Assembly: GCA_009760885.1 (NCBI GenBank)
Contig: CM019707.1
Span: 35,298,145-35,362,144, forward strand
Source: Achatina immaculata
Taxonomy: Eukaryota; Mollusca; Gastropoda; Stylommatophora; Achatinidae
Direction of reading: 5' to 3'
Length of the DNA: 64,000 nucleotides
This document shows, piece after piece, positions 1-64,000 of the stretch (the first letter of the stretch is position 1; each line of letters begins with the position of its first letter). A program made the translations under genes and the position numbers. Below the pieces are notes generated by a model. It was not told where the DNA came from. It made no database searches and saw only the letters and a list, made by a program, of their open reading frames with translations.

Positions 1-1
1 T

Positions 2-136
2 GAGTTCATTTGTCTGAGAAGCGAGGGAAACGTGGAACTTGAGACAAAATTACCCATTTATGTCAGAGATCCTAGGAGCGTCAAACTGACAGCATTGAAC
101 CAGATGAAGCAGGATTACAGAAACGACTTGTCGTGA
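2..136 (+). CDS. 3' end of an unidentified gene (partial)
   Basis: The window opens inside a reading frame of 44 codons that ends in TGA at 134-136. The frame begins EFICLRSEGNVELETK and ends QDYRNDLS. Its mixed, polar composition differs from the repeat-derived frames that follow it. It may be a terminal exon or simply the left-truncated end of a frame; no acceptor can be seen because the sequence starts here. I do not recognise the family and no motif points to a function. A chance open frame of 44 codons is possible, so confidence is limited. Confidence 0.4.
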   Translation, partial: EFICLRSEGNVELETKLPIYVRDPRSVKLTALNQMKQDYRNDLS

Positions 137-370
137 TTGGTTCATACACCCACGTGATGCGTGCCATAAACAGACTTCTGTACTATGGTCTGGTCAACTG
201 AATATGGATCAACGAGAGATGGAGCCTGCTTGGAAGTCTGCTTAGTGGATGAGGTGCAAGAAGCAAAGAAAATGATTTTGGTACGTGATACGATGCCGAC
301 GTTCCAAATTTGTGTGCCATATCTCCAGTTGTCACAAGCTGGAGTCATAGAGATCTCCATTGAGATCATA

Positions 371-557
371 AAACAACAGAGGAAATTGTAATGCAACAAC
401 AGAGGAAATTGTAATACAACAACAGAGGAACTTGTAATACAACAACAGAGGAAATTGTAATACAACAACAGAAGAACTTGTAATACAGTAACAGAAGAAA
501 TTGTAATACAACAACAGAAATAAACTGTAATACAGCAAAAAGAAACTGCATTACAGT
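371..557. repeat. minisatellite, about 23-bp unit
   Basis: About seven copies of a unit built on ACAACAACAGAGGAAATTG, with single-base differences between copies. The run is A-rich on the + strand. No gene is seen between it and the next repeat at 764. Confidence 0.85.
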
Positions 558-763
558 CATCATACAATAAAAAGGATAAACTGTTTTAAAAACATCGACT
601 GGAACTGGAACCTAACTCTGTTGTTGGAAACATCGGCTGTGAAACAGCAGGTTAAGATGATCTTAAACATTCAAACATTTCTCTGATATAAAATTTAACC
701 TAAAAACCCCGACTTGTCTGCTTAACATAAACTATGCATTCATGAAACCAGCAATTCAAAAAG

Positions 764-1185
764 ATCGGACGTGGCCGGCCTCTAGAGCAGAGGTACCGTG
801 GTATGAGTAGCTCTCGCCACGAGACTACTGGACATACCGATTAAACTTCACTTTATCCTTTCCATCACTTTTTCCAGAGCGGCGCCGCACGGCAACCCTA
901 ATCGCATTTTCTTCATTGGCCGGGAGGAGCTTCACCTCACTCGCGGCAGCCGAAGAATCTCGTCAGCAGTGTCTTATTTTAACCCCTAGGTTAAGCCGGT
1001 TTAGGTAATCTTTCCCAATATGGGTGTATATCGGACGTGGCCGATCTCTAGAGCAGAGGTGCCGTGATTTGAGTAGCCCTGACCTCGAGACTACTGGTTA
1101 CTTTACTTAATCTTTTCCTTCACCTTTTCCACGGCGGCGCTGCGCGGCAACCCTAACCGCATTTTCCTTCATTGGCCGGGAGGAG
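764..1185. repeat. Two diverged tandem units of an interspersed repeat
   Basis: Units 764-1029 and 1030-1185 both start ATCGGACGTGGCC and both contain CTCTAGAGCAGAGG, GAGACTACTGG and CATTGGCCGGGAGGAG. The second copy lacks the last part of the first. It may be a SINE or a solo terminal-repeat fragment; the class is not clear. Confidence 0.6.
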
Positions 1186-1290
1186 TTCCTCCTCCTCTTC
1201 TTCTTCTTCTTCTTCCTCCTCTTCTTCTTCTCCTCCTCCTCCTCCTCCTCCTTCTTCTTCTTCTTCTTCTGCTTCTTCTTCTTCTTCTTT
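1186..1290. repeat. (CTT/CTC)n microsatellite
   Basis: A pyrimidine-only run of TTC and TCC triplets follows directly after the CCGGGAGGAG end of the preceding repeat unit, with one TTCTGC interruption. Confidence 0.9.
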
Positions 1291-1311
1291 TGACGGCTAG
1301 CGTGACTGGAA

Positions 1312-1565
1312 GAGAGTTATGGTGGCCATTTTTTTCAGCCCCTGAGAGGAGATAAAAAGCAAGGGGCGTGCAGTACTTCTTTAGAATACTCCACCCCCGT
1401 GGTGATTATGGCAACCCCGCCCCGTTAGCCAAACTAAGCCTGTTACCCTGGGTACCAAAGGACAGGTAGGACAGGGTCTTGGTCAGCTGTGGTTCACCAA
1501 CCTTGACCTTGGCATGTCAGCTGTGGGTCTCTGACTGCCAAATAGGGCAGGGTCTTTGTCCCTTC
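1312..1565. repeat. Interspersed repeat, copy 1
   Basis: This segment shares blocks with 11205-11470: AGTTATGGTGGCCA-like start, TACTTCTTTAG, CGTTAGCCA, CCTGTTAC, GACAGGGTCTTGGTCAGCT and GCTGTGGGTC. The two copies are clearly homologous but diverged. No coding capacity is seen; the repeat class is unknown. Confidence 0.6.
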
Positions 1566-1839
1566 TGTTTCCTGTTCGACATGACTCACCTTTCTGTTAC
1601 AAAATATGGGTCAAATTATAGCAATGTGATATGATTGTTATTTACACTCAACATTTTTGTGGGTAACGCCAGCAACTTATGAAAAACTTTACTAACAGAA
1701 GACAGTGAATGCGTGTCAACGTGAATGAACCGTAAGATGTATGAAGTAGCTAGAGTCCTGGCCGGATGTTGTTAAGTTACAGGCTCTTGTTTGCTTGAGA
1801 TGGCTGCATTTTAGTGTTTTAAAATCTCAAGTAGGCTCA

Positions 1840-2035
1840 TGAACTTGGTGTTTATGGAATTATGTCTTGGTATGTCAAGTAGACTTGTGAACTTGATGTT
1901 CATAGAATTATGCATTGGTACGTCAAGCATACATATGAATTTGATATTCACAGAATGTCTTGGTATGTCAAGTAGACTTGTGAACTTGATGTTCATAGAA
2001 TTATGCCTTGATATGTCAAGTATACATGTGAACTT
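1840..2035. repeat. Minisatellite, about 50-60-bp unit
   Basis: Three to four imperfect copies of a unit containing GTATGTCAAGTAGACTTGTG and AACTTGATGTTCATAGAATT. The open frames on both strands here are products of the repeat. Confidence 0.75.
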
Positions 2036-2324
2036 GAAGCAACTGATGCCGTGATTAATATCTTGAAGTACAATCATTGTGTCGGATGGGGAGCGTATTA
2101 TAAAAGTTAGTTCTCCAAGTTGACTTTAGAAACTGACTTGCGATAAGGTCGACTTGCAACTAAGAGCATATCCTTTCTTTTGACCAAATGCTGTAGAATA
2201 TCATCAGCTTGTTTCTAGAGAGCAGTGTTTGGGGGGAGGGAGGTTGTGGGGGGGGGGGAAGCTTTGATTAGCTGTTAACTTCCGACTTTGATCAGAGTGT
2301 CACCGCTACAGCACAGTCTTCTGT

Positions 2325-2460
2325 CACAAGGATATGACACAAGGATCTAACAGAGGATTTGATACAAGGATCTAACAGAGGATCTGATACAAGGATCTAA
2401 CAAAAGGATCTGAAACAAGGATCTAACAGAGGATCTGATACAAGGATTAACACAAGGAAC
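2325..2460. repeat. Short tandem array of GGATCTAACAGAGGATCTGA type
   Basis: Repeats of ACAAGGATCTAACAGAGG and GGATCTGATACAAGG alternate for about 135 bases, with a G-rich tract (2230-2260) just upstream. Confidence 0.75.
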
Positions 2461-2514
2461 TGAGACGTACAAACCAGATAAGCGTAACATCCCCCCCTCC
2501 TCTCCGTGTAAAAA

Positions 2515-2705
2515 TATACACATACAAACGAACGTGGTAAAGTAAGAGAACACAACTGTGTAAGATTAGACCTCGAAAAAATCGTAGACAAAGCACTTTA
2601 GTGAGATGTGAGAGAAGAAAGAAAGATCACAAGAGAATTACCTGGGATTCGAACACGGACTACGGTAGGACGAGCAGCCGTCTAGCCACGAGAGAACAGC
2701 GTACT
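2515..2705 (-). mobile_element. tRNA-derived SINE
   Basis: Read on the - strand, this segment contains GTGGCTAGACGGCTGC followed by GTGTTCGAATCCC, a pol III B-box-like sequence, and then a body containing TAATTCTCTTGTGAT and CTAAAGTGCTTTGTCTACG. The body is found again on the + strand at 9778-9900, where a second SINE copy is interrupted by the LTR element. The A box is weak. Family name unknown. Confidence 0.6.
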
Positions 2706-2981
2706 TACGAACAGAGCCATCTCAGACCCCAAAACAGGTCTTGAAAGCTGAGTCATTTAGTACTTGTTCAGCCGACACGAGGGATCGTGACACCCGGAAA
2801 GAAACGAGGTCGTGACACAGAAATTCCGTAGCTTAGATTCAGTCTCTCTAGCAGATACCAACTTTTAGACAAACATACACACGGTCTCCTGCCATGTCTG
2901 GTGCATACTTGAACAACAACAACAAACGAAAGAACACTTTTTACATGAAGTTAGTTTCATGTCCTACAGGAGTCCGTGTTC

Positions 2982-3652
2982 TGTAACAGAATAGCCATTC
3001 TGTTCAGAGAGTTTTTGTGTATTGCTAATAATTGTGTTGCGTAGACTACGTCATTAGGAAAGTACGTGTGCAAAGAAGTCGTTAGAAAGGTCCGTGTGAA
3101 AAAGCCGGTCGTGAGGCAGTTTTTGTGTGAACGTTGAACTGGATGGACGTGTTTGGGCGAACGAGAATGGGGTAGAGCGAGTCTTGTCGTTGTTAGGATT
3201 AGTTTAGTTTGTTTTTCTGTGTGGCTGCAGTCCTTGGTAAGCCTGTAAGTATGGTTTTTGGTATGAATAAATCACTGTAAGGTTTTCCTTGCCCATGTGG
3301 CGTAGACATTTCACGCCGGGCATTTGTTACTGTGAATTTCTGTTCAGCCTGATGGCTACATTCCCATCATCATGATTTCATCCCTCATTTTGGTCCATTA
3401 ATAAATGTGTTGTCTGATGATAAACTACACCAACTGGCTTTGTGGGAATTCTCATTGTTGACCAGTTTGTTTTGGTCGGAAGACTGCCAAGTTATGTTTA
3501 AGTTGTTGTATTCGTACTAATTTTGTGGAGTGGAAAGCCTGGGTGTCTTGTTGTATTTTCTCAGTGTATAATATAGAAAATTAGGTGATGGTTAGAACAC
3601 CAGCAACAAGAAGAAACTTATAAGTTGAATCTGTACTCCACAAGAAGAATCA
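2982..3652 (+). mobile_element. 5' LTR of Ty3/gypsy-like element
   Basis: A direct repeat of 671 bp starting TGTAACAG and ending AGAATCA is repeated at 9110-9777. It has TG...CA termini and a short hairpin at its start (AACAGAAT-AGCC-ATTCTGTT). Compared with the other LTR I see only one 3-base indel and one substitution, so the insertion is young. A polyadenylation-like AATAAA occurs in each copy. Confidence 0.9.
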
Positions 3653-4767
3653 ATCAAACCAGTAGTCTCCTTGTGAGGAGAATCCTGTTTCAGTGGTGCC
3701 GTATCAGGCCACTTGTCACGTCCAGTGTGTTTGTTTACATGTTTAACAGTTCATGCACGTTTTTTCTAGCCCACAGTTGTGTGTTGATAGTATGTTTCGT
3801 CAGTGGTTTTCAAGTTTTGGTTAGGGAATAGTATTTTTGTTAGTGTCAGAGACAGTTATCGTAGAAGTTATTCAAAGCGGCGATGATGTCCAGCCTACCC
3901 GAAAGTTTGTGTCACATCTAGTCCTGGGGCCTAGGCAGTGCAGCTACTGACGCCTACCTGTGCCTGCAATCAAGTCCAGTGAGCCTGAACCTGAACTACA
4001 ATCCGGTGAGGAACTAGAGCGGTTTGTTCCAAGCGACATTTACTTCTCAACCAGCTCCATCCGGACAGGGGAGGTAACATGACAAAATTAACTGTTTTCC
4101 ACAATTTCGGCAGATAGACAGGAGTGGACATTGATACATGGACAGTTTGGATTGTGCTCTTTATGTGTGGTGTAGGATTTCAGACATTGTAGATTCACTT
4201 ATATTTGGAATAGACATTGTAGGACATTCTTCTCCAGTGTATTAGCGGGACTTTATTGAACACTTAATTTAGTGGTGATATTTGGAACAGTCTACCAAAA
4301 ATAGCACTAAGATGGACACCACAGGGGAGCAGAAGTAAGGGTAGACCAAAAGAGACATGGAGAAGAACAACAGAAAGGATGTTGAGCAATAGAGGGCTCA
4401 CCTGGGCAAGAGCAGAAAAAAAGGCGAAAGACAGGCATTTGTGGAAAACCCTTGTGGAAGCCCCATGTGCCTTGGGCACTTAAGGTTCAGAGAGAGAGAG
4501 AGAGAGATTTGGAACAGTGCATAGACCTCTTGTTGCTTTTCATTTAACTTAGGACTTCATTGTAGTTAGTTAGTTAGTTAGTGCGTGGTATGGTATTTAA
4601 TTGAATTTCTTTTCTATGTTGATTAGTTGGATGGCATTCGTACATGACATGAATAATTGATATGCCATTGTTTTGAAATTTGTTGACATTGCTGTATATG
4701 GTGGCATTGTATTGATTCCAGTGGTATATACTAACAATAAGTAGAGTGCACTACGGATAGACGCACA
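3653..4767 (+). other. 5' leader of the LTR element
   Basis: About 1.1 kb separates the 5' LTR from gag. No open frame of note is present. A primer-binding site next to the LTR is not obvious: the sequence starts ATCAAACCAGTAGTCTCC and does not begin with the usual TGG. A truncated LINE has been inserted at 4292-4506. Confidence 0.6.
4292..4506 (+). mobile_element. 5'-truncated RTE-like LINE tail nested in the LTR-element leader
   Basis: The segment matches the 3' end of the LINE at 15128-18322, from CTACCAAAAATAGCACTAAG to the (AG)n tail. It is flanked by the 12-bp direct repeat ATTTGGAACAGT at 4280-4291 and 4507-4518, a target-site duplication. It therefore inserted into the LTR element after that lineage formed. 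Confidence 0.9.
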
Positions 4768-5670
4768 ATGGCTTCAGCTCCATCCACGTCAGATTTGCTG
4801 GGGTTATTACAAGATACCCTGTCCCAAGTCAGCAATGACTTGAGGTTTTCCCACGTCATGTCAGCTGTAGCAAAGTTCGACGGGGACCCAGCAAAATTGA
4901 AACCATGGCTGGATGAGATTAATAAGATTATGGACATGCGGAATGCTGATGTGCCCAGTAAGAAGAACTTGGTGTATTTACGCACCACAGGTTCGCTGGC
5001 AGAGTTCGTCAAACAGCGACTCCAGTTTCAAGAGACATGGGAGGAGTTCGTATCTGTTTTATTAGCACGATATTGGGTGCTGCAGACTCCTCAGGAGGCC
5101 TGGCATACGCTAGCCTCTACTCGACAGTCTCCTGGAGAGCCCATTCAAGCGCTGGCTGATCGCATCAGTGAGGCAGCTAGAGTTGCTTACTCTGAGGCGG
5201 AATGGGTAACTCCGCTGGCGCAGAGGCAAATGGTGCAGTCGTTTGTAGATGCACTACTTTCTAGAGCATTGAAATCAAAATTATTAAGAGATAAACCTGT
5301 TCTATTTTCACAGGCGGTGGACTTAGCCTTACAAGAAAATGACCTCATGAAGTCGGTGAACCTTAGTTGTAGTTCCCGACAAGCTTTCATTGCAGGTTCT
5401 CGACCGTCCGGTGAGGTGACGATACACAGAGAGTCTCCTTGTGTGGATTCGCAGAGAGTACAGTTAGTCTCTCATCAGGAGAACTCTCGACGGACGTCTT
5501 CACACTTCGAAGCGGGTAGGATAGACCACCAGAGATCGAATACCAGGAAGGCTAAACCTGCGAGTACACTACCACAAGAAACTAGATCTTGTTATAACTG
5601 TGGAAGGAGAGGTCACATAGCCCGATTTTGTAGGCAGAGTGTAAGGAAGGATCGTGTACATTTAAACTGA
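4768..5670 (+). CDS. gag: Gag of Ty3/gypsy-like LTR retrotransposon
   Basis: An open frame of 300 codons. The middle (about residues 40-200) has the helical, Trp- and Arg-containing character of retrotransposon gag capsid regions (for example W-E-E-F near a run of short helices). The C-terminal end carries one CCHC zinc knuckle, C275-x2-C278-x4-H283-x4-C288, which would bind the element RNA. The protein should form the cytoplasmic particle in which reverse transcription occurs. The frame ends in TGA directly after a TTTAAAC heptamer, and pol lies in the -1 frame, so a minority of ribosomes should shift into pol. The ATG at 4768 sits in GCACAATGG and no earlier in-frame ATG was found. The frame is intact. 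Confidence 0.88.
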   Translation: MASAPSTSDLLGLLQDTLSQVSNDLRFSHVMSAVAKFDGDPAKLKPWLDEINKIMDMRNADVPSKKNLVYLRTTGSLAEFVKQRLQFQETWEEFVSVLLARYWVLQTPQEAWHTLASTRQSPGEPIQALADRISEAARVAYSEAEWVTPLAQRQMVQSFVDALLSRALKSKLLRDKPVLFSQAVDLALQENDLMKSVNLSCSSRQAFIAGSRPSGEVTIHRESPCVDSQRVQLVSHQENSRRTSSHFEAGRIDHQRSNTRKAKPASTLPQETRSCYNCGRRGHIARFCRQSVRKDRVHLN

Positions 5671-5705
5671 CAAGTCGGCGCATGAATAGCTCCCATGTGT
5701 CCGAC
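5661..5705 (+). promoter_or_regulatory. -1 ribosomal frameshift signal between gag and pol
   Basis: TTTAAAC at 5661-5667 is in the correct register (T TTA AAC) in gag, just before the TGA at 5668. After a 6-base spacer a stem can form: GTCGG (5674-5678) with CCGAC (5701-5705), and CATG (5681-5684) with CATG (5694-5697). The pol frame is open from 5634, so gag and pol overlap by 37 bases. Heptamer, spacing and stem match the known layout of retroviral and coronaviral -1 sites. Confidence 0.85.
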
Positions 5706-8700
5706 CGTATCTTTACACCATCTAGGTCTGCCAAACAGTCTGTCTCATTTTCGCATGCGACACCACTACGCTCGGTGGCTGCGAATCCCCCGACTCCTAC
5801 TTCTGTCCTTGTTTCTATTGATACTTTTAGAATTAGAGCATTGTTAGACACAGGAGCTAGTGTCTGTCTTATCAAGGATTCTGTATATAGATCCTTACGT
5901 TCTGCTCCTAAGCTCTTGCCCGCTACAATTACTCTGCAGACTGTTACTGCAGCTTCCATGAGAGTACTTGGCAGAGTTTACCTACCTATCTCTATTGCTG
6001 GTGTCACTGTTTCTCATTGTTTTTATGTGGTTCGCAACATGAACCGTTCCGCCATTCTGGGGCGTGATTTTTTGTCTCGTTCTGGTGCTGTCATCGATTA
6101 CAATTCTAATACACTTAACATACATAACAAGAAGATTCCTTTAGAGTTAGATGCACACATTGCCTCTATTCTTCGTGTCCAGCGTTCTTCTCTTCTTTCT
6201 TCACGTTCCGTCAATCTTATTCCTCTTAAACTGAAAGCCCAACCATATTTTCCATCTGGCAATTCTTTTATGGTTCAGGGTATTGAGACACCATTCTTAC
6301 TGTCCCAACCGGAGATAGAGTTGGTAGACTCAGTATGTGAGCTCCACACTAATCGCTATCCCGTGTTGACAGTAATTAATCATTCTAGTAAACACATCGA
6401 GCTCAGACGTGGATGTGTTTTAGGAAAATTGACACCATTCACGGAGTCAGTTGACTCTATCCAGCAAGCTTCTGGTACTGAGGAGACAACATCTGACAGT
6501 CGTTCTGAGACTATCGTTCGACAGGTTCAGTGCCCTGAAGTGCACAAGGACATAATATCCAGGTTGTTGACACAGAACAAGGATGTCTTTGCCTTGACTG
6601 ATTCCGAGATTTCGCATACCTCGACAGTGCAGATGGAGATTGATACAGGCGATCATCCGCCAATCTCCAGGAAACCCTACCGCACTCCGCTGGCGAGTAG
6701 AGAGGTGATAGAGAGGGCCGTCGAGAATATGTTGCGTGACGGAATAATTTCTCGCACGATCTCAGAGTGGTCATCACCAGTTGTCTTGGTGACTAAGAAA
6801 GATGGTACCCATCGTTTCTGCTGCGACTACCGTGCACTCAATGCGGTGACCCGTTCATTGTCATATCCATTGCCACGCATTGAGGACATCCTGAGCACGA
6901 TCGGAAAAGCCAAATTTTTCAGCACTTTGGATGCTCGTTGTGGCTTTTGGTGTATTCCCTTGTCCAAGGACGCTCAGCAGAAGTCAGCTTTTAGCTGTCA
7001 TCTGGGTTCTTTCTGTTTTAATTACATGAGCTTTGGTTTAAAAGGGGCACCATCTACCTTTGTCGCACTCATGGACGCAGTATTACAGGGCTTAGGCAAG
7101 TTTGCACAAGCCTATATTGACGATATACTGGTGTTCACTGATGGAACGATCGAGGACCATGTTCGCGATCTTCGGGCGGTATTCGACCGATTGCGCGAGC
7201 ACCAGGTCAAGCTCAAACCATCCAAATGTCACTTTGCGGCCTCTGAGACAAAGTATCTCGGGTATGTCATCAGCCAGTCAGGCATATCTCCTGATCCTGA
7301 GAAGGTCAGAGCCATTGCCGACATGCCGTCTCCTTTGAATGTGAAGGAGGTGCGCTCTTTTTTGGGCACGTGCAGTTACTATCGACGTTTCATTCCCCAC
7401 TTTTCGGAGATTGTGGCTCCCATAGTGGACCTCACCAAGAAGGGTCATCGGTTCAAATGGTCTCCAGTCTGTCAAATGGCGTTCGAGTCTTTGAAGGATC
7501 GCCTTGCGAAAGTACCGCTTCTCTCGCATCCTGACTTGCATAAGCCACTTACATTGTATACAGATGCTTCCAATGTTGCGGTTGGAGCCTGTTTGGTGCA
7601 GACAGCTTCCTCTTCTGATGGGCTCTCAGTTGAAGAGCCCTTATATTTCCTTTCGCAGAAGCTGTCGCGCTCTCAGACTAAGTGGTCTACTTTCGAGAGA
7701 GAAGCGTATGCCGTCCATTACGCCAGGCAGAAGTTGAGATATTTTCTGGCGAATAGACACTTCTCTGTGAAGACTGACCATAGACCCTTGGTGGACGCAT
7801 TTATCAGCAAACAGGAGATGTCAGACGTCAAGTTGCAGAGGTGGTTTGCTAACCTCCGCACCCTGGACCTTCAGATGTTCTTTCATCCAGGTGCGCGGGA
7901 GACAACGTTGGCAAGTTTCGATCGTGCCACTTCTGTACCAGTACCAGTTCACGTTCTTGACGGGGACGTCCCTCAGTCACAAGGATCTGAGACATATGTT
8001 GTAAAGTCAGTGAGCGTTGTGGGGTCCTATTCACAAGCAGAGCCCCCGCTTGTAGTAGATTGCTCTGTGCAGACTGACTTGCCGTGTCCCTGTCAGCAGA
8101 AAGAGAGAGTAGAGAGGGCGACTAATACATCGTGTCCTATGGTTCAGGACGTCGCCATTAATGTATCGTGGCCTAGTGGGACCTTTCAGAGGCAGTATCA
8201 GCAAGATCGTTGTAGATCTTACCTGCCACGTCCCATTAGACAGAGATTTTCTCTTCCGCCGCCTCCTCGTTTTGTTCCCAGGCTCCCACCATGGTACCTG
8301 AAGGAAACCCAGCAGAGAGTGGTCCCCAGAGCTCCTCCCTCAGACCACTATATGGAGGTGGATGCTTCCGCCTCAGCAGTTCCTATGTCGGTGGATGACT
8401 TGCGACCTCGGCATAGGCGGAAGAAACGGAAGAGAGCCGATATCTGCCATCAGTCTCAGAAGGAACACTGTCCTCACAGTGAAGATTATTTCCCTGAAGA
8501 GACTTCACCTAGTGCCGATTGCGATACGGAGATTGATCAGTTGTACGTCTCCGATCGTAAGCTCGTTGTGGCAATAGGGCAGATAATGGGTACCGTGGAC
8601 TTAGAAACGTTCACGATGAAAGATCTCCATAAAGCACTTATGGAAAAGTTCCCACTATTGGAACTAGATGGCAGGAAGCAGTTCATAGAACGTGTTGTGA

Positions 8701-8735
8701 TCAACATATTAACTGCGATTCCTTCTACTGAATAG
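5682..8735 (+). CDS. pol: Pol of an LTR retrotransposon: protease, RT, RNase H, no integrase, DEK_C-like C-terminus
   Basis: 1017 codons counted from the ATG at 5682; translation probably begins in gag by frameshifting, so this ATG is only a reference point. The aspartic protease shows LLDTGAS (DTGA at residues 56-59). Reverse transcriptase spans about 320-520, with FSTLDARCGFW and the catalytic YIDD at 478-481. RNase H follows, with LYTDAS (Asp 628), FEREAYAVHYA and TDHRPLVDAF. Ty3/gypsy pol normally continues with an HHCC/DDE integrase. Here, after HPGARETTLASFDRAT (about 735-750), there is no zinc-binding or DDE domain. Instead there are about 150 residues of low-complexity, Pro- and Arg-rich linker, a basic stretch RPRHRRKKRKR (about 908-918) and a C-terminal domain at 958-1010 that resembles the DEK C-terminal domain (VDLETFTMKDL, RKQFIERVV). 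The frame is intact and the LTRs nearly identical, so this form was recently active or mobilised in trans. Confidence 0.9.
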   Translation: MNSSHVSDRIFTPSRSAKQSVSFSHATPLRSVAANPPTPTSVLVSIDTFRIRALLDTGASVCLIKDSVYRSLRSAPKLLPATITLQTVTAASMRVLGRVYLPISIAGVTVSHCFYVVRNMNRSAILGRDFLSRSGAVIDYNSNTLNIHNKKIPLELDAHIASILRVQRSSLLSSRSVNLIPLKLKAQPYFPSGNSFMVQGIETPFLLSQPEIELVDSVCELHTNRYPVLTVINHSSKHIELRRGCVLGKLTPFTESVDSIQQASGTEETTSDSRSETIVRQVQCPEVHKDIISRLLTQNKDVFALTDSEISHTSTVQMEIDTGDHPPISRKPYRTPLASREVIERAVENMLRDGIISRTISEWSSPVVLVTKKDGTHRFCCDYRALNAVTRSLSYPLPRIEDILSTIGKAKFFSTLDARCGFWCIPLSKDAQQKSAFSCHLGSFCFNYMSFGLKGAPSTFVALMDAVLQGLGKFAQAYIDDILVFTDGTIEDHVRDLRAVFDRLREHQVKLKPSKCHFAASETKYLGYVISQSGISPDPEKVRAIADMPSPLNVKEVRSFLGTCSYYRRFIPHFSEIVAPIVDLTKKGHRFKWSPVCQMAFESLKDRLAKVPLLSHPDLHKPLTLYTDASNVAVGACLVQTASSSDGLSVEEPLYFLSQKLSRSQTKWSTFEREAYAVHYARQKLRYFLANRHFSVKTDHRPLVDAFISKQEMSDVKLQRWFANLRTLDLQMFFHPGARETTLASFDRATSVPVPVHVLDGDVPQSQGSETYVVKSVSVVGSYSQAEPPLVVDCSVQTDLPCPCQQKERVERATNTSCPMVQDVAINVSWPSGTFQRQYQQDRCRSYLPRPIRQRFSLPPPPRFVPRLPPWYLKETQQRVVPRAPPSDHYMEVDASASAVPMSVDDLRPRHRRKKRKRADICHQSQKEHCPHSEDYFPEETSPSADCDTEIDQLYVSDRKLVVAIGQIMGTVDLETFTMKDLHKALMEKFPLLELDGRKQFIERVVINILTAIPSTE

Positions 8736-9109
8736 TTTGAAATCTATAGGGATTTCTAAAGAAAAGCACAATAGACACTAGTTGGGTAGTGTTCTTCGAA
8801 AAAGGAGTTCATCCTTTGCTTCTATCCTATTTCTATGGCAGTAGAAATAGATGGTGTAGTTCACAGAACTCAGTATTAAAAATGTTGTAAATATATGTAT
8901 TTATGTTTGCACCACAAATGTTTAACGTACTTAATTTGTACAAATTGTGGGTGCATGAAGTTTTTTTTGTAGCTGCATATTCAGCTTTAAATTCATTGTT
9001 ATCGCTCACAGTTCGTGAGAGTTTTCTGTGCAAGTTCGCAATTTTTTTTTTTTTTGGTTGGAGATATTTGATGGCCAAATATCTACCTTTAGGGGGTGGG
9101 GAGATATTC
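8736..9109 (+). other. 3' untranslated part of the LTR element with polypurine tract
   Basis: No integrase or other frame fits here: only 374 bases separate the pol stop from the 3' LTR. A G-rich purine tract, AGGGGGTGGGGAGA, lies at 9091-9104, just before the LTR start. It is the likely plus-strand primer. Confidence 0.75.
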
Positions 9110-9777
9110 TGTAACAGAATAGCCATTCTGTTCAGAGAGTTTTTGTGTATTGCTAATAATTGTGTTGCGTAGACTACGTCATTAGGAAAGTACGTGTGCA
9201 AAGAAGTCGTTAGAAAGGTCCGTGTGAAAAAGCCGGTCGTGAGGCAGTTTTTGTGTGAACGTTGAACTGGATGGACGTGTTTGGGCGAACGAGAATGGGG
9301 TAGAGCGAGTCTTGTCGTTGTTAGGATTAGTTTAGTTTGTTTTTCTGTGTGGCTGCAGTCCTTGGTAAGCCTGTAAGTATGGTTTTTGGTATGAATAAAT
9401 CACTGTAAGGTTTTCCTTGCCCATGTGGCGTAGACATTTCACGCCGGGCATTTGTTACTGTGAATTTCTGTTCAGCCTGATGGCTACATTCCCATCATCA
9501 TGATTTCATCCCTCATTTTGGTCCATTAATAAATGTGTTGTCTGATGATAAACTACACCAACTGGCTTTGTGGGAATTCTCATTGTTGACCAGTTTGTTT
9601 TGGTCGGAAGACTGCCAAGTTATGTTTAAGTTGTTGTATTCGTACTAATTTTGTGGAGTGGAAAGCCTGGGTGTCTTGTATTTTCTCAGTGTATAATATA
9701 GAAAATTAGGTGAAGGTTAGAACACCAGCAACAAGAAGAAACTTATAAGTTGAATCTGTACTCCACAAGAAGAATCA
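9110..9777 (+). mobile_element. 3' LTR of Ty3/gypsy-like element
   Basis: 668 bp, same termini as the 5' LTR, and different from it only by the missing TTG and one T/A change that I can see. Directly after it, ATCCCAGATAATTCTC continues a SINE body. The sequence before the 5' LTR ends CCGTGTTC, so the element splits GTGTTC-GA-ATCCC, the B box of the SINE. Confidence 0.9.
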
Positions 9778-9905
9778 ATCCCAGATAATTCTCTTGTGAT
9801 TTTTCTTTCTCTCACGTCTCACTAAAGTGCTTTGTCTACGATTTTTTCCAGGTCTAATCCTCCAAAATTTGTTCTCTTACTTTACCGTACAAAATCCTCG
9901 AAGTT
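9778..9905 (+). mobile_element. SINE body split from its tRNA head by the LTR element
   Basis: Sequence from ATCCCAGATAATTCTC through CTAAAGTGCTTTGTCTACG to TTCTCTTACTTTACC matches the - strand of 2521-2645 at roughly 85% by eye. The head of this copy is the CCTACAGGAGTCCGTGTTC sequence that ends at 2981. Confidence 0.65.
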
Positions 9906-9949
9906 TCCTATTGATAAGAAACGAACATGAGATGATTCTGTCATTTACT

Positions 9950-10540
9950 CAGCCTAATAGATCTTCTTCTTCTTCTTCAATTTCCGAGCCATTAAGGCTC
10001 ATTGATGCAGATAAAGTTCACCTCCACTCCTCTCTATTCCCAATCTTCTCTCTCCAGTTGGTGACAGTAGTTTCTTTTATTTCCTCTTATACGTTGTCTT
10101 TCCATCTCTGTCATGGTCTATCTCTTGGTCTTGTCTCCCTCATCTCTTGTTCATACATCATTTTCGTTTGTCTGTTCTCTTCCATTCTTTCTACGTGGCC
10201 TAACCAGCTTAGTCTGTTCAGTTTCAAGACATTTATAATTCTTTGAGATTTAAATAAGCTGTTCAGTTCAGTGTTCTTTCTAGCTCTCCATTCTCCACTG
10301 TTGGTATCCTTTATCGGCCCAAAGATTCTTCTTAGGATCTTGTTCTCAAAGATCTGCAATTGTTGTTCATCTTTCTTTGTCGAAATCCATGTTTCCCATC
10401 CATACATGACGGCTGGTCTTATTATAGTTTTGTAGATTATTTTGGTGTTTCAGAATAGGATTTTTGATTTTAACAGGTGTTGCAAGGCAAAGTATATTTT
10501 ATTCCCTATCTGTACTCTGATTTTAATTTCCTCGCTTTAC
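9950..10540 (-). pseudogene. 5'-truncated LINE, C-terminal part of ORF2
   Basis: On the - strand an open stretch (best at 10407-10111) contains YGWETWISTKKDEQQL, RRIFGPIKD and SWLGHVERMEE. These are hallmarks of the region after the RT domain in many non-LTR retrotransposon ORF2 proteins. Reading continues downstream through an in-frame stop to SASMSLNGSEIEEEEE near 9960. RT and endonuclease are missing, so it is dead. The clade is not resolved. It lies beyond the 3' end of the split SINE. Confidence 0.75.
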
Positions 10541-11204
10541 AACTTTGCTAACTGCTCAAAATAAAACAGACACTCGATTCAACTGCTAAAACTACCCTGA
10601 ATAAAAAGATAAATGAATAAAAACTTGTCATTTTCAGTACAAACCCTAGAACTATTTCAGTGTCACACGTTTTATGAGCTTTGCTTCTATGTACTTTAGA
10701 ACGCCCTTAATATGTAGCGCTTTACTTTCTAAAGACGACTTTCAAGCGGAGAGAACATTTCATGAATGGTGAATTTTTTTCGCTACCGAATCCTCTTCAA
10801 TACTTCATTGAAAACGTGTCATCAATGCCGAATCAGGGTTGATGCTAGTCTACGTTCTGGGTGTGAAATTGTTCACGTGAGAGCTAAAGGTTGCTATCAT
10901 GACCGCGGGCACATGACGACCAGCGTGTCTGCTAGTTCTGTTAACTGCTACCAGCGCGGGACTGATACGAGCTGTACAAGAGAAAAAAAATATCTCAGAT
11001 AGAACAGGATTTAAACAATAATAGTGGGTAAATGCAAACAGCTACCAGCAGCATTTGTAGTAAACTGTACCCAGGGTAAGTAAGATTAATAAAGTCTTGT
11101 TTTGTCTTCCATCTTCCTGTATCTGCGATCTGGTGGTTTTTTTTTGTTTGTTTGTTGTTGCAGGCGATGGCCTGGGTGTGTTGAGGCACAGCATCATATG
11201 GACA
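10541..11204. other. Unassigned intergenic sequence
   Basis: No gene, array or recognisable element seen. Mixed composition, with one T-rich run near 11133. Confidence 0.5.
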
Positions 11205-11470
11205 TGGGACCAGGTTATGACAGGAATTTTTTCGGTCTCGGAATGCAGCTAAAAAGCAGGGAGTTTGAAATACTTCTTTAGCAGATTCCACCACCATGGG
11301 AAGTGTGGCCATCCATGCATCGTTAGCCAGGCTATGCCTGTTACTGGGGGTACCAACGGAGAGGTGGGACAGGGTCTTGGTCAGCTACGGTTCGCTAACC
11401 CTGAGGCTAGCTTATTGGCTGTGGGTCGCTGAATGCCATAGTGGACAGCATCTTCATCCCCCGAGATTTG
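11205..11470. repeat. Interspersed repeat, copy 2
   Basis: Diverged copy of 1312-1565, in the same orientation. The shared blocks include GACAGGGTCTTGGTCAGCT and GCTGTGGGTCGCTGA. No coding function is proposed for the open frame that runs through it. Confidence 0.6.
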
Positions 11471-12150
11471 TACAATGGAAATGCCTTCAGCAGATGTTCA
11501 CTTTTTTTTTTTTTAATGTCTGGAATTCTAAAATCAGAAAAGATCCAAAAATTGCTAGTAATATTCCAACTACGACAGAAACTATTACAAAATGGAGTTA
11601 TCGCGAAGGTTTGATATTCGACTGTTGGCTCGATGTTTCACTAATGTGGGATATGCCATCCTGTGTGACTTGTAGAAACATCAAATTAATTTGTTAAAGG
11701 TTTGTAGTGATGGTAACTACCAATAACAAATGAAAAAAAAAAGCTCAAGACTGCAGTGAGTACAATATATTGATCCTGATCGTGCATTGATTCTCTGTGT
11801 TACTGACTGTAACTAGTCCATCATCAGAAAACCCAACTCAGTTTCATGACAACAATGATTCTAATATCTGTGCTCATAGTTCAGGGAACACACAAAAGTA
11901 CTTTTACTGCTTGCCTATATTTATTTTAAGCAGGTAGCTTTGTCTGGAGCCTGCTGTGTTGATGTTGTTGAACGTTTCCTTTGTGTTAAAGTTGCTCAAT
12001 TTTTGTTTTAAATTTTATATTTATCCATTTCATTCACAGTTATTTAGTAGGATGTTTGTACTATGCAATGTTACTGTTTATACATTTTCAAACTTTTGAA
12101 GTCTGAGATTCGTCTGGTCTGAAGTTTTCCATGATTAAAGAGTTGTCAGT
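11471..12150. other. Unassigned AT-rich sequence
   Basis: No convincing exon or repeat seen. Poly-A and poly-T runs occur at 11503-11515 and 11733-11742. Confidence 0.5.
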
Positions 12151-12270
12151 CTGTAATAACTTTAGAAGAAAGTATCAACCTGCAGTAACTTTAGAAGAAA
12201 ATGTCAGCCTACAATAACTTTATAAGAAAGATCAACCTGCAGTAACTTTAGAAGAAGGATCAGCCCACAG
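12150..12270. repeat. Minisatellite, about 29-bp unit
   Basis: Four imperfect copies of GTAACTTTAGAAGAAAG followed by ATCAACCTGCA-type sequence. Confidence 0.75.
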
Positions 12271-12395
12271 AACTGAAGTAAATGAATAAATTATGATTTT
12301 AAAAGAGTTCCTACCCTGTGAGATGTGGTTTACAGCAACTTTAGCAGCTAAATTGTTTTTAGTAGGGGAATAATTAGCAGAACTACATATATTAT

Positions 12396-12755
12396 AGCAG
12401 TTAAAACATCGCTAATGCAAGTATGACTGTTTCTAGCAGTTAAAACATCGCTAATGCAAGTATGACTGTTTCTAGCAGTTAAAACATCGCTAATGCAAGT
12501 ATGACTGTTTCTAGCAGTTAAAACATCGCTAATGCAAGTATGACTGTTTCTAGCAGTTAAAACATCGGTAATGCAAGTATGACTGTTTCTAGCAGTTAAA
12601 ACATCGCTAATGCAAGTATGACTGTTTCTAGCAGTTAAAATATAAGCGTTTAGTTGTTGATTTAGTTAAAATATAATTCATAGAATATATTTGTGACAGT
12701 AGTTAAAATATAATTCACAGAATATGTTGTCACAGCAGTTAAAATATAATCAGTG
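12396..12755. repeat. Minisatellite, 39-bp unit, with a related flank
   Basis: Six almost identical 39-bp copies (AGCAGTTAAAACATCGCTAA plus ATGACTGTTTCT) fill 12396-12640. They are followed by two or three looser units around AGTTAAAATATAATTCACAG to about 12755. Confidence 0.9.
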
Positions 12756-13018
12756 CAACTATAGTATTTGTAGGAGGTGAAATGTTAGCGAAACAGTTGT
12801 CATTTCATGAAACTGAAATACGAAAAATGAAAAGAAATATTTTTAAAAGCATATTTGGACAATATTGTTAGTACAAATGCTGTTTTTAATCACATTAGTA
12901 AGTCCTGTGAGGATGTTTATAAATATGTAATAGAAACAAATGACTAGTGAGTTAAATCACAAAATGAAAGATATCTTTCTTGTTTTTTATTTGAAACAAC
13001 TGTTTGATGATGGTGGTG

Positions 13019-13222
13019 CAGTAGTATTTGTACTGTGTTAAACGATGTAATATTTGTACTGTGTTAAATGAAGTAGTATTTGTATTGTGTTAAATGATGT
13101 AGTATTTGTACTGTGTTAGATAACCTAGTATTTGTACTGTGTTAGATAATCTAGTATTTGTACTGTGTTAAATGATCTAGTATTTGTACCATATTAAATG
13201 ATCTAGTATTTGTGCTGTTTTA
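13019..13222. repeat. Minisatellite, 26-bp unit
   Basis: About eight copies of GTAGTATTTGTACTGTGTTA plus AATGAT, with scattered substitutions. Confidence 0.85.
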
Positions 13223-13344
13223 AATATAGAAAGTTGAGTGGTGAAATTAAATGTATGTGTGTGTTATATGTGTGCGAGTCTGCATGGGTGTGTATGTGTC
13301 TGTGACACACATCTGTGTTAAAAAATACAGAACAAGTCCAGTGG

Positions 13345-13719
13345 AGTGTGAACTAAACACTAAACTGTAAGAGTGTTGGCATCGGTGAGTGAACTAAACA
13401 CTAAACTGTAAGAGTGTTGGCATCGGTGAGTGAACTAAATACTAAACTGTAAGTGTGTTGGCATCGGTGAGTGAACTAAACACTAAACTGTAAGTGTGTT
13501 GGCATCGGTGAGTGAACTAAACACTAAACTGTAAGAGTGTTGGCATCGTTGAGTGAACTAAACACTAAACTGTAAGAGTGTTGGCATCGTTGAGTGAACT
13601 AAACACTAAACTGTAAGAGTGTTGGCATCGTTGAGTGAACTAAACACTAAACTGTAAGAGTGTTGGCATCGTTGAGTGAACTAAACACTAAACTGTAAGA
13701 GTGTTGGCATCGTTGAGTG
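13345..13719. repeat. Minisatellite, 41-bp unit, next to the methyltransferase 5' exon
   Basis: Nine copies of a unit containing GAACTAAACACTAAACTG and AGAGTGTTGGCATCG. The first copies carry CGGTGAG and the later ones CGTTGAG, so variants are clustered as expected from local unit duplication. Confidence 0.9.
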
Positions 13720-13813
13720 AAAGGTACCATGAGCTCCAACAATATCTCAGTGGGCTATTGCTGCAGTACTGATATCTCTAGTGTCTGTTTGCTCTTCTCT
13801 CTATTCTGTACAG

Positions 13814-14161
13814 GGATCCAAGTAAGTTCCACTGACAGGGATCTAGCACGAGACAGCCAGGATGAGACGACCGAGATTCTTGCATATCAGCACTCTGGTA
13901 AAACTGAAGCAAGTAGTCGCCGTTCTCATCATCGCTGGCCTCTTCCTGGTGCTGCTCCCAAACACTGGGATCTACGACGTCACTTTGTCGGGTCTCAGCA
14001 GCGTCTTCTCTTTGCTGAGAAGTGGATGGGATGTCAAACTAGACAAGTTTAAGTCTAGAATACATAGCCCGACCTCCGGAGACTACCGTTTAGTTAACCC
14101 ACAGATGACCGATTTTTCTAGGGGGCAGTGTAAAGTTATTGAAGGTTTACTGCACGATAAG
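13814..14161 (+). CDS. FkbM-like gene, first coding exon
   Basis: A pyrimidine-rich tract ending CTGTACAG precedes 13814, so a 5'UTR exon lies further upstream. ATG at 13862 opens 100 codons that end at the donor AAG|GTATGT (14162). Residues 17-34 ([15 protein letters not shown] core) form the only membrane segment. The end, [13 protein letters not shown], resembles the helix that precedes the SAM domain in this family. Confidence 0.7.
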
Positions 14162-17100
14162 GTATGTTTGTTCTTTGTTTAACATCTACACATTCCTCGC
14201 TCTCTTTTGGCTCTGTCAATAAATTCTCTTGTTGCATCATACTGACCCTTCTCTTAGCCTTCATAACCTAATAATAAATCATTTCACGCAAACGCTCTCT
14301 TAATCTGTATTTATATACTCGTGGTTATTACACGAAGAAATCCACGCACAAACATACCTGGAAGATAACATGCGAACTCATCCATGCATACAAAAATGAA
14401 GTCTGCTCTCTGTGAATACATTACAGTATAGGTTCGGAATTTTACGTGCGCTGACCTGGTCCTTTCTGCAACGATGTTTCTCAAATCTCAGAGTGACGGA
14501 CAACGTTCAGCTTAGTGCATGAAACAGTCACTTTTCTGTTCTTTACAAAAAAATCCGTAACATCCACTCTTGAAACTACAGAAAAACTGAGTCCGTAACA
14601 ATAAATTTACAGAAATTCTGGTGCAGCCTAAGTGTACTCATTCATTCATTAGCATGTCCCTTGCGGAACTTTGTCTCTCTAACAGCTCTCTCCTAAAGGC
14701 CTCTCATTTGTGAGCAAGATGCCCATTTACAGATCATCTACAACGTCTTGTTGGGTATATATGTAAACCTAATGGAACTTAAAACTTATATATGTTACAT
14801 CACTTTCAGTGTAACAGATTTGCTAATTTATTTTAGAAATTTGTAAAAAAAAAACAACAACAAAAAATATGTGAACATCAAAGTGCTGTAGGTACAAAAA
14901 ACATGTGAACATCAAAGTGCTGTAGGTACAAAAAACATGTGAACATCAAAGTGCTGTAGGTACAAAAAACATGTGAACATCAAAGTGCTGTAGGTACAAA
15001 AAACATGTGAACATCAAAGTGCTGTAGGTACAAAAAACATGTGAACATCAAAGTGCTGTAGGTACAAAAAACAAGTGAACATCAAAGTGCTGTAGGTACC
15101 AAAAACATGTGAGCATCAAAGTGCTGTCCCCCGTGTGGTACCCGGGATCTGCAAAGAATAAGATCACTGTACCTTACCAGGCATGATCGTAAAAGGCGAC
15201 TAAGGAGGGTTCGGCATAGGGCCAGCAACCCTATCTGGTAAAAAAAACTATCAGACTGCTACAGAAACGGAAGCAAGGGAAAAACCAAATGCAGGTGGAA
15301 GGAGAAATGCTTATAAGGAAATTGAGCCCATGAAGGTTGTGGATGAAAGCCAGCCACTGGAAGTCCCCAGCCCGACTGCAGACCTCCTGGAACCTAAACA
15401 CAAGATGCAGATAGGCAGCTGGAATGTAAGAACACTTAACCAGACTGGAAAACTAGCACAAACCATCAAGGAAATGCACAGATACAAACTAGACTTACTA
15501 GGAATACAAGAATCAAGATGGACAGGACAAGGCAGAAGGAAATTAACAACACAGCACACAGAAGATACAATAATATGGTCAGGTAAAGAAGATATTCATG
15601 AAGGAGGAGTAGCATTGATTATAACAAAAGAAGCATCAAGAGCATTGCTGAAATGGACCCCAATAAATGAGAGATTATTATATGCATGGTTCAACTCAAG
15701 ATTCACGAAGCTGTCTATTATAGTTTGTTATGCACCAACAGAAGCAGCTGAAGAGGAATTAAAAGATTATTACAACAGCCTCCAAGCCACAGTAGAAACA
15801 ATACCCAAGCATGATATGCTACTCATCTTGGGCGACTTCAGTGCAAAAGTAGGTGAAGGAAATGAAGATAGAAGAAGAATCATGGGAAGAGAAGGAATTG
15901 GAGAAATAAATGAAAATGGAGAAAGACTGTGCAGTTTCTGTGAAGAAAACATGATGACCATCGGAGGGACAATTTTCCAACATAAAAACATCCATAAAGT
16001 GACTTGGAGGTCCCCAGATAAAATCACAGAAAACCAAATCGATCACATACTAATAAACAAGAAGTGGAAACGGTCACTACAAGATGTGCGAGCAAGGAAA
16101 GAAGCAGATATAGGAAGTGATCACAACTTTCTGGTAGCAAAAATAAAACTAAAATTAAGAGAAGCCAAAATCGGAGAACACAGAAAGATACGTTTTGATA
16201 CAAGAAAACTGAAAGACCAGCAAACAAGAAATGAATTCTCAGTAGTACTTAAGAACCGCTTCAGTGTCCTACAAGACGAAGCAGAAATGTCCATATTAGA
16301 GTTCAGTAAAACACTACAGGAAACAGCAAAAGAGGTGCTGGGATATCGGAAACGGAGAAAAGAGGAATGGATACGCAAGACCACATGGGAAAAGGTAGAG
16401 CAAAGAAAAGAAATCAAGGAAAAATTACTGAACACCAAATCACAATGGCTTAAAGAACAAATTTTAAGTAATTATGCACAAAAAGACAAAGAAGTGAAGG
16501 AATCATGCCGTCAAGATAAACGTCAATACTATGACAACTTAGCAGAAGCAGCAGAGAAAGCAGCATATACAAATGATATGAAAACCATATATAAAATCAC
16601 AAAGCAGATGACAGGTAACTTCAACACAAGATGTGAAAGTGCAGTAAGGACACAAAATGGACAACTGGTCAGTGGATAAAGAGAAAAAAATGAAAGATGG
16701 AGGGAACACTTTAACACCCTACTAAACAGAACACAAGCAGCACAAACAATAGACATACCTGAAGCAAAAACGGAACTAAACATCAATACAGGACCAATAA
16801 CAATAAATGAAGTAAAGGAGGCAATAAAGAAGCTAAAATCAGACAGGGCACCAGGTGAAGATGAAGTGACTGCTGAGATGTTGAAGGCAGAAGAAACAGA
16901 AACACCAAAACAACTTTGCCGGATATTACAACAAATTTGGGATCTAGAAAAAGCCCCAGAGGAGTGGAAAACTGGGTTTATAGTAAAACTACGCAAAGAT
17001 GGGTGACCTCAGAGACTGCGGGAACTGGAGAGGCATTACCCTACTGCCACTCACCAGTAAAGTATTTTGCAGAATAATCATCAACAGAATTGTACCAACA

Positions 17101-20100
17101 CTTGAGGAAAAACTTCGGAAAGAGCAGGCAGGATTTAGGAAAGGAAGATCGTGCATAGACTACATATCTGTACTTAGACAAATATTAGAACAGGAAAATG
17201 AGTGGCATAGCACAACATATGCATTATTCATAGATTTTGAGAAAGCCTTTGACAGTGTCAACAGAGATGCAATGTGGAAAATCCTAAGATGGCATGGCCT
17301 CCCCCATAAGATAGTAAATGTAATCAAAGCCCTATATGAGGGTTTTCAGTGCAAAGTGATCTGTGGAGAACATACCTCCAGCAGCTTTAGGGTACAAACA
17401 GGAGTGAAACAGGGATGTGTACTATCATCAACATTATTTATCTTGGCAGTAGATTGGTTAATGAAGGAGGCAACATCAGACAAACGCAGAGGATTACAAT
17501 GGACCCCTGACACAGTGCTGGAGGACCTTGACTTTGCGGACGACATTTGTCTATTATCAAGCAGTCACAAAGATATGCAAGATAAAATAAACAAGCTAAC
17601 TCAGAATGCAAACAACATAGGACTAAAGATCAACGTAGGAAAGACAAAGTTAATGAAGCAAAATGTGAACAACAGAAATGTAGTCAGAGTAGATAACAAG
17701 TTAGTGGAGGAGGTCAACGAATTTGTATACCTTGGCAGTAGAGTAGTAGAAAATGGAGACAGCACAGAGGACATCAACAGCAGACTTACTAGAGCAAACC
17801 AGGCTTTTGCAATGCTGCAGACTATATGGAAATAAAAAAACTAAGCATAAATATGAAAATCAGGATATTTAAGAGTAATGTTCTAAGTGTACTACTCTAT
17901 GGAAATGAATGCTGGAAAATCACCAAAACCATAGAAAACAAGATGAATTCTTTCCAGACTAAATGTTTATGAAGAATTAGAAAAATATTTTGGCCAAACA
18001 CCATAAGAAACAAACACCATCTTATTGGCAGAAATGCAGATGAAACCACTGAAAACAATTATTGAGGGAAGACGCTGGCGATGGTTATGTGCTCCGAATG
18101 ACTGACAACTCACTACCAAAAATAGCACTAAGATGGACACCACAGGGGAACATAAGTAAGGGTAGACCAAAAGAGACATGGAGAAGAACAACAGAAAGGA
18201 TGTTGAGCAATAGAGGGCTCACCTGGGCAAGAGCAGAAAAAAGGCGAAGGACAGGCATTTGTGGAAAACCCTTGCGGAAGCCCCATGTGCCCTGGGCACT
18301 TAAGGTTCAGAGAGAGAGAGAGATCAAAGTGCTGTAGGTAAAAAAACATATGAACATCAAAGTGCTGTAGGTACAAAAAACATGTGAACATCAAAGTGCT
18401 GTAGGTACAAAAAACGTGTGAACATCAAAGTGCTGTAGGTACCAAATGAAGAAAATCTTACGTCATTACCACTAACTAACACATGAGAGAATGATAATAG
18501 TGCATTTATATACACATTAAGCTTGTTTGTTCTAAATATGCTGCACTTTATTTATATACACATTAAGCTTGTTTGTTCTAAATATGCTGCACTTTATTTA
18601 TATACATATTAAGCTTGTTTGTTCTAAATATGCCGCACTTTATTTATATACACATTAAGCTTGTTTGTTCTAAATATGCTGCACTTTATTTATATACAAA
18701 TTAAGCTTGTTTGTTCTAAATATGCTGCACTTTATTTATATACACATTAAGCTTGTTTTTAATTGTCATTTTCCTCCATACAGAAGAACGGTTTTTTTGT
18801 GGACATAGGGGCTGGCGATGGTGAGACAGATTCTGTGAGTTTATACTTTGAGAGGGAGAAGAAGTGGAGTGGAGTCCTAGTGGAGGCTAACAGGGACAAA
18901 CATCTGGCAGCCATCAGCAAGAACAGGCAGTCGCAGATGTGGAACTTCAGAATAAGACTGGATAACGAGGTAAAATTATGAAATCGTAAAATGTGAAACG
19001 ATCACAAGGCACCGACTTCTGCCATGCCAAAGTCGTCCTTGCACTAGACTCTTACTCAGAGGTCAGCGGTAATGTCCATCCGGGGGTGCCCCAGTCACCC
19101 AGCTGTAGAAATAGGTACCTGACTCCTACTGGAACTGAGTAAGTAGAAGGGGCCAGAGATGATGCTGTTCACATCACCCTCTTGTTTGCCGGCTGGTCAA
19201 GAAAAAAAAACTGCGCTAAAGCCATATCCGCCGGGTGCTTCTTTGACATAATATGGCTGCTTTAACTGTGCTATGTAGTTTTAAAACAAAACATTTATGA
19301 TTTCCACAACATAATCTTCATTATAGCTGAGAAACACATAAATGTCTTTGAATGTAAATGCTACAGATGAGTTCTTCAAATATCATGGACATAAAAAAGC
19401 ACTAAGATGGACACCACAGGGGAACATAAGTAAGGGTAGACCAAAAGAGACATGGAGAAGAACAACAGAAAGGATGTTGAGCAATAGAGGGCTCACCTGG
19501 GCAAGAGCAGAAAAAAGGCGAAGGACAGGCATTTGTGGAAAACCCTTGCGGAAGCCCCATGTGCCCTGGGCACTTAAGGTTCAGAGAGAGAGAGAGATCA
19601 AAGTGCTGTAGGTACAAAAAACATATGAACATCAAAGTGCTGTAGGTACAAAAAACATGTGAACATCAAAGTGCTGTAGGTACAAAAAACATGTGAACAT
19701 CAAAGTGCTGTAGGTACAAAAAACATGTGAACATCAAAGTGCTGTAGGTACAAAAAACGTGTGAACATCAAAGTGCTGTAGGTACAAAAAAACGTGTGAA
19801 CATCAAAGTGCTGTAGGTACAAAAAACATGTGAACATCAAAGTGCTGTAGGTACAAAAAACATGTGAACATCAAAGTGCTGTAGGTACAAAAAACATGTG
19901 AACATCAAAGTGCTGTAGGTACAAAAAAACATGTGAACATCAAAGTGCTGTAGGTACAAAAAACGTGTGAACATCAAAGTGCTGTAGGTACCAAATGAAG
20001 AAAATCTTACGTCATTACCACTAACTAACACATGAGAGAATGATAATAGTGCATTTATATACACATTAAGCTTGTTTGTTCTAAATATGCTGCACTTTAT

Positions 20101-23100
20101 TTATATACACATTAAGCTTGTTTGTTCTAAATATGCTGCACTTTATTTATATACACATTAAGCTTGTTTGTTCTAAATATGCTGCACTTTATTTATATAC
20201 AAATTAAGCTTGTTTGTTCTAAATATGCTGCACTTTATTTATATACACATTAAGCTTGTTTTTAATTGTCATTTTCCTCCATACAGAAGAACGGTTTTTT
20301 TGTGGACATAGGGGCTGGCGATGGTGAGACAGATTCTGTGAGTTTATACTTTGAGAGGGAGAAGAAGTGGAGTGGAGTCCTAGTGGAGGCTAACAGGGAC
20401 AAACATCTGGCAGCCATCAGCAAGAACAGGCAGTCGCAGATGTGGAACTTCAGAATAAGACTGGATAACGAGGTAAAATTATGAAATCGTAAAATGTGAA
20501 ACGATCACAAGGCACCGACTTCTGCCATGCCAAAGTCGTCCTTGCACTAGACTCTTACTCAGAGGTCAGCGGTAATGTCCAATCCGGGGGTGCCCCAGTC
20601 ACCCAGCTGTAGAAATAGGTACCTGACTCCTACTGGAACTGAGCAAGTAGAAGGGGCCAGAGATGATGCTGTTCACATCACCCTCTTGTTTGCCGGCTGG
20701 TCAAGAAAAAAAAACTGCCGCTATAGCCATATCCGCCGGGTGCTTCTGTGACATAATATGGCTGCTTTAACTGTGCTATGTAGTTTTAAAACAAAACATT
20801 TATGATTTCCACAACATAATCTTCATTATAGCTGAGAAACACATAAATGTCTTTGAATGTAAATGCTACAGATGAGTTCTTCAAATATCATGGACATAAA
20901 AAAGAACAAATATATCCATACTACAAGAACTTAATATTGAAGAAGGCTGGCTAGTAAAGAGGATTAAAGAGAGAAAACTTTAATTTTTTTGACACATTAA
21001 ACGTCATGATAATCTAGAGAAAACTCTCTTGGAAGGGTACATAATGGGGAAGAAAGAGAGGAAGACCAAGGCGAAGATGGCTGCAAGACATCGTTGATGA
21101 TCTGCAAATGGATGCATCAGTAGCAGACCATCTTGCTCACAACCGAGAGGCCTACAAGAGTGCTGTTAGGGAGGCAAAGTTCCGCAAGGGACATGCAAAT
21201 GAATGAATGAACGAATCTTCACTATTAATACTGCATATTGTCTCAAAGTTGAACAGTCTATTGGCTTCAGAGAAAGAAAAATTATACAGAATCACTACAG
21301 AGCAGTTGGCAGATAAGGCAAGAAATGAACCTGATTCCAAGGAGATGTGTACTGAGAGGGACCGTGGATGCAAGAAGTGAACCTGATTCATTTGATCATC
21401 TGCAAAAGTAATAGCAAGACCTTCATGCTTCAGTTAAGAACTGGTTTGAGCCACCTCTGTCGAATTAACATATCCCACTGTAATGACTTAAGATATCCCA
21501 CTGTAATGATTTAAGATATCCCACTGTAATGACTTAACATATAACACTGTAATGACTTAAGATATCCCACTGTAATGACTTAAGATATCCCACTGTAATG
21601 ACTTAAGATATCTCACTGTAATGACTTAAGATATCCCACTGTAATGATAAAGAAGTGTGCGCGTACACACAAGCCGGGGGCGCCGGATTAGCACACCAAA
21701 GTATGCATCATACACGCAATAATCATGCAGCATGCAAGCCATTACACTAGCGTTAGATCTCCGTTTCGTTACACTGATATTCACTATGTAACCACAGTAA
21801 GCCAGTTCGACGAGCGCTAGATTCATGCACGAACTTCAGTCATAACTAAAATTAGTTTCTATCAACTCCACACTTGAGACATAACATAGATCGAATATCA
21901 CATAAATCCAGCAGTTACAAGAGAACAAGTTTATTGGTGAAACACCATGTGTAGGTGCGTGCTGCTCAGTGAAAGTTCACTGAAGAGGCTGATGCAAATT
22001 ACGAGGAATATGAATTAAATGTCCGGGCGACTGACAGCGCCATGGGACGAATTCTCTCATGGCAAAATGTTCAAAGTCATTGCAAACTTCTTACAACTGA
22101 AAAACACAGAATACTTTCTCAGTCTGAATTCACACCCTAGACCAGGTGGGACAATCTACCTTCAACTCTACCTAAAGAAAAACTTGAAGAAAACTATCCT
22201 CAAAAGGACAAATTAATCAACTCTAACATTTCTCTCCAAAGAGACAAACTACAACCTAAACTCTACAGTTCGACAACCGACTAACAGTACTAACTCTGAA
22301 GGATGATCTTGCTTGGCCCTACATTCTCGGGACATCCTTACTTCCCGGTCATAACTTTTCTCTTTACGTCTACTCTACATTCTCGGGACCTCCTTACTTC
22401 CCGGTCATAACTTTTCTCTTTACGTCTACTCTACATTCTCGGGACCTCCTTCCTTACCTGTAATAACTGTTCTCTTTACGTCTACTCTACATTCTCGGAC
22501 CTCCTTCCTTGCCGGTCTTAACTGTTCTCTTTACGTCTACTCTACATTCTTGGACCTCCTTCCTTGCCGGTCTTAACTGTTCTCTTTACGTCTACTCTAC
22601 ATTCTCGGACCTCCTTCCTTGCCGGTCTTAACTGTTCTCTTTACGTCTGCTCTACATTCTTGGACCTCCTTCCTTGCCGGTCATAACTGTTCTCTTTACG
22701 TCTGCTCTACATTCTCGGACCTCCTTCCTTGCCGGTCATAACTTTTCTCTTTACGTCTACTCTACATTCTCGGGACCTCCTTCCTTGTCGGTCATAACTG
22801 TTCTCTTTACGTCTGCTCTACATTCTCGGACCTCCTTCCTTACCTGTCATAACTGTTCTCTTTACGACTACTCTACATTCTCGGGACCTCTTTACTTACC
22901 TGTCATAACTTTTCTCTTTACGTCTACTCTACATTCTCGGACCTCCTTCCTTGCCGGTCATAACTGTTCTCTTTACGTCTACTCTACATTCTCGGACCTC
23001 CTTCCTTGCCGGTCATAACTGTTCTCTTTACGTCTACTCTACATTCTTGGACCTACTTCCTTGGCAGTCTTAATCGTTTTCCTTCCTCCCGCCCCCCGCC

Positions 23101-23526
23101 TTCCGCGTCTTTTCAATCCGTTCACAGTGTGCACCAATACGTGCGAACTTTACGTCACTTGTTCATTTGCAGCGCAAGCCCATGTTTCCAAAAATAGATC
23201 TCTACAAGGGAAACTACTTTTTTTTCTTATCCAAGCCATTATCTATGTCAGATTCTGTCACAATGGCTTAAGATAACCCATTCATAATGAATGAGTGAGT
23301 GTGATCTATGCAGTTTACTGGCTCTTAGTGAGTAAAGTAAAAACTTCAGAACATGTTCTTCAAGATTACCCAGTATTTACAGACCTCAGACCTACACAGC
23401 CAGACCCGGCAGTAGGGTGTGGATCTGGGGCAGATGTAATTTGGCTGCCATGAGAAGCTGGAGAACACTGCTGAGTCTGTGTGACAAGAAGAAGAAGAAG
23501 AAGAAAAAGAAGACTTCTACCTCTCT

Positions 23527-23564
<38 letters not shown>

Positions 23565-23769
23565 TTTCTTCTCTTGTTCTCAGAGGGATGTCTTGTTCCA
23601 AGACGTTTCTAAAAAGAAGAATGAATGATTGAATGAATGAATGATCTTTATTTTAAAAGGGTGAAGAATTGGGCACACAGGCCCTGATTACATTCTTCCC
23701 ACACACTCGATTTAATAAGGTTTACAAATTACATGAATATATATACTGTATATACATTCACACACACAG

Positions 23770-23800
<31 letters not shown>

Positions 23801-24825
23801 CATCATCATCAGGTGCCGTGCCGACTGGCGTTGGCTATTATGCTTCTCCAGATTACACGATCCTTCATGCAGGCCATCAGTTCAGTTGGTGATCTCCTCT
23901 CACACCATCCCGCCAGACTGTCCAGTATCATTTCTCTTGGTCTTCCTCTTGATCTTCTTCCTTCTATTTTTCCTGTTGTTATAATATTTTCAATGCCCCC
24001 TCTTCTCATTGCATGTCCTATGAAAGTACACTGTCTCTCTCTTATCTTTTTGACAAGATTTTTTTGTCTCTCCAGCTCTTCTCATACATTCTTCATTAGT
24101 TATTTTTGCTGTCCAGGGGATTCGCAACATTCTTTTAATAAACCACATTTCTGCTGCTTCCAATGATTTTTGTGCAGACTTGCCTATTGTCCATGATTCA
24201 CTTCCATATAACAAAATAGGTTCAATATAGCATTTTAGGACTCGTTTTCTAACATTCATTGATAAGGATGTGTTGGATAATATGTTTCTCATTCTCTGAA
24301 ATGCAGTCTTTGCTTGGCCTATTCTGTTCCTAATTTCTGTTCTGCATTTCCCATCTGAAGTTATTACTGCTCCAAGGTATTTGAATTTCTGCACCTGCTT
24401 TAGAATAGTTCCGTTTAATTTAATACTGCATGCTGGTGGATTCTGTTTCTTAGATATAACCATAGTCTCTGTCTTTTTGATGTTCAAAGTAAGGCCTTTC
24501 TGTTCACTTTCTTTGGCGACTTTATCCAAGAGATTTTGCAGGTCTTGTTGGTTCTCAGCTATCAGTACTGTGTCATCAGCATACTGAAGGTTGTTAATAT
24601 TGTATCCTCCAATTTTTATGCCTGGTTCTGTGATGATTGTTCTTAGAATATTCTCACTATACAGAGAAAAAAGGTCTGGAGATAGTACACATCCTTGTCG
24701 CACCCCTTGTTTTATAGGTTGATATTTTCCAATTCTATTTTCAACTCGAATTGCTGCTTCTTGCTGCCAGTATAGATGTTTTACAATCCTCAGGTCTTTG
24801 CCGTCTATATTGATGTCTTCAAGCA

Positions 24826-24873
<48 letters not shown>

Positions 24874-26390
24874 AATGCAAGATGAAACTATATGAAATAT
24901 AAGTATACAGATTACATGAAAAAATTACATTCACAAATATAGGATAATGAACTACATAAGAGGTAACTGATCTAACAAGACAGTATGCACACACACGTGT
25001 ACACGTGTACATACACACACACGCACACACACACACACAAATACATTTTCAATGGAGTTCTTCTGACATTCCACTCGTGCACATTTACCAAGATAATTTC
25101 TAACAAGATACAAGATCTAACAAATTATGTTTTGAACGATGTTCTTTTAGAACAGAACTCGGTGGCTGATGAGTCGTAGTATGAGAGGCCATTAGACTTT
25201 CTAAGGAGGCATATAGTTACAAGCCAGTAAACACTGAAAAAGGCTTGAGTTAAAGAAGAAGTAGAAGAAGAAGAAAAAGAAGAAGAAGGCTGTATGATGT
25301 GGATTAGCACCATTTATGTTCATAAGCCCATTTTTTTTTGTCAAAAAGAGAAAGTGCTGGGTTACTGTTACATGAGAAAAGTTACATGGAAATATTACAT
25401 AATGAGAATTAATATTCACAGGACTAATGGCAGAACAGAACATTTATTTGGAATTTTAAGTTCATTTCCTATCAGAAGGGTACATAATGGGAAAAAAAAG
25501 AGAGAAGACCAAGGCGAAGACATCGCGTATGATCTGCAAATGGATGTATCAGCAGCAAGCCATCTTGCTTGTTCACAACAGAGAGGCCTACAGGAGAGCT
25601 GTTAGGGAGGCAATGTTCTGCAAGGGACATGCAAATGAGTGAATGAATGAATTCCTATCATTATTGTTTTTGTTCTTTCACTGTTTAGCTCTAACCCTCT
25701 TCTGCTGCTCTGTTAGGTTGTCACTAGTTTCTGCACACTGCTCTCCAATCCTGCTGTCAGCACAGCATCATCATCATCTATATATCTCAGGTTGCTGAAA
25801 ATGTGACCTCTCACTTTCATTCTTCATAAATTTTCAACATCTTTCATGATGAATTCAGATTCACATGAATAAATTTTCCTGTTACAGCCATATAGATCTT
25901 TTTTTTCCCTCGAAGTTCTCACAAATCTACAATGAAAATGCTGAGTGTATAATAATTTTGTTAACAACAATAATAATTTTGTTAACAACAATCCACATAT
26001 TTACATTTAAATACACCAGAAATGTACCACCTATTATACCCATAATCTATACATTTTTAAGATTAATAATCATAAACTACCTTCTTCTGTCCACAGACAA
26101 CTCCTGATTCAGAAGGAGATATTAGACCAGATCAACTGCTGGAGATGATTAATCACAATTTTATAGATCTCCTAATTGTAAATATGCACGATTTAGAGCT
26201 GGACTTTATCAGACAGATTGATTTTGCCAAGTACCACATCAAAGTCATCACTATAGAGCTACATAGTGATGTCAGTTCTAAGAAGTACATGGACATCACT
26301 GACCTGCTAATTTCGCATGGGTTTATTATGGCTCATCATTTTCTGAATCATATTGTGAGAAAGAGGGATATGATATATGTTAAATCTTAG
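13814..26390 (+). CDS. FkbM-family SAM-dependent methyltransferase-like gene (gene span)
   Basis: Exons seen: 13814-14161 (start ATG 13862), 18784-18969, a duplicate at 20287-20472, and 26097-26390 (stop TAG). All visible junctions are phase 0. The protein starts with a short basic tail and one hydrophobic segment (about residues 17-34), a signal anchor, suggesting a Golgi or secretory-membrane protein with a luminal enzyme domain. The next exon carries [13 protein letters not shown], the SAM-binding motif of FkbM methyltransferases, and GVLVEAN, the acidic ribose-binding strand. The last exon aligns with the C-terminal half of the family (IKVITIEL), but the usual core DVEG/E motif reads [10 protein letters not shown] middle segment usual in the family was not found, so one or more exons are unseen or the gene is decayed. 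The substrate cannot be told from sequence. Confidence 0.72.
14162..14865. other. Methyltransferase intron 1, 5' part
   Basis: Mostly unassigned. At 14643-14735 a short - strand LINE tail is present (ATTCATTCATT, then GCATGTCCCTTGCGGAACTT), a fragment of the (ATTC)n-tailed LINE family also seen at 29678, 42893 and 60923. Confidence 0.65.
14866..15127. repeat. 34-bp minisatellite, left part
   Basis: About 7-8 copies of a unit containing CATGTGAACATCAAAGTGCT and GTACAAAAAA. The array is cut at ATCAAAGTGCTGT (15115-15127) by the LINE insertion and resumes at 18323. Confidence 0.92.
15330..16679 (+). pseudogene. LINE endonuclease domain (APE-type)
   Basis: 449 codons. The first 230 residues form an apurinic-endonuclease-like domain: GSWNVRTL (metal-binding Asn), IQESRWTG (catalytic Glu), [15 protein letters not shown], and SDHNFL with the catalytic Asp-His pair. 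A long, Lys-rich helical linker follows. It would nick target DNA to prime reverse transcription. The frame stops at TAA 16677, but the same frame reads on as a normal LINE sequence ([11 protein letters not shown]), so this stop is a mutation and not the true end. Confidence 0.85.
16680..17835 (+). pseudogene. LINE reverse transcriptase domain
   Basis: From 16680 to about 16998 the frame of the endonuclease continues ([15 protein letters not shown]). It then shifts by one base at the AAAGATGGGTGACC site into the frame of 16999-17835. The RT shows [45 protein letters not shown] and the active-site variant FADD. After TAA 17833 the post-RT domain continues in broken frames ([13 protein letters not shown], then [16 protein letters not shown] near 18150-18200). 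Confidence 0.85.
18323..18442. repeat. 34-bp minisatellite, unit-1 copy
   Basis: About 3.5 units, continuing the array that was cut by the LINE at 15127. Confidence 0.92.
18495..18760. repeat. 46-bp minisatellite, unit-1 copy
   Basis: Six copies of a unit with TATACACATTAAGCTTGTTT and CTAAATATGCTGCAC, ending only about 20 bases before the exon acceptor. Confidence 0.9.
18784..18969 (+). CDS. FkbM-like gene, SAM-binding exon (copy 1)
   Basis: Acceptor TTTTCCTCCATACAG ends at 18783 and donor GAG|GTAAAA starts at 18970. The exon has 186 bases, 62 codons, phase 0 on both sides. It contains [16 protein letters not shown] (SAM-binding loop), WSGVLVEAN (strand with the acidic residue) and ISKNRQSQ. 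Deletion or duplication of this exon would not change the downstream frame. Confidence 0.8.
19596..19992. repeat. 34-bp minisatellite, unit-2 copy
   Basis: About 11-12 units, three times longer than the unit-1 array although the flanks are nearly identical. Confidence 0.92.
20045..20258. repeat. 46-bp minisatellite, unit-2 copy
   Basis: Same unit as 18495-18760 with about one copy fewer. Confidence 0.9.
20287..20472 (+). CDS. FkbM-like gene, SAM-binding exon (copy 2)
   Basis: Encodes the same 62 residues as 18784-18969, with the same acceptor and donor. Inclusion of both copies would keep frame but duplicate the SAM-binding motif in one chain. More likely they are mutually exclusive, or one copy is an allelic or assembly duplicate. 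Confidence 0.75.
20830..21215 (+). mobile_element. 5'-truncated LINE tail with (ATGA)n end
   Basis: From AAACACATAAATGTC through GGGAAGAAAGAGAGGAAG to GGACATGCAAATGAATGAATG, this is the + strand equivalent of the LINE at 29678-30624. It encodes decayed pieces of the ORF2 C-terminus ([15 protein letters not shown] basic stretch). It is part of the right edge of the tandem duplication. Confidence 0.8.
21470..21648. repeat. Minisatellite, 26-bp unit
   Basis: Seven copies of AAGATATCCCACTGTAATGA plus CTT. A single related fragment recurs at 23260-23280. Confidence 0.85.
21649..22324. other. Methyltransferase intron sequence, unassigned
   Basis: No exon with convincing splice sites was found here although the protein family predicts missing residues. 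The 65-codon frame at 22019 has no recognisable motif. Confidence 0.45.
22325..23060. repeat. Minisatellite, about 55-58-bp unit
   Basis: Thirteen copies of a unit with TCTCTTTACGTCTACTCTAC and GACCTCCTTCCTTGCCGGTC. GGGACCTCC and GGACCTCC variants alternate. Frames open through it are products of the repeat. Confidence 0.9.
23061..23635. other. Intron sequence with (TC)n microsatellite
   Basis: A (CT)n run at about 23521-23561 and a GAAGAAGAAG run just before it are the only notable features. Confidence 0.6.
23636..23700 (-). mobile_element. Short 3'-end fragment of an (ATTC)n-tailed LINE
   Basis: On the - strand it reads GCCCAATTCTTCACCC then AAAATAAAGATCATTCATTC. The same end is present on the + strand at 37945-38025 and in more diverged form at 34530-34575. 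Confidence 0.65.
23757..23800. repeat. (CA)n/(TA)n microsatellite
   Basis: Alternating CA then TA runs, joined directly to the 3' end of the LINE at 23801. A longer (TA)n run borders the other end at 24831-24870. Confidence 0.9.
23801..24830 (-). pseudogene. 5'-truncated LINE with RT C-terminal half
   Basis: On the - strand, 24830 to about 23990 encodes the last part of an RT and the post-RT domain: [13 protein letters not shown], the catalytic YADD ([12 protein letters not shown]), [24 protein letters not shown] and [12 protein letters not shown]. After a frame change it ends with [16 protein letters not shown] and NASRHGT-stop near 23810. Endonuclease and RT fingers are missing. The element is bordered by TA repeats on both sides, consistent with insertion into a (TA)n tract. 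It lies antisense in the methyltransferase intron. Confidence 0.88.
24831..24870. repeat. (TA)n microsatellite
   Basis: About 20 TA units at the truncated 5' end of the LINE. Confidence 0.95.
24871..25475. other. Intron sequence, with (CA)n at 25010-25040
   Basis: CA-rich stretch at 24985-25040 and a GAAGAAGAAG stretch at 25255-25287. No exon recognised. Confidence 0.55.
25476..25650 (+). mobile_element. Short LINE tail with (ATGA)n end
   Basis: From GAAGGGTACATAATGGG to GGACATGCAAATGAGTGAATG, this is the same 3' end as 20830-21215, further truncated. Confidence 0.75.
26097..26390 (+). CDS. FkbM-like gene, last coding exon
   Basis: Acceptor CTTCTTCTGTCCACAG ends at 26096. The phase-0 frame runs 97 codons to TAG at 26388-26390. 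It contains [23 protein letters not shown] and a final MIYVKS, which parallel the family's C-terminal strands. The position where family members usually have a DVEG motif has no Gly, and the first Asp is replaced. Either this is a diverged branch or the gene is losing activity. The frame itself is clean. Confidence 0.7.
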   Translation, partial: TTPDSEGDIRPDQLLEMINHNFIDLLIVNMHDLELDFIRQIDFAKYHIKVITIELHSDVSSKKYMDITDLLISHGFIMAHHFLNHIVRKRDMIYVKS

Positions 26391-26415
26391 CTCCAGTTGT
26401 CTATGAGTGTGAATG

Positions 26416-26815
26416 TGTTAATGGGAGAGAGAGAGAAAGAGAGAGAGAGAGAAGGAGGCAAAGAGAGAAAAAGAGAGATGGGAGAGAAAGGAAGAGAGAA
26501 AGAGAGATAGACAGAAAGAGAGAGGAAAATAGAAAGAAGAGAGAGAGAGAGAGAGAGAGCAGAAATAAAAAAGAAACAGAATAAAAGTTGTCTTTTTTCC
26601 AGTGAAAGAGTCTGTGGAAATGACAGCTAGAAACTGAGACAAACTGAGACAGACTGAGACAAACTGAGACAAACTGAGACAGATTGAGACAAACTGAGAC
26701 AGAAACTGAGACAAACTGAGACAGAAACTGAGACAAACTGAGACAGAAACTGAGACAAACTGAGACAGAAAATGAGACAAACTGAGACAGAAAGTAAAAC
26801 AAACAAGAGAAGAAA

Positions 26816-26853
<38 letters not shown>

Positions 26854-27100
26854 CGGTGCAGAGAGAATATGGGGAATAAGAGAGAAGAACTGAAAAAGAA
26901 AAGAAAAACAAGAGAAGGATACAAACATCATAGGAGAGAAGGAGAGGAGAAGGAATAGAAACATTACATTAGTCAGTGAGCACAAAATACACTCTCACAG
27001 TATCCATTTACACATAACTCTCTCTCTCTCACACACACACATACAGATGGAGAGAGAACCAAAGACAGGCAGAGAGAGAGAGAGAGAGAGAGAGATGAAA
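26416..27100. repeat. Long purine-strand (GA)n tract with embedded GAGACAAACT array
   Basis: Runs of (GA)n at 26430-26560, 26820-26850 and 27065-27095 surround 16-18 copies of an 11-17 base unit (ACTGAGACAAACTGAGACAG, 26633-26800). Strand asymmetry is strong. It starts just after the methyltransferase stop codon. Confidence 0.85.
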
Positions 27101-27445
27101 GTATTCTTACCATTACTAGTGTACTAAAGATTTCATTTTCCTTGTATGAACTAGATTTTGTTTTTTGTGGGAAGTTATTTCTGGTTTTGTTTAAAACTTT
27201 ATTTCATCAAATGAAAGCAACAGCCTTTCCTAATGTTGCACGGATGGCATAAAATGGTTTGGTTCATATTACATGTGATTTTATTTATGAGAATGGCTTG
27301 GTTTTCTTCATTTTCTAACAACGTGACATCTTGTAATACTTGTAAATCACTTTTTTCCATATTGCCAAATATGTGGCCATGGTTCTGTTCAAAACTTGCA
27401 TTGCTCTTATCAAATAATGACAGAATATAGACACAGACTTCAAAG
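27101..27445. other. Unassigned AT-rich sequence
   Basis: Nothing recognised. Confidence 0.4.
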
Positions 27446-27765
27446 TTTGCTCGCTCTAACATTGAGTAAACTATGCTCTAAAATTGAGTAAACTATGCTC
27501 TAACATTGAGTAAACTATGCTCTAACATTGAGTAAACTATGCTCTAACATTGAGTAAACTATGCTCTAATGCTGTGTAAACTATGCTCTAACACTGAGAA
27601 AACTATGCTCTAACATTGAGTAAACTATGCTCTAATATTGAGTAAACTATGCTCTAACATTGAGTAAACTATGCTCTAACATTGAGTAAACTATGCTCTA
27701 ACATTGAGTAAACTATGCTCTAACATTGAGTAAACTGTGCTCTAATACTGAATAAACTATGCTTA
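27446..27765. repeat. Minisatellite, 22-bp unit
   Basis: About 14 copies of CTCTAACATTGAGTAAACTA plus TG. Confidence 0.92.
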
Positions 27766-28635
27766 AACTTTCCAAGACGTTTCTAAACAAAAATATCAGA
27801 TTTGTGTTTTCAAACTACTGACTCTCCAAACAAAAAAAAAGGAAAATCCTTCATGTTTCTTCATTCTTGGGGTGTTGATCTTGGAGAGTGTTTTCATTGC
27901 TATTCTTTTGCCTTGAAGGTGTAACAACAGTTCACAAGTTTGCCTATTTAATAGTATATTGAATGATACAAGGAAAGTTAGACAACTCATCTGAGAATGT
28001 GAGAGTTGGTATAAAAAGAGTTATGTTCCATAGTAAACAGCCGTTTGCGCATAGAGTTCATTCCCTTGTCTCAAATTGCACGCGCTTCACGATAACATAT
28101 GACAGAGAAAGGCGTGAGAGAAAGGAGCCAATCAATCGGAAACAGTTGAAAATTTAGTTTGGATACAGTAGGTCAGGCTAGCTTGTCTGTGACAAAATGT
28201 AGATTTTTGTGTGCTCTGTCTAGATAGTTTAGAACTGTTAGAAATGTAGCTAGAAGTTCTGATAGCAGTGACGTCTACGGACGGCTGTAACTGCCGGAAA
28301 TTTATCCTACATGCTGTCTGACTGGAGATTTGTCCTGTCATGAGTTTTTGGATATGCATGCACTGTCAATCATGCCAGCATCGCAGTCATCACCCTGTGC
28401 ATCAGTGAAGTCTACACAGCTGCTATTGCGCTGGCGCTGGGAGATTGAACGTTCCTGTGAAGCAGACAGCAAAACAAGCGAAGAAAAAGTGTCTTATAAT
28501 CTAAACAGATGAAAGAAGGAAAAAGAGTATAATCTTGACCGCAAGCATTTCCACTAGTACAATACTTTCCAGCTATTACATTAGTGTGATAAATAGAAAA
28601 AAATAGAGAAAAACTATTTCACCTGTCCCGAATGC
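27766..28635. other. Unassigned sequence with one outlying array unit
   Basis: 27860-27945 is a single diverged copy of the unit that makes the array at 28640. The remainder shows no motif. Confidence 0.5.
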
Positions 28636-28639
28636 TGTT

Positions 28640-29505
28640 TTCATTGTTTTATTTATCTTGGGGAGTGTTTTTATTACTGTTTTTTTTTTTTTGCCTTGAA
28701 GTTGTAAAAACAGTTCTGGATGCTATTTTGATCGCTTTGTTGATCTTGGGGAGTGTTTTTATTACTGTTATTTTGCATTGAAGTTGTAACAACAGTTCTG
28801 GATGCTATTTTCGTCGTTTTATTGATCTTGGAGAGTGTGTTTATTATTGTTCTTATGCCTTGAAGTTGTAACAACAGTTCTGGATGCTATTTTGATGGTT
28901 TTGTTGATCTTGGAGAGTGTTTTTACTACTATTCTTTTGCCTTGAAATTGTAAAAGCAGTTCTGGATGCTATTTTCATCGTTTTGTTGTTCGTGGTGAGT
29001 GTTTTCATTGCTGTTCTTTCGCCTTGAAGTTGTAACAACAGTTCACAAGTTTGCTTGTCCTGAATGCTATTTTCATCGCTTTGTTGATTTTGGAGAGTGT
29101 TTTAATACTGTTCCTTTGTCTTGAAGTTGTAACAACAGTTTCTGATGCTATTTTCATCGTTTTGTTCATCGTGGAGAGTGTTTTATTATTGTTGTTTTGC
29201 CTTGAGGTTGTAATAACAGTTCTAGATGCTATTTTCATTATTGTGTTTATCTTGGAGAGTGTTTTCATTACTGTTCTTTCTCCTTGAAGTTGTAACAACT
29301 GTTCACAAGTTTGCCTATCATGGATGCTATTTTCATCGTTTTGTTGATCTTGGAGAGTGTTTTTATTACTGTTCTTTCTCCTTGAAGTTGTAACGACAGT
29401 TCACAAGTTTACCCATCATGAATCTATTTTCATCGTTTTGTTGATCTTGGAGAAATTTGTACTCCTGCTCTTTCTCCTTGAAGTTGTAACAGCAGTTCTG
29501 GGTGC
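28640..29505. repeat. Minisatellite, about 80-90-bp unit
   Basis: About ten copies of a unit with TTGATCTTGGAGAGTGTTTT, GCCTTGAAGTTGTAACAACA and GATGCTATTTTCATCG. Some copies carry an extra CACAAGTTTGCC segment, so there are two unit types. Confidence 0.9.
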
Positions 29506-29677
29506 TATTTTCATAGTTTTTTTTTATATGTTTGATTAAATTTCTCCTTATTTATTGTCACATTCTGTGGACACTCACTGTTTGTGCTACTTCTGTAGCC
29601 AGTCATTGTTCTATTGCACTCAATATCTGTAGTAAATATTTTTCTAACTTCAGTCTTCCAGTGTCGGTATTTATCCA

Positions 29678-30624
29678 TTCATTCATTCATTCATTCATTT
29701 GCATGTCCCTTGCGGAACTTTGCCTCCCAAACAGCACTCCTGTAGGCCTCTCGGTTGTGAGCAAGATGGCCTGCTGCTGCTGCTACGTCCATTTACAGAT
29801 CGTCAACGATTTCTTGCAGCCATCTTCGTTTTGGTCTTCCTCTTTTTCTTTTTCCCATTATGTATCCTTCCAATATGGTCTTCTCTAAATTATCATGGTG
29901 TTTAATGTGTCCAAAATATTTACGTTTTCTCTCTTTAATCCTCTTTACTAGCCAGCCTTCTTCAATATTAAGCTCTTGTAGTATAGATATATTTGTTCTT
30001 TTTTGTGTCCATGATATTTGGAGAACTCTTCTGTAGCATTTACATTCAAAGCATTTATGTGTTTCTCAGCTGTTTTGTTAAGTGTCCACGTCTCACAGGC
30101 ATATGTTGCGATGGGAAAGATGCATGCCCTTAAAAATCTTATTTTTGTAGTTCTGTCTGCTCCTCTCCACAGATTCTTTAGTTGTTTTACTTTCTGAAGA
30201 GCAATAGATGTCCTCCTTTTAATTTCCCTCATTGTATCTCCATTATTAGTTAGCAGTGATCCAAGATATTCAAAACTCTCCACTTCTTCCAATTTTTCCT
30301 CATTGATATATATTTCAGCTGCCTTGTTTGTTTTGTCAGTTGTCATCAATTTAGTTTTCTTCGCATTAAGATAGAGGTTCTGCTCTTCGCTGTTCTTGGA
30401 CTGACATAATTAGTTTTTCCATTCCTTTTTGTGTTGTGGATAGTAACACTGTGTCATCAGCATATCTAATCTCTGGTATTTCATAACCTCCAATTGTTAT
30501 GCCATCGTAATATTCTTTGTCTACATCTTCTCTAACATTCCTCATTATATTTTCAGTATACAAGTTAAATAAGTAGGGTGACAGTATGCACTCCTGACGG
30601 ACCCCTTGTTTTATGTCAAACCAA
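29678..30624 (-). pseudogene. 5'-truncated LINE with (ATTC)n tail and clear target-site duplication
   Basis: Flanked by GGTATTTATCCA at 29666-29677 and 30625-30636. On the - strand it encodes RT (GYEIPEIRYADDTVLLST, 30563-30366), then after a frame break the post-RT part (VESFEYLGSLLTNNGD, TYACETWTLNKTAE) and a basic end (GKRKRGRPKRRW-like). The 3' tail is (ATGA)n on the - strand. Frameshifted, hence dead. Best-preserved copy of a family with tails at 14643, 20830, 25476, 42893 and 60923. Confidence 0.9.
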
Positions 30625-30714
30625 GGTATTTATCCACAGGAAGAAAATGGTACCTTAGAAAAATCTGTTAAAATTCCAAGTTTTATACACCAGTACAGAC
30701 CTCGCTGTCAAATC

Positions 30715-31830
30715 TATGTGGAAATCTGTAACACAAACACATGAGTGGAAGTCTCTCATACAAACATGTGTGAAAGTTTATCTCACAAAAACATGTGTGG
30801 AAGTTTATCATACAAAACATGTGTGGATGTTTATCACACAAAAAATATGTGTGGAAGATTATCATACAAAAACGTGTGGAAGTTTATCACACAAAAACAT
30901 GTGTGGAAGTTTATCACATAAAAACATGTGTGGAACTTTATCACACAAAAGCATGTGTGGAAATTTACGAAGTAAAAACATGTATGGAAATTTATAACAC
31001 AAAAATGTGTGTTAAAATTTATCACACAAAAACATGTGTGGAAGTTTATGAAGTAAAAACATGTATCGAAATTTATTGCACAAAAACGTGTGTGGAAATT
31101 TATCACACACAAACATGTAATGAAATGTATCACACAAAAACATGTACGGAAATTTATCACCAAAAAACGTGTATTCAAATTTAACACAAAAAACATAGAT
31201 GGAAATTTATCACACAAAACATGTATGAAAATTTATCACACAAAAATATGTATTGTAATTTATCATAGAAAAACATATATGGAAATTTATCACATAAAAA
31301 CATGTATCTAAATTTATTACACATAAACATGCTGAGAAATTTATCATACAAAGACGTATTTGAAATTTATCACACAAAAACATGTGTGGAAATTTATCAC
31401 ACAAAAACGTGTGTAAGTTTATCACACAAAAACATGTGTGGAAGTTTATCACACAAAAACTATGTGTAGATCTTTATCAAGAAAAAAACACGTTTGCAAG
31501 TTTATCACACAAAAACATGTGTGGAAGTCTCTCACACAAAAACATGTGTGGAAGTCTCTCATACAAAAACATGTGTGGAAGTCTCTCACACAAAAACATG
31601 TGTGGAAGTCTCTCACACAAAAACATGTATGGAAGTTTAACATACAAAAACATGTATGGAACTTTATCACACAAAAACATCTGTGGAAGTCTCTCATACA
31701 AACATGTGTGCAAATTTATCATACAAAAACATATGTGGAAGTTTATCACACAAAAACATGTGTGCAAGTCTCTCACACAAACATGTGTGCAAGTTTATCA
31801 CACAAAAACTGTATGGAAGCTTGTCATACA
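30715..31830. repeat. Large minisatellite, 27-bp unit
   Basis: About 40 copies of a unit around GTGTGGAAGTTTATCACACA plus AAAACAT, with two subtypes (GGAAGTTTATCACAC and GGAAGTCTCTCACAC). The period is a multiple of three, so several frames on both strands stay open; these are not treated as genes. Confidence 0.93.
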
Positions 31831-32053
31831 AACATGCATGGAAACGAATATGCAGACTCGGTAAGTGACAGTTCAAGTGCCACGTATGAATCGATGTCAC
31901 AACAACACCCAAAAAAAAAAAAAAATCACAGAGCAGACGGTGAAAAGGTAGGCAAAATTGAGAGCATTTGATGAATTATAGAAAATATGAAGGCAAGTGC
32001 TACAGTAACCACAAGTCAAGGGACGTAACCATTGAATTCCCCCCCCCCCCCCC
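31831..32053. other. Spacer with poly-A and poly-C runs
   Basis: An A run at 31911-31924 and a C run at 32039-32053 border the Penelope-like unit. Confidence 0.5.
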
Positions 32054-32059
32054 GCAGGT

Positions 32060-32524
32060 GAAATCTGCCTAGCCTCGACAACAAACGGACATGTGTTGCA
32101 TCTACGTCGTCCGCAACCCTTCCCTAAGTCCACGTTATCAGTTCAGGAGGGTTTCACCTGTACTTCACGCAATTTTATTTATGCTATTATGTGCAAACAT
32201 TGTGGTATGAAGTACATAGGGGAGACAGGTTTACGCTTAGGAGATCGATTTCGCCAGCATCTTAATGATATTTCTAAGAGGGCCTGGACACCCGTGGCTA
32301 AACATTTTTGCCTTAGCAACCACAGGAGAAAACAGGACATTTCTATTAGTGCGATCTGCTCTTGTTCTGCTGATGTACGATCTCGGAGGGTCCTAGAACA
32401 GCGCCTTATTTTCCAGGCTGGATGTCTCCACCCAGTTGGAATAACAATGTCTTCAGCTTTCTGTAACTTCTTTAGTTTTCCCCTCCCCCCCCCCTTTTTT
32501 TTTACTCTACTTTCTTTCTTCTAA
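32060..32524 (+). pseudogene. GIY-YIG endonuclease domain, copy 1 (Penelope-like)
   Basis: The frame is open across the unit; its first ATG is at 32093. The domain begins at FIYAIMCKHCGMKYIGETG, which holds the GIY- and YIG-equivalent strands and a Cys pair. Then come GDRFRQHL (catalytic Arg), VAKHFCLSNH and VLEQRLIFQ (metal-binding Glu). Such a domain follows the RT in Penelope-like elements and nicks DNA for target-primed synthesis. Here it stands without its RT and ends in low-complexity SFPLPPPFFF. It is therefore a fragment, although no stop interrupts the domain. Confidence 0.82.
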
Positions 32525-32682
32525 CTACCTGTCCCTACCGCCACCCTCTTTTCTTCTCTGGCAAAATATTGGCGTTTATAGGGTCTTGTCCTATTCACCA
32601 GTTTCACATTTTCTCCCTGCAGGTGTGTATGTTCTTCATTCATTATCTCTCCGCTTTCCCTTTTGCCTCCCCCCCCCCCCCG

Positions 32683-33153
32683 GCAGGTGAAATCTGCCTA
32701 GCCTCGACAACAAACGGACATGTGTTGCACCTACGTCGTCCGCAACCCTTCCCTAAGTCCACGTTATCAGTTCACGAGGGTTTCACCTGTACTTCACGCA
32801 ATTTTATTTATGCTATTATGTGCAAACATTGTGGTATGAAGTACATAGGGGAGACAGGTTTACGCTTAGGAGATCGATTTCGCCAGCATCTTAATGATAT
32901 TTCTAAGAGGGCCTGGACACCCGTGGCTAAACATTTTTGCCTTAGCAACCACAGGAGAAAACAGGGCATTTCTATTAGTGCGATCTGCTCTTGTTCTGCT
33001 GATGTACGATCTCGGAGGGTCCTAGAACAGCGCCTTATCTTCCAGGCTGGATGTCTCCACCCAGTTGGAATAACAATGTCTTCAGCTTTCTGTAACTTCT
33101 TTAGTTTTCCACTCCCCCCCCCCTTTTTTTTTACTCTACTTTCTTTCTTCTAA
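32683..33153 (+). pseudogene. GIY-YIG endonuclease domain, copy 2 (Penelope-like)
   Basis: Same domain as copy 1 with only a few substitutions (for example Q to H near the start and D to G in RRKQGISIS). An open frame enters it from 32569 through the C-rich linker. Copy 2 probably arose by tandem duplication of copy 1. Confidence 0.82.
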
Positions 33154-33311
33154 CTACCTGTCCCTACCGCCACCCTCTTTTCTTCTCTGGCAAAATATTG
33201 GTGTTTATAGGGTCTTGTCTTATTCACCAGTTTCACATTTTCTCCCTGAAGGTGTTTATGTTCTTTATTCATTATCTCTCCGCTTTCCCTTTTGCCTCCC
33301 TCCCCCCCCCC

Positions 33312-33640
33312 CGACACCTCCTCTAGCGGCTATCATGTTTCTATTGCCTTTCCCCCCACCCCTTTCTACCACTTGTTTTCCTCCTCTCTCTCCACCTCTT
33401 CTTTACGATTGGCTCTATCGGGTATCCTTTGTGTGGTCCGCGTGGTCCTTCTAAGACACACATTTCTCTGTTTCCTACTTCTGGAGGAGGCCACATTAAG
33501 ATAAGTTCTTCGTGTTTTTCTTTTGTCTCGTTGTGCATGTAATCCTAAAAAAAGGCTCACGCCGAAACATCGGCTGTTGTATGTTTTTCATTTATACATT
33601 CTCATTCTGAGTTTATAAAGGGAAGACGCGTCAAACAAGG
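33312..33640 (+). mobile_element. Penelope-like terminal region with hammerhead-like relic
   Basis: Contains AAGGCTCACGCCGAAACATC at 33553-33572, similar to the stem II-GAAAC part of the hammerhead ribozymes known in Penelope-like elements. The upstream CUGAUGA part is replaced by an A-rich run, so it should be inactive. Confidence 0.5.
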
Positions 33641-33764
33641 TAAATCCTGGATGGCCGAGACTGAGATTATAATAAAGTCACTTTGCAATCTAGATGAGAT
33701 GCCTCAAGGTGATAGTTGGTTAAGTATACACGATCGACCTTAGCTAACAAAGGTTGTTATACAG

Positions 33765-34585
33765 AAGGGCCGTGAACATCGAGACTGGGCACAGGGGGAA
33801 GTTGAACTTTGGGCTCAAGATCTCATCCAGCATCACTGTGGGTCTTCAGACACGGTAATATATATAGATGGCTCAGTGACTCGGAACAGCAGAAGTGGTT
33901 GGGGTTTTGTTGCCTGCCGAAATGGAAGAGTCGTGGCACAGGGTTCGGGAGCCTTTGAACTCTCCACATCAAGCACGTGACCGGAAACTGAGGCTGTGTC
34001 GGCCACAGTGGAATGCTAGAAGCTCATGGTGTGGTTAATGGTGTCACTGTGATGGATTCACAGAGTATGCTTCATAAGATTGAGAAGAAATTGGTTCGAA
34101 AAGAATGGATTCGCCTGTTAAGCCAGTCAGCTGTGACAAACGTGGCTTTACTGTCCAGGGCATGCGAGAGTACATAGCAATGATGTGGCAGACAGACTTG
34201 CTGGACAGGCTAAAATAAATAGCAGGCTGAAAATGGACAAGGGGGGACATTGCTAAAGCTGTTATGGACAAACTGCGGGAAAATGAAGAGCGAGAATGAA
34301 AGAACGCTGTAGCTGTAAAGAGACTGCTGGAGCTAGTACAGATTAAGGTACTGGCAGGAAATCCAAACTGCGTGCCAGAAAACGCATCGTTAACAACCAA
34401 CATTTGGCAGGAACTATTAGCAAAAATACTCTTGGCTGGACGCTTCGGCATGCGGCGGGGCATATATGGGGCTGTCCCGAATGCAGTGAAGCCGGAGTTT
34501 TGAACCCTGAACCAAGCTCACTTTATCAACAATCACTTCACCCTTTAAAAATACAGATTAATTCATTCATTCAACAACTCGAACA
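33765..34585 (+). pseudogene. Decayed LINE ORF2 end with RNase H domain
   Basis: Short in-frame pieces read VIYIDGSVTRNSRSGWGFVA and VVAQGSGAFELSTSS. This is the Asp-containing first strand and second strand of an RNase H domain of I-superfamily-type LINEs. A later piece reads CPECSEAGVLNPEP near 34470-34515. Stops and frameshifts interrupt it (for example TGA at 33978 and TAG near 34015). It ends with CACCCTTTAAAAATACAG and ATTCATTCATT at 34570, the same tail as at 23636 and 37945. Confidence 0.7.
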
Positions 34586-34589
34586 ACCT

Positions 34590-36725
34590 GGCTGCCGGAG
34601 AGAGTTCAGAATAAAGCAATGAGGGCGGTTCTCTGATGTCCCAGCGATGCCACGAGACACCTAATGAACAAGCTGAGCATGAAAACAGAAATTTACTGTA
34701 ATCGTAAAATTCTTAAGAACCTAGAATGTTCGTAACAAATCGCCACCTCTTTGCTAAAAAACAGGACTATAACTGTGAAGTATGTAAGTCTGTGTGAAAT
34801 AAACTGCACCACTTTTTTCTACAGACAAAAGATAATGCACTTTTATCAGTTGTATTTTATGTTTTATGTGTGGGTACAAAAGATGAATATATTTAAATAT
34901 GCAAATCTTAATCAGTTTTACATATTGTAATAATAGTTACTCATAATAACTACTGTAATCTTTTGTGGAGGAGTTGTTTTAGTGATAAAACGAAGGGAAA
35001 ACTTTTGAGTTATTCTATTTCATGTACACGCCTCACAAAAAAATCGGTAGTTAAAATAGCGTAGTGGATCTTTGTGTTCAGTGCGCCCGCGTCGGTAATT
35101 TCTACCAGTTTAACAGCCCTTGAATGATGAAATCCCCCCCCACGGACACACAAATACGTCTAAACGTGTGTGTTTAGTTTCTGGGGTGGGGGTGGTTGTT
35201 TGTGGGCGTGCGTTGGAGTTTCTGTTTTCTTTCTGACAGTTACCACCAGTAATTGCGGATAGTAGAGCTCTATTGTTGACATAAGTTTTTTAAAGACGAA
35301 ACGCTTATAAGACTGTTACCACAGGGGTCATCAACCTACAACCTGAGAGGAAGCTAATCTAGCCCACATCCCAGACAGACGGACACACACATGATTTTAA
35401 AAAAAAGAAACAGCATCAACAACAGAATTACAATGTATGTAGTGACCAGCAAAAAAGTGCAAACATAAGAACTTATATGTTTAGCTCGATGACGCAGCCA
35501 TGGAATCAGCAGTACAGCGAGTTTGTCATGGAATCTACCTAAACTTTCCAAGTACAGTATAGGGACCAGCGTGATACAGCTGTAAGACATAGATACCAAA
35601 CACTTAAGAAAAGCTGCCACATCACGCATAACTTATTAGTTTTGATGATTACTCGAGTTTGGGCAACTTTTGGACAGTGTTCGAATTTTTCAAAAAGATG
35701 AGAAAAGTAATGATCTTTGACAGTGTGCTTCAGTCGAACTTCAAGCTGGTTGGAGGGGAGTGGGGGTGGAACGACGGGATAAAGGAGAGATGAGCTGACA
35801 AATACCAGACTTGCTGTGAGTTGTTGAAAGATTAAAATATTTGCATATAGACGAGCAGCGATTTTTAATATTTGAGTTGACGCAGAGCTGTAGTGTCTCC
35901 AGACTGGTGTTGCTGTATAAATTAAGTAACCTCGAACCTCTTGTCCAGCTTTTCCAGCTGTTGGAATCCACTGCTTGGGGGTGAGTAGAGAGCGCTAACT
36001 TTTTCTTCTTATTCCCAGCCTGCACCAGGTAATATGTACTTCTACGTAATATCCCTCATTGTTATCAGCAGTCTTTTAGCCAGGGCGTGGCGTTTTATTT
36101 AAGGCCAGTGAATTGTACGGTCATATCCGGCCATTCAAAAGTTTCCGTACCAAAGTGAATTACATCAGAGTTATTGTTCCACAATTAAGAGAAAAACTCA
36201 TTTAATTCAATGATCTGGACGTGTTTTGTATGCGCGTGTATTAAGCAACAAGTAAGTTTGAAAAAAGCACAGCACAGAATCAGAAGAAAAATGCACTTAT
36301 CATCGATGGTGAATATTGAGACTGTTTATGACAGCTTGCAAACATTTTATACTGCGAGAAACCCTAAACTGAAATGAACGCAACAGCAGAAATTTTCAAC
36401 CAGAACTTGTCCAGATACTGTGCAGTGATTCATTAGGACCAAAATTTCGCAGAGATGGCATATCTCTACTACAGATCTGGACTGAAAATATGTCATTCAA
36501 TCTAGAAAATTCACTAATCAAGTAAAACATTATTAATGTTCATAAAACATACGTGGAAAAGCAGCTTTTATGAAAAATATATATAAGCTAAGAATAACTT
36601 TTGCTCCTTTAGATGACATCTTTCATTGGATCTCATCCACGTGTCGCCTAATATTGAGACTTCCCAGTATTAATTCTCGCTAATTACTTTGTTTGTAAGA
36701 TAATGTTAATTAAGAGAGGCCAGTT
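34590..36725. other. Unassigned intergenic sequence
   Basis: About 2 kb of AT-rich DNA without convincing exons, arrays or elements. An open frame on the - strand at 36025-35741 has no motif. Confidence 0.45.
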
Positions 36726-36726
36726 T

Positions 36727-36840
36727 AGTGGGCATAACATCCCTTGAAGAAGTTGAAAAGCTCGCCAAAAACAGAAAATCTTGGCAAACTACCATGGGAG
36801 CCCTATGTGCCGTAGGATGTGAGAAGAAGAAGGAGATAAT
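36727..36840 (+). mobile_element. LINE tail ending in AAGAAGAAG
   Basis: GAGAGGCCAGTTTAGTGGGC to GAGAAGAAGAAGG is shared with 51480-51605, and both carry the end of an ORF2 (ALCAVGCEKKK-like). 5' truncation is extreme. Confidence 0.7.
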
Positions 36841-37214
36841 GTTCCTTTAAACAAAGAGTACTTGAGTATTTGTATTGCTTTTATTTATTAATTAGTGTGG
36901 CCACCCATCTATGCACAAATATAGAACTTATGTCCTATGTGGAAAAAGTTTGAAGACCCCTGTTTATTGCCGCTTATAATCCTGAGCCTACGCTCGCTGG
37001 ACACGTCAACGGCTTTCATTGGAATTCGCTGGAAAAAAATATTTCGCAAAATTACTGATCACGAGGAATGAAAATATAGTTCTGCAATTTTATTATTCAT
37101 AAATAGAGAATTTTAAAATTAATATTGATATTAGCGGCCACGAAAGTTGTGTTAGACATTACAGTTAAACAGTATCAGTGAAAGATTTGTGTTTAAATGA
37201 CGTTTCAGAATAGA

Positions 37215-37371
37215 AATAATGTATCAATCCACGTAGGCGTATAAATATAAAGAAGTGAAATGTCCTAGCTGAAGATAGTACGAACCACGTATTTCCGGTT
37301 TTTGGGTCAATTTCCTTCAGACGTGGACGTTCACAGAAAAGACCGAGAGACTTTCTTGTCCAGCCCACACA
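37215..37371 (+). promoter_or_regulatory. SERP1 promoter and leader with three CCACGT boxes
   Basis: TATAAATATAAAG lies at 37240-37252, about 120 bases before the ATG. CCACGT occurs at 37229-37234 and 37285-37290, and in reverse as ACGTGG at 37321-37326. CCACG/ACGT is the core bound by XBP1 and ATF6 in the unfolded protein response, and SERP1 is a known target of that response in other animals. Binding here is an inference. Confidence 0.5.
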
Positions 37372-37455
37372 ATGGCGAATAAACAGCGCATGAGACTGGC
37401 TAGTGAAAAACACAGTAAAAATATTACAACTCGAGGAAATGTGCCCAAAACTTTG
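37372..37455 (+). CDS. SERP1: SERP1 coding exon 1
   Basis: 28 codons from ATG (ACACAATGG context) to donor TTG|GTGAGA. Encodes the most conserved part of the family, SEKHSKNITTRGNV. Confidence 0.93.
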
Positions 37456-39400
37456 GTGAGAATTATACTGTTTGAGCGTCTTGTTAATAATACGGCCGGA
37501 ACTTGTAGAACTTTGCTGCGTGAACGCCAGGCAGTTGTTTGATGTGGTTCGTTTTTGTTGTACGCAAAAAAAATAGATCAGAGGTTGATAGTGGTGTGTT
37601 AGGTAGATGCGATGTATTCACTTCATCGGCTTTACAAGCTTTGATAGTGTAAACTAATTAAATGTATTGATCCGTCAAGAACTATTAATGTAATGTGTCG
37701 TATTTTCTTATGGCAAGTATACGTGAAATATCGTTTATTTTTACACATTTTATGATCTTAATGGTTTTGGCGGCCATTATATTTGAGACTGATCTAGTCG
37801 TCCAATAACTGTAAACCAATGATGCTCTGGTTGCCGTGGAATGCTTTGCTCTGTTGTCCGCACATGATTTTGCTCACTTTGTTGTGGACACAGATGGAGT
37901 GATGCTCTCCCAGTAGACAGCAGAGCTAGAGTTCTCATTAACTCCAGAAAGGGCAGAATGTAAGACGGGCCTGCATGCCCAATTCTTTACCCTTGAAAAA
38001 TAAAGATTATTCATTCATTCATTCACCCTCATTAACTCCACCTACACTAACTCTACCCTCATTAACTCCACCCTGATGGGCTGCACAAAAAAAACAAAAA
38101 ATGATTACCTCTAAGGCAGTTAAGAGCACACAAAAGTGCTAACCCTTCATCCAGCTGTAGTCCAGTACCTCTTCTGTCCTGTAATAAAGACTTAGGATGA
38201 TACTTTAACAGTGAAATTACAAAAATATTTTGTGGATATTTTTTGTGACAGAAAAACACAGAAGATAAGTACCCAGTTGGACCCGCATTGATGGCTCTCT
38301 TCCTGTTTGTGGTCTGTGGCTCAGGTCAGTAGAAGTAGACTACAGTATTCTGGATCATTCTAAATGATAATCTTTAACTTGGTTTGTTTTATCACCTTTT
38401 CAAAAATAATATTACATTATTGTCATGTTTGTAGTGACCTAGAAATGTGAAGGCAGTAATACTTCACACCTCTGTGGCATGTAGATGCTCCTGGATGTAG
38501 ATTGATTGTCATGTTATAGAGATTTGAGAGATGTCATATAAATGACTATGAAAATCAAGTGAACAAAATAATACACATGGTCAAGTGAAGACATCATGAC
38601 AAAGAGCCTGGGTACAGGAACAGGGAATCTTTTAACAAAAAATCTAGAACCTGGGGATGTAGAACAAAAAAAGAAAAAGAAATTGGTAAAGGAAAGGGAA
38701 ATGCATAAAGATGAGATTGGTGAGAGATGTGTCTCCTACACAGTTGTTGACAACAGTATCAGCACTAGAAGCTTTTGATTTTGAAATGCTAAACTGAAGG
38801 TGACATGCCAGCTGTTAGCCTCACTGTTTGTTTCACAGATCTGTCTTTCAGTTGGGTTGATGGACATGCTAAGAACTAGACTTAAACTGTTTCTTTTCTA
38901 TGAGATGTTGGATCTCTAACTTTTTAGTACTTGTGCACATTTGATGATAACTAGAGAGTTACTTATTGAAGGGTAAAATACATTGTTTGGCTGATGTGTT
39001 GAGATCAGTGCTGTAACATCACTTTGTTTCAAGACATGCAGAATGTGCAAAGAGAGGAAGCATTTATGATAAATATTGTGGAATAGCATTAAAAAAAAAA
39101 TAAAGAAATAACTGAAATTATAATTGCTTACATTAGACATGATACTCAGATAAAACTTGTACTTCATGTTATACGATTTGTTGTATGATTTGTTTTATTT
39201 CATAGCATAAAACTATATACACATTTCCAGTTGTTTGGTAACAAGGCTGTTGAGTTGTTTCAGCTGTATGTTGTACAGTGGAAGTTTACTCAGTTTTCAT
39301 GTATTTCCTTTTATCTTCTGCAAATATAAATCTTTCTTTTATCATTTGTTTTTCCCGTGCAGCGGTCTTCCAAATAATACAAAGTATCCGCATGTCATGA
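37372..39400 (+). CDS. SERP1: SERP1/RAMP4, stress-associated ER membrane protein (gene span)
   Basis: Three coding exons (37372-37455, 38252-38324, 39363-39400) give a 64-residue protein, close to the usual 63-66. Exon 1 carries the conserved cytosolic part with EKHSKNIT and RGNV. Exon 2 carries PVGPALMALFLFVVCGS, the start of the single membrane helix. Exon 3 ends the helix and tail with VFQIIQSIRMS. SERP1 is a tail-anchored ER protein that associates with the Sec61 translocon and stabilises newly made membrane proteins under stress. All splice sites are canonical, with phases 0 and 1. Intron 1 holds a short LINE tail. The start is fixed by conservation. The gene looks complete and functional. 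Confidence 0.95.
37945..38025 (+). mobile_element. Short (ATTC)n-tailed LINE fragment in SERP1 intron 1
   Basis: TGCCCAATTCTTTACCCTTG then AAAATAAAGATTATTCATTC; same end as 23636-23700 in the opposite orientation. A small TTAACTCCACC array follows it (38025-38080). Confidence 0.65.
38252..38324 (+). CDS. SERP1: SERP1 coding exon 2
   Basis: Acceptor TTTTTTGTGACAG ends at 38251, donor TCAG|GTCAGT at 38325. 24 codons plus one base; the split codon becomes Ala with exon 3. Confidence 0.93.
39363..39400 (+). CDS. SERP1: SERP1 coding exon 3
   Basis: Acceptor TTTTTCCCGTGCAG ends at 39362. Two bases complete the Ala codon, then VFQIIQSIRMS and TGA at 39398-39400. Confidence 0.93.
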
Positions 39401-40985
39401 TGACCCTTACTGGAGGCTGATATTGGGACTTATGAAAACATGTTGGAGCAAACAATCTTCAGGATATTGTATATAAGTGTGAGGTGACATTGGCTTGAGA
39501 AGCACAGAATGAATGGATGGATGCATGTGTCATTTGTATGAGGTGGTGTGTGTGTTGGTGGTGGATCAGAGTACATGTAGATAAGATGACAGCAGTACAT
39601 CATCGGTGTTTAAAATGAAAGGACAATCTATAATATAAACGTCAAAGAATGGACACGTTTTGCAGTTTCAGCTACATATTGTGTTTTTGTTTCCTCTCAG
39701 TTATTCATATTGTGAAGTAATGTTTAACCTGTATACTGCCAATCCCATCTTTAGATTTGGCATTTTCCACGGGGCAGTAATGATGCATTTTAAACTGATG
39801 TAGAGCATGCTGGTTTATCTCACTTTTCTGTGCCCATTTTGTTCAGGTTGGGGGGGGGGGGGAATCTCCGTTATTAGTAATTATCCAAGACATTCAAAAC
39901 TCTCCACCTCTTCCAATTTTTTCCAGAAGGTAGTTTATTTACTTGTCAGTCTAAGTAAGTGAGGCAGGTTGCTGCAGAAACTAGCAGTTCACAATGAAGG
40001 AAACATGGGAGCAACTTTAATTTTGATATGACATGCATGATTGTGTTTTATCATGAAACATGTGATTGTATTTTGTCATGAAATGTATTTTGTCATGAAA
40101 CATATGACTGTGTTTTGAATGAATGATACTGAAGTAAAGATGTCAGAATTTTCCCACAAATTTTCTTGCCAAAATAAATTTGCTCCCATCTTTCTTCTAT
40201 ACGATGTAATAAAAAATATTGCAGAGAAAAATCACAATAACAGTGCTAGTAGGTTACAGAATTTGTATTGTTTAGTATGGATGTAATCAGAGAAAATGGC
40301 TAAGTAGCAGGCTCTGTCAGAACAGTTGGATCTTATCTGTAGTCAGTTTGATGTGTTGGTAAGTGCATGTCATGGTAGCATTTAGATGTGAAGCTAATTG
40401 GTTGATTCATTGTGCTGTAGTAACATTCTGAAACTGATTGGTTGATTCATTGTGCTGTAGTAACATTGTAATATCAGAGTAATAGTGCGAAATTTTTTCG
40501 TGAAAATGTTTGTGGAGAGAAGGATGTTATTGTCTGTTGTGAATTATTGCTTGTCTTTTCCTTGCTTAGGATGAAAGAGCAGTCTTCTCCAAGTCATGAG
40601 AAGTGCTTGTCGTTTATGTGCTGGGAATGAAATGGCCCACAAAATCAAACTGGTAGTTTGCAGGTTAAACCTCACCATTCCTACATTTTCTCACATCCAT
40701 GGTTCAGTTAGTAACTCATTATTGCATGAGATTTATCTTCTCTTTTTTTCCTCTATTTTTTTGGAATTCATGATGAAACATTTCACAAATGCTCTCATGG
40801 AATATCCATCAAATTTTCCTTTTTATGGAGCTAGAAATTATACTTCCGTTGAATGTACATTGGGACAGGTTTACTTGTTCTTTATGACACTGTAACAAGA
40901 TATAATATTCATGTATTTTTTTTTTTTAAGTTACAGTCAAAGTAACAATATTGTTTGTTTAGCTTTTAGAGGGAGTCTAGATTTT
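39401..40985. other. SERP1 3' UTR and downstream intergenic DNA
   Basis: A G run at 39850-39862 is followed by a 60-base fragment of the 29678-type LINE (CCGTTATTAGTAATTATCC, CTCCACCTCTTCCAA). The 3' UTR end is not certain; one AATAAA is seen at about 40174. No other gene recognised. Confidence 0.5.
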
Positions 40986-40994
40986 TGTTTTTCA

Positions 40995-41315
40995 GTCTGA
41001 ATTGAGCAGGCCAGTTTCCTGTGCTGTCTGAGCAGGTTAGCTCCTAGTGCTGTCTAAGCAGATTAGCTCTTAGTGCTGTCTGAGCTGGCCTGCTCCCTGT
41101 TTGTAACTTACCTCCCAGTGCTATCTAAGTAGATTAACTCTTAGTGCTGTCTGAGCAAGCCAGCTCCCTGTTTGTAATTTATCTCCCAGATCTATCTAAG
41201 TAGATTAACTCTTAGTGCTCCCTGTTTGTAATTTATCTCCCAGATCTATCTAAGTAGATTAACTCTTAGTGCTGCCTGAGCAAGCCAGCTCCCTGTCTAT
41301 AACTTATCATCCATT
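40995..41315. repeat. Irregular tandem repeat, GTGCTGTCTGAGCAG type
   Basis: Imperfect units built on AGATTAACTCTTAGTGCTGT and CAGCTCCCTGTTTGTAACTT, about 25-60 bases each. Confidence 0.7.
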
Positions 41316-41719
41316 GCTGTCACGGTTGAAATGTGTCTGAAAATTCTTGCACTTTTGTTGTTTAGACCACTCAAAGAAGCTAGTATACTGTATATTTGTA
41401 TAGCACAGAGAGACAAGTGTGGCGGTGCCATGTTGTAAAGGTGATATTCAGTTGTAGATAGTGGACAAATGTCATATAATTAAGATCAAATATGGCACAC
41501 TATAAATAACTCTTAAGATTTTTATGGTTTTTTTTTTTTTTTGTAAACATCTGAATTTGAATGTGCATATAAATTATAATAGTTGACATTTTCTGAGCAC
41601 TGTCAACTTTCTTGTTTATATTTCTTAAAGAACTAAATGGTGTTTGGGATTTCATTACACAGAATACTGTAGTTTTTTGTTACTCTATAAAACATGACCA
41701 TAATTTAGCCATTTCACAG

Positions 41720-42015
41720 CCAGGTTGACCGAGTGGTTAAGCGCTCAGTCTGCCAGTCCGGTGAGGCCGGGTTCAGATCCCAGCTGTAGGGATTTTTTTT
41801 TCTGGTACCACGGCACCAGAAAGGTCCCGGGGCCCACCCAGCCTTTAAAAATGGCTACCAGAGAAATTTGGGAAGGTAGATGCGGCGGCCGGGTGTGATG
41901 CTCTTTCACGTGCTGAGGGTCTTGGCAACGTGGCTGTGACACCCTGTCCCCAGTGTGTCTTAATGGCATGGAGCCTGGGATGTTACCTTTACCTGTTGCT
42001 TGTCTTGGGGAGGGG
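41720..42015 (+). mobile_element. tRNA-derived SINE (Ser/Leu-type head)
   Basis: The head from about 41720 has an A box TTGACCGAGTGGTTAAGCG and a B-box-like GGGTTCAGATCCC, spaced as in class II tRNAs. A T run and a body with GGTACCACGGCACCAG and GGCTGTGACACCC follow. The acceptor stem does not close and the B box has an extra base, so it is not called as a functional tRNA. Confidence 0.65.
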
Positions 42016-42892
42016 TGGGTGTATGCTTTAACATTTTCAAGAAACAAATTGATGGGACAGAATGTTCTAGTGTTTTATATTGTGAGGAATATGGTAGTTA
42101 ACATTTTGTGGAAGCAGTTTTACACTCTCTTGTCTGATGTAAAGAGAAAATGTTGCACAATATAGTGCCAGTTTGTCATGATGTTTTGTGCACCATTGTA
42201 TAGTAAACTTGCAGATTTAACTTCTTTGACCAAGAAAAAAAAGTTATGAAGGATGGAATTGTTTCTTGTAATTTGGTGATATGTGCATTACTTTAAACTA
42301 CACAAACCTAATCAACAGTTTTGTTTCACTTCTTTGTGTTCAGTCAGTTTTTTAATCTGATTTCATCATTCCTTCATCTCATCATTAGGCGTGGATCATC
42401 TATAGCGGGGTGTCGAGGTGCCCCTTGGGGTTATTATGAAAATAAATGAATACATTTGGCCAGGAAACTACGAGTTTTAGTTTTATGGTACTAAAGAAAG
42501 AAATCTTAGCTCTGGCTGATGGTGCAGTTAGTAGTAAATTTCTCTGGACATGTCATGTTTTCATGCAGTCCACCACCTGACCTGTGCATATTGTTATGGT
42601 CTTTGAGCCATTTGACATTCGGCAGCTCATTCTGTGGTAGTTGGCCAGCATATTCTGTGCTTTTTTTTTACTTTTGGTGGTGGCGTTTTTTTTAACTGTG
42701 ATTTAGTTTAGATACTGTAAGGTTATCTCTTTTGTTGGTGTGAAGATTTTAGTAGAGTAAGGATTCCTAACATTTGTGTCTTGGAATCTGTTAAAACAAA
42801 GAAATTTCTGTGGGAAAAAAATTCTTAACTTCTCCCTTGTTCCAGTCCATGAACACGCTGAAGTCTACCCAGAGGTAAGAGGTCTCGACATT
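42016..42892. other. Unassigned sequence with one possible mini-exon
   Basis: At 42846-42874, a 29-base segment lies between CTTCTCCCTTGTTCCAG and GTAAGAGG, both strong splice signals. In one frame it reads HEHAEVYPE. If real it would belong to the unidentified gene ending at 46106, but its phase does not join that exon directly. Confidence 0.3.
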
Positions 42893-43434
42893 CATTCATT
42901 TGCATGTCCCTTGCGGAAATTTGCCTCCCAGACAGCACTCCTGTAGGCCTCTCGGTTGTGAGCAAGATGGCCTGCTGCTGATGCATCCATTTGCAGATTG
43001 TCAGTGATGTCTTGCAGCCATCTTCATTTTGGTCTTCCTCTTTTTCTTTTTCCCATTATGTATCCTTCCAATACGGTCTTCTCTAAATTATCATGACGTT
43101 TAATGTGTCCAAAATATTTAAGTTTTCTCTCTTTAATCCTCTTTACTAGCCAGCCTTCTTCAATATTAAGCCCTTGTAGTATAGATATATTTGTTCTTTT
43201 TTTGTGTCCATGATATTTGGAGAACTCTTCTGTAGCATTTACATTCAAAGGCATTTATATGTTTCTCAGCTGTTTTGTTAAGTGTCCAGGTCTCACAGGC
43301 ATATGTTGCGATAGGAAAGATGCATGCCCTTAAAAATCTTATTTTTGTAGTTCTGTCTGCTCCTCTCCACAGATTCTTTATTTGTTTTACTTTCTGAAGA
43401 GCGATAGATGTCCTCCTTTTAATTTCCCTCATTG
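42893..43434 (-). pseudogene. 5'-truncated LINE of the (ATTC)n-tailed family
   Basis: Closely matches 29678-30240, from GCATGTCCCTTGCGGAA to the TAATTTCCCTCATTG point. On the - strand it encodes REIKRRTSIALQKVKQ and TYACETWTLNKTAE. Broken by frameshifts. No target-site duplication was found, and sequence of a different kind adjoins at 43435. Confidence 0.88.
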
Positions 43435-43785
43435 TTAGCGGGGTAGGGATATCCCCTATCAAAGAAGTAAGACGCCTCCTTACCTCCGTCAGTCTACAGG
43501 ACACCCTTGGGCAAGATGGAGTACCAATATAGCCCCCTGATCAGGGTGACATGAAGCCATGGAAGCGGGTGGTGGATGGAATGGGAGAGCAGCCGACAGA
43601 TAATGTTGGTTATGGTCACCATTCTATGATGTTAGGCAGATGATCTCAATGTAGGGACAATGGCTACGATCAATGACTAGTACAGTCACTGCCCGGAAGG
43701 AAAGCAATGGTAAACTATCTTCTGGAAATATACCAAGAAACCCAAACAGCAATCATAGTCTCAACAAAACATTATATATAGTTTG
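43435..43785 (+). other. Possible LINE 5' fragment next to the truncated LINE
   Basis: Contains GATCAGGGTGACATGAAGCC and GGAAGGAAAGCAATGGTAAAC, resembling 5' regions of some non-LTR elements. It abuts the truncated end of the opposite-strand LINE, as expected from a twin-priming inversion. Evidence is weak. Confidence 0.35.
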
Positions 43786-44744
43786 TAGCAGGTTTTTGCA
43801 ACTTTCTGGAGTGGGTATATGAAATAAGTTTCTTAAAAGCTCCACCATCTTGAAGTCAGTTTTTATCCCATTATCCACGCTGAAGTGACGTATGAAGCTG
43901 TTTCTAGGACATTAGATAAGGTCTTGACCTGACTTGATAACTTCATTATTTCAAGGACACTCCACATCATTTAGATAAACAAAAGATGACAAAGTCAGTT
44001 TGTATGAACCAGCACAAGTAATAAACCACAAATTTAAACAGTGAAGTGACCAGATTAGAGAAATGTCTGAAAAAAATTTCATTTTTGTTAATGTGTTCAA
44101 TAAAGGCTTTGTTGTGGATGAAAATCGTATGAAGTTAACAAATTCGCAGCTGTTACTCTGTAACATGCATTATCGATTACTGTGGGCCTGTGTATCTTCT
44201 GTGAATGATGAATATTGGCTTTTCTTTTTTTTTTAAGACACGTGCATAAATAATCATGTCAATCACAATCACATCTGCGCGTGCCTGGACATTTTTGGGT
44301 TTAGTCGGTTTCCTTGCTAGATGTTTAATATCTTATGTGAAGGTGACCTGCAAGGGTGAGTGTTACTTCAGAAGCTTCCTACAGCAAGCACTTATTACCA
44401 CATAAAGAATGTTAAAGATAGCACACTTCAGTAGAAGACTTCACATACCATGAAAGATGTCAGAAAAAAAGACAGTGATGCCGAATTAGGTAATCGCTAT
44501 GACCTCTTACTTAGATCGCTCTTTATGAGAGAAAAAAGTGTACATGTGGTTGATGTGCCAGGTACATTCTACAGTTTGTGTTGTGTCTTAGTGCAGGAGA
44601 AATGAAGTGCATGAATGTCTTAAACTGTATACTCTGAATCCACTCTTGTCAGTGCTAATATAACCTCAGACAAAAGAACAGGGAGGAGTGACAAAAAATT
44701 GAAATGTGCTTATGTACAACAACAAAATGTTGTCCTCGGAGAAG
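43786..44744. other. Unassigned intergenic sequence
   Basis: Nothing recognised. Confidence 0.4.
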
Positions 44745-45235
44745 TTTGGCTCTGATGAATATCCGCCTTGCTGTGTCATTGCTTTCACCTCCAGTGAATC
44801 TCTGGCTTGCTGTGTCATTGCTTTCACCTCCAGTGAATGTCTGGCTTTCTGTGTCACTGCTTTCACCACCAGTGAATGTCTGGCTTTCTGTGTTATTGCT
44901 TTCACCTCCAGTGAATCTATGGCTTTCTGTGTCACTGCTTTCACCACCAGTGAATGTCTGGCTTTCTGTGTTATTGCTTTCACCTCCAGTGAATCTCTGG
45001 CTTTCTGTGTCACTGCTTTCACCACCAGTGAATCTATGGCTTTCTGTGTTATTGCTTTCACCTCCAGTGAATCTATGGCTTTCTGTGTCATTGCTTTCAC
45101 CTCCAGTGAATCTATGGCTTTCTGTGTCATTGCTTTCACCTCCAGTGAATCTATGGCTTTCTGTGTTATTGCTTTCACCTCCAGTGAATCTATGGCTTTC
45201 TGTGTCATTGCTTTCACCTCCAGTGAATCTGTCTA
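44745..45235. repeat. Minisatellite, 39-bp unit
   Basis: Twelve copies of TGTGTCATTGCTTTCACCTC plus CAGTGAATCTATGGCTTTC. GTGTCACTGCTTTCACCACC copies alternate with the main type. Three or more frames stay open through the array because 39 is a multiple of three. Confidence 0.92.
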
Positions 45236-45961
45236 ACTCTTATGTTCCATTTTTTAATTAATTCAGTTTTTAAAAAAAAAAAGGTATTAAGAGACTGGCA
45301 ACATTATCACAAGGATAAAAAAAAAGTAAAGTAAAGATAGTCCCATAGCAAATGCCGTAGGGGGTGAAGCGTTAGAGACCTCATTATGCTGGGTCATCAG
45401 CGTATGAGGTAGGGTGACAAGGATAAAGCAAAGACCAAATACTGTAGTGTAATGACTGAAACTGATTATTTTCACAGTTTAATGCCAGAAATTTTGATTA
45501 CTCCCCCTGATATTCCAGAAACCTCTGCTTATCTTTTGCACGTTTTTAGAAAACTTATTTTACCAAAATTGTTTCATCAGCTGCTGCAGTCCTTATCATG
45601 ATTACATATTGCCCCATTTTCACATCTGTGTTTTTTTCATACCCTTAAAGTTGCACTGAAAATAGCACATAGAATCATGATTACTGTGACCTACAAACTG
45701 CATTCAGTTTCTGCCATATGTTGTTTTCTCATATTTCATTACTGCGCATAAATGAAGATCCATTTGAATTCAGCACAATTCTGAACCAGGCATGGTACCA
45801 TATGGCAGTTTCTTGCGGGTAGTATTATGGACCACATGATACATCCTTCAACAGGCAAACACATAGGAGTATTAACAAGCTTTTGTTTGGATGTTGTGCT
45901 AACAAGGTCCACTTGATTTTTTTTTTTTATGTTCAAATTCCAAATACTTTGTCACTTTCAG
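45236..45961. other. Unassigned sequence upstream of a possible terminal exon
   Basis: Nothing recognised except an A run at 45271-45282 and a T run at 45918-45929. Confidence 0.4.
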
Positions 45962-46106
45962 TATTGGTGTTGTTGATGGATCCCTCTGCAGCAGTGAGAT
46001 TGAATATTGTAGCATGGACATGAAGCTGGATGGGGAGCAGGTTGTGGTACATTTGCCGTATTCCAAAGTAGATCCAAGAAAACTTCAGCACATCAGGCTC
46101 TCATAA
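45962..46106 (+). CDS. Possible terminal exon of an unidentified gene
   Basis: The acceptor AATACTTTGTCACTTTCAG ends at 45961. One base completes a split codon, then 47 codons run to TAA at 46104-46106. The frame contains IEYCSMDMKLDGEQVV and ends KLQHIRLS. Base composition is richer in GC than the flanks and the residue mix is protein-like. I do not know the family. An upstream partner exon was not established. A chance open frame behind a good acceptor remains possible. Confidence 0.4.
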
Positions 46107-46189
46107 TGAGCAAGACTGAAGGACAGAAACTTTCTAGAGCCCCATGAAGATGTGGAGTACAACTTGGCCAGTTCTAGCTTACTGTAAAC

Positions 46190-46410
46190 TTTCTCATTGG
46201 CTTTTATTAGATGAACTCTTGCTCATTGGCCTTGATAAAACAAACTCTAGTTCTCTGTCCAAGGTAAACTCTAGCTCTCTAGTCCAGATAAAGTAAACTC
46301 TAGCTCTCTGGACCAGATAAAGTAAACTCTAGCTATTTGGCCCAGATGACATAAATTCTAGCTCACTGGCCTAGATAAAACTGGACTTGACAAATAAACT
46401 CTAGCTCGCT
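46190..46410. repeat. Minisatellite, about 30-bp unit
   Basis: Seven imperfect copies of GATAAAGTAAACTCTAGCTC plus TCTGGCCCA. Confidence 0.8.
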
Positions 46411-46569
46411 GTTGTAGGAGACAAGTAGGTTTATTGCACTGAGTGTGATGGTTGATATATGATTGGCTGTGGAAAGCTGATTGTGTTAGTCTGAGAAGAT
46501 AACAAAGTTTTTGGGTGTGTTGCACTGCTTTTGTATTTGGTGGTGATGGATGTCAGGACTGCTAATATA

Positions 46570-46835
46570 GCATCATAATTGGTGCATAAGACAGGGCCCT
46601 AGCAGACTAAGTTAAACATAAGACAGGGCCCACAGACCAAGTTAAACACCATAAGACAGGGCCCAGCAGATTAAGTTAAACATAAGACAGGGCCCTAGTG
46701 AGCTGAGTAAAATAAATACAAGACAGGGCCCTAGTGAGCTGAGTAAAATAAACACAAGACAGGGCCCTAGTGAGCTAAGTAAAATAAACACAAGACAGGG
46801 CCCTAGTGAGCTAAGTAAAGAAAACACCAGGGCCA
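46570..46835. repeat. Minisatellite, about 37-bp unit
   Basis: Six or seven copies of ACAAGACAGGGCCCTAGTGA plus GCTGAGTAAAATAA; the first two lack part of the unit. Confidence 0.88.
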
Positions 46836-49800
46836 TATTGGACTGAGTCACTTATCAGAAATACTTTTCAACATGTAGTACAAGTCTGAATGAAAATTGT
46901 CAACCAAACACTAATAATTCTACGATTCATGCATGCAAAAACTAATTCAAAAGTCAGAAATCAAATTCATTTTCCTGTAATTTATTGCAAAGTCAACAGC
47001 CAACAAGTACAGCCACATTCTTGTATTCCATGCCATTTTTCTGGAAACGACAATGACGTACTTTTGTTTTCAGGTATACCAAGTAGTATATAATATTTGT
47101 GGAAAGTAACAAACTAAATCTTTTCCTTGCACGGAAAGCTGTTAATCACAGACAGAAAAAAATCATCAACCAACTGAACGAGCAAATCATCCTTGTACAG
47201 AATGTAATTATCAATTAAGAACTAAACAAAAAAATGTTTGAACAGGCTTGCAGAAAAAAGTCTTTTCCTTACATACACACACAGACAAAACCAAGCAAAC
47301 AACAAAACGCCAACTTTCCCTTGATACAGGCACAGAATGTTGATTATCTGAGCTAGCAGCCATGTAAACTCACTAGATGCTCATCAAAAAACATTACAGT
47401 ATTAGTTTATTTATCTAGGACAATCTTTGACCTTCTTCCACTATGTCACTATGACTTCTACAATAATAATACAACCAAGATTCATCCTTGGGCTGGGGGG
47501 GGGGGAGGGTCTTTGTGCTCTGACATTTTCATTATCCTACTTTCACAAAATGGAAATAAGGCATTAATCTCATCATGGCCCACACAGTAAGCCATATTTT
47601 CTAAGCATCATTCTATCCGCCAGATAAATGAAGTCCATGCAATGAGTTTGTCATATAAGCAAAACAAGGGAATCTCATGGCTGTCAAACATGAACAATGA
47701 GCACTGGAAGCCAGTTTAACTTTCCATTTCTAACATCTGTCCCAACAGATAAATAATGATATTCTCAGATGTTCAAGTGAAAGAACTCTGACAATTTTCC
47801 AGACTTTTACCAGTGTAAAAATTTGGATTCAGAAAACCAAAAATTCACATTCAAAATTGTGTGCACTAAAAACAAAAAAAAGAAGCAAATCTCTGAATGT
47901 TTTTCTTGAATAACAGGGTCAAGGACATAGATATTTTCAATGTATCTCATAATAAATGGTAAACATTACGCTTGCTAACATCTGAAAGAAATGAAAATGA
48001 GATCTGCATTTTAATATTGAAACATTTTCAGTTTGTTCTTAAGGAAGTCTAACAGATGTCTGGTTACATTTATGAGAAATAGCTGCAGAATCGTACAGAA
48101 GATCTGAAAAGTATTTCCACTACAGCTTGATCATCTTTGTATTGTGTGATTTTCTTTGTAATGAATGACATCACAAAGCATATTTCACTGACAGATGGTC
48201 CTGCTGATGGATTTCATTTTATGATTCAAAAATACTTTTTTTTAAAAATGTCTTCCATATATGGGCACAAAAATGTGTCATCTCGTGTTTTTCTTGGTAC
48301 AGATAATCTGGTATCACTCTGTGACAGTTTGGTGGTAATGAAATGACTAGAGCAGTTGCTTCACCAAAAATTGTGAAGTGTGTGACTGGAACATGAACTA
48401 TGAGATAATGGATGGCTAGTCTCAAAAATGCGGTGTTCACATGACATATGATAATTTATTCAAATGCCATGTATATACACTTCTGGCTATTTATACAGCT
48501 TACAGATGACAGGTAGACTGGATTTCTGAATACATGAATATCTTTAAATCAGTATTCTCATTACTTGATATTTTCAGCAAACCTTCAGTGCACAATGAAA
48601 CATGATATTATTGTACTAACATCTCAGACACAATTATTACAATGAAACCACGTCCTGCACAAGTTCCCCTTCTTTCTGATAATAAAAACAGTACAGAAAT
48701 GATCTCTCTCGATTTTCTTTGTCTTTCACAAGCTTCTTACAGAACATGGAGATAGAAAATATGAAGTCTGTCAATCTTGAAAGTGTCTGTACAAAGTGCT
48801 ATCTGATTTGAAGTTAATTTCTTGGGCAAGAAACTCCTGTGCTGTCAGTTGTAAACAAGACTTACATCACCTCTTTACATACTGTATGAGACTCGGAGAG
48901 GACACAGAATGATCTGCATGAGAAGAGGTCAGGCTTGTACAATCTACTATCAATATTTTCTGTACCAGAAGGAAGTTTAACCACTTTTACACAAGGGAAA
49001 AAAAAAAAAGGTAACCCAAAACTCTTAATTAACTCCTTGTAGAAAATAAAAATATCAACTTTAGAAAAAAAAAAAACTTAAATAAAAACTGAAGAAAACA
49101 AAACTGATGCCTGGAACATTTCAATTTAAAAACTATAAAATATAGCACATCAAGTATGGCATGAATAATTTGGATTATAATTATATGCAAAATTAAATAT
49201 GCATGAAACCAACACAACAAAGATATGATAATGTTAAAACTAGAGCAAAAGTGGAACAGCTTTCTGTGACATGCTGCTGGTGCCTTGTTGTGGCCAGGCA
49301 GCTTGTGTACCCTGAATGCCCTCGGAGCTATACCAGTGCAGATTCAGCTTTATTAACAAGCAGATGCTTCTGGAATATAAGTTGAGCAGGTTCCTGGTGC
49401 TTAAAAACGGCTACATTCAGGAACAGGGGATGCTGGAACCACATGGTTTGAACTAAAAATTCAGCTACGCTTAGCATTCCCTTTCTCCACGATCACCCTT
49501 CTCTATCAAGTTCTACTCTTTCCTCACCTGTAAGTTATATTCCATAAATCTCTCGCAGAAATAAATTAGACATGCTCTAATCCAACCACATCCTTCTATC
49601 ACCCTTTTCTCAGCTAGATTACCACTGTTTCTCTCTCCTTTCCACTTTCTTTACCTCCTCTTTGCTACCACTCTATCCCAAGTCTTCGTTTACATGTTCA
49701 CAATACTGCCACATGCACTCCTGGACATAGCTTCTTACAAGCCACAGATATGTGCTTCATTTTTCTTTTTCTTTTTTTCATTCCTATTTGTTGTATAGCA

Positions 49801-49983
49801 TTCACATGAATTTATATTTTATCTTCTTTCCCTATTTCTTTGTCTTGCATGTGTCTGTATGATTAACTGTGTGCTCATTAATTATTAAAGCTGTTCCTAC
49901 TTTTGTTTTAAACAGTTTTAACATTTAGCACATCTAGCGTTCTGATTACAGAATCTGATGATATTTGCCCAAGTGACGGAGGC
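46836..49983 (-). other. PCCA 3' flank, probable 3' UTR and intergenic DNA
   Basis: AT-rich, about 3.1 kb. No exon seen on either strand. 49799-49905 is a decayed copy of the terminal repeat of the Penelope-like element at 56290-57260 (CATTCACATGAATT, then TTATTAAAGCTGTTCCTAC). Confidence 0.5.
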
Positions 49984-50052
49984 TCACTCCAGCTCAACAA
50001 TGATGTCTCCTTCGTTGACAGTGTCTCCTTCGTTGTAGTTCACTTTCTTAAT
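49984..50052 (-). CDS. PCCA: PCCA last coding exon
   Basis: Acceptor CTTGTTCACAG precedes 22 codons and TGA (49984-49986). Encodes the final strands of the biotinyl domain, NEGDTVNEGDIIVELE. Confidence 0.93.
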   Translation of the reverse strand: MKKVNYNEGDTVNEGDIIVELE

Positions 50053-53000
50053 CTGTGAACAAGATGAGGAAATTACCCTCAGAATTGAAGCATTTTTTTC
50101 CTACGCCTGCCAGAACCTACTATTACAAGAAAAGATGGCGTGATGGAGGTTTGATGCCAGTAGCATAGACATAACTGTACTTATATTTGTCTGGAGCAAT
50201 CCTGCTTTTCCTTGGCAGATGGTAAGGGGCTAATTCATTCTCAATTCTGTCACAATCGGTTCCAGTGGAAAGACAGGGTCTATCTGTCAGAGTTACTGGT
50301 AATGCCAGAAGGTAGGTAAGAAAGAACTTTGGGAATGCCTCCTACCAGATTCTTTTCTGTCAGGGCTTACTCTAACTTGTCTGAGCCACCCTTGAGGTAG
50401 TGGATTAGCACTGACAAGTAGTATCATTTAGTATCACATGACACCAGCCTAACTTAATTAACCTGATTTGTTAAAAATGTCATAATGTAGTTAATAACTT
50501 TCATGATATCTGAGTTTATATTAAATAATTTTTAGCAACACAGGTACTAACTATTGCTATATTATGTGCTGTGCTAGAAATGTTAGCAATCACATTTCTC
50601 CATCTTGTGTGGTCCTTGGTGTTTCTGATTAGTTTGGATCCTTCTTTACCCATGCCACTTGGTCAGTTCACTGAGATATTTTTCTCTTGGTCCTCCTCTC
50701 TTCCTTTACCTCTTAAATTTTCCAGTCATTACTAAGTCTTCTCATGACATGTCGAAAAAGTTTTGAATGTCAACTTCTTATCATTTTTAACTTGTTTTGT
50801 TGAAACTTGTTTTTCTGTCTGTCCAAGGTATTTGTTGCATCTTTGACCTTGCACAAAAAATGCAACAAATACCTTGGACAGACAGAAAAACAGGTTCCCT
50901 CTCTCTCTCTCTGTGTTTGGGGGGGGGGGGGGGAGAAATAAACATAGAAAGAACATCTGTTGAAGAAGTACACCAATTTGCACACCTCAGCAGCTACATA
51001 GACCAGGAAGATTGATGCTGCTTTTGCAATTAAAATTCCAACTTCCTTTCTGGTGTAAAACCAGAAAGGAAGTTGGAATTTTAATTGCAAAAGCAGCATC
51101 AATCTTCAAGAATCTTGAGAACATATGTCATTCAACACAAAAACCAAGTTAAGATTATTCATTTCAAATGTGATATCCACCCTCATTTATGCATGCGAAA
51201 GCTGGAAAACAACTAAAGGAATAGACAAGAAATTAGACTCTTTTGAAAACAAATGCCTAAGGAAAATACTCGACATCAAGTGAAACAAATTCAAGAACAA
51301 TGCGGAGATAGGACAGATGAACAAACAACAACCTGTCTCATGGGTGATCAGAAAAATAAGATGGGCATATGCTGGTCACATGATGAGAAGAAAGAATCAG
51401 AGAACACCAAAACAAGCTATCAAGTGGAACACAACAGGCCGAAGAAAAAGAGGTCGACCACGTGAAACTCTAAAGAGGACATTATTAAGAGAGGCCAGTT
51501 TAGTGGGCATAACATCCCTTGATGAGGGTGAAACAGGACAACTTGGAAAACTACCATCCAAGCCCTATGTGATGTTTACTTTCATGGGAAGGATGTAAGA
51601 AGAAGATATATATATATTCTTTCTCTCATGCAGCTGTTAGTGACAAACTGACAAACCTTTCCACTTTTGGCACTCACTAAACTGTTTTGCATTTTCATGG
51701 CTTCCAGTACACAAACCTCCTGATTCTCAGCTACCTGAAGACAGTAAGAAAATATGTCACACACAAGATCAAGGAAACATTTTCTATCTGAAAATAGTAA
51801 GAAAACAAGTTACACAGAAAAACAAGACAAAATGCTTCTATCTGAAAACAGTGAGAAAATATATGACATACAAAATCATAACAGGATTCTTAATGAAAGA
51901 AATAAACTGCCTTTGTAATTACAAATAACTTCTTAATTAGTCTCAGACTACTGATTACACACTTCACAATCCACTTTCCTGAAATGTCATGATTTTTACA
52001 AAACAATTCTTTTATTACTGTCTTTATTACTTTTTTAAAGGGTTTAACCATGAAACAATAAAATTTAAAAGCAGTGTTGACGATGATAAAAGATGCTATA
52101 TTTAACTCTTTCCGTGCTGGAGGAAGAAACACGGACATGTCGTGGTGTGCAGGAGTAAAAACACGGGTCTTGGTCTGTTAGGGGGTCTAGTTGTAAAATG
52201 GAATGGAAAACAGTATTTCCATGTAATTCCGTATACTTAATATGTTTCAAAGTATAGCTAAATGAATGAAAATTTCATAAATGCAGAGTTTTTTAGGAAA
52301 AAAAGAAGTAATGTGATGTTTTTAGACACTGATTGTGGCCAGCTCACCATCGGCTAGGTCTAGATTCGCGCTACTTACCCCTACTTACCATCTGAGATGT
52401 GCAGATCTACTTGTCGATCTCGTATTGTGACTCTGTATTGCATTCTCGCTGAACGAATGTCTGAACTAACCTCCTAACTACTTCTCCAGTCGTCTAAATA
52501 TGTCTAGATCTACTTAGAAAACATTCAAGAGCAGCGGGGTGGCCATAGGCTATGTCCGTACCCCTATCTACATCGTCAAAAATTGAAAAATTTCCATGCT
52601 TCGCATCCTTGTTCTCGCTCGCCATCGCTCGTAACTAGGCACGCATTCTCCATTTTGAAAGTGTCACCGGAATCGCAGACGAAATATGTACAATCTAAAT
52701 GTTACACCGCTTGTTTTAATGAAACAATGTCACTATATCGACCATACGGTAGCTTAGGGACACTTCCGGTGTCAATATATCGACCATACGCACTGAAAGA
52801 GTTGTCTTTGTACTGACCCACTGTGAATTTTCCTACAGTCCCATATAGTCCACAGCTCATATTCTGATATGATCCAATTCTGTAGGGAAAACTGAGAACT
52901 CTGATTCACCTAGCCCAGCACCACAGACACTTCACAGATGCCTACCCTAACATAAATGTGCCAGAACACTAATGACTGTCCTAGTTATTTGCTCAATCCA

Positions 53001-56000
53001 TGGGAAGACAGAACACTAATGACTGTCCTAGTTATTTGCTCATTCCATGGGAAGACAGAACACTAATGACTGTCCTAGTTATTTGCTCATTCCATGTGAA
53101 GACAGAACACTAATGACTGTCCTGGTTATTTGCTCATTCCATGCGAAGACAGAACACTAGTGACTGTCCTAGTTATTTGCTCATTCCATGGGAAGACAGA
53201 ACACTAGTGACTGTCCTAGTTATTTGCTCATTCCATGGACATTATGAAGATCTCTTCAATAAATAACACTACATAAGCAGCACACAACTTTTTCCTGATC
53301 CTTTCTTTATACCAAATGCTGCAGGGCTCTCAAATATCCTTGCAACCCTATTCCCCCCCCCCCCAAAAACAAAAAAGAAGGGAGGGTGGGTTTGCTAAAA
53401 TATAATGACTCTTATTAGTGTACAGCTTGCAGGTGTTCACTGGCTGTAATCTGACGAGGCTCGCTGTGTCCATGTTGAAGAAGCCGTTGAACAGAATCAG
53501 CAACCAGCAGAAAAATGCAGCACCTCGTAAGATCAAGCACATGCTCTAATGAGAAATCTCATGTGCAGAAAGGTATGCTCACAACGGCTGTATCTCAAGA
53601 TAATACAAAAGATGCTGGACAGTGATTACTGCAAGCTAAAAATAAATCTTCGTTCATTATGGATACTGTGAGAGGACTGTGTCATCAGCAAAGTCAAGCT
53701 CAGTTTTCTGGGTTCTTTAAAGCTGTGCTGTATTTGAAGTTTATAAGCAAGAGTACAATAATGTCTCCTGGACTGTTAAATGTGTGCTGCATTTGGAGCT
53801 TACAACTGAAGGTACAATAATGTTTCCTGGACTGTTAAGTTTGTGCTCTACCTGGAGCTTACAACTAAAAGTACAATAATGTTTCCTGGACTGTTAAGTT
53901 TGTGCTCTTACCTGGAGCTTACAACTAAAGGTACAAAAATGTTTCCTGGACTGTTAAGTTTGTGCTCTGCCTGTGTGCTGCACTTGGAGCTTACAACTAA
54001 AGGTACAATAATGTTTCCTGGACTGTTAAGTTTGTGCGCTACTTGGAGCTTACAACTAAAGGTACAATAATGTTTCCTGGACTGTTAAGTTTGTGCTGCA
54101 CTTGGAGCTTACAACTAAAGGTACAATAATGTTTCCTGGACTGTTAAGTTTGTGCTGCACTTGGAGCTTACAACTAAAGGTACAATAATGTTTCCTGGAC
54201 TGTTAAGTTTGTGCGCTACTTGGAGCTTACAACTAAAGGTACAATAATGTCATCTGAAAGCTGCTATGGAAGATTGTGAGGAGTTGAAAAAACTGAACTT
54301 CAGGTGGAGCAGCCATTAATTCAACATGACCTACTTCCGTTTCCAAGAAGAAAAAAAAAGAGACACATCTTTTCAAGATGGCTTGATGTCTCTTTGTAAG
54401 TTTAAAGTGCTTTACCATTGCTCCAGCAGCGGCACTGATGGACTTGAGCACACCAGGCATTGGCGCCAAAACTAGAGTACTTGTGTCCAACTCCTTCTTC
54501 TCATGCATGTACTGGTTTAACTCATAGGCCACGTCATCCAGTACTTTCAAATGGTACTAGATGTATGAAATTTCAAATATTAAACAAAAAGCACACAACA
54601 GTGCTATACACAAAATACACAGTTGCCAAATTAGTATTCATTTAAGTACAGGATGATATAAGGAAGAATGGAATATATTTCATTGAAAGAAAATTTTTAA
54701 AATACAAAAAAATTTTAAAAACCACATGAACAGCAGAAACAGAGAAACGAATAAGAAAGTAAAAAATTAAACTATTCTGACTTAATCATGTTACCTGAGA
54801 ATATACTGAAAATCACAGCTGAAAGTCACAGCTGAACGAAAAGTTGAAAGACATAAGAACTAGTAAGAAGAAAATGATGACATATGTCTTCCACCTTCCA
54901 CTATATAATCTTATTTACATAACCACTGTGGCAAAGTTATAAAAGATTCTCTCTCTCGCTCACTCACTCACTCACATACACACACATATAAAAAATGAAC
55001 AAATGTTCATGTGTATTAGAGACTTAATGAATGCATTATCTTGAAACTGAAAACTATCATCTAGAAAATATAAATTATAAGATCCCAAGCATACAATGAT
55101 AATATAAATGATAAGATACCAAGAGTACAATGATAATATAAATAAATTACAAAGAGTACACTGACAATATAAATGATAAGATACCAGTAGTACAAGATAA
55201 TATAATTGCTTGTATTAAATAATCTTAGTTTCTGAACTGAGCCCCAACTAAAGCAAAGCATCACACAGGTTTCTAAGACCAGCTTGTGTACAAACAACGA
55301 AGAGCTGACACCTACCACAGTACCGTAGAACCTGATGTCATAGTAACCACCTCCTAACTTTTTGGTCAACTGTAAAATGGAGAAAGTAATTCATTAGCAA
55401 AAAAATCTTTCCTAACAATTTAATGGCAAAATCTGCACCAAACAAGCTACGGATTCTGAAATAAAATAAAAATTTCTATATCATTAATTTTGTGGAAATT
55501 CTTTCCTTTGCTTTCACTTAATCACAAACATCAAAAGTTAAACTGAACTACATGAACCTGTATGTGAAGAACAAGTATTTACCTCCATAAACAGACGTAC
55601 ACATCATTTTGTTGAAAGAATTTAGTGTCTCTGTGAACTAGTGGCCAATAGTTTCGAGGTTTCTGCTGCATAGCCTAGTCAAGCTATGTGACCTTCATAA
55701 GAAAGTCAGATAACTCTTCAGCTAACTGAGATCTTTGTCAGCTCATGGCCACTTCCCCAGTATCCTTGAATACTGCACTTATTTCACTATCTATAAAAGA
55801 TCCTTAGATCTTTTACTATCTTTAAAAAGCTTTTACTATCTAAGGGATATAATCCAAGTCAAAGTTAGTAATTTGACCAAATGTTTAACGCCCTTGATTG
55901 ACGTAGTTATGGTTCGATTAAAGGTCAGTCTGAGAGCTTGGAAAAGTCTCGGGAAATAATGACATCTTTTGTCAAGTAGCCAAGGTTAGGGACCGAAAAG

Positions 56001-59000
56001 TTATTTTTGGAATGTCCAGTGAGTTTCGTCTGAGGGTCAGTAAACAGCCAGTATCATGCTTTTTGTGTTTCTTGGGAGGGAAACTGGGAAGTTTTAGGGA
56101 AAATATGGCAGGATATTTAAGGAGTGTGAAAGAAAGAAGATTATTATGATTATGATTATGAGATTATTCGAGATAGTTTCGGAGAATGATTTTTGTTGAG
56201 ATGTTTTTAGGATTAGGATGATAGCTACAGAATGCTTAAGTTGCACTTGTTCTCAGCAAAATAGGATTGTGGTTAGGATTCGGATTAGCTGGAAAATGTA
56301 TAAGCTAGGAAAAATGTAGGAACAGCTTTATTACTTAACGACTACAAAGTTGTGACATTTCGGTTTGAGCTTTAATCATACAAAAACATACAGGACGAAG
56401 AAATAGAGAGAAGAGATAAAGTATAGATTCACATGAATACTATTAAAAAAGAAAACAAAATTAAAAAATTAAATAGAGTACTTGGCTGTAAATTGTAAGG
56501 TGTGGCTTGTCCGGCGGTGTGTGTCAGGACTGGATTTAGCAGAACATGGAGACTGTTTAAATGGAGACCTGTGACATGTGGTCAGTGGGTTGTAACTGGG
56601 AGTGGTGGATGGGGAACTAGGGAGTGGAGAGAGAGTGATACAATGTTGACCTAGCCAGGAGAAGTTGAAATAGATGATTAGGGAAGAGGGGTTGTAAAGT
56701 GATGCTGTGAGGAGGTTTGACAAGTAAGAAGAGGGTGGAGCTTTGTGGAGAAGTACTATAATGATTGAAGAGAATGTTCAGTGCAGCTGAACAGTGAGTT
56801 TAACCCATGTGGCTCAAGTGTCCCATAATTTTGAATGCAGCAGTTCTCAAGTACCAGGTGGCTTGTGTCATCTGCGTGACATTGTTTGATGGCTGTTACC
56901 AGAAAATCAGATTTGCCTCTGTGTTTGGGGCCACTGAAATGATTTTTGACTGGTTTCGAAGTACGCTGTGCGATGTCGTACAGATGTTTTTGCATGTGGT
57001 CCCCTAATCTGAGGCCAGATCTACTAAGTCCATTCCTGACACACACCACCGGACAAGCCACACTTTCATTTTAAAGCTAAGTACTTTATTTAATTAAAAA
57101 AATTTTTTTTTCTTTTTAATAGTATTCATGTGAATCTATCTCCTCTCTCTATTTCTTCATCCTGTATGTTTTTGAATGATTAAGGCTCATGCCGAAACGT
57201 CACAACTTTGTAATCATTAAGTAATAAAGCTGCTCCTACATTTTTCCTAGTTTATACATTCTGGTATCACAGCTTTACTGCAGTGCTTCGTGTATAGTTA
57301 TATACTTATACACTAATTATTGTGTGTAGCTGGAATATGGGATTTTCCCATCTTAAAGTGCAGTGTATTATTGATTTCATTATGTAAGCTTGATGTGTGC
57401 AAAGAATGCTCCTCTTAAGGACATTGTCAGATTCTTCTGTTATGGCTCCTGTAAAGAGTTATGTAGTTGGTAGTGCCATTGTCAGATAATTGTTTCCTGT
57501 CACTATTTGTATAGAACTAAAGAATGTGAGATTAGTTCTTTTTGGAATTTTTAATAGACCTTTGGTCTAGAGATTGTCTATGATGATTGAAAGAATTCTG
57601 TTATCCTTTGTGATGCAGTAAGTGTGTACTATTATGTTGTACTACATTTTTTGTATGCTTGTTGCTTTTATGTAGTGTGTGTGTTGGGTTTTCTCCCTTT
57701 CCATTTGGCAAACTAGTTCTTGCTGGAAAGTGGATTAGCCAGAAACTTTGTATAATGTTATCCTCTCAACCTCACCTATCATCACTCATTTTTTCCATTA
57801 ATAAAGTGTGAGTTTATGTTATTCACATTGGACTTATTCTTCACACTGTTCACTGTGTGTTGCCTTTGTTAGTATTTCTATAGCAGAAGTTTCAGATAGT
57901 AATACATAGTATTGTCATGTCTGTAACTAGCGGTCACAGTAATAATAGACATACGCATGATTCATGTATAAGTAGTGCACGTCTACACACTCCACACACA
58001 CATACACACAATCTTTTCTTTTTGATTGAAATGAAAATTGTATCTGTCCATACAGTCTAGGGAAGCATGCAGCCCTTGTTGATTCCCCCCCCCCCCCCAA
58101 ATGTTCCATGTTGGTGAGTTAAGAAAGATTGTGTTAGCACTCTCAAGCTCTGTGAGTCTGTTTTTTTTTTCTGAGCAAAAATTAACTATCAAACACACAC
58201 AGGATCTGATAATGACAAGACATCACAGCCTTCTCACCACACACAAGATCTGATAATGACAAGACATCACAGCCTTCTCACCACACACAAGATCTGATAA
58301 TGACAAGACATCACAGCCTTCTCACCACACACAAGATCTGATAATGACAAGAAATCACAGCCTTCTCACCACACACAAGATCTGATAATGACAAGACATC
58401 ACAGCCTTCTCACCACACACAAGATCTGATAATGACAAGACATCACAGCCTTCTCACCACACACAAGATCTGATAATGACAAGACATCACAGCCTTCTCA
58501 CCACACACAGGATCTGATAATGACAAGACATCACAGCCTTCTCACCACACACAGGATCTGATAATGACAAGACATCACAGCCTTCTCATCACACACAGGA
58601 TATATTTTGGATGTAACAGATCAAACTGTTTATACTATATTTTTATCAGTGATTACTGTGCAGGCTCCATTCCCAGAACAAAGCTTTTAAACACTCTCGT
58701 GACATGAACTAAGTTAAAAATTCTCTTAGCCTGGAATAAAGGACTTTTAATAGTCAAATCTACAGCCAGATTGAAGGGCTTGCTTCTAGCAGTCACATCT
58801 ACAACTAGAATGAGAAGCTTGATTCTAACAGCCACATCTGCAGGTGGAATGAGGAGCTTGATTCTAGCAGCCACATCTACAGCTAGAATGAAGAAGCTCT
58901 AGTAGTCTATTCTATATCATGACCTACCTGAAGAATTCTCTGCTCTCCATTAACAGTCAAGTCCATCAGTGGTGAGATGAATGATAAATTACCCTTCACC

Positions 59001-61360
59001 TCAAAAACATCACCACCTATCACAACCTATCACAAATAGATAAGAAAAAAGCAAGTGATCTTAGGAATATGTGCACTTTGCTACGTAATTCACGGGAGAA
59101 AACAGACGGCAGGGAGTGGGATAAAACATAACAAATGCAACTAGCATAAATGTTTTAAAATGGGACACAAAAGAAGAATTAAATACAGTGGTACCTTGGG
59201 TCGCTAACACCTCTAGTCATGAACAAATCGGCCCATGAACACAATTTCCAAACAAATTTTGACTCGACCTGCGAACAATGCCTCGCCGTATGAATGCACA
59301 AACATGGCTTCGGTGCCATGTTTTTGGCTCGTGAACAGAATCAGTTGTACTCAGGTTTGCGCGCTGTGAACATTGTTTGTCATTGTGTTGTTCTTGATAC
59401 AATTTTTTTTTGTGCTGAGATCAAAGAAATTTGTAGCAAGCGGAGTGAAGTGCAGGCTGTCACTGAGAAGCATCATCCTAACAAAACTGTGACCAGCAGA
59501 GCAGTGGGCATTTTAAATGACAATGTCATGTCCCATTTTCAGAAAATTATCAAACAAGAAAAAGACAAATGTCTCTGGATCGTTATCTTGTGAAAACACC
59601 AGTCACCGAGCCAGCAATGGAACCACTTCCCAGGATACAAACAAGAGAAAAAACACCAGAAATACCTACACAGTTGCCTGACATTATTATGGAATGGGAC
59701 TCTCCTTCGAAGGAGTAGTCTTCCTCCTCTATCATCTACCTGTGCCAGTAATTATCAACCACAAAGGTAAAGTTATACTGTATATTTTATAATATATATT
59801 TTTGCCAAACATAAATCCATAAAAAAAGTAAAAAAATGATGTGTTTCTGGAGCGGACAAGCGGATTAAGTGGATTTGCATTAATCACAATGGGAAAAATT
59901 GTTTCCGTTCGCGAATGGAGTCAAAGAACGAATTAAGTCTGTGGCCCCGAGGTACCACTGTATTACAATTTATACTGTACCCGGCAGTACTGAAAGTCAT
60001 TTGGAAATATTCTGAACACATGAAGCAACATAACTAGATACATGAAATAGCTGATCTCCAGTTTGCTTTGTATGTCATCTTTACAGTGTACCTGGCTAAG
60101 ATGAACCCCACCAACCTCTCGATGTTTGTCCATCCTTCTGTATCGCTGTTGCCCCGATGCTGTTTTTCCTTCAACTTTCACCTCGAGTATGTTATATTAA
60201 GTCTTCTGATACAGCCAGAATATTTGGCTCTGTTAATCATGTGACTCAACTATATGAAATCTGTGCATGTATTTGCAACTATACACAACACCAGATTCTG
60301 GTTAACTTGTCCAGGTATTTAGCTTTTTACAAGTGAAACCCTCTGGGTTCTGTATGCACACACACAAAACCAGTATCTCCCCGTTCCATCTATAGTACTC
60401 AGACCTAAAAGACAGTGCCAAAATGGAGAATGCCTTCATAGAGAACAACCATATCAAGGTACACAATAATCTGGTTGTACATACACTAAGCACAAGATGT
60501 ACACATAAAACTATGACTTCAGCTGTCAGCACATAAAAACTAGCCTCATATAAATGGCTCAACATAAAGCTGAACAACACTGACCATATAAGACATATTT
60601 TCTTCCACAAAATTACTTTACTCTGATGGATGGTTTTGGTAGACCTTGGTGTAGACATTACAGGTACTAGACTAAAACACTCATGTTTAAATCAACAACA
60701 TGATTATAAATAATCACGCTACAAACCAAAATTATATTAAAATATAAAAAACTGATTGTCAGCAGTGTATCATTTGTTTTCTGACACTGATTTTATCTTT
60801 TTGAGTATCGATGAATCATCTATAAAACCAAAAACCTACATATCTGATAGCATATTATTTTGCACCAAAACCATGAGTTAGAGGAAGGATTATAAAAGTT
60901 CAGCAAAATCTGGTGTCTTTAGTTCATTCATTCATTTGCATGTCCCTTGTGGAACTTTGCCTCCCTAACAACTCTCCTGTAGGCCTCTTGGTTGTGAGTA
61001 AGATAGTCTGCTGCTGATGGATCCGGTGTCTTCAGTGTTTCTCTAAAATATTACTTGCTAAATTATAGATAGATAGGTTTATACATCCTGTAGAGTTAGA
61101 TTTCACAGGAAAATATAAGTTTCATTAATCTTAATCTAGTATGATACAAGATTCACATTTTGTCAAATAATAAAAGAATAAAATAAAATTTAAAAAAATA
61201 TTCTCTTTATGATTACTTTATACAAATCACTGTTTCAGAATGATCGAAGAAGAAGCATTCTCTGTACCTTATAGCCGTCCTGTATTTTTGTGACCTTGGC
61301 CTGAAAACGGACTTTGTGTATCAGGACATTCAATGACCAGCTGTTACGTGTGTCTGCAAC
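49984..61360 (-). CDS. PCCA: PCCA, propionyl-CoA carboxylase alpha subunit, 3' six exons (gene span, partial)
   Basis: Six exons on the - strand (61268-61360, 58928-59026, 55316-55369, 54416-54556, 51657-51734, 49984-50052) join in phase 0 to 177 residues ending VELE-stop. They cover the BT domain (WSLNVLIHKV, GTVYHLKVL, YELNQYM) and the biotinyl domain, with the biotinylated Lys in CVLEAMKMQNS and the hairpin APMPGV. PCCA carboxylates propionyl-CoA in mitochondria together with PCCB, on the way to methylmalonyl-CoA; its N-terminal biotin carboxylase part lies outside the window. AMKMQNS favours PCCA over the related MCCC1. The introns carry many repeats, but no exon is interrupted. The last 177 residues would be about a quarter of the usual 700-residue protein. 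Confidence 0.93.
50580..50770 (-). mobile_element. LINE 3'-end fragment
   Basis: On the - strand, decayed ORF2 end: a GHVMRR-like start, then GGACCAAGAGAAAAATATCT and GAGAAATGTGATTGCTAACA (RWRNVIAN-like). It lies in the last PCCA intron, in gene orientation. Confidence 0.6.
50808..50892. repeat. Perfect inverted repeat, 33-bp arms
   Basis: Arms 50808-50840 and 50860-50892 (TGTTTTTCTGTCTGTCCAAG outward) are perfect complements with a 19-base loop. It lies in the last PCCA intron. Confidence 0.95.
50893..51606 (+). pseudogene. LINE ORF2 C-terminal region containing a palindrome
   Basis: A (CT)n and G run (50899-50934) precedes ORF2-like pieces: VHQFAHLSSYIDQ, then in other frames FENKCLRKILDI, KIRWAYAGHMMRR and KRGRPRETLKRTL. 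Frames are broken. The tail GAGAGGCCAGTTTAGTGGGC to AAGAAGAAGA is shared with 36727-36840. It is antisense to PCCA. Confidence 0.8.
51007..51107. repeat. Perfect inverted repeat, 48-bp arms
   Basis: Arms 51007-51054 and 51060-51107 are exact complements around a 5-base loop GTAAA. The right arm continues in LINE sequence (AGAATCTTGAGAAC), so it grew by fold-back copying inside the LINE fragment. Confidence 0.95.
51657..51734 (-). CDS. PCCA: PCCA exon with biotinylation site
   Basis: 26 codons, acceptor CTGTCTTCAG, donor AAG|GTTTGT (weak at +3). Contains EAMKM; the Lys is the biotin attachment residue. Confidence 0.94.
51735..52101. other. PCCA intron sequence
   Basis: A few imperfect repeats of CTGAAAACAGTGAGAAAATA type at 51735-51880, otherwise nothing recognised. 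Confidence 0.5.
52106..52801. mobile_element. piggyBac-type MITE, copy 1
   Basis: 696 bp with inverted ends CTCTTTCCGTGC / GCACTGAAAGAG, preceded by TTAA (52102-52105) and followed by TTGT where TTAA would be expected. About 90% similar by eye to 62026-62735. No transposase; a 77-codon frame near the right end has no known motif. Confidence 0.8.
52964..53240. repeat. Minisatellite, 47-bp unit
   Basis: Six copies of AGAACACTAATGACTGTCCT plus AGTTATTTGCTCATTCCATG. Confidence 0.92.
53241..53725. other. PCCA intron sequence
   Basis: C run at 53353-53364. A 64-codon - strand frame with a hydrophobic stretch (53542-53348) has no family match I know and no splice support. Confidence 0.45.
53730..54255. 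repeat. Minisatellite, 59-bp unit
   Basis: Nine copies of a unit with TTACAACTAAAGGTACAATA and TTTCCTGGACTGTTAAGTTT. Some copies lack 10-12 bases. Confidence 0.92.
54416..54556 (-). CDS. PCCA: PCCA exon, end of BT domain and start of biotinyl domain
   Basis: 47 codons, phase 0; donor ATG|GTAAAG. Contains YELNQYM and LAPMPGV, the conserved Met-Pro-Gly turn opening the biotinyl domain. Confidence 0.93.
54557..55315. other. PCCA intron with a 32-bp array
   Basis: 55065-55200 holds four copies of GATAATATAAATGATAAGAT plus ACCAAGAGTACA. A TC/CA-rich run lies at 54945-54990. Nothing else recognised. Confidence 0.65.
55316..55369 (-). CDS. PCCA: PCCA exon, 18 codons
   Basis: Acceptor CATTTTACAG, donor GTG|GTAGGT. 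Encodes GGGYYDIRFYGTV, part of the BT domain. Confidence 0.88.
55370..56289. other. PCCA intron sequence
   Basis: Nothing recognised. Confidence 0.4.
56756..57061 (-). pseudogene. GIY-YIG endonuclease C-terminal part (Penelope-like)
   Basis: The - strand frame has SGLRLGDHMQKHLYDI, KNHFSGPKHRGKSDF and LVLENCCIQNYGTLEP. This parallels the copies at 32060 and 32683 (TGLRLGDRFRQHL, VLEQRL). The catalytic Arg position reads His-Met here and the YIG strand is replaced by unrelated residues, so it is inactive. Confidence 0.78.
57172..57206 (+). ncRNA. Degenerate hammerhead ribozyme motif
   Basis: GATTAAGGCTCATGCCGAAA then CGTCACAAC. Stem II (GGC/GCC), the GAAA strand and CGTC match known Penelope-element hammerheads, but TGATTAA replaces the essential TGATGA. 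The inverted copy at 56348-56382 is more decayed. Confidence 0.4.
57261..58185. other. PCCA intron sequence
   Basis: AT-rich; a C run at 58086-58098 and a T run at 58160-58170. No exon seen. Confidence 0.45.
58190..58610. repeat. Minisatellite, 44-bp unit
   Basis: Nine nearly perfect copies of AGGATCTGATAATGACAAGA plus CATCACAGCCTTCTCACCAC. Internal copies read AAGATCTG and outer ones AGGATCTG. Confidence 0.93.
58735..58895. repeat. Minisatellite, about 36-bp unit
   Basis: Four imperfect copies of GAGCTTGATTCTAGCAGCCA plus CATCTACAGCTAGAATGA. Confidence 0.8.
58928..59026 (-). CDS. PCCA: PCCA exon, 33 codons
   Basis: The acceptor CTATTTGTGATAG at 59027 gives phase 0. A second AG ten bases downstream would break the frame. 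Donor CAG|GTAGGT. Encodes GDVFEVKGNLSF and VNGEQRILQ of the BT domain. Confidence 0.88.
59186..59960 (+). mobile_element. Tigger/pogo-like element, internally deleted
   Basis: 775 bp between TA dinucleotides (59184-59185 and 59961-59962), with inverted ends CAGTGGTACCTTGG / CGAGGTACCACTG. The interior from about 59500 keeps the C-terminus of a Tigger-type transposase: NDNVMSHFQKIIKQ, then in a shifted frame VKTPVTEPAMEPLPR and IMEWDSPSKE-stop. The DDE domain is gone. It lies in a PCCA intron. Confidence 0.82.
59963..60920. other. PCCA intron sequence
   Basis: Nothing recognised. An exon of the upstream BT domain was looked for and not found. Confidence 0.4.
60923..61022 (-). mobile_element. 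Short (ATTC)n-tailed LINE fragment
   Basis: TTCATTCATTCATTTGCATG then TCCCTTGTGGAACTTTGCC; the last 100 bases of the 29678-30624 family. Confidence 0.78.
61268..61360 (-). CDS. PCCA: PCCA exon, 31 codons (most 5' exon in the window)
   Basis: Acceptor AAGAATTCCTCAG at 61361, donor AAG|GTACAG. Encodes NSWSLNVLIHKV and VTKIQDGYK, the first strands of the BT domain. Earlier exons must lie to the right of the window; none is visible in 61361-64000. Confidence 0.85.
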
Positions 61361-61444
61361 CTGAGGAATTCTTGGAAAATTTGATGGGAAAAAAAGTGAG
61401 AGAGAGTTACAAGGCTACCAGTAACATTTACATGCTATGTCAAA

Positions 61445-62021
61445 ATATCTGGTTGAACATCATAATCTTTAATTGGCTGAACATCATAATCTTTAATTGG
61501 CTGAACATCATAATCTTTAATTGGCTGAACAACATAATCTTTAATTGCATGAACATGATAATCTTTAATTGGCTGAACATGATAATCTTTAATTGGCTGA
61601 ACATGATAATCTTTAATTGGCTGAACATGATAATCTTTAATTGGCTGAACATAATAATCTTTAACTGGCTGAACATGATAATCTTTAACTGGTTGAACAT
61701 GATAACCTTTAACTGGCTGAACATCATAATCTTTAATTGCCTGAAAATGATAATCTTTAATTTCCTTGAACATGATAATTTTTAACTGGCTGAACATCAT
61801 AATCTTTAAATGCTTGAACATGATAATTTTTAATTGGCTGAACATGATAATCTTTAACTGGCTGAACATAATAATCTTTCATTGGCTGAACATCATAATC
61901 TTTAACTGGCTGAACATCATAATCTTTAACTGGCTGAACATCATAATCTTTAATTGGCTGAACATGATAATCTTTAATTGCCTGAACATGATAATTTTTA
62001 ACTGGCTGAACATCATAATCT
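61445..62021. repeat. 24-bp minisatellite, left part
   Basis: About 24 copies of ATAATCTTTAATTGGCTGAA plus CATG. The array is split by a TTAA-flanked MITE and continues at 62740. Confidence 0.95.
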
Positions 62022-62025
62022 TTAA

Positions 62026-62735
62026 CTCTTTCCGTGCTGGATGAAGAAACACGGACGTGTCGTGGTGTGCGGGAGTAAAAACGCGGGTCTTGGTCTGTTA
62101 GGGAGTCTAGTTGTAAAATGGAATGGAAAACAGTATTTCCATGTACTTCCGTATACTTAATATGTTTCAAAGTATAGCTAAATGAATGAAAATTTCATAA
62201 ATGCAGAGTTTTTTAGGAAAAAAGAAGTAATGTGATGTTTTTAGACACTGATTGTGGCCAGCTCACCATCGGCGAGGTCTAGATTCGCGCTACTTACCCC
62301 TACTTACCATCTGAGATGTGTAGATCTACTTGTCGATCTCGTATTGTGACTCCGTATTGCATTCTTGCCGAATGAATGTCTGAACTAACCTCCTAACTAC
62401 TCCTAACTACTTCTCCAGTCGTCTAAATATGTCTAGATCTACTCAGAAAACATTCAAGAGCAGTGGGGTGGCCATAGGCTATGTCCATACCCCTATCTAT
62501 ATCGTCAAAAATTGAAAAATTTCCATGCTTCTCGTCCTTTTTTTCGCTCGGCATCGCTCGTAACTAGGCAAGCTTTCGCCATTTTGAAAGTGTCACCGGA
62601 GTCGCGGACGAAATATGTACAATTTAAATGTTACACCGCTTGTTTTAATGAAACAAACAATTGTCACTATAACGACCATACAGTAGCTTTGGGACACCGG
62701 AAGTGTCGCTATATCGACCATACGCATGGAAAGAG
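62026..62735. mobile_element. piggyBac-type MITE, copy 2
   Basis: 710 bp with inverted ends CTCTTTCCGTGC / GCATGGAAAGAG and intact TTAA on both sides (62022-62025 and 62736-62739). The host array unit contains TTAA, so insertion duplicated an array TTAA. No transposase. Confidence 0.9.
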
Positions 62736-62739
62736 TTAA

Positions 62740-63345
62740 ATGCCTGAACATAATAATCTTTAACTGCCTGAATATTATAATCTTTAACTGGCTGAACATG
62801 ATAATCTTTAACTGGCTGAACATGATAATCTTTAATTGCCTGAACATCATAATCTTTAACTGCCTGAACATGATCATCTTTAACTGGCTGAACATGATAA
62901 TCTTTAATTGGCTGAACATCATAATCTTTAACTGCTTGAACATGATAATCTTTGACTGGCTGAACATCATAATCTTTAATTGCCTGAACATGACAATCTT
63001 TAATTGCCTGAACAACATAATCTTTAATTGCCTGAACATGATAATCTTTAATTGCCTGAACATGATAATCTTTAATTGGCTGAACATAATAATCTTTAAT
63101 TGCCTGAACATGATAATTTTTCACTGGCTGAACATCATAATCTTTAATTGGCTGAACATGATAATCTTTAATTGGCTGAACATGATAATCTTTAATTGGC
63201 TGAACATGATAATCTTTAATTGGCTGAACATCATAATCTTTAATTGCCTGAACATGATAATTTTTCACTGGCTGAACATCATAATCTTTAACTGGCTGAA
63301 CATTATAATCTTTAATTGGCTGAACATCATAATCTTTAATCTCAT
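62740..63345. repeat. 24-bp minisatellite, right part
   Basis: About 25 copies, with more TTGCCTGAAC variants than the left part. Because 24 is a multiple of three, frames on both strands remain open for 90-230 codons; they are not genes. Confidence 0.95.
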
Positions 63346-63640
63346 GGTTTTTCATTTCATCAAGGCTTTTTTAAAAAGAGTTTTCTAAATATTCAAGCTT
63401 TTTTTTTTTTTAAACATCCAACTTTTTTAAATTTCTAAACATCCAAGCTCTCTTTTAAACATCTAATTTTTTTTTTTTAATTGCCAAACACCCAAGCCCT
63501 AGACAGATACCACACAGGTTTCATATTTTATTTGCCGGGGGGGGGGGGAAGTAGACATAACCTGTGAATGTTTCATAGTGTCAACTAAAGGTTTTCTAGC
63601 CCTCTTTATTCCATTCTGTATGTCTCTGAATAGCCATCTA
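63346..63640. other. T-rich spacer
   Basis: Repeated T runs followed by AAACATCCAA-type words, and a G run at 63537-63548. Confidence 0.6.
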
Positions 63641-63644
63641 TTAC

Positions 63645-63845
63645 ACTCTAACATGCTGTCAAGACACTTTCTAATGTCACTCTGTATACCCCTGTATTAT
63701 GTGCTAAGACACTTTCTAATGTCACTCTGTATACTTCTGTATTATGTGCTAAGACACTTTCTAATGTCACTCTGTATACCTCTGTATTATGTGCTAAGAC
63801 ACTTTCTAATGTCACTCTGTTTACCTCTGTATACCCCTGTATTAT
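63645..63845. repeat. Minisatellite, 45-bp unit
   Basis: Four to five copies of TCTAATGTCACTCTGTATAC plus CTCTGTATTATGTGCTAAGA. Confidence 0.9.
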
Positions 63846-64000
63846 GTGCCAACAGCGCAAGATATGTCTGGAAGGTGTTTTATTATAAGTTTTTGGAACA
63901 AACTTTTCACTTTCAGTTATCAGCATCATGGGTTATCAGCAACATATAAACAAGCATTATACTAAGCATTATTGTTTTCATTCCTTCAAACAAGTTAATG

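Follow-up and report, generated by a model that had tools for sequence, protein, structure and literature searches.

A Ty3/gypsy retrotransposon family of Achatina immaculata with a DEK_C domain in place of integrase in pol

Integrase is regarded as essential for the spread of LTR retrotransposons. BARE-2 of barley and its partner BARE-1 are what we take to be a case of a conserved non-autonomous partner, like the element described here (the DEK form); the defect of BARE-2 lies in Gag and not in integrase. Maize Bs1, an LTR element with a foreign coding segment, is presumably another parallel, and we know of no DEK_C domain in it. In chromoviruses a chromodomain is found at the C-terminus of integrase. 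Chromodomain elements and the DEK form are alike in that a gypsy pol closes with a domain of a kind that binds chromatin, a predicted role in the case of DEK_C; however, theirs is added to integrase, while DEK_C stands instead of integrase. A chromodomain on integrase is also described for the RLG_Cereba clade in the available part of a study that presents the wheat elements RLG_Sabrina and RLG_WHAM as LTR elements without integrase, with RLG_Wilma as their likely autonomous partner (PMC9744471). As given in that part, RLG_Sabrina and RLG_WHAM are like the DEK form in that their mobility is ascribed to a partner whose LTR ends, primer binding site (PBS) and age match theirs, and they have no reverse transcriptase (RT) or integrase coding and almost no sequence in common with the partner (PMC9744471). 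As criteria for a non-autonomous partner the study lists conserved LTR ends and PBS in common with the autonomous element, activity in the same period, a common promoter region, a matching sub-family structure by PCA and action of the partner's integrase on it (PMC9744471). In contrast, the DEK form codes for gag and RT, has a backbone about 97% identical to that of an integrase-bearing twin, and has integrase replaced by another domain. HadGAG2-type plant genes, which combine a Copia gag with DEK_C, PC4 and a zinc knuckle, resemble the DEK form in that DEK_C is joined to a retroelement protein; however, in the available portion of that report they are domesticated plant genes with a Copia gag, whereas the DEK form has DEK_C in a mobile gypsy pol (PMC9784723). 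In open-licence full texts we found nothing on a retrotransposon with DEK_C in place of integrase, which is not proof of absence from print, and for gypsy LTR retrotransposons without integrase we found caulimovirus work only, by title.

The window (the whole 64,000-nucleotide stretch of DNA that was analysed) contains one LTR retrotransposon of Ty3/gypsy type, with the following features.

2982..3692, + strand: 5' LTR, 711 bp, TGTAACAG...CTGTTTCA, ends set by comparison with 20 other copies
3693..3710, + strand: primer binding site region, GTGGTGCCGTATCAGG.., directly after the 5' LTR
4768..5670, + strand: gag, 300 aa, with one CCHC knuckle near its end (PF00098, E 7.3e-5)
5634..8735, + strand: pol open reading frame, first ATG at 5682, stop at 8733-8735
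5661..5667, + strand: slippery heptamer TTTAAAC, in register for a putative -1 frameshift from gag to pol
5674-5704, + strand: predicted small stem beside the slippery heptamer
5808..6092, + strand: aspartyl protease (PF13975, 1.8e-8; PF00077, 1e-4)
6792..7271, + strand: reverse transcriptase with YIDD (PF00078, 3.9e-31)
7533..7859, + strand: RNase H, crossing the 5' junction (PF17917, 9.6e-26)
7817..7818, + strand: 5' junction, where the shared backbone gives way to the DEK cassette, just after the codons for ..AFISKQE, placed by comparison with the integrase-bearing copy L040
7818..8756, + strand: DEK cassette, 939 bp, replacing the 1847-bp integrase segment of L040 (1075-2921)
8403..8435, + strand: basic stretch RPRHRRKKRKR, residues 908-918, read from the translation
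8547..8711, + strand: DEK_C domain (PF08766)
8757..9109, + strand: 3' UTR with polypurine tract AGGGGGTGGGG (about 9091-9101), common to the integrase-bearing twin
9110..9780, + strand: 3' LTR, 3' end truncated by about 37 bp

Protease, RT and RNase H are present in pol in the Ty3/gypsy order (by Pfam and by an RT-RNase H tree), the same order as in Ty3/gypsy elements that have integrase. The DEK form has LTRs with TG..CA ends, a PBS and a polypurine tract; in the window copy the end of the 3' LTR is missing and repeat DNA is joined there. The LTR ends of two further copies, L014 and L010, deviate from TG..CA. The TTTAAAC heptamer is kept in 18 of 21 copies (window included), and the frameshift region folds no better than shuffled sequences (z 0.61). 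Among the best 120 of 3865 matches, the Ty3/gypsy relatives have 33-53% identity over RT-RNase H, and those from molluscs (Mytilus edulis, Patella caerulea, Haliotis asinina and Bradybaena similaris) have 50-52%. Unlike in the window element, DEK_C is in none of the Pfam domains listed for these 120. Of the 118 relatives placed on a tree, 86 have an integrase zinc-finger motif downstream of RNase H, and many of the others are incomplete sequences.

The preliminary description had read the end of pol as a DEK_C-like domain standing where integrase was missing, and both parts of this reading hold. PF08766 matches the domain over positions 1-54 of 54 (9.1e-11, 42.0 bits against a cut-off of 24.8), and this piece also matches the sequence of the solved human DEK (E 1.4e-4). 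When the domain was modelled from 8 near-identical sequences (pLDDT 81), DEK 1q1v was the top match of the model in both structural comparisons, with a Foldseek E of 0.18 that is weak for a very short chain; the predicted fold is DEK-like and helical. A single-sequence model of RNase H, linker and DEK_C reached a pLDDT of 40, too poor for judging the linker. Among Pfam matches to the window pol with E up to 10 there were no integrase models and no chromodomain models, and on both counts the element does not qualify as a chromovirus. A profile built from 74 integrases of the nearest relatives did not exceed 4.7 bits when all six frames of the 21 copies and the whole window were scanned; as a control, it matched 111 of 120 relatives (its own 74 rows included) with up to 539 bits. 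Because no integrase follows RNase H, the DEK form is a derived, non-autonomous member of Ty3/gypsy. These data confirm the observation of DEK_C instead of integrase in a mobile gypsy pol.

The preliminary description had also asked for related elements that keep an integrase, and these were found in the same genome. When we searched it with a related integrase (150 of 1260 candidates scored), several integrase-bearing families were present among the matches listed. One of these matches, L040, is by sequence comparison with the window the same element with integrase: identity is 96.5% over 6744-7867 and 96.4% from 8757 through the 3' UTR and polypurine tract into the LTR, and Pfam finds Integrase_H2C2 (1.2e-15) and rve (5.8e-12). 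The stretch from 7817/7818 to 8756/8757 measures 939 bp in the DEK form and 1847 bp in the twin; as judged from this alignment, the integrase segment is replaced, not simply deleted. The twin pol ends in ..KEKHNRH, and the near-identical DNA is 3' UTR in the DEK form. The twin junction is present at 127 places in the genome (up to 3 mismatches; 0 for the reversed-pattern control). L040 shares the LTR start with DEK copies, and L053 and L054 share both LTR ends and the PBS with them. In the twin copy C20, PBS and polypurine tract are alike to those of the DEK form, and LTR plus 5' UTR are 95.3% identical over 1365 bp to the DEK copy L022 and 91.3% identical to the window. The C20 LTR pair is 99.2% identical and a target site duplication (TSD), GAGT, was seen by eye beside an irregular 3' LTR end; C20 is the single twin copy dated and checked for a TSD. 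By these comparisons the promoter region (LTR and 5' UTR) is common to the twin and the DEK form, with L010 differing (by blastn, the first 648 bp of its LTR have no counterpart in the twin). As aligned, the stretches common to both forms are the LTR, 5' UTR, RT, 3' UTR and polypurine tract, and the difference is the 3' pol module, which in the L040 type codes for the RNase H end and integrase and in the window for a diverged RNase H end, a basic linker rich in Pro and Arg, and DEK_C.

To count the DEK form, we searched the host genome for its junction and found it at 156 places (up to 3 mismatches; 0 for the reversed-pattern control). The preliminary description had allowed that all relatives might have integrase and this copy be a mere deletion; that explanation fails, since all 156 places carry this one junction and the cassette takes the place of another segment. 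A cassette-internal pattern was found at 180 places, and mismatches may account for the gap. A DEK_C profile search gave at least 150 places (150 of 359 candidates scored), all 150 above the cut-off. Among the 150 cassette copies listed from a separate search of the genome with the linker, 44 can be read through 1000 aa or more with no stop (tallied from the table, leaving out two long rows with an in-frame stop). We fetched 20 further copies from DEK_C matches with frames of about 1000 aa or more; because the sample was picked by frame length, the intact pol in 21 of 21 rows (window included) is a choice and not a result. A 309-codon gag frame is present in 16 of the 21. In 18 of the 20 fetched copies the two LTRs are 98.97-100% identical, with five copies at 100% (those of L015 and L018 measured over 516 and 583 bp only), which agrees with the young age first proposed from the window. 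The one dated twin copy, at 99.2%, falls within this range, which may fit overlapping activity of the two forms, for a sample of one. L010 is older, with an LTR pair 95.8% identical, and L025 has lost most of its 5' part. Of the 20 fetched copies, 18 lie between exact 4-bp TSDs (15 found by script; L015, L018 and L024 by eye from the same printout), none was found for L010 or L025, and TG...CA ends are present in nearly all. Such 4-bp TSDs with TG...CA ends are the usual signature of insertion by integrase. Thus, the DEK form is a young, high-copy family and not one broken copy.

To see whether the cassette is conserved, we compared the window with 10 other copies. Cassette dN/dS is 0.26-0.50 in 10 of 10 comparisons, and in each of them amino-acid changes fall short of the neutral expectation (p 1.4e-4 to 0.031; these tests are not independent, as the window is in all). 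For RT, dN/dS is 0.09-0.19 in five comparisons. The DEK_C part by itself is too invariant for dN/dS, and the result refers to the whole cassette; it shows that the cassette is under purifying selection. The last conserved Asp of RNase H (in ADxLSR of relatives; ADLLSR in the twin) is absent from the DEK form in 21 of 21 copies, where the RNase H end reads LASFDR, or LASFDG in L010 (motif read in 21 of 21 rows). We take the missing Asp to be a catalytic residue.

The relationship of the two forms was examined on a tree of their backbones, made from 1074 RT-RNase H columns before the junction in 21 DEK and 13 integrase-bearing copies (34). The form changes 7 times on this tree (6-7 times over the 5-95% range of the bootstrap), and well-supported branches require no fewer than 3 of these changes. 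The forms are separated in 0 of 200 bootstrap trees, and the AU test rejects a single DEK clade (p 1.7e-5). Support is weak for many inner branches, and the bootstrap had not settled. Form labels are more clustered than random (7 changes against a shuffled mean of 10.6; 5 of 500 shuffles as low). An earlier tree that ran 50 bp past the junction placed the 20 main DEK copies together (2 changes); with pre-junction columns only, this clade was lost. Some DEK copies pair a close RT with a distant LTR (L005, RT 97.8% and LTR 73%; L008, 96.7% and 70%). Since the forms are not separated on the backbone tree, the data indicate that they exchange sequence. Backbone mixing would be explained most simply by template switching between co-packaged RNAs, and gene conversion between genomic copies is a possible other cause.

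A protein tree was built from 118 relatives (the best 120 of 3865 matches, two dropped by a length filter) together with two of our own sequences, and on it the window element nests among integrase-bearing gypsy rows on its own long branch. Because of this nesting, the loss of integrase is derived. The nearest row is P0004, whose long branch may pull it towards the window element; as a relative without integrase it was rejected, since its 3510-base contig ends just before the expected integrase start. The RNase H end of the cassette is alignable with that of the twin but distinct from it, so the cassette donor was probably another gypsy element. No relatives of residues 760-1017 were found at E 0.01 among 695 candidate proteins of matching length, and none of the DEK_C end by itself at E 10 among 20 candidates. 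When the genome was searched with the linker, 150 of 787 candidates were scored and all were at least 87% identical to the window, with no remoter donor or host DEK gene within reach. We considered whether the linker could be the tail that follows integrase in relatives, where M-x-V-D-x-V precedes a basic run; there is no such tail in the twin L040. With a 17-row profile of this tail, the window ranks third among itself and 999 shuffles, for a motif picked post hoc, and the likeness may hint at a related gypsy pol as the donor.

How, then, is the DEK form inserted? The preliminary description had left two routes, chromatin targeting by DEK_C and integrase borrowed in trans; the second is now the better supported, given a twin with integrase, the same LTR ends and the same PBS that exchanges sequence with the DEK form, and the first is not supported, given the TSDs and TG...CA ends. 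We think it quite likely that the DEK form is an RT-coding partner without integrase that is supplied with integrase in trans by its twin, with sequence passing between the two. Each form would make Gag and, by the putative -1 frameshift, Gag-Pol, and both RNAs would be packaged in the same particles. Twin integrase would recognise the common LTR ends and insert the DEK form, leaving 4-bp duplications, and template switching between the co-packaged RNAs would keep reshuffling backbone and module. DEK_C might, as a guess, bind DNA or chromatin as part of Gag-Pol or the pre-integration complex and so favour the DEK form's own cDNA. We prefer integrase from the twin because it accounts jointly for the TSDs, the shared ends, the young LTRs and the backbone exchange. 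Integrase could also be supplied by other families in the genome (73% and 49-50% to the query integrase), both present with long open frames. That one of these is the main source seems improbable to us: it is the twin that has the DEK form's LTR ends, PBS and polypurine tract and exchanges sequence with it, and TGTAACAG is in 0 of 11 loci of the 73% family and near matches (L029-L039), although these loci reach no more than about 1.5 kb past the integrase match and may miss the LTR.

An element with no integrase and a DEK_C domain in a cassette under selection might instead need no integrase at all, if DEK_C tethered its DNA to chromatin and host repair joined the ends. The exact 4-bp TSDs at nearly all fetched copies (18 of 20) bear the mark of integrase, however, and an integrase-bearing twin with the same ends is abundant, which makes independent insertion very improbable. 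Still harder to credit is the idea that the DEK form is dead or dying and owes its extra frame to chance or decay: the missing RNase H Asp and the truncated 3' LTR of the window copy would fit it, but 156 junctions, the long frames in 44 of 150 copies among the matches listed, the five fetched copies with identical LTRs and a cassette dN/dS of at most 0.5 do not. DEK_C might also serve both forms, for example as a chromatin tether for particles or cDNA that they share, and selection would then maintain the two modules within a single recombining population. The two forms are abundant and unseparated on the backbone tree, the cassette is conserved and most fetched DEK copies (18 of 20) are young; however, there is no sign of gain for the twin, and a parasite acting in cis would look alike, so we regard such mutualism as rather unlikely. 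A further reading, which we also think rather unlikely, is that the two forms make up one two-component retrotransposon, with integrase on one RNA and DEK_C at the same place of Gag-Pol on the other, the RNAs being co-packaged, complementing each other and swapping backbones by template switching.

Taken together, these data describe a family that codes for gag, protease and RT without integrase and that, by junction count, equals or exceeds the twin with integrase in number (156 against 127 junctions). The pair offers a natural, sequence-defined system for the sharing of integrase between genomes, for a tether domain apart from integrase and for modular swaps that create new retroelements. 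If the two-component reading is true, the pair would resemble a segmented element, with integration chemistry and chromatin contact on separate RNAs.

The LTR 3' end is variable across two DEK-form copies (L022 and L024, in which a cassette with DEK_C replaces the integrase segment) and one locus of the integrase-bearing twin (L054), and in some of these a second PBS-like stretch, GTGGCGCCGTGAT, lies 5' of the terminal TTCA or TTTA. Among the matches listed in the host genome, the DEK-form copies at C13:53074541 and C6:14579137 have frames of 1331-1332 codons, the length expected with gag and pol in one frame. The matches listed for an integrase query include an additional integrase-bearing family (C20:31433614 and others), which is 49-50% identical to the query integrase and has frames of up to 1667-2007 aa.

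Several copies are closely spaced. We found two DEK junctions 2.6 kb apart (C18:15403198 and C18:15405814), two DEK cassettes 4.7 kb apart (C29:17062857 and C29:17067586) and three integrase junctions at a spacing of ~6.9 kb (C19:5128675, 5135551 and 5142457); the C19 trio are perhaps elements with LTRs in common.

Around the window element, one repeat is present in two copies of opposite orientation (2536-2649 and 9777-9886), the latter beginning at the cut-off point of the 3' LTR. Because it contains a stretch resembling a tRNA B box, this repeat may be a SINE. Minisatellites with units of 39, 26, 41 and 34 bp cluster at 12353-15161, and Pfam identified remains of non-LTR retrotransposon sequence beyond them:

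15330-17835, non-LTR retrotransposon pieces, endonuclease and RT in different frames
within 15330-16676, endonuclease (PF03372), part of these remains
within 16999-17832, RT (PF00078), part of these remains

A second RT fragment at 23990-25036 on the minus strand (PF00078, 2.9e-20) looks to be of non-LTR type. Two adjacent, highly alike reading frames lie at 32093-32524 and 32569-33153; the second, which is the one scanned against Pfam, has a GIY-YIG domain (1.3e-5). The frames are perhaps Penelope-like endonuclease ends.
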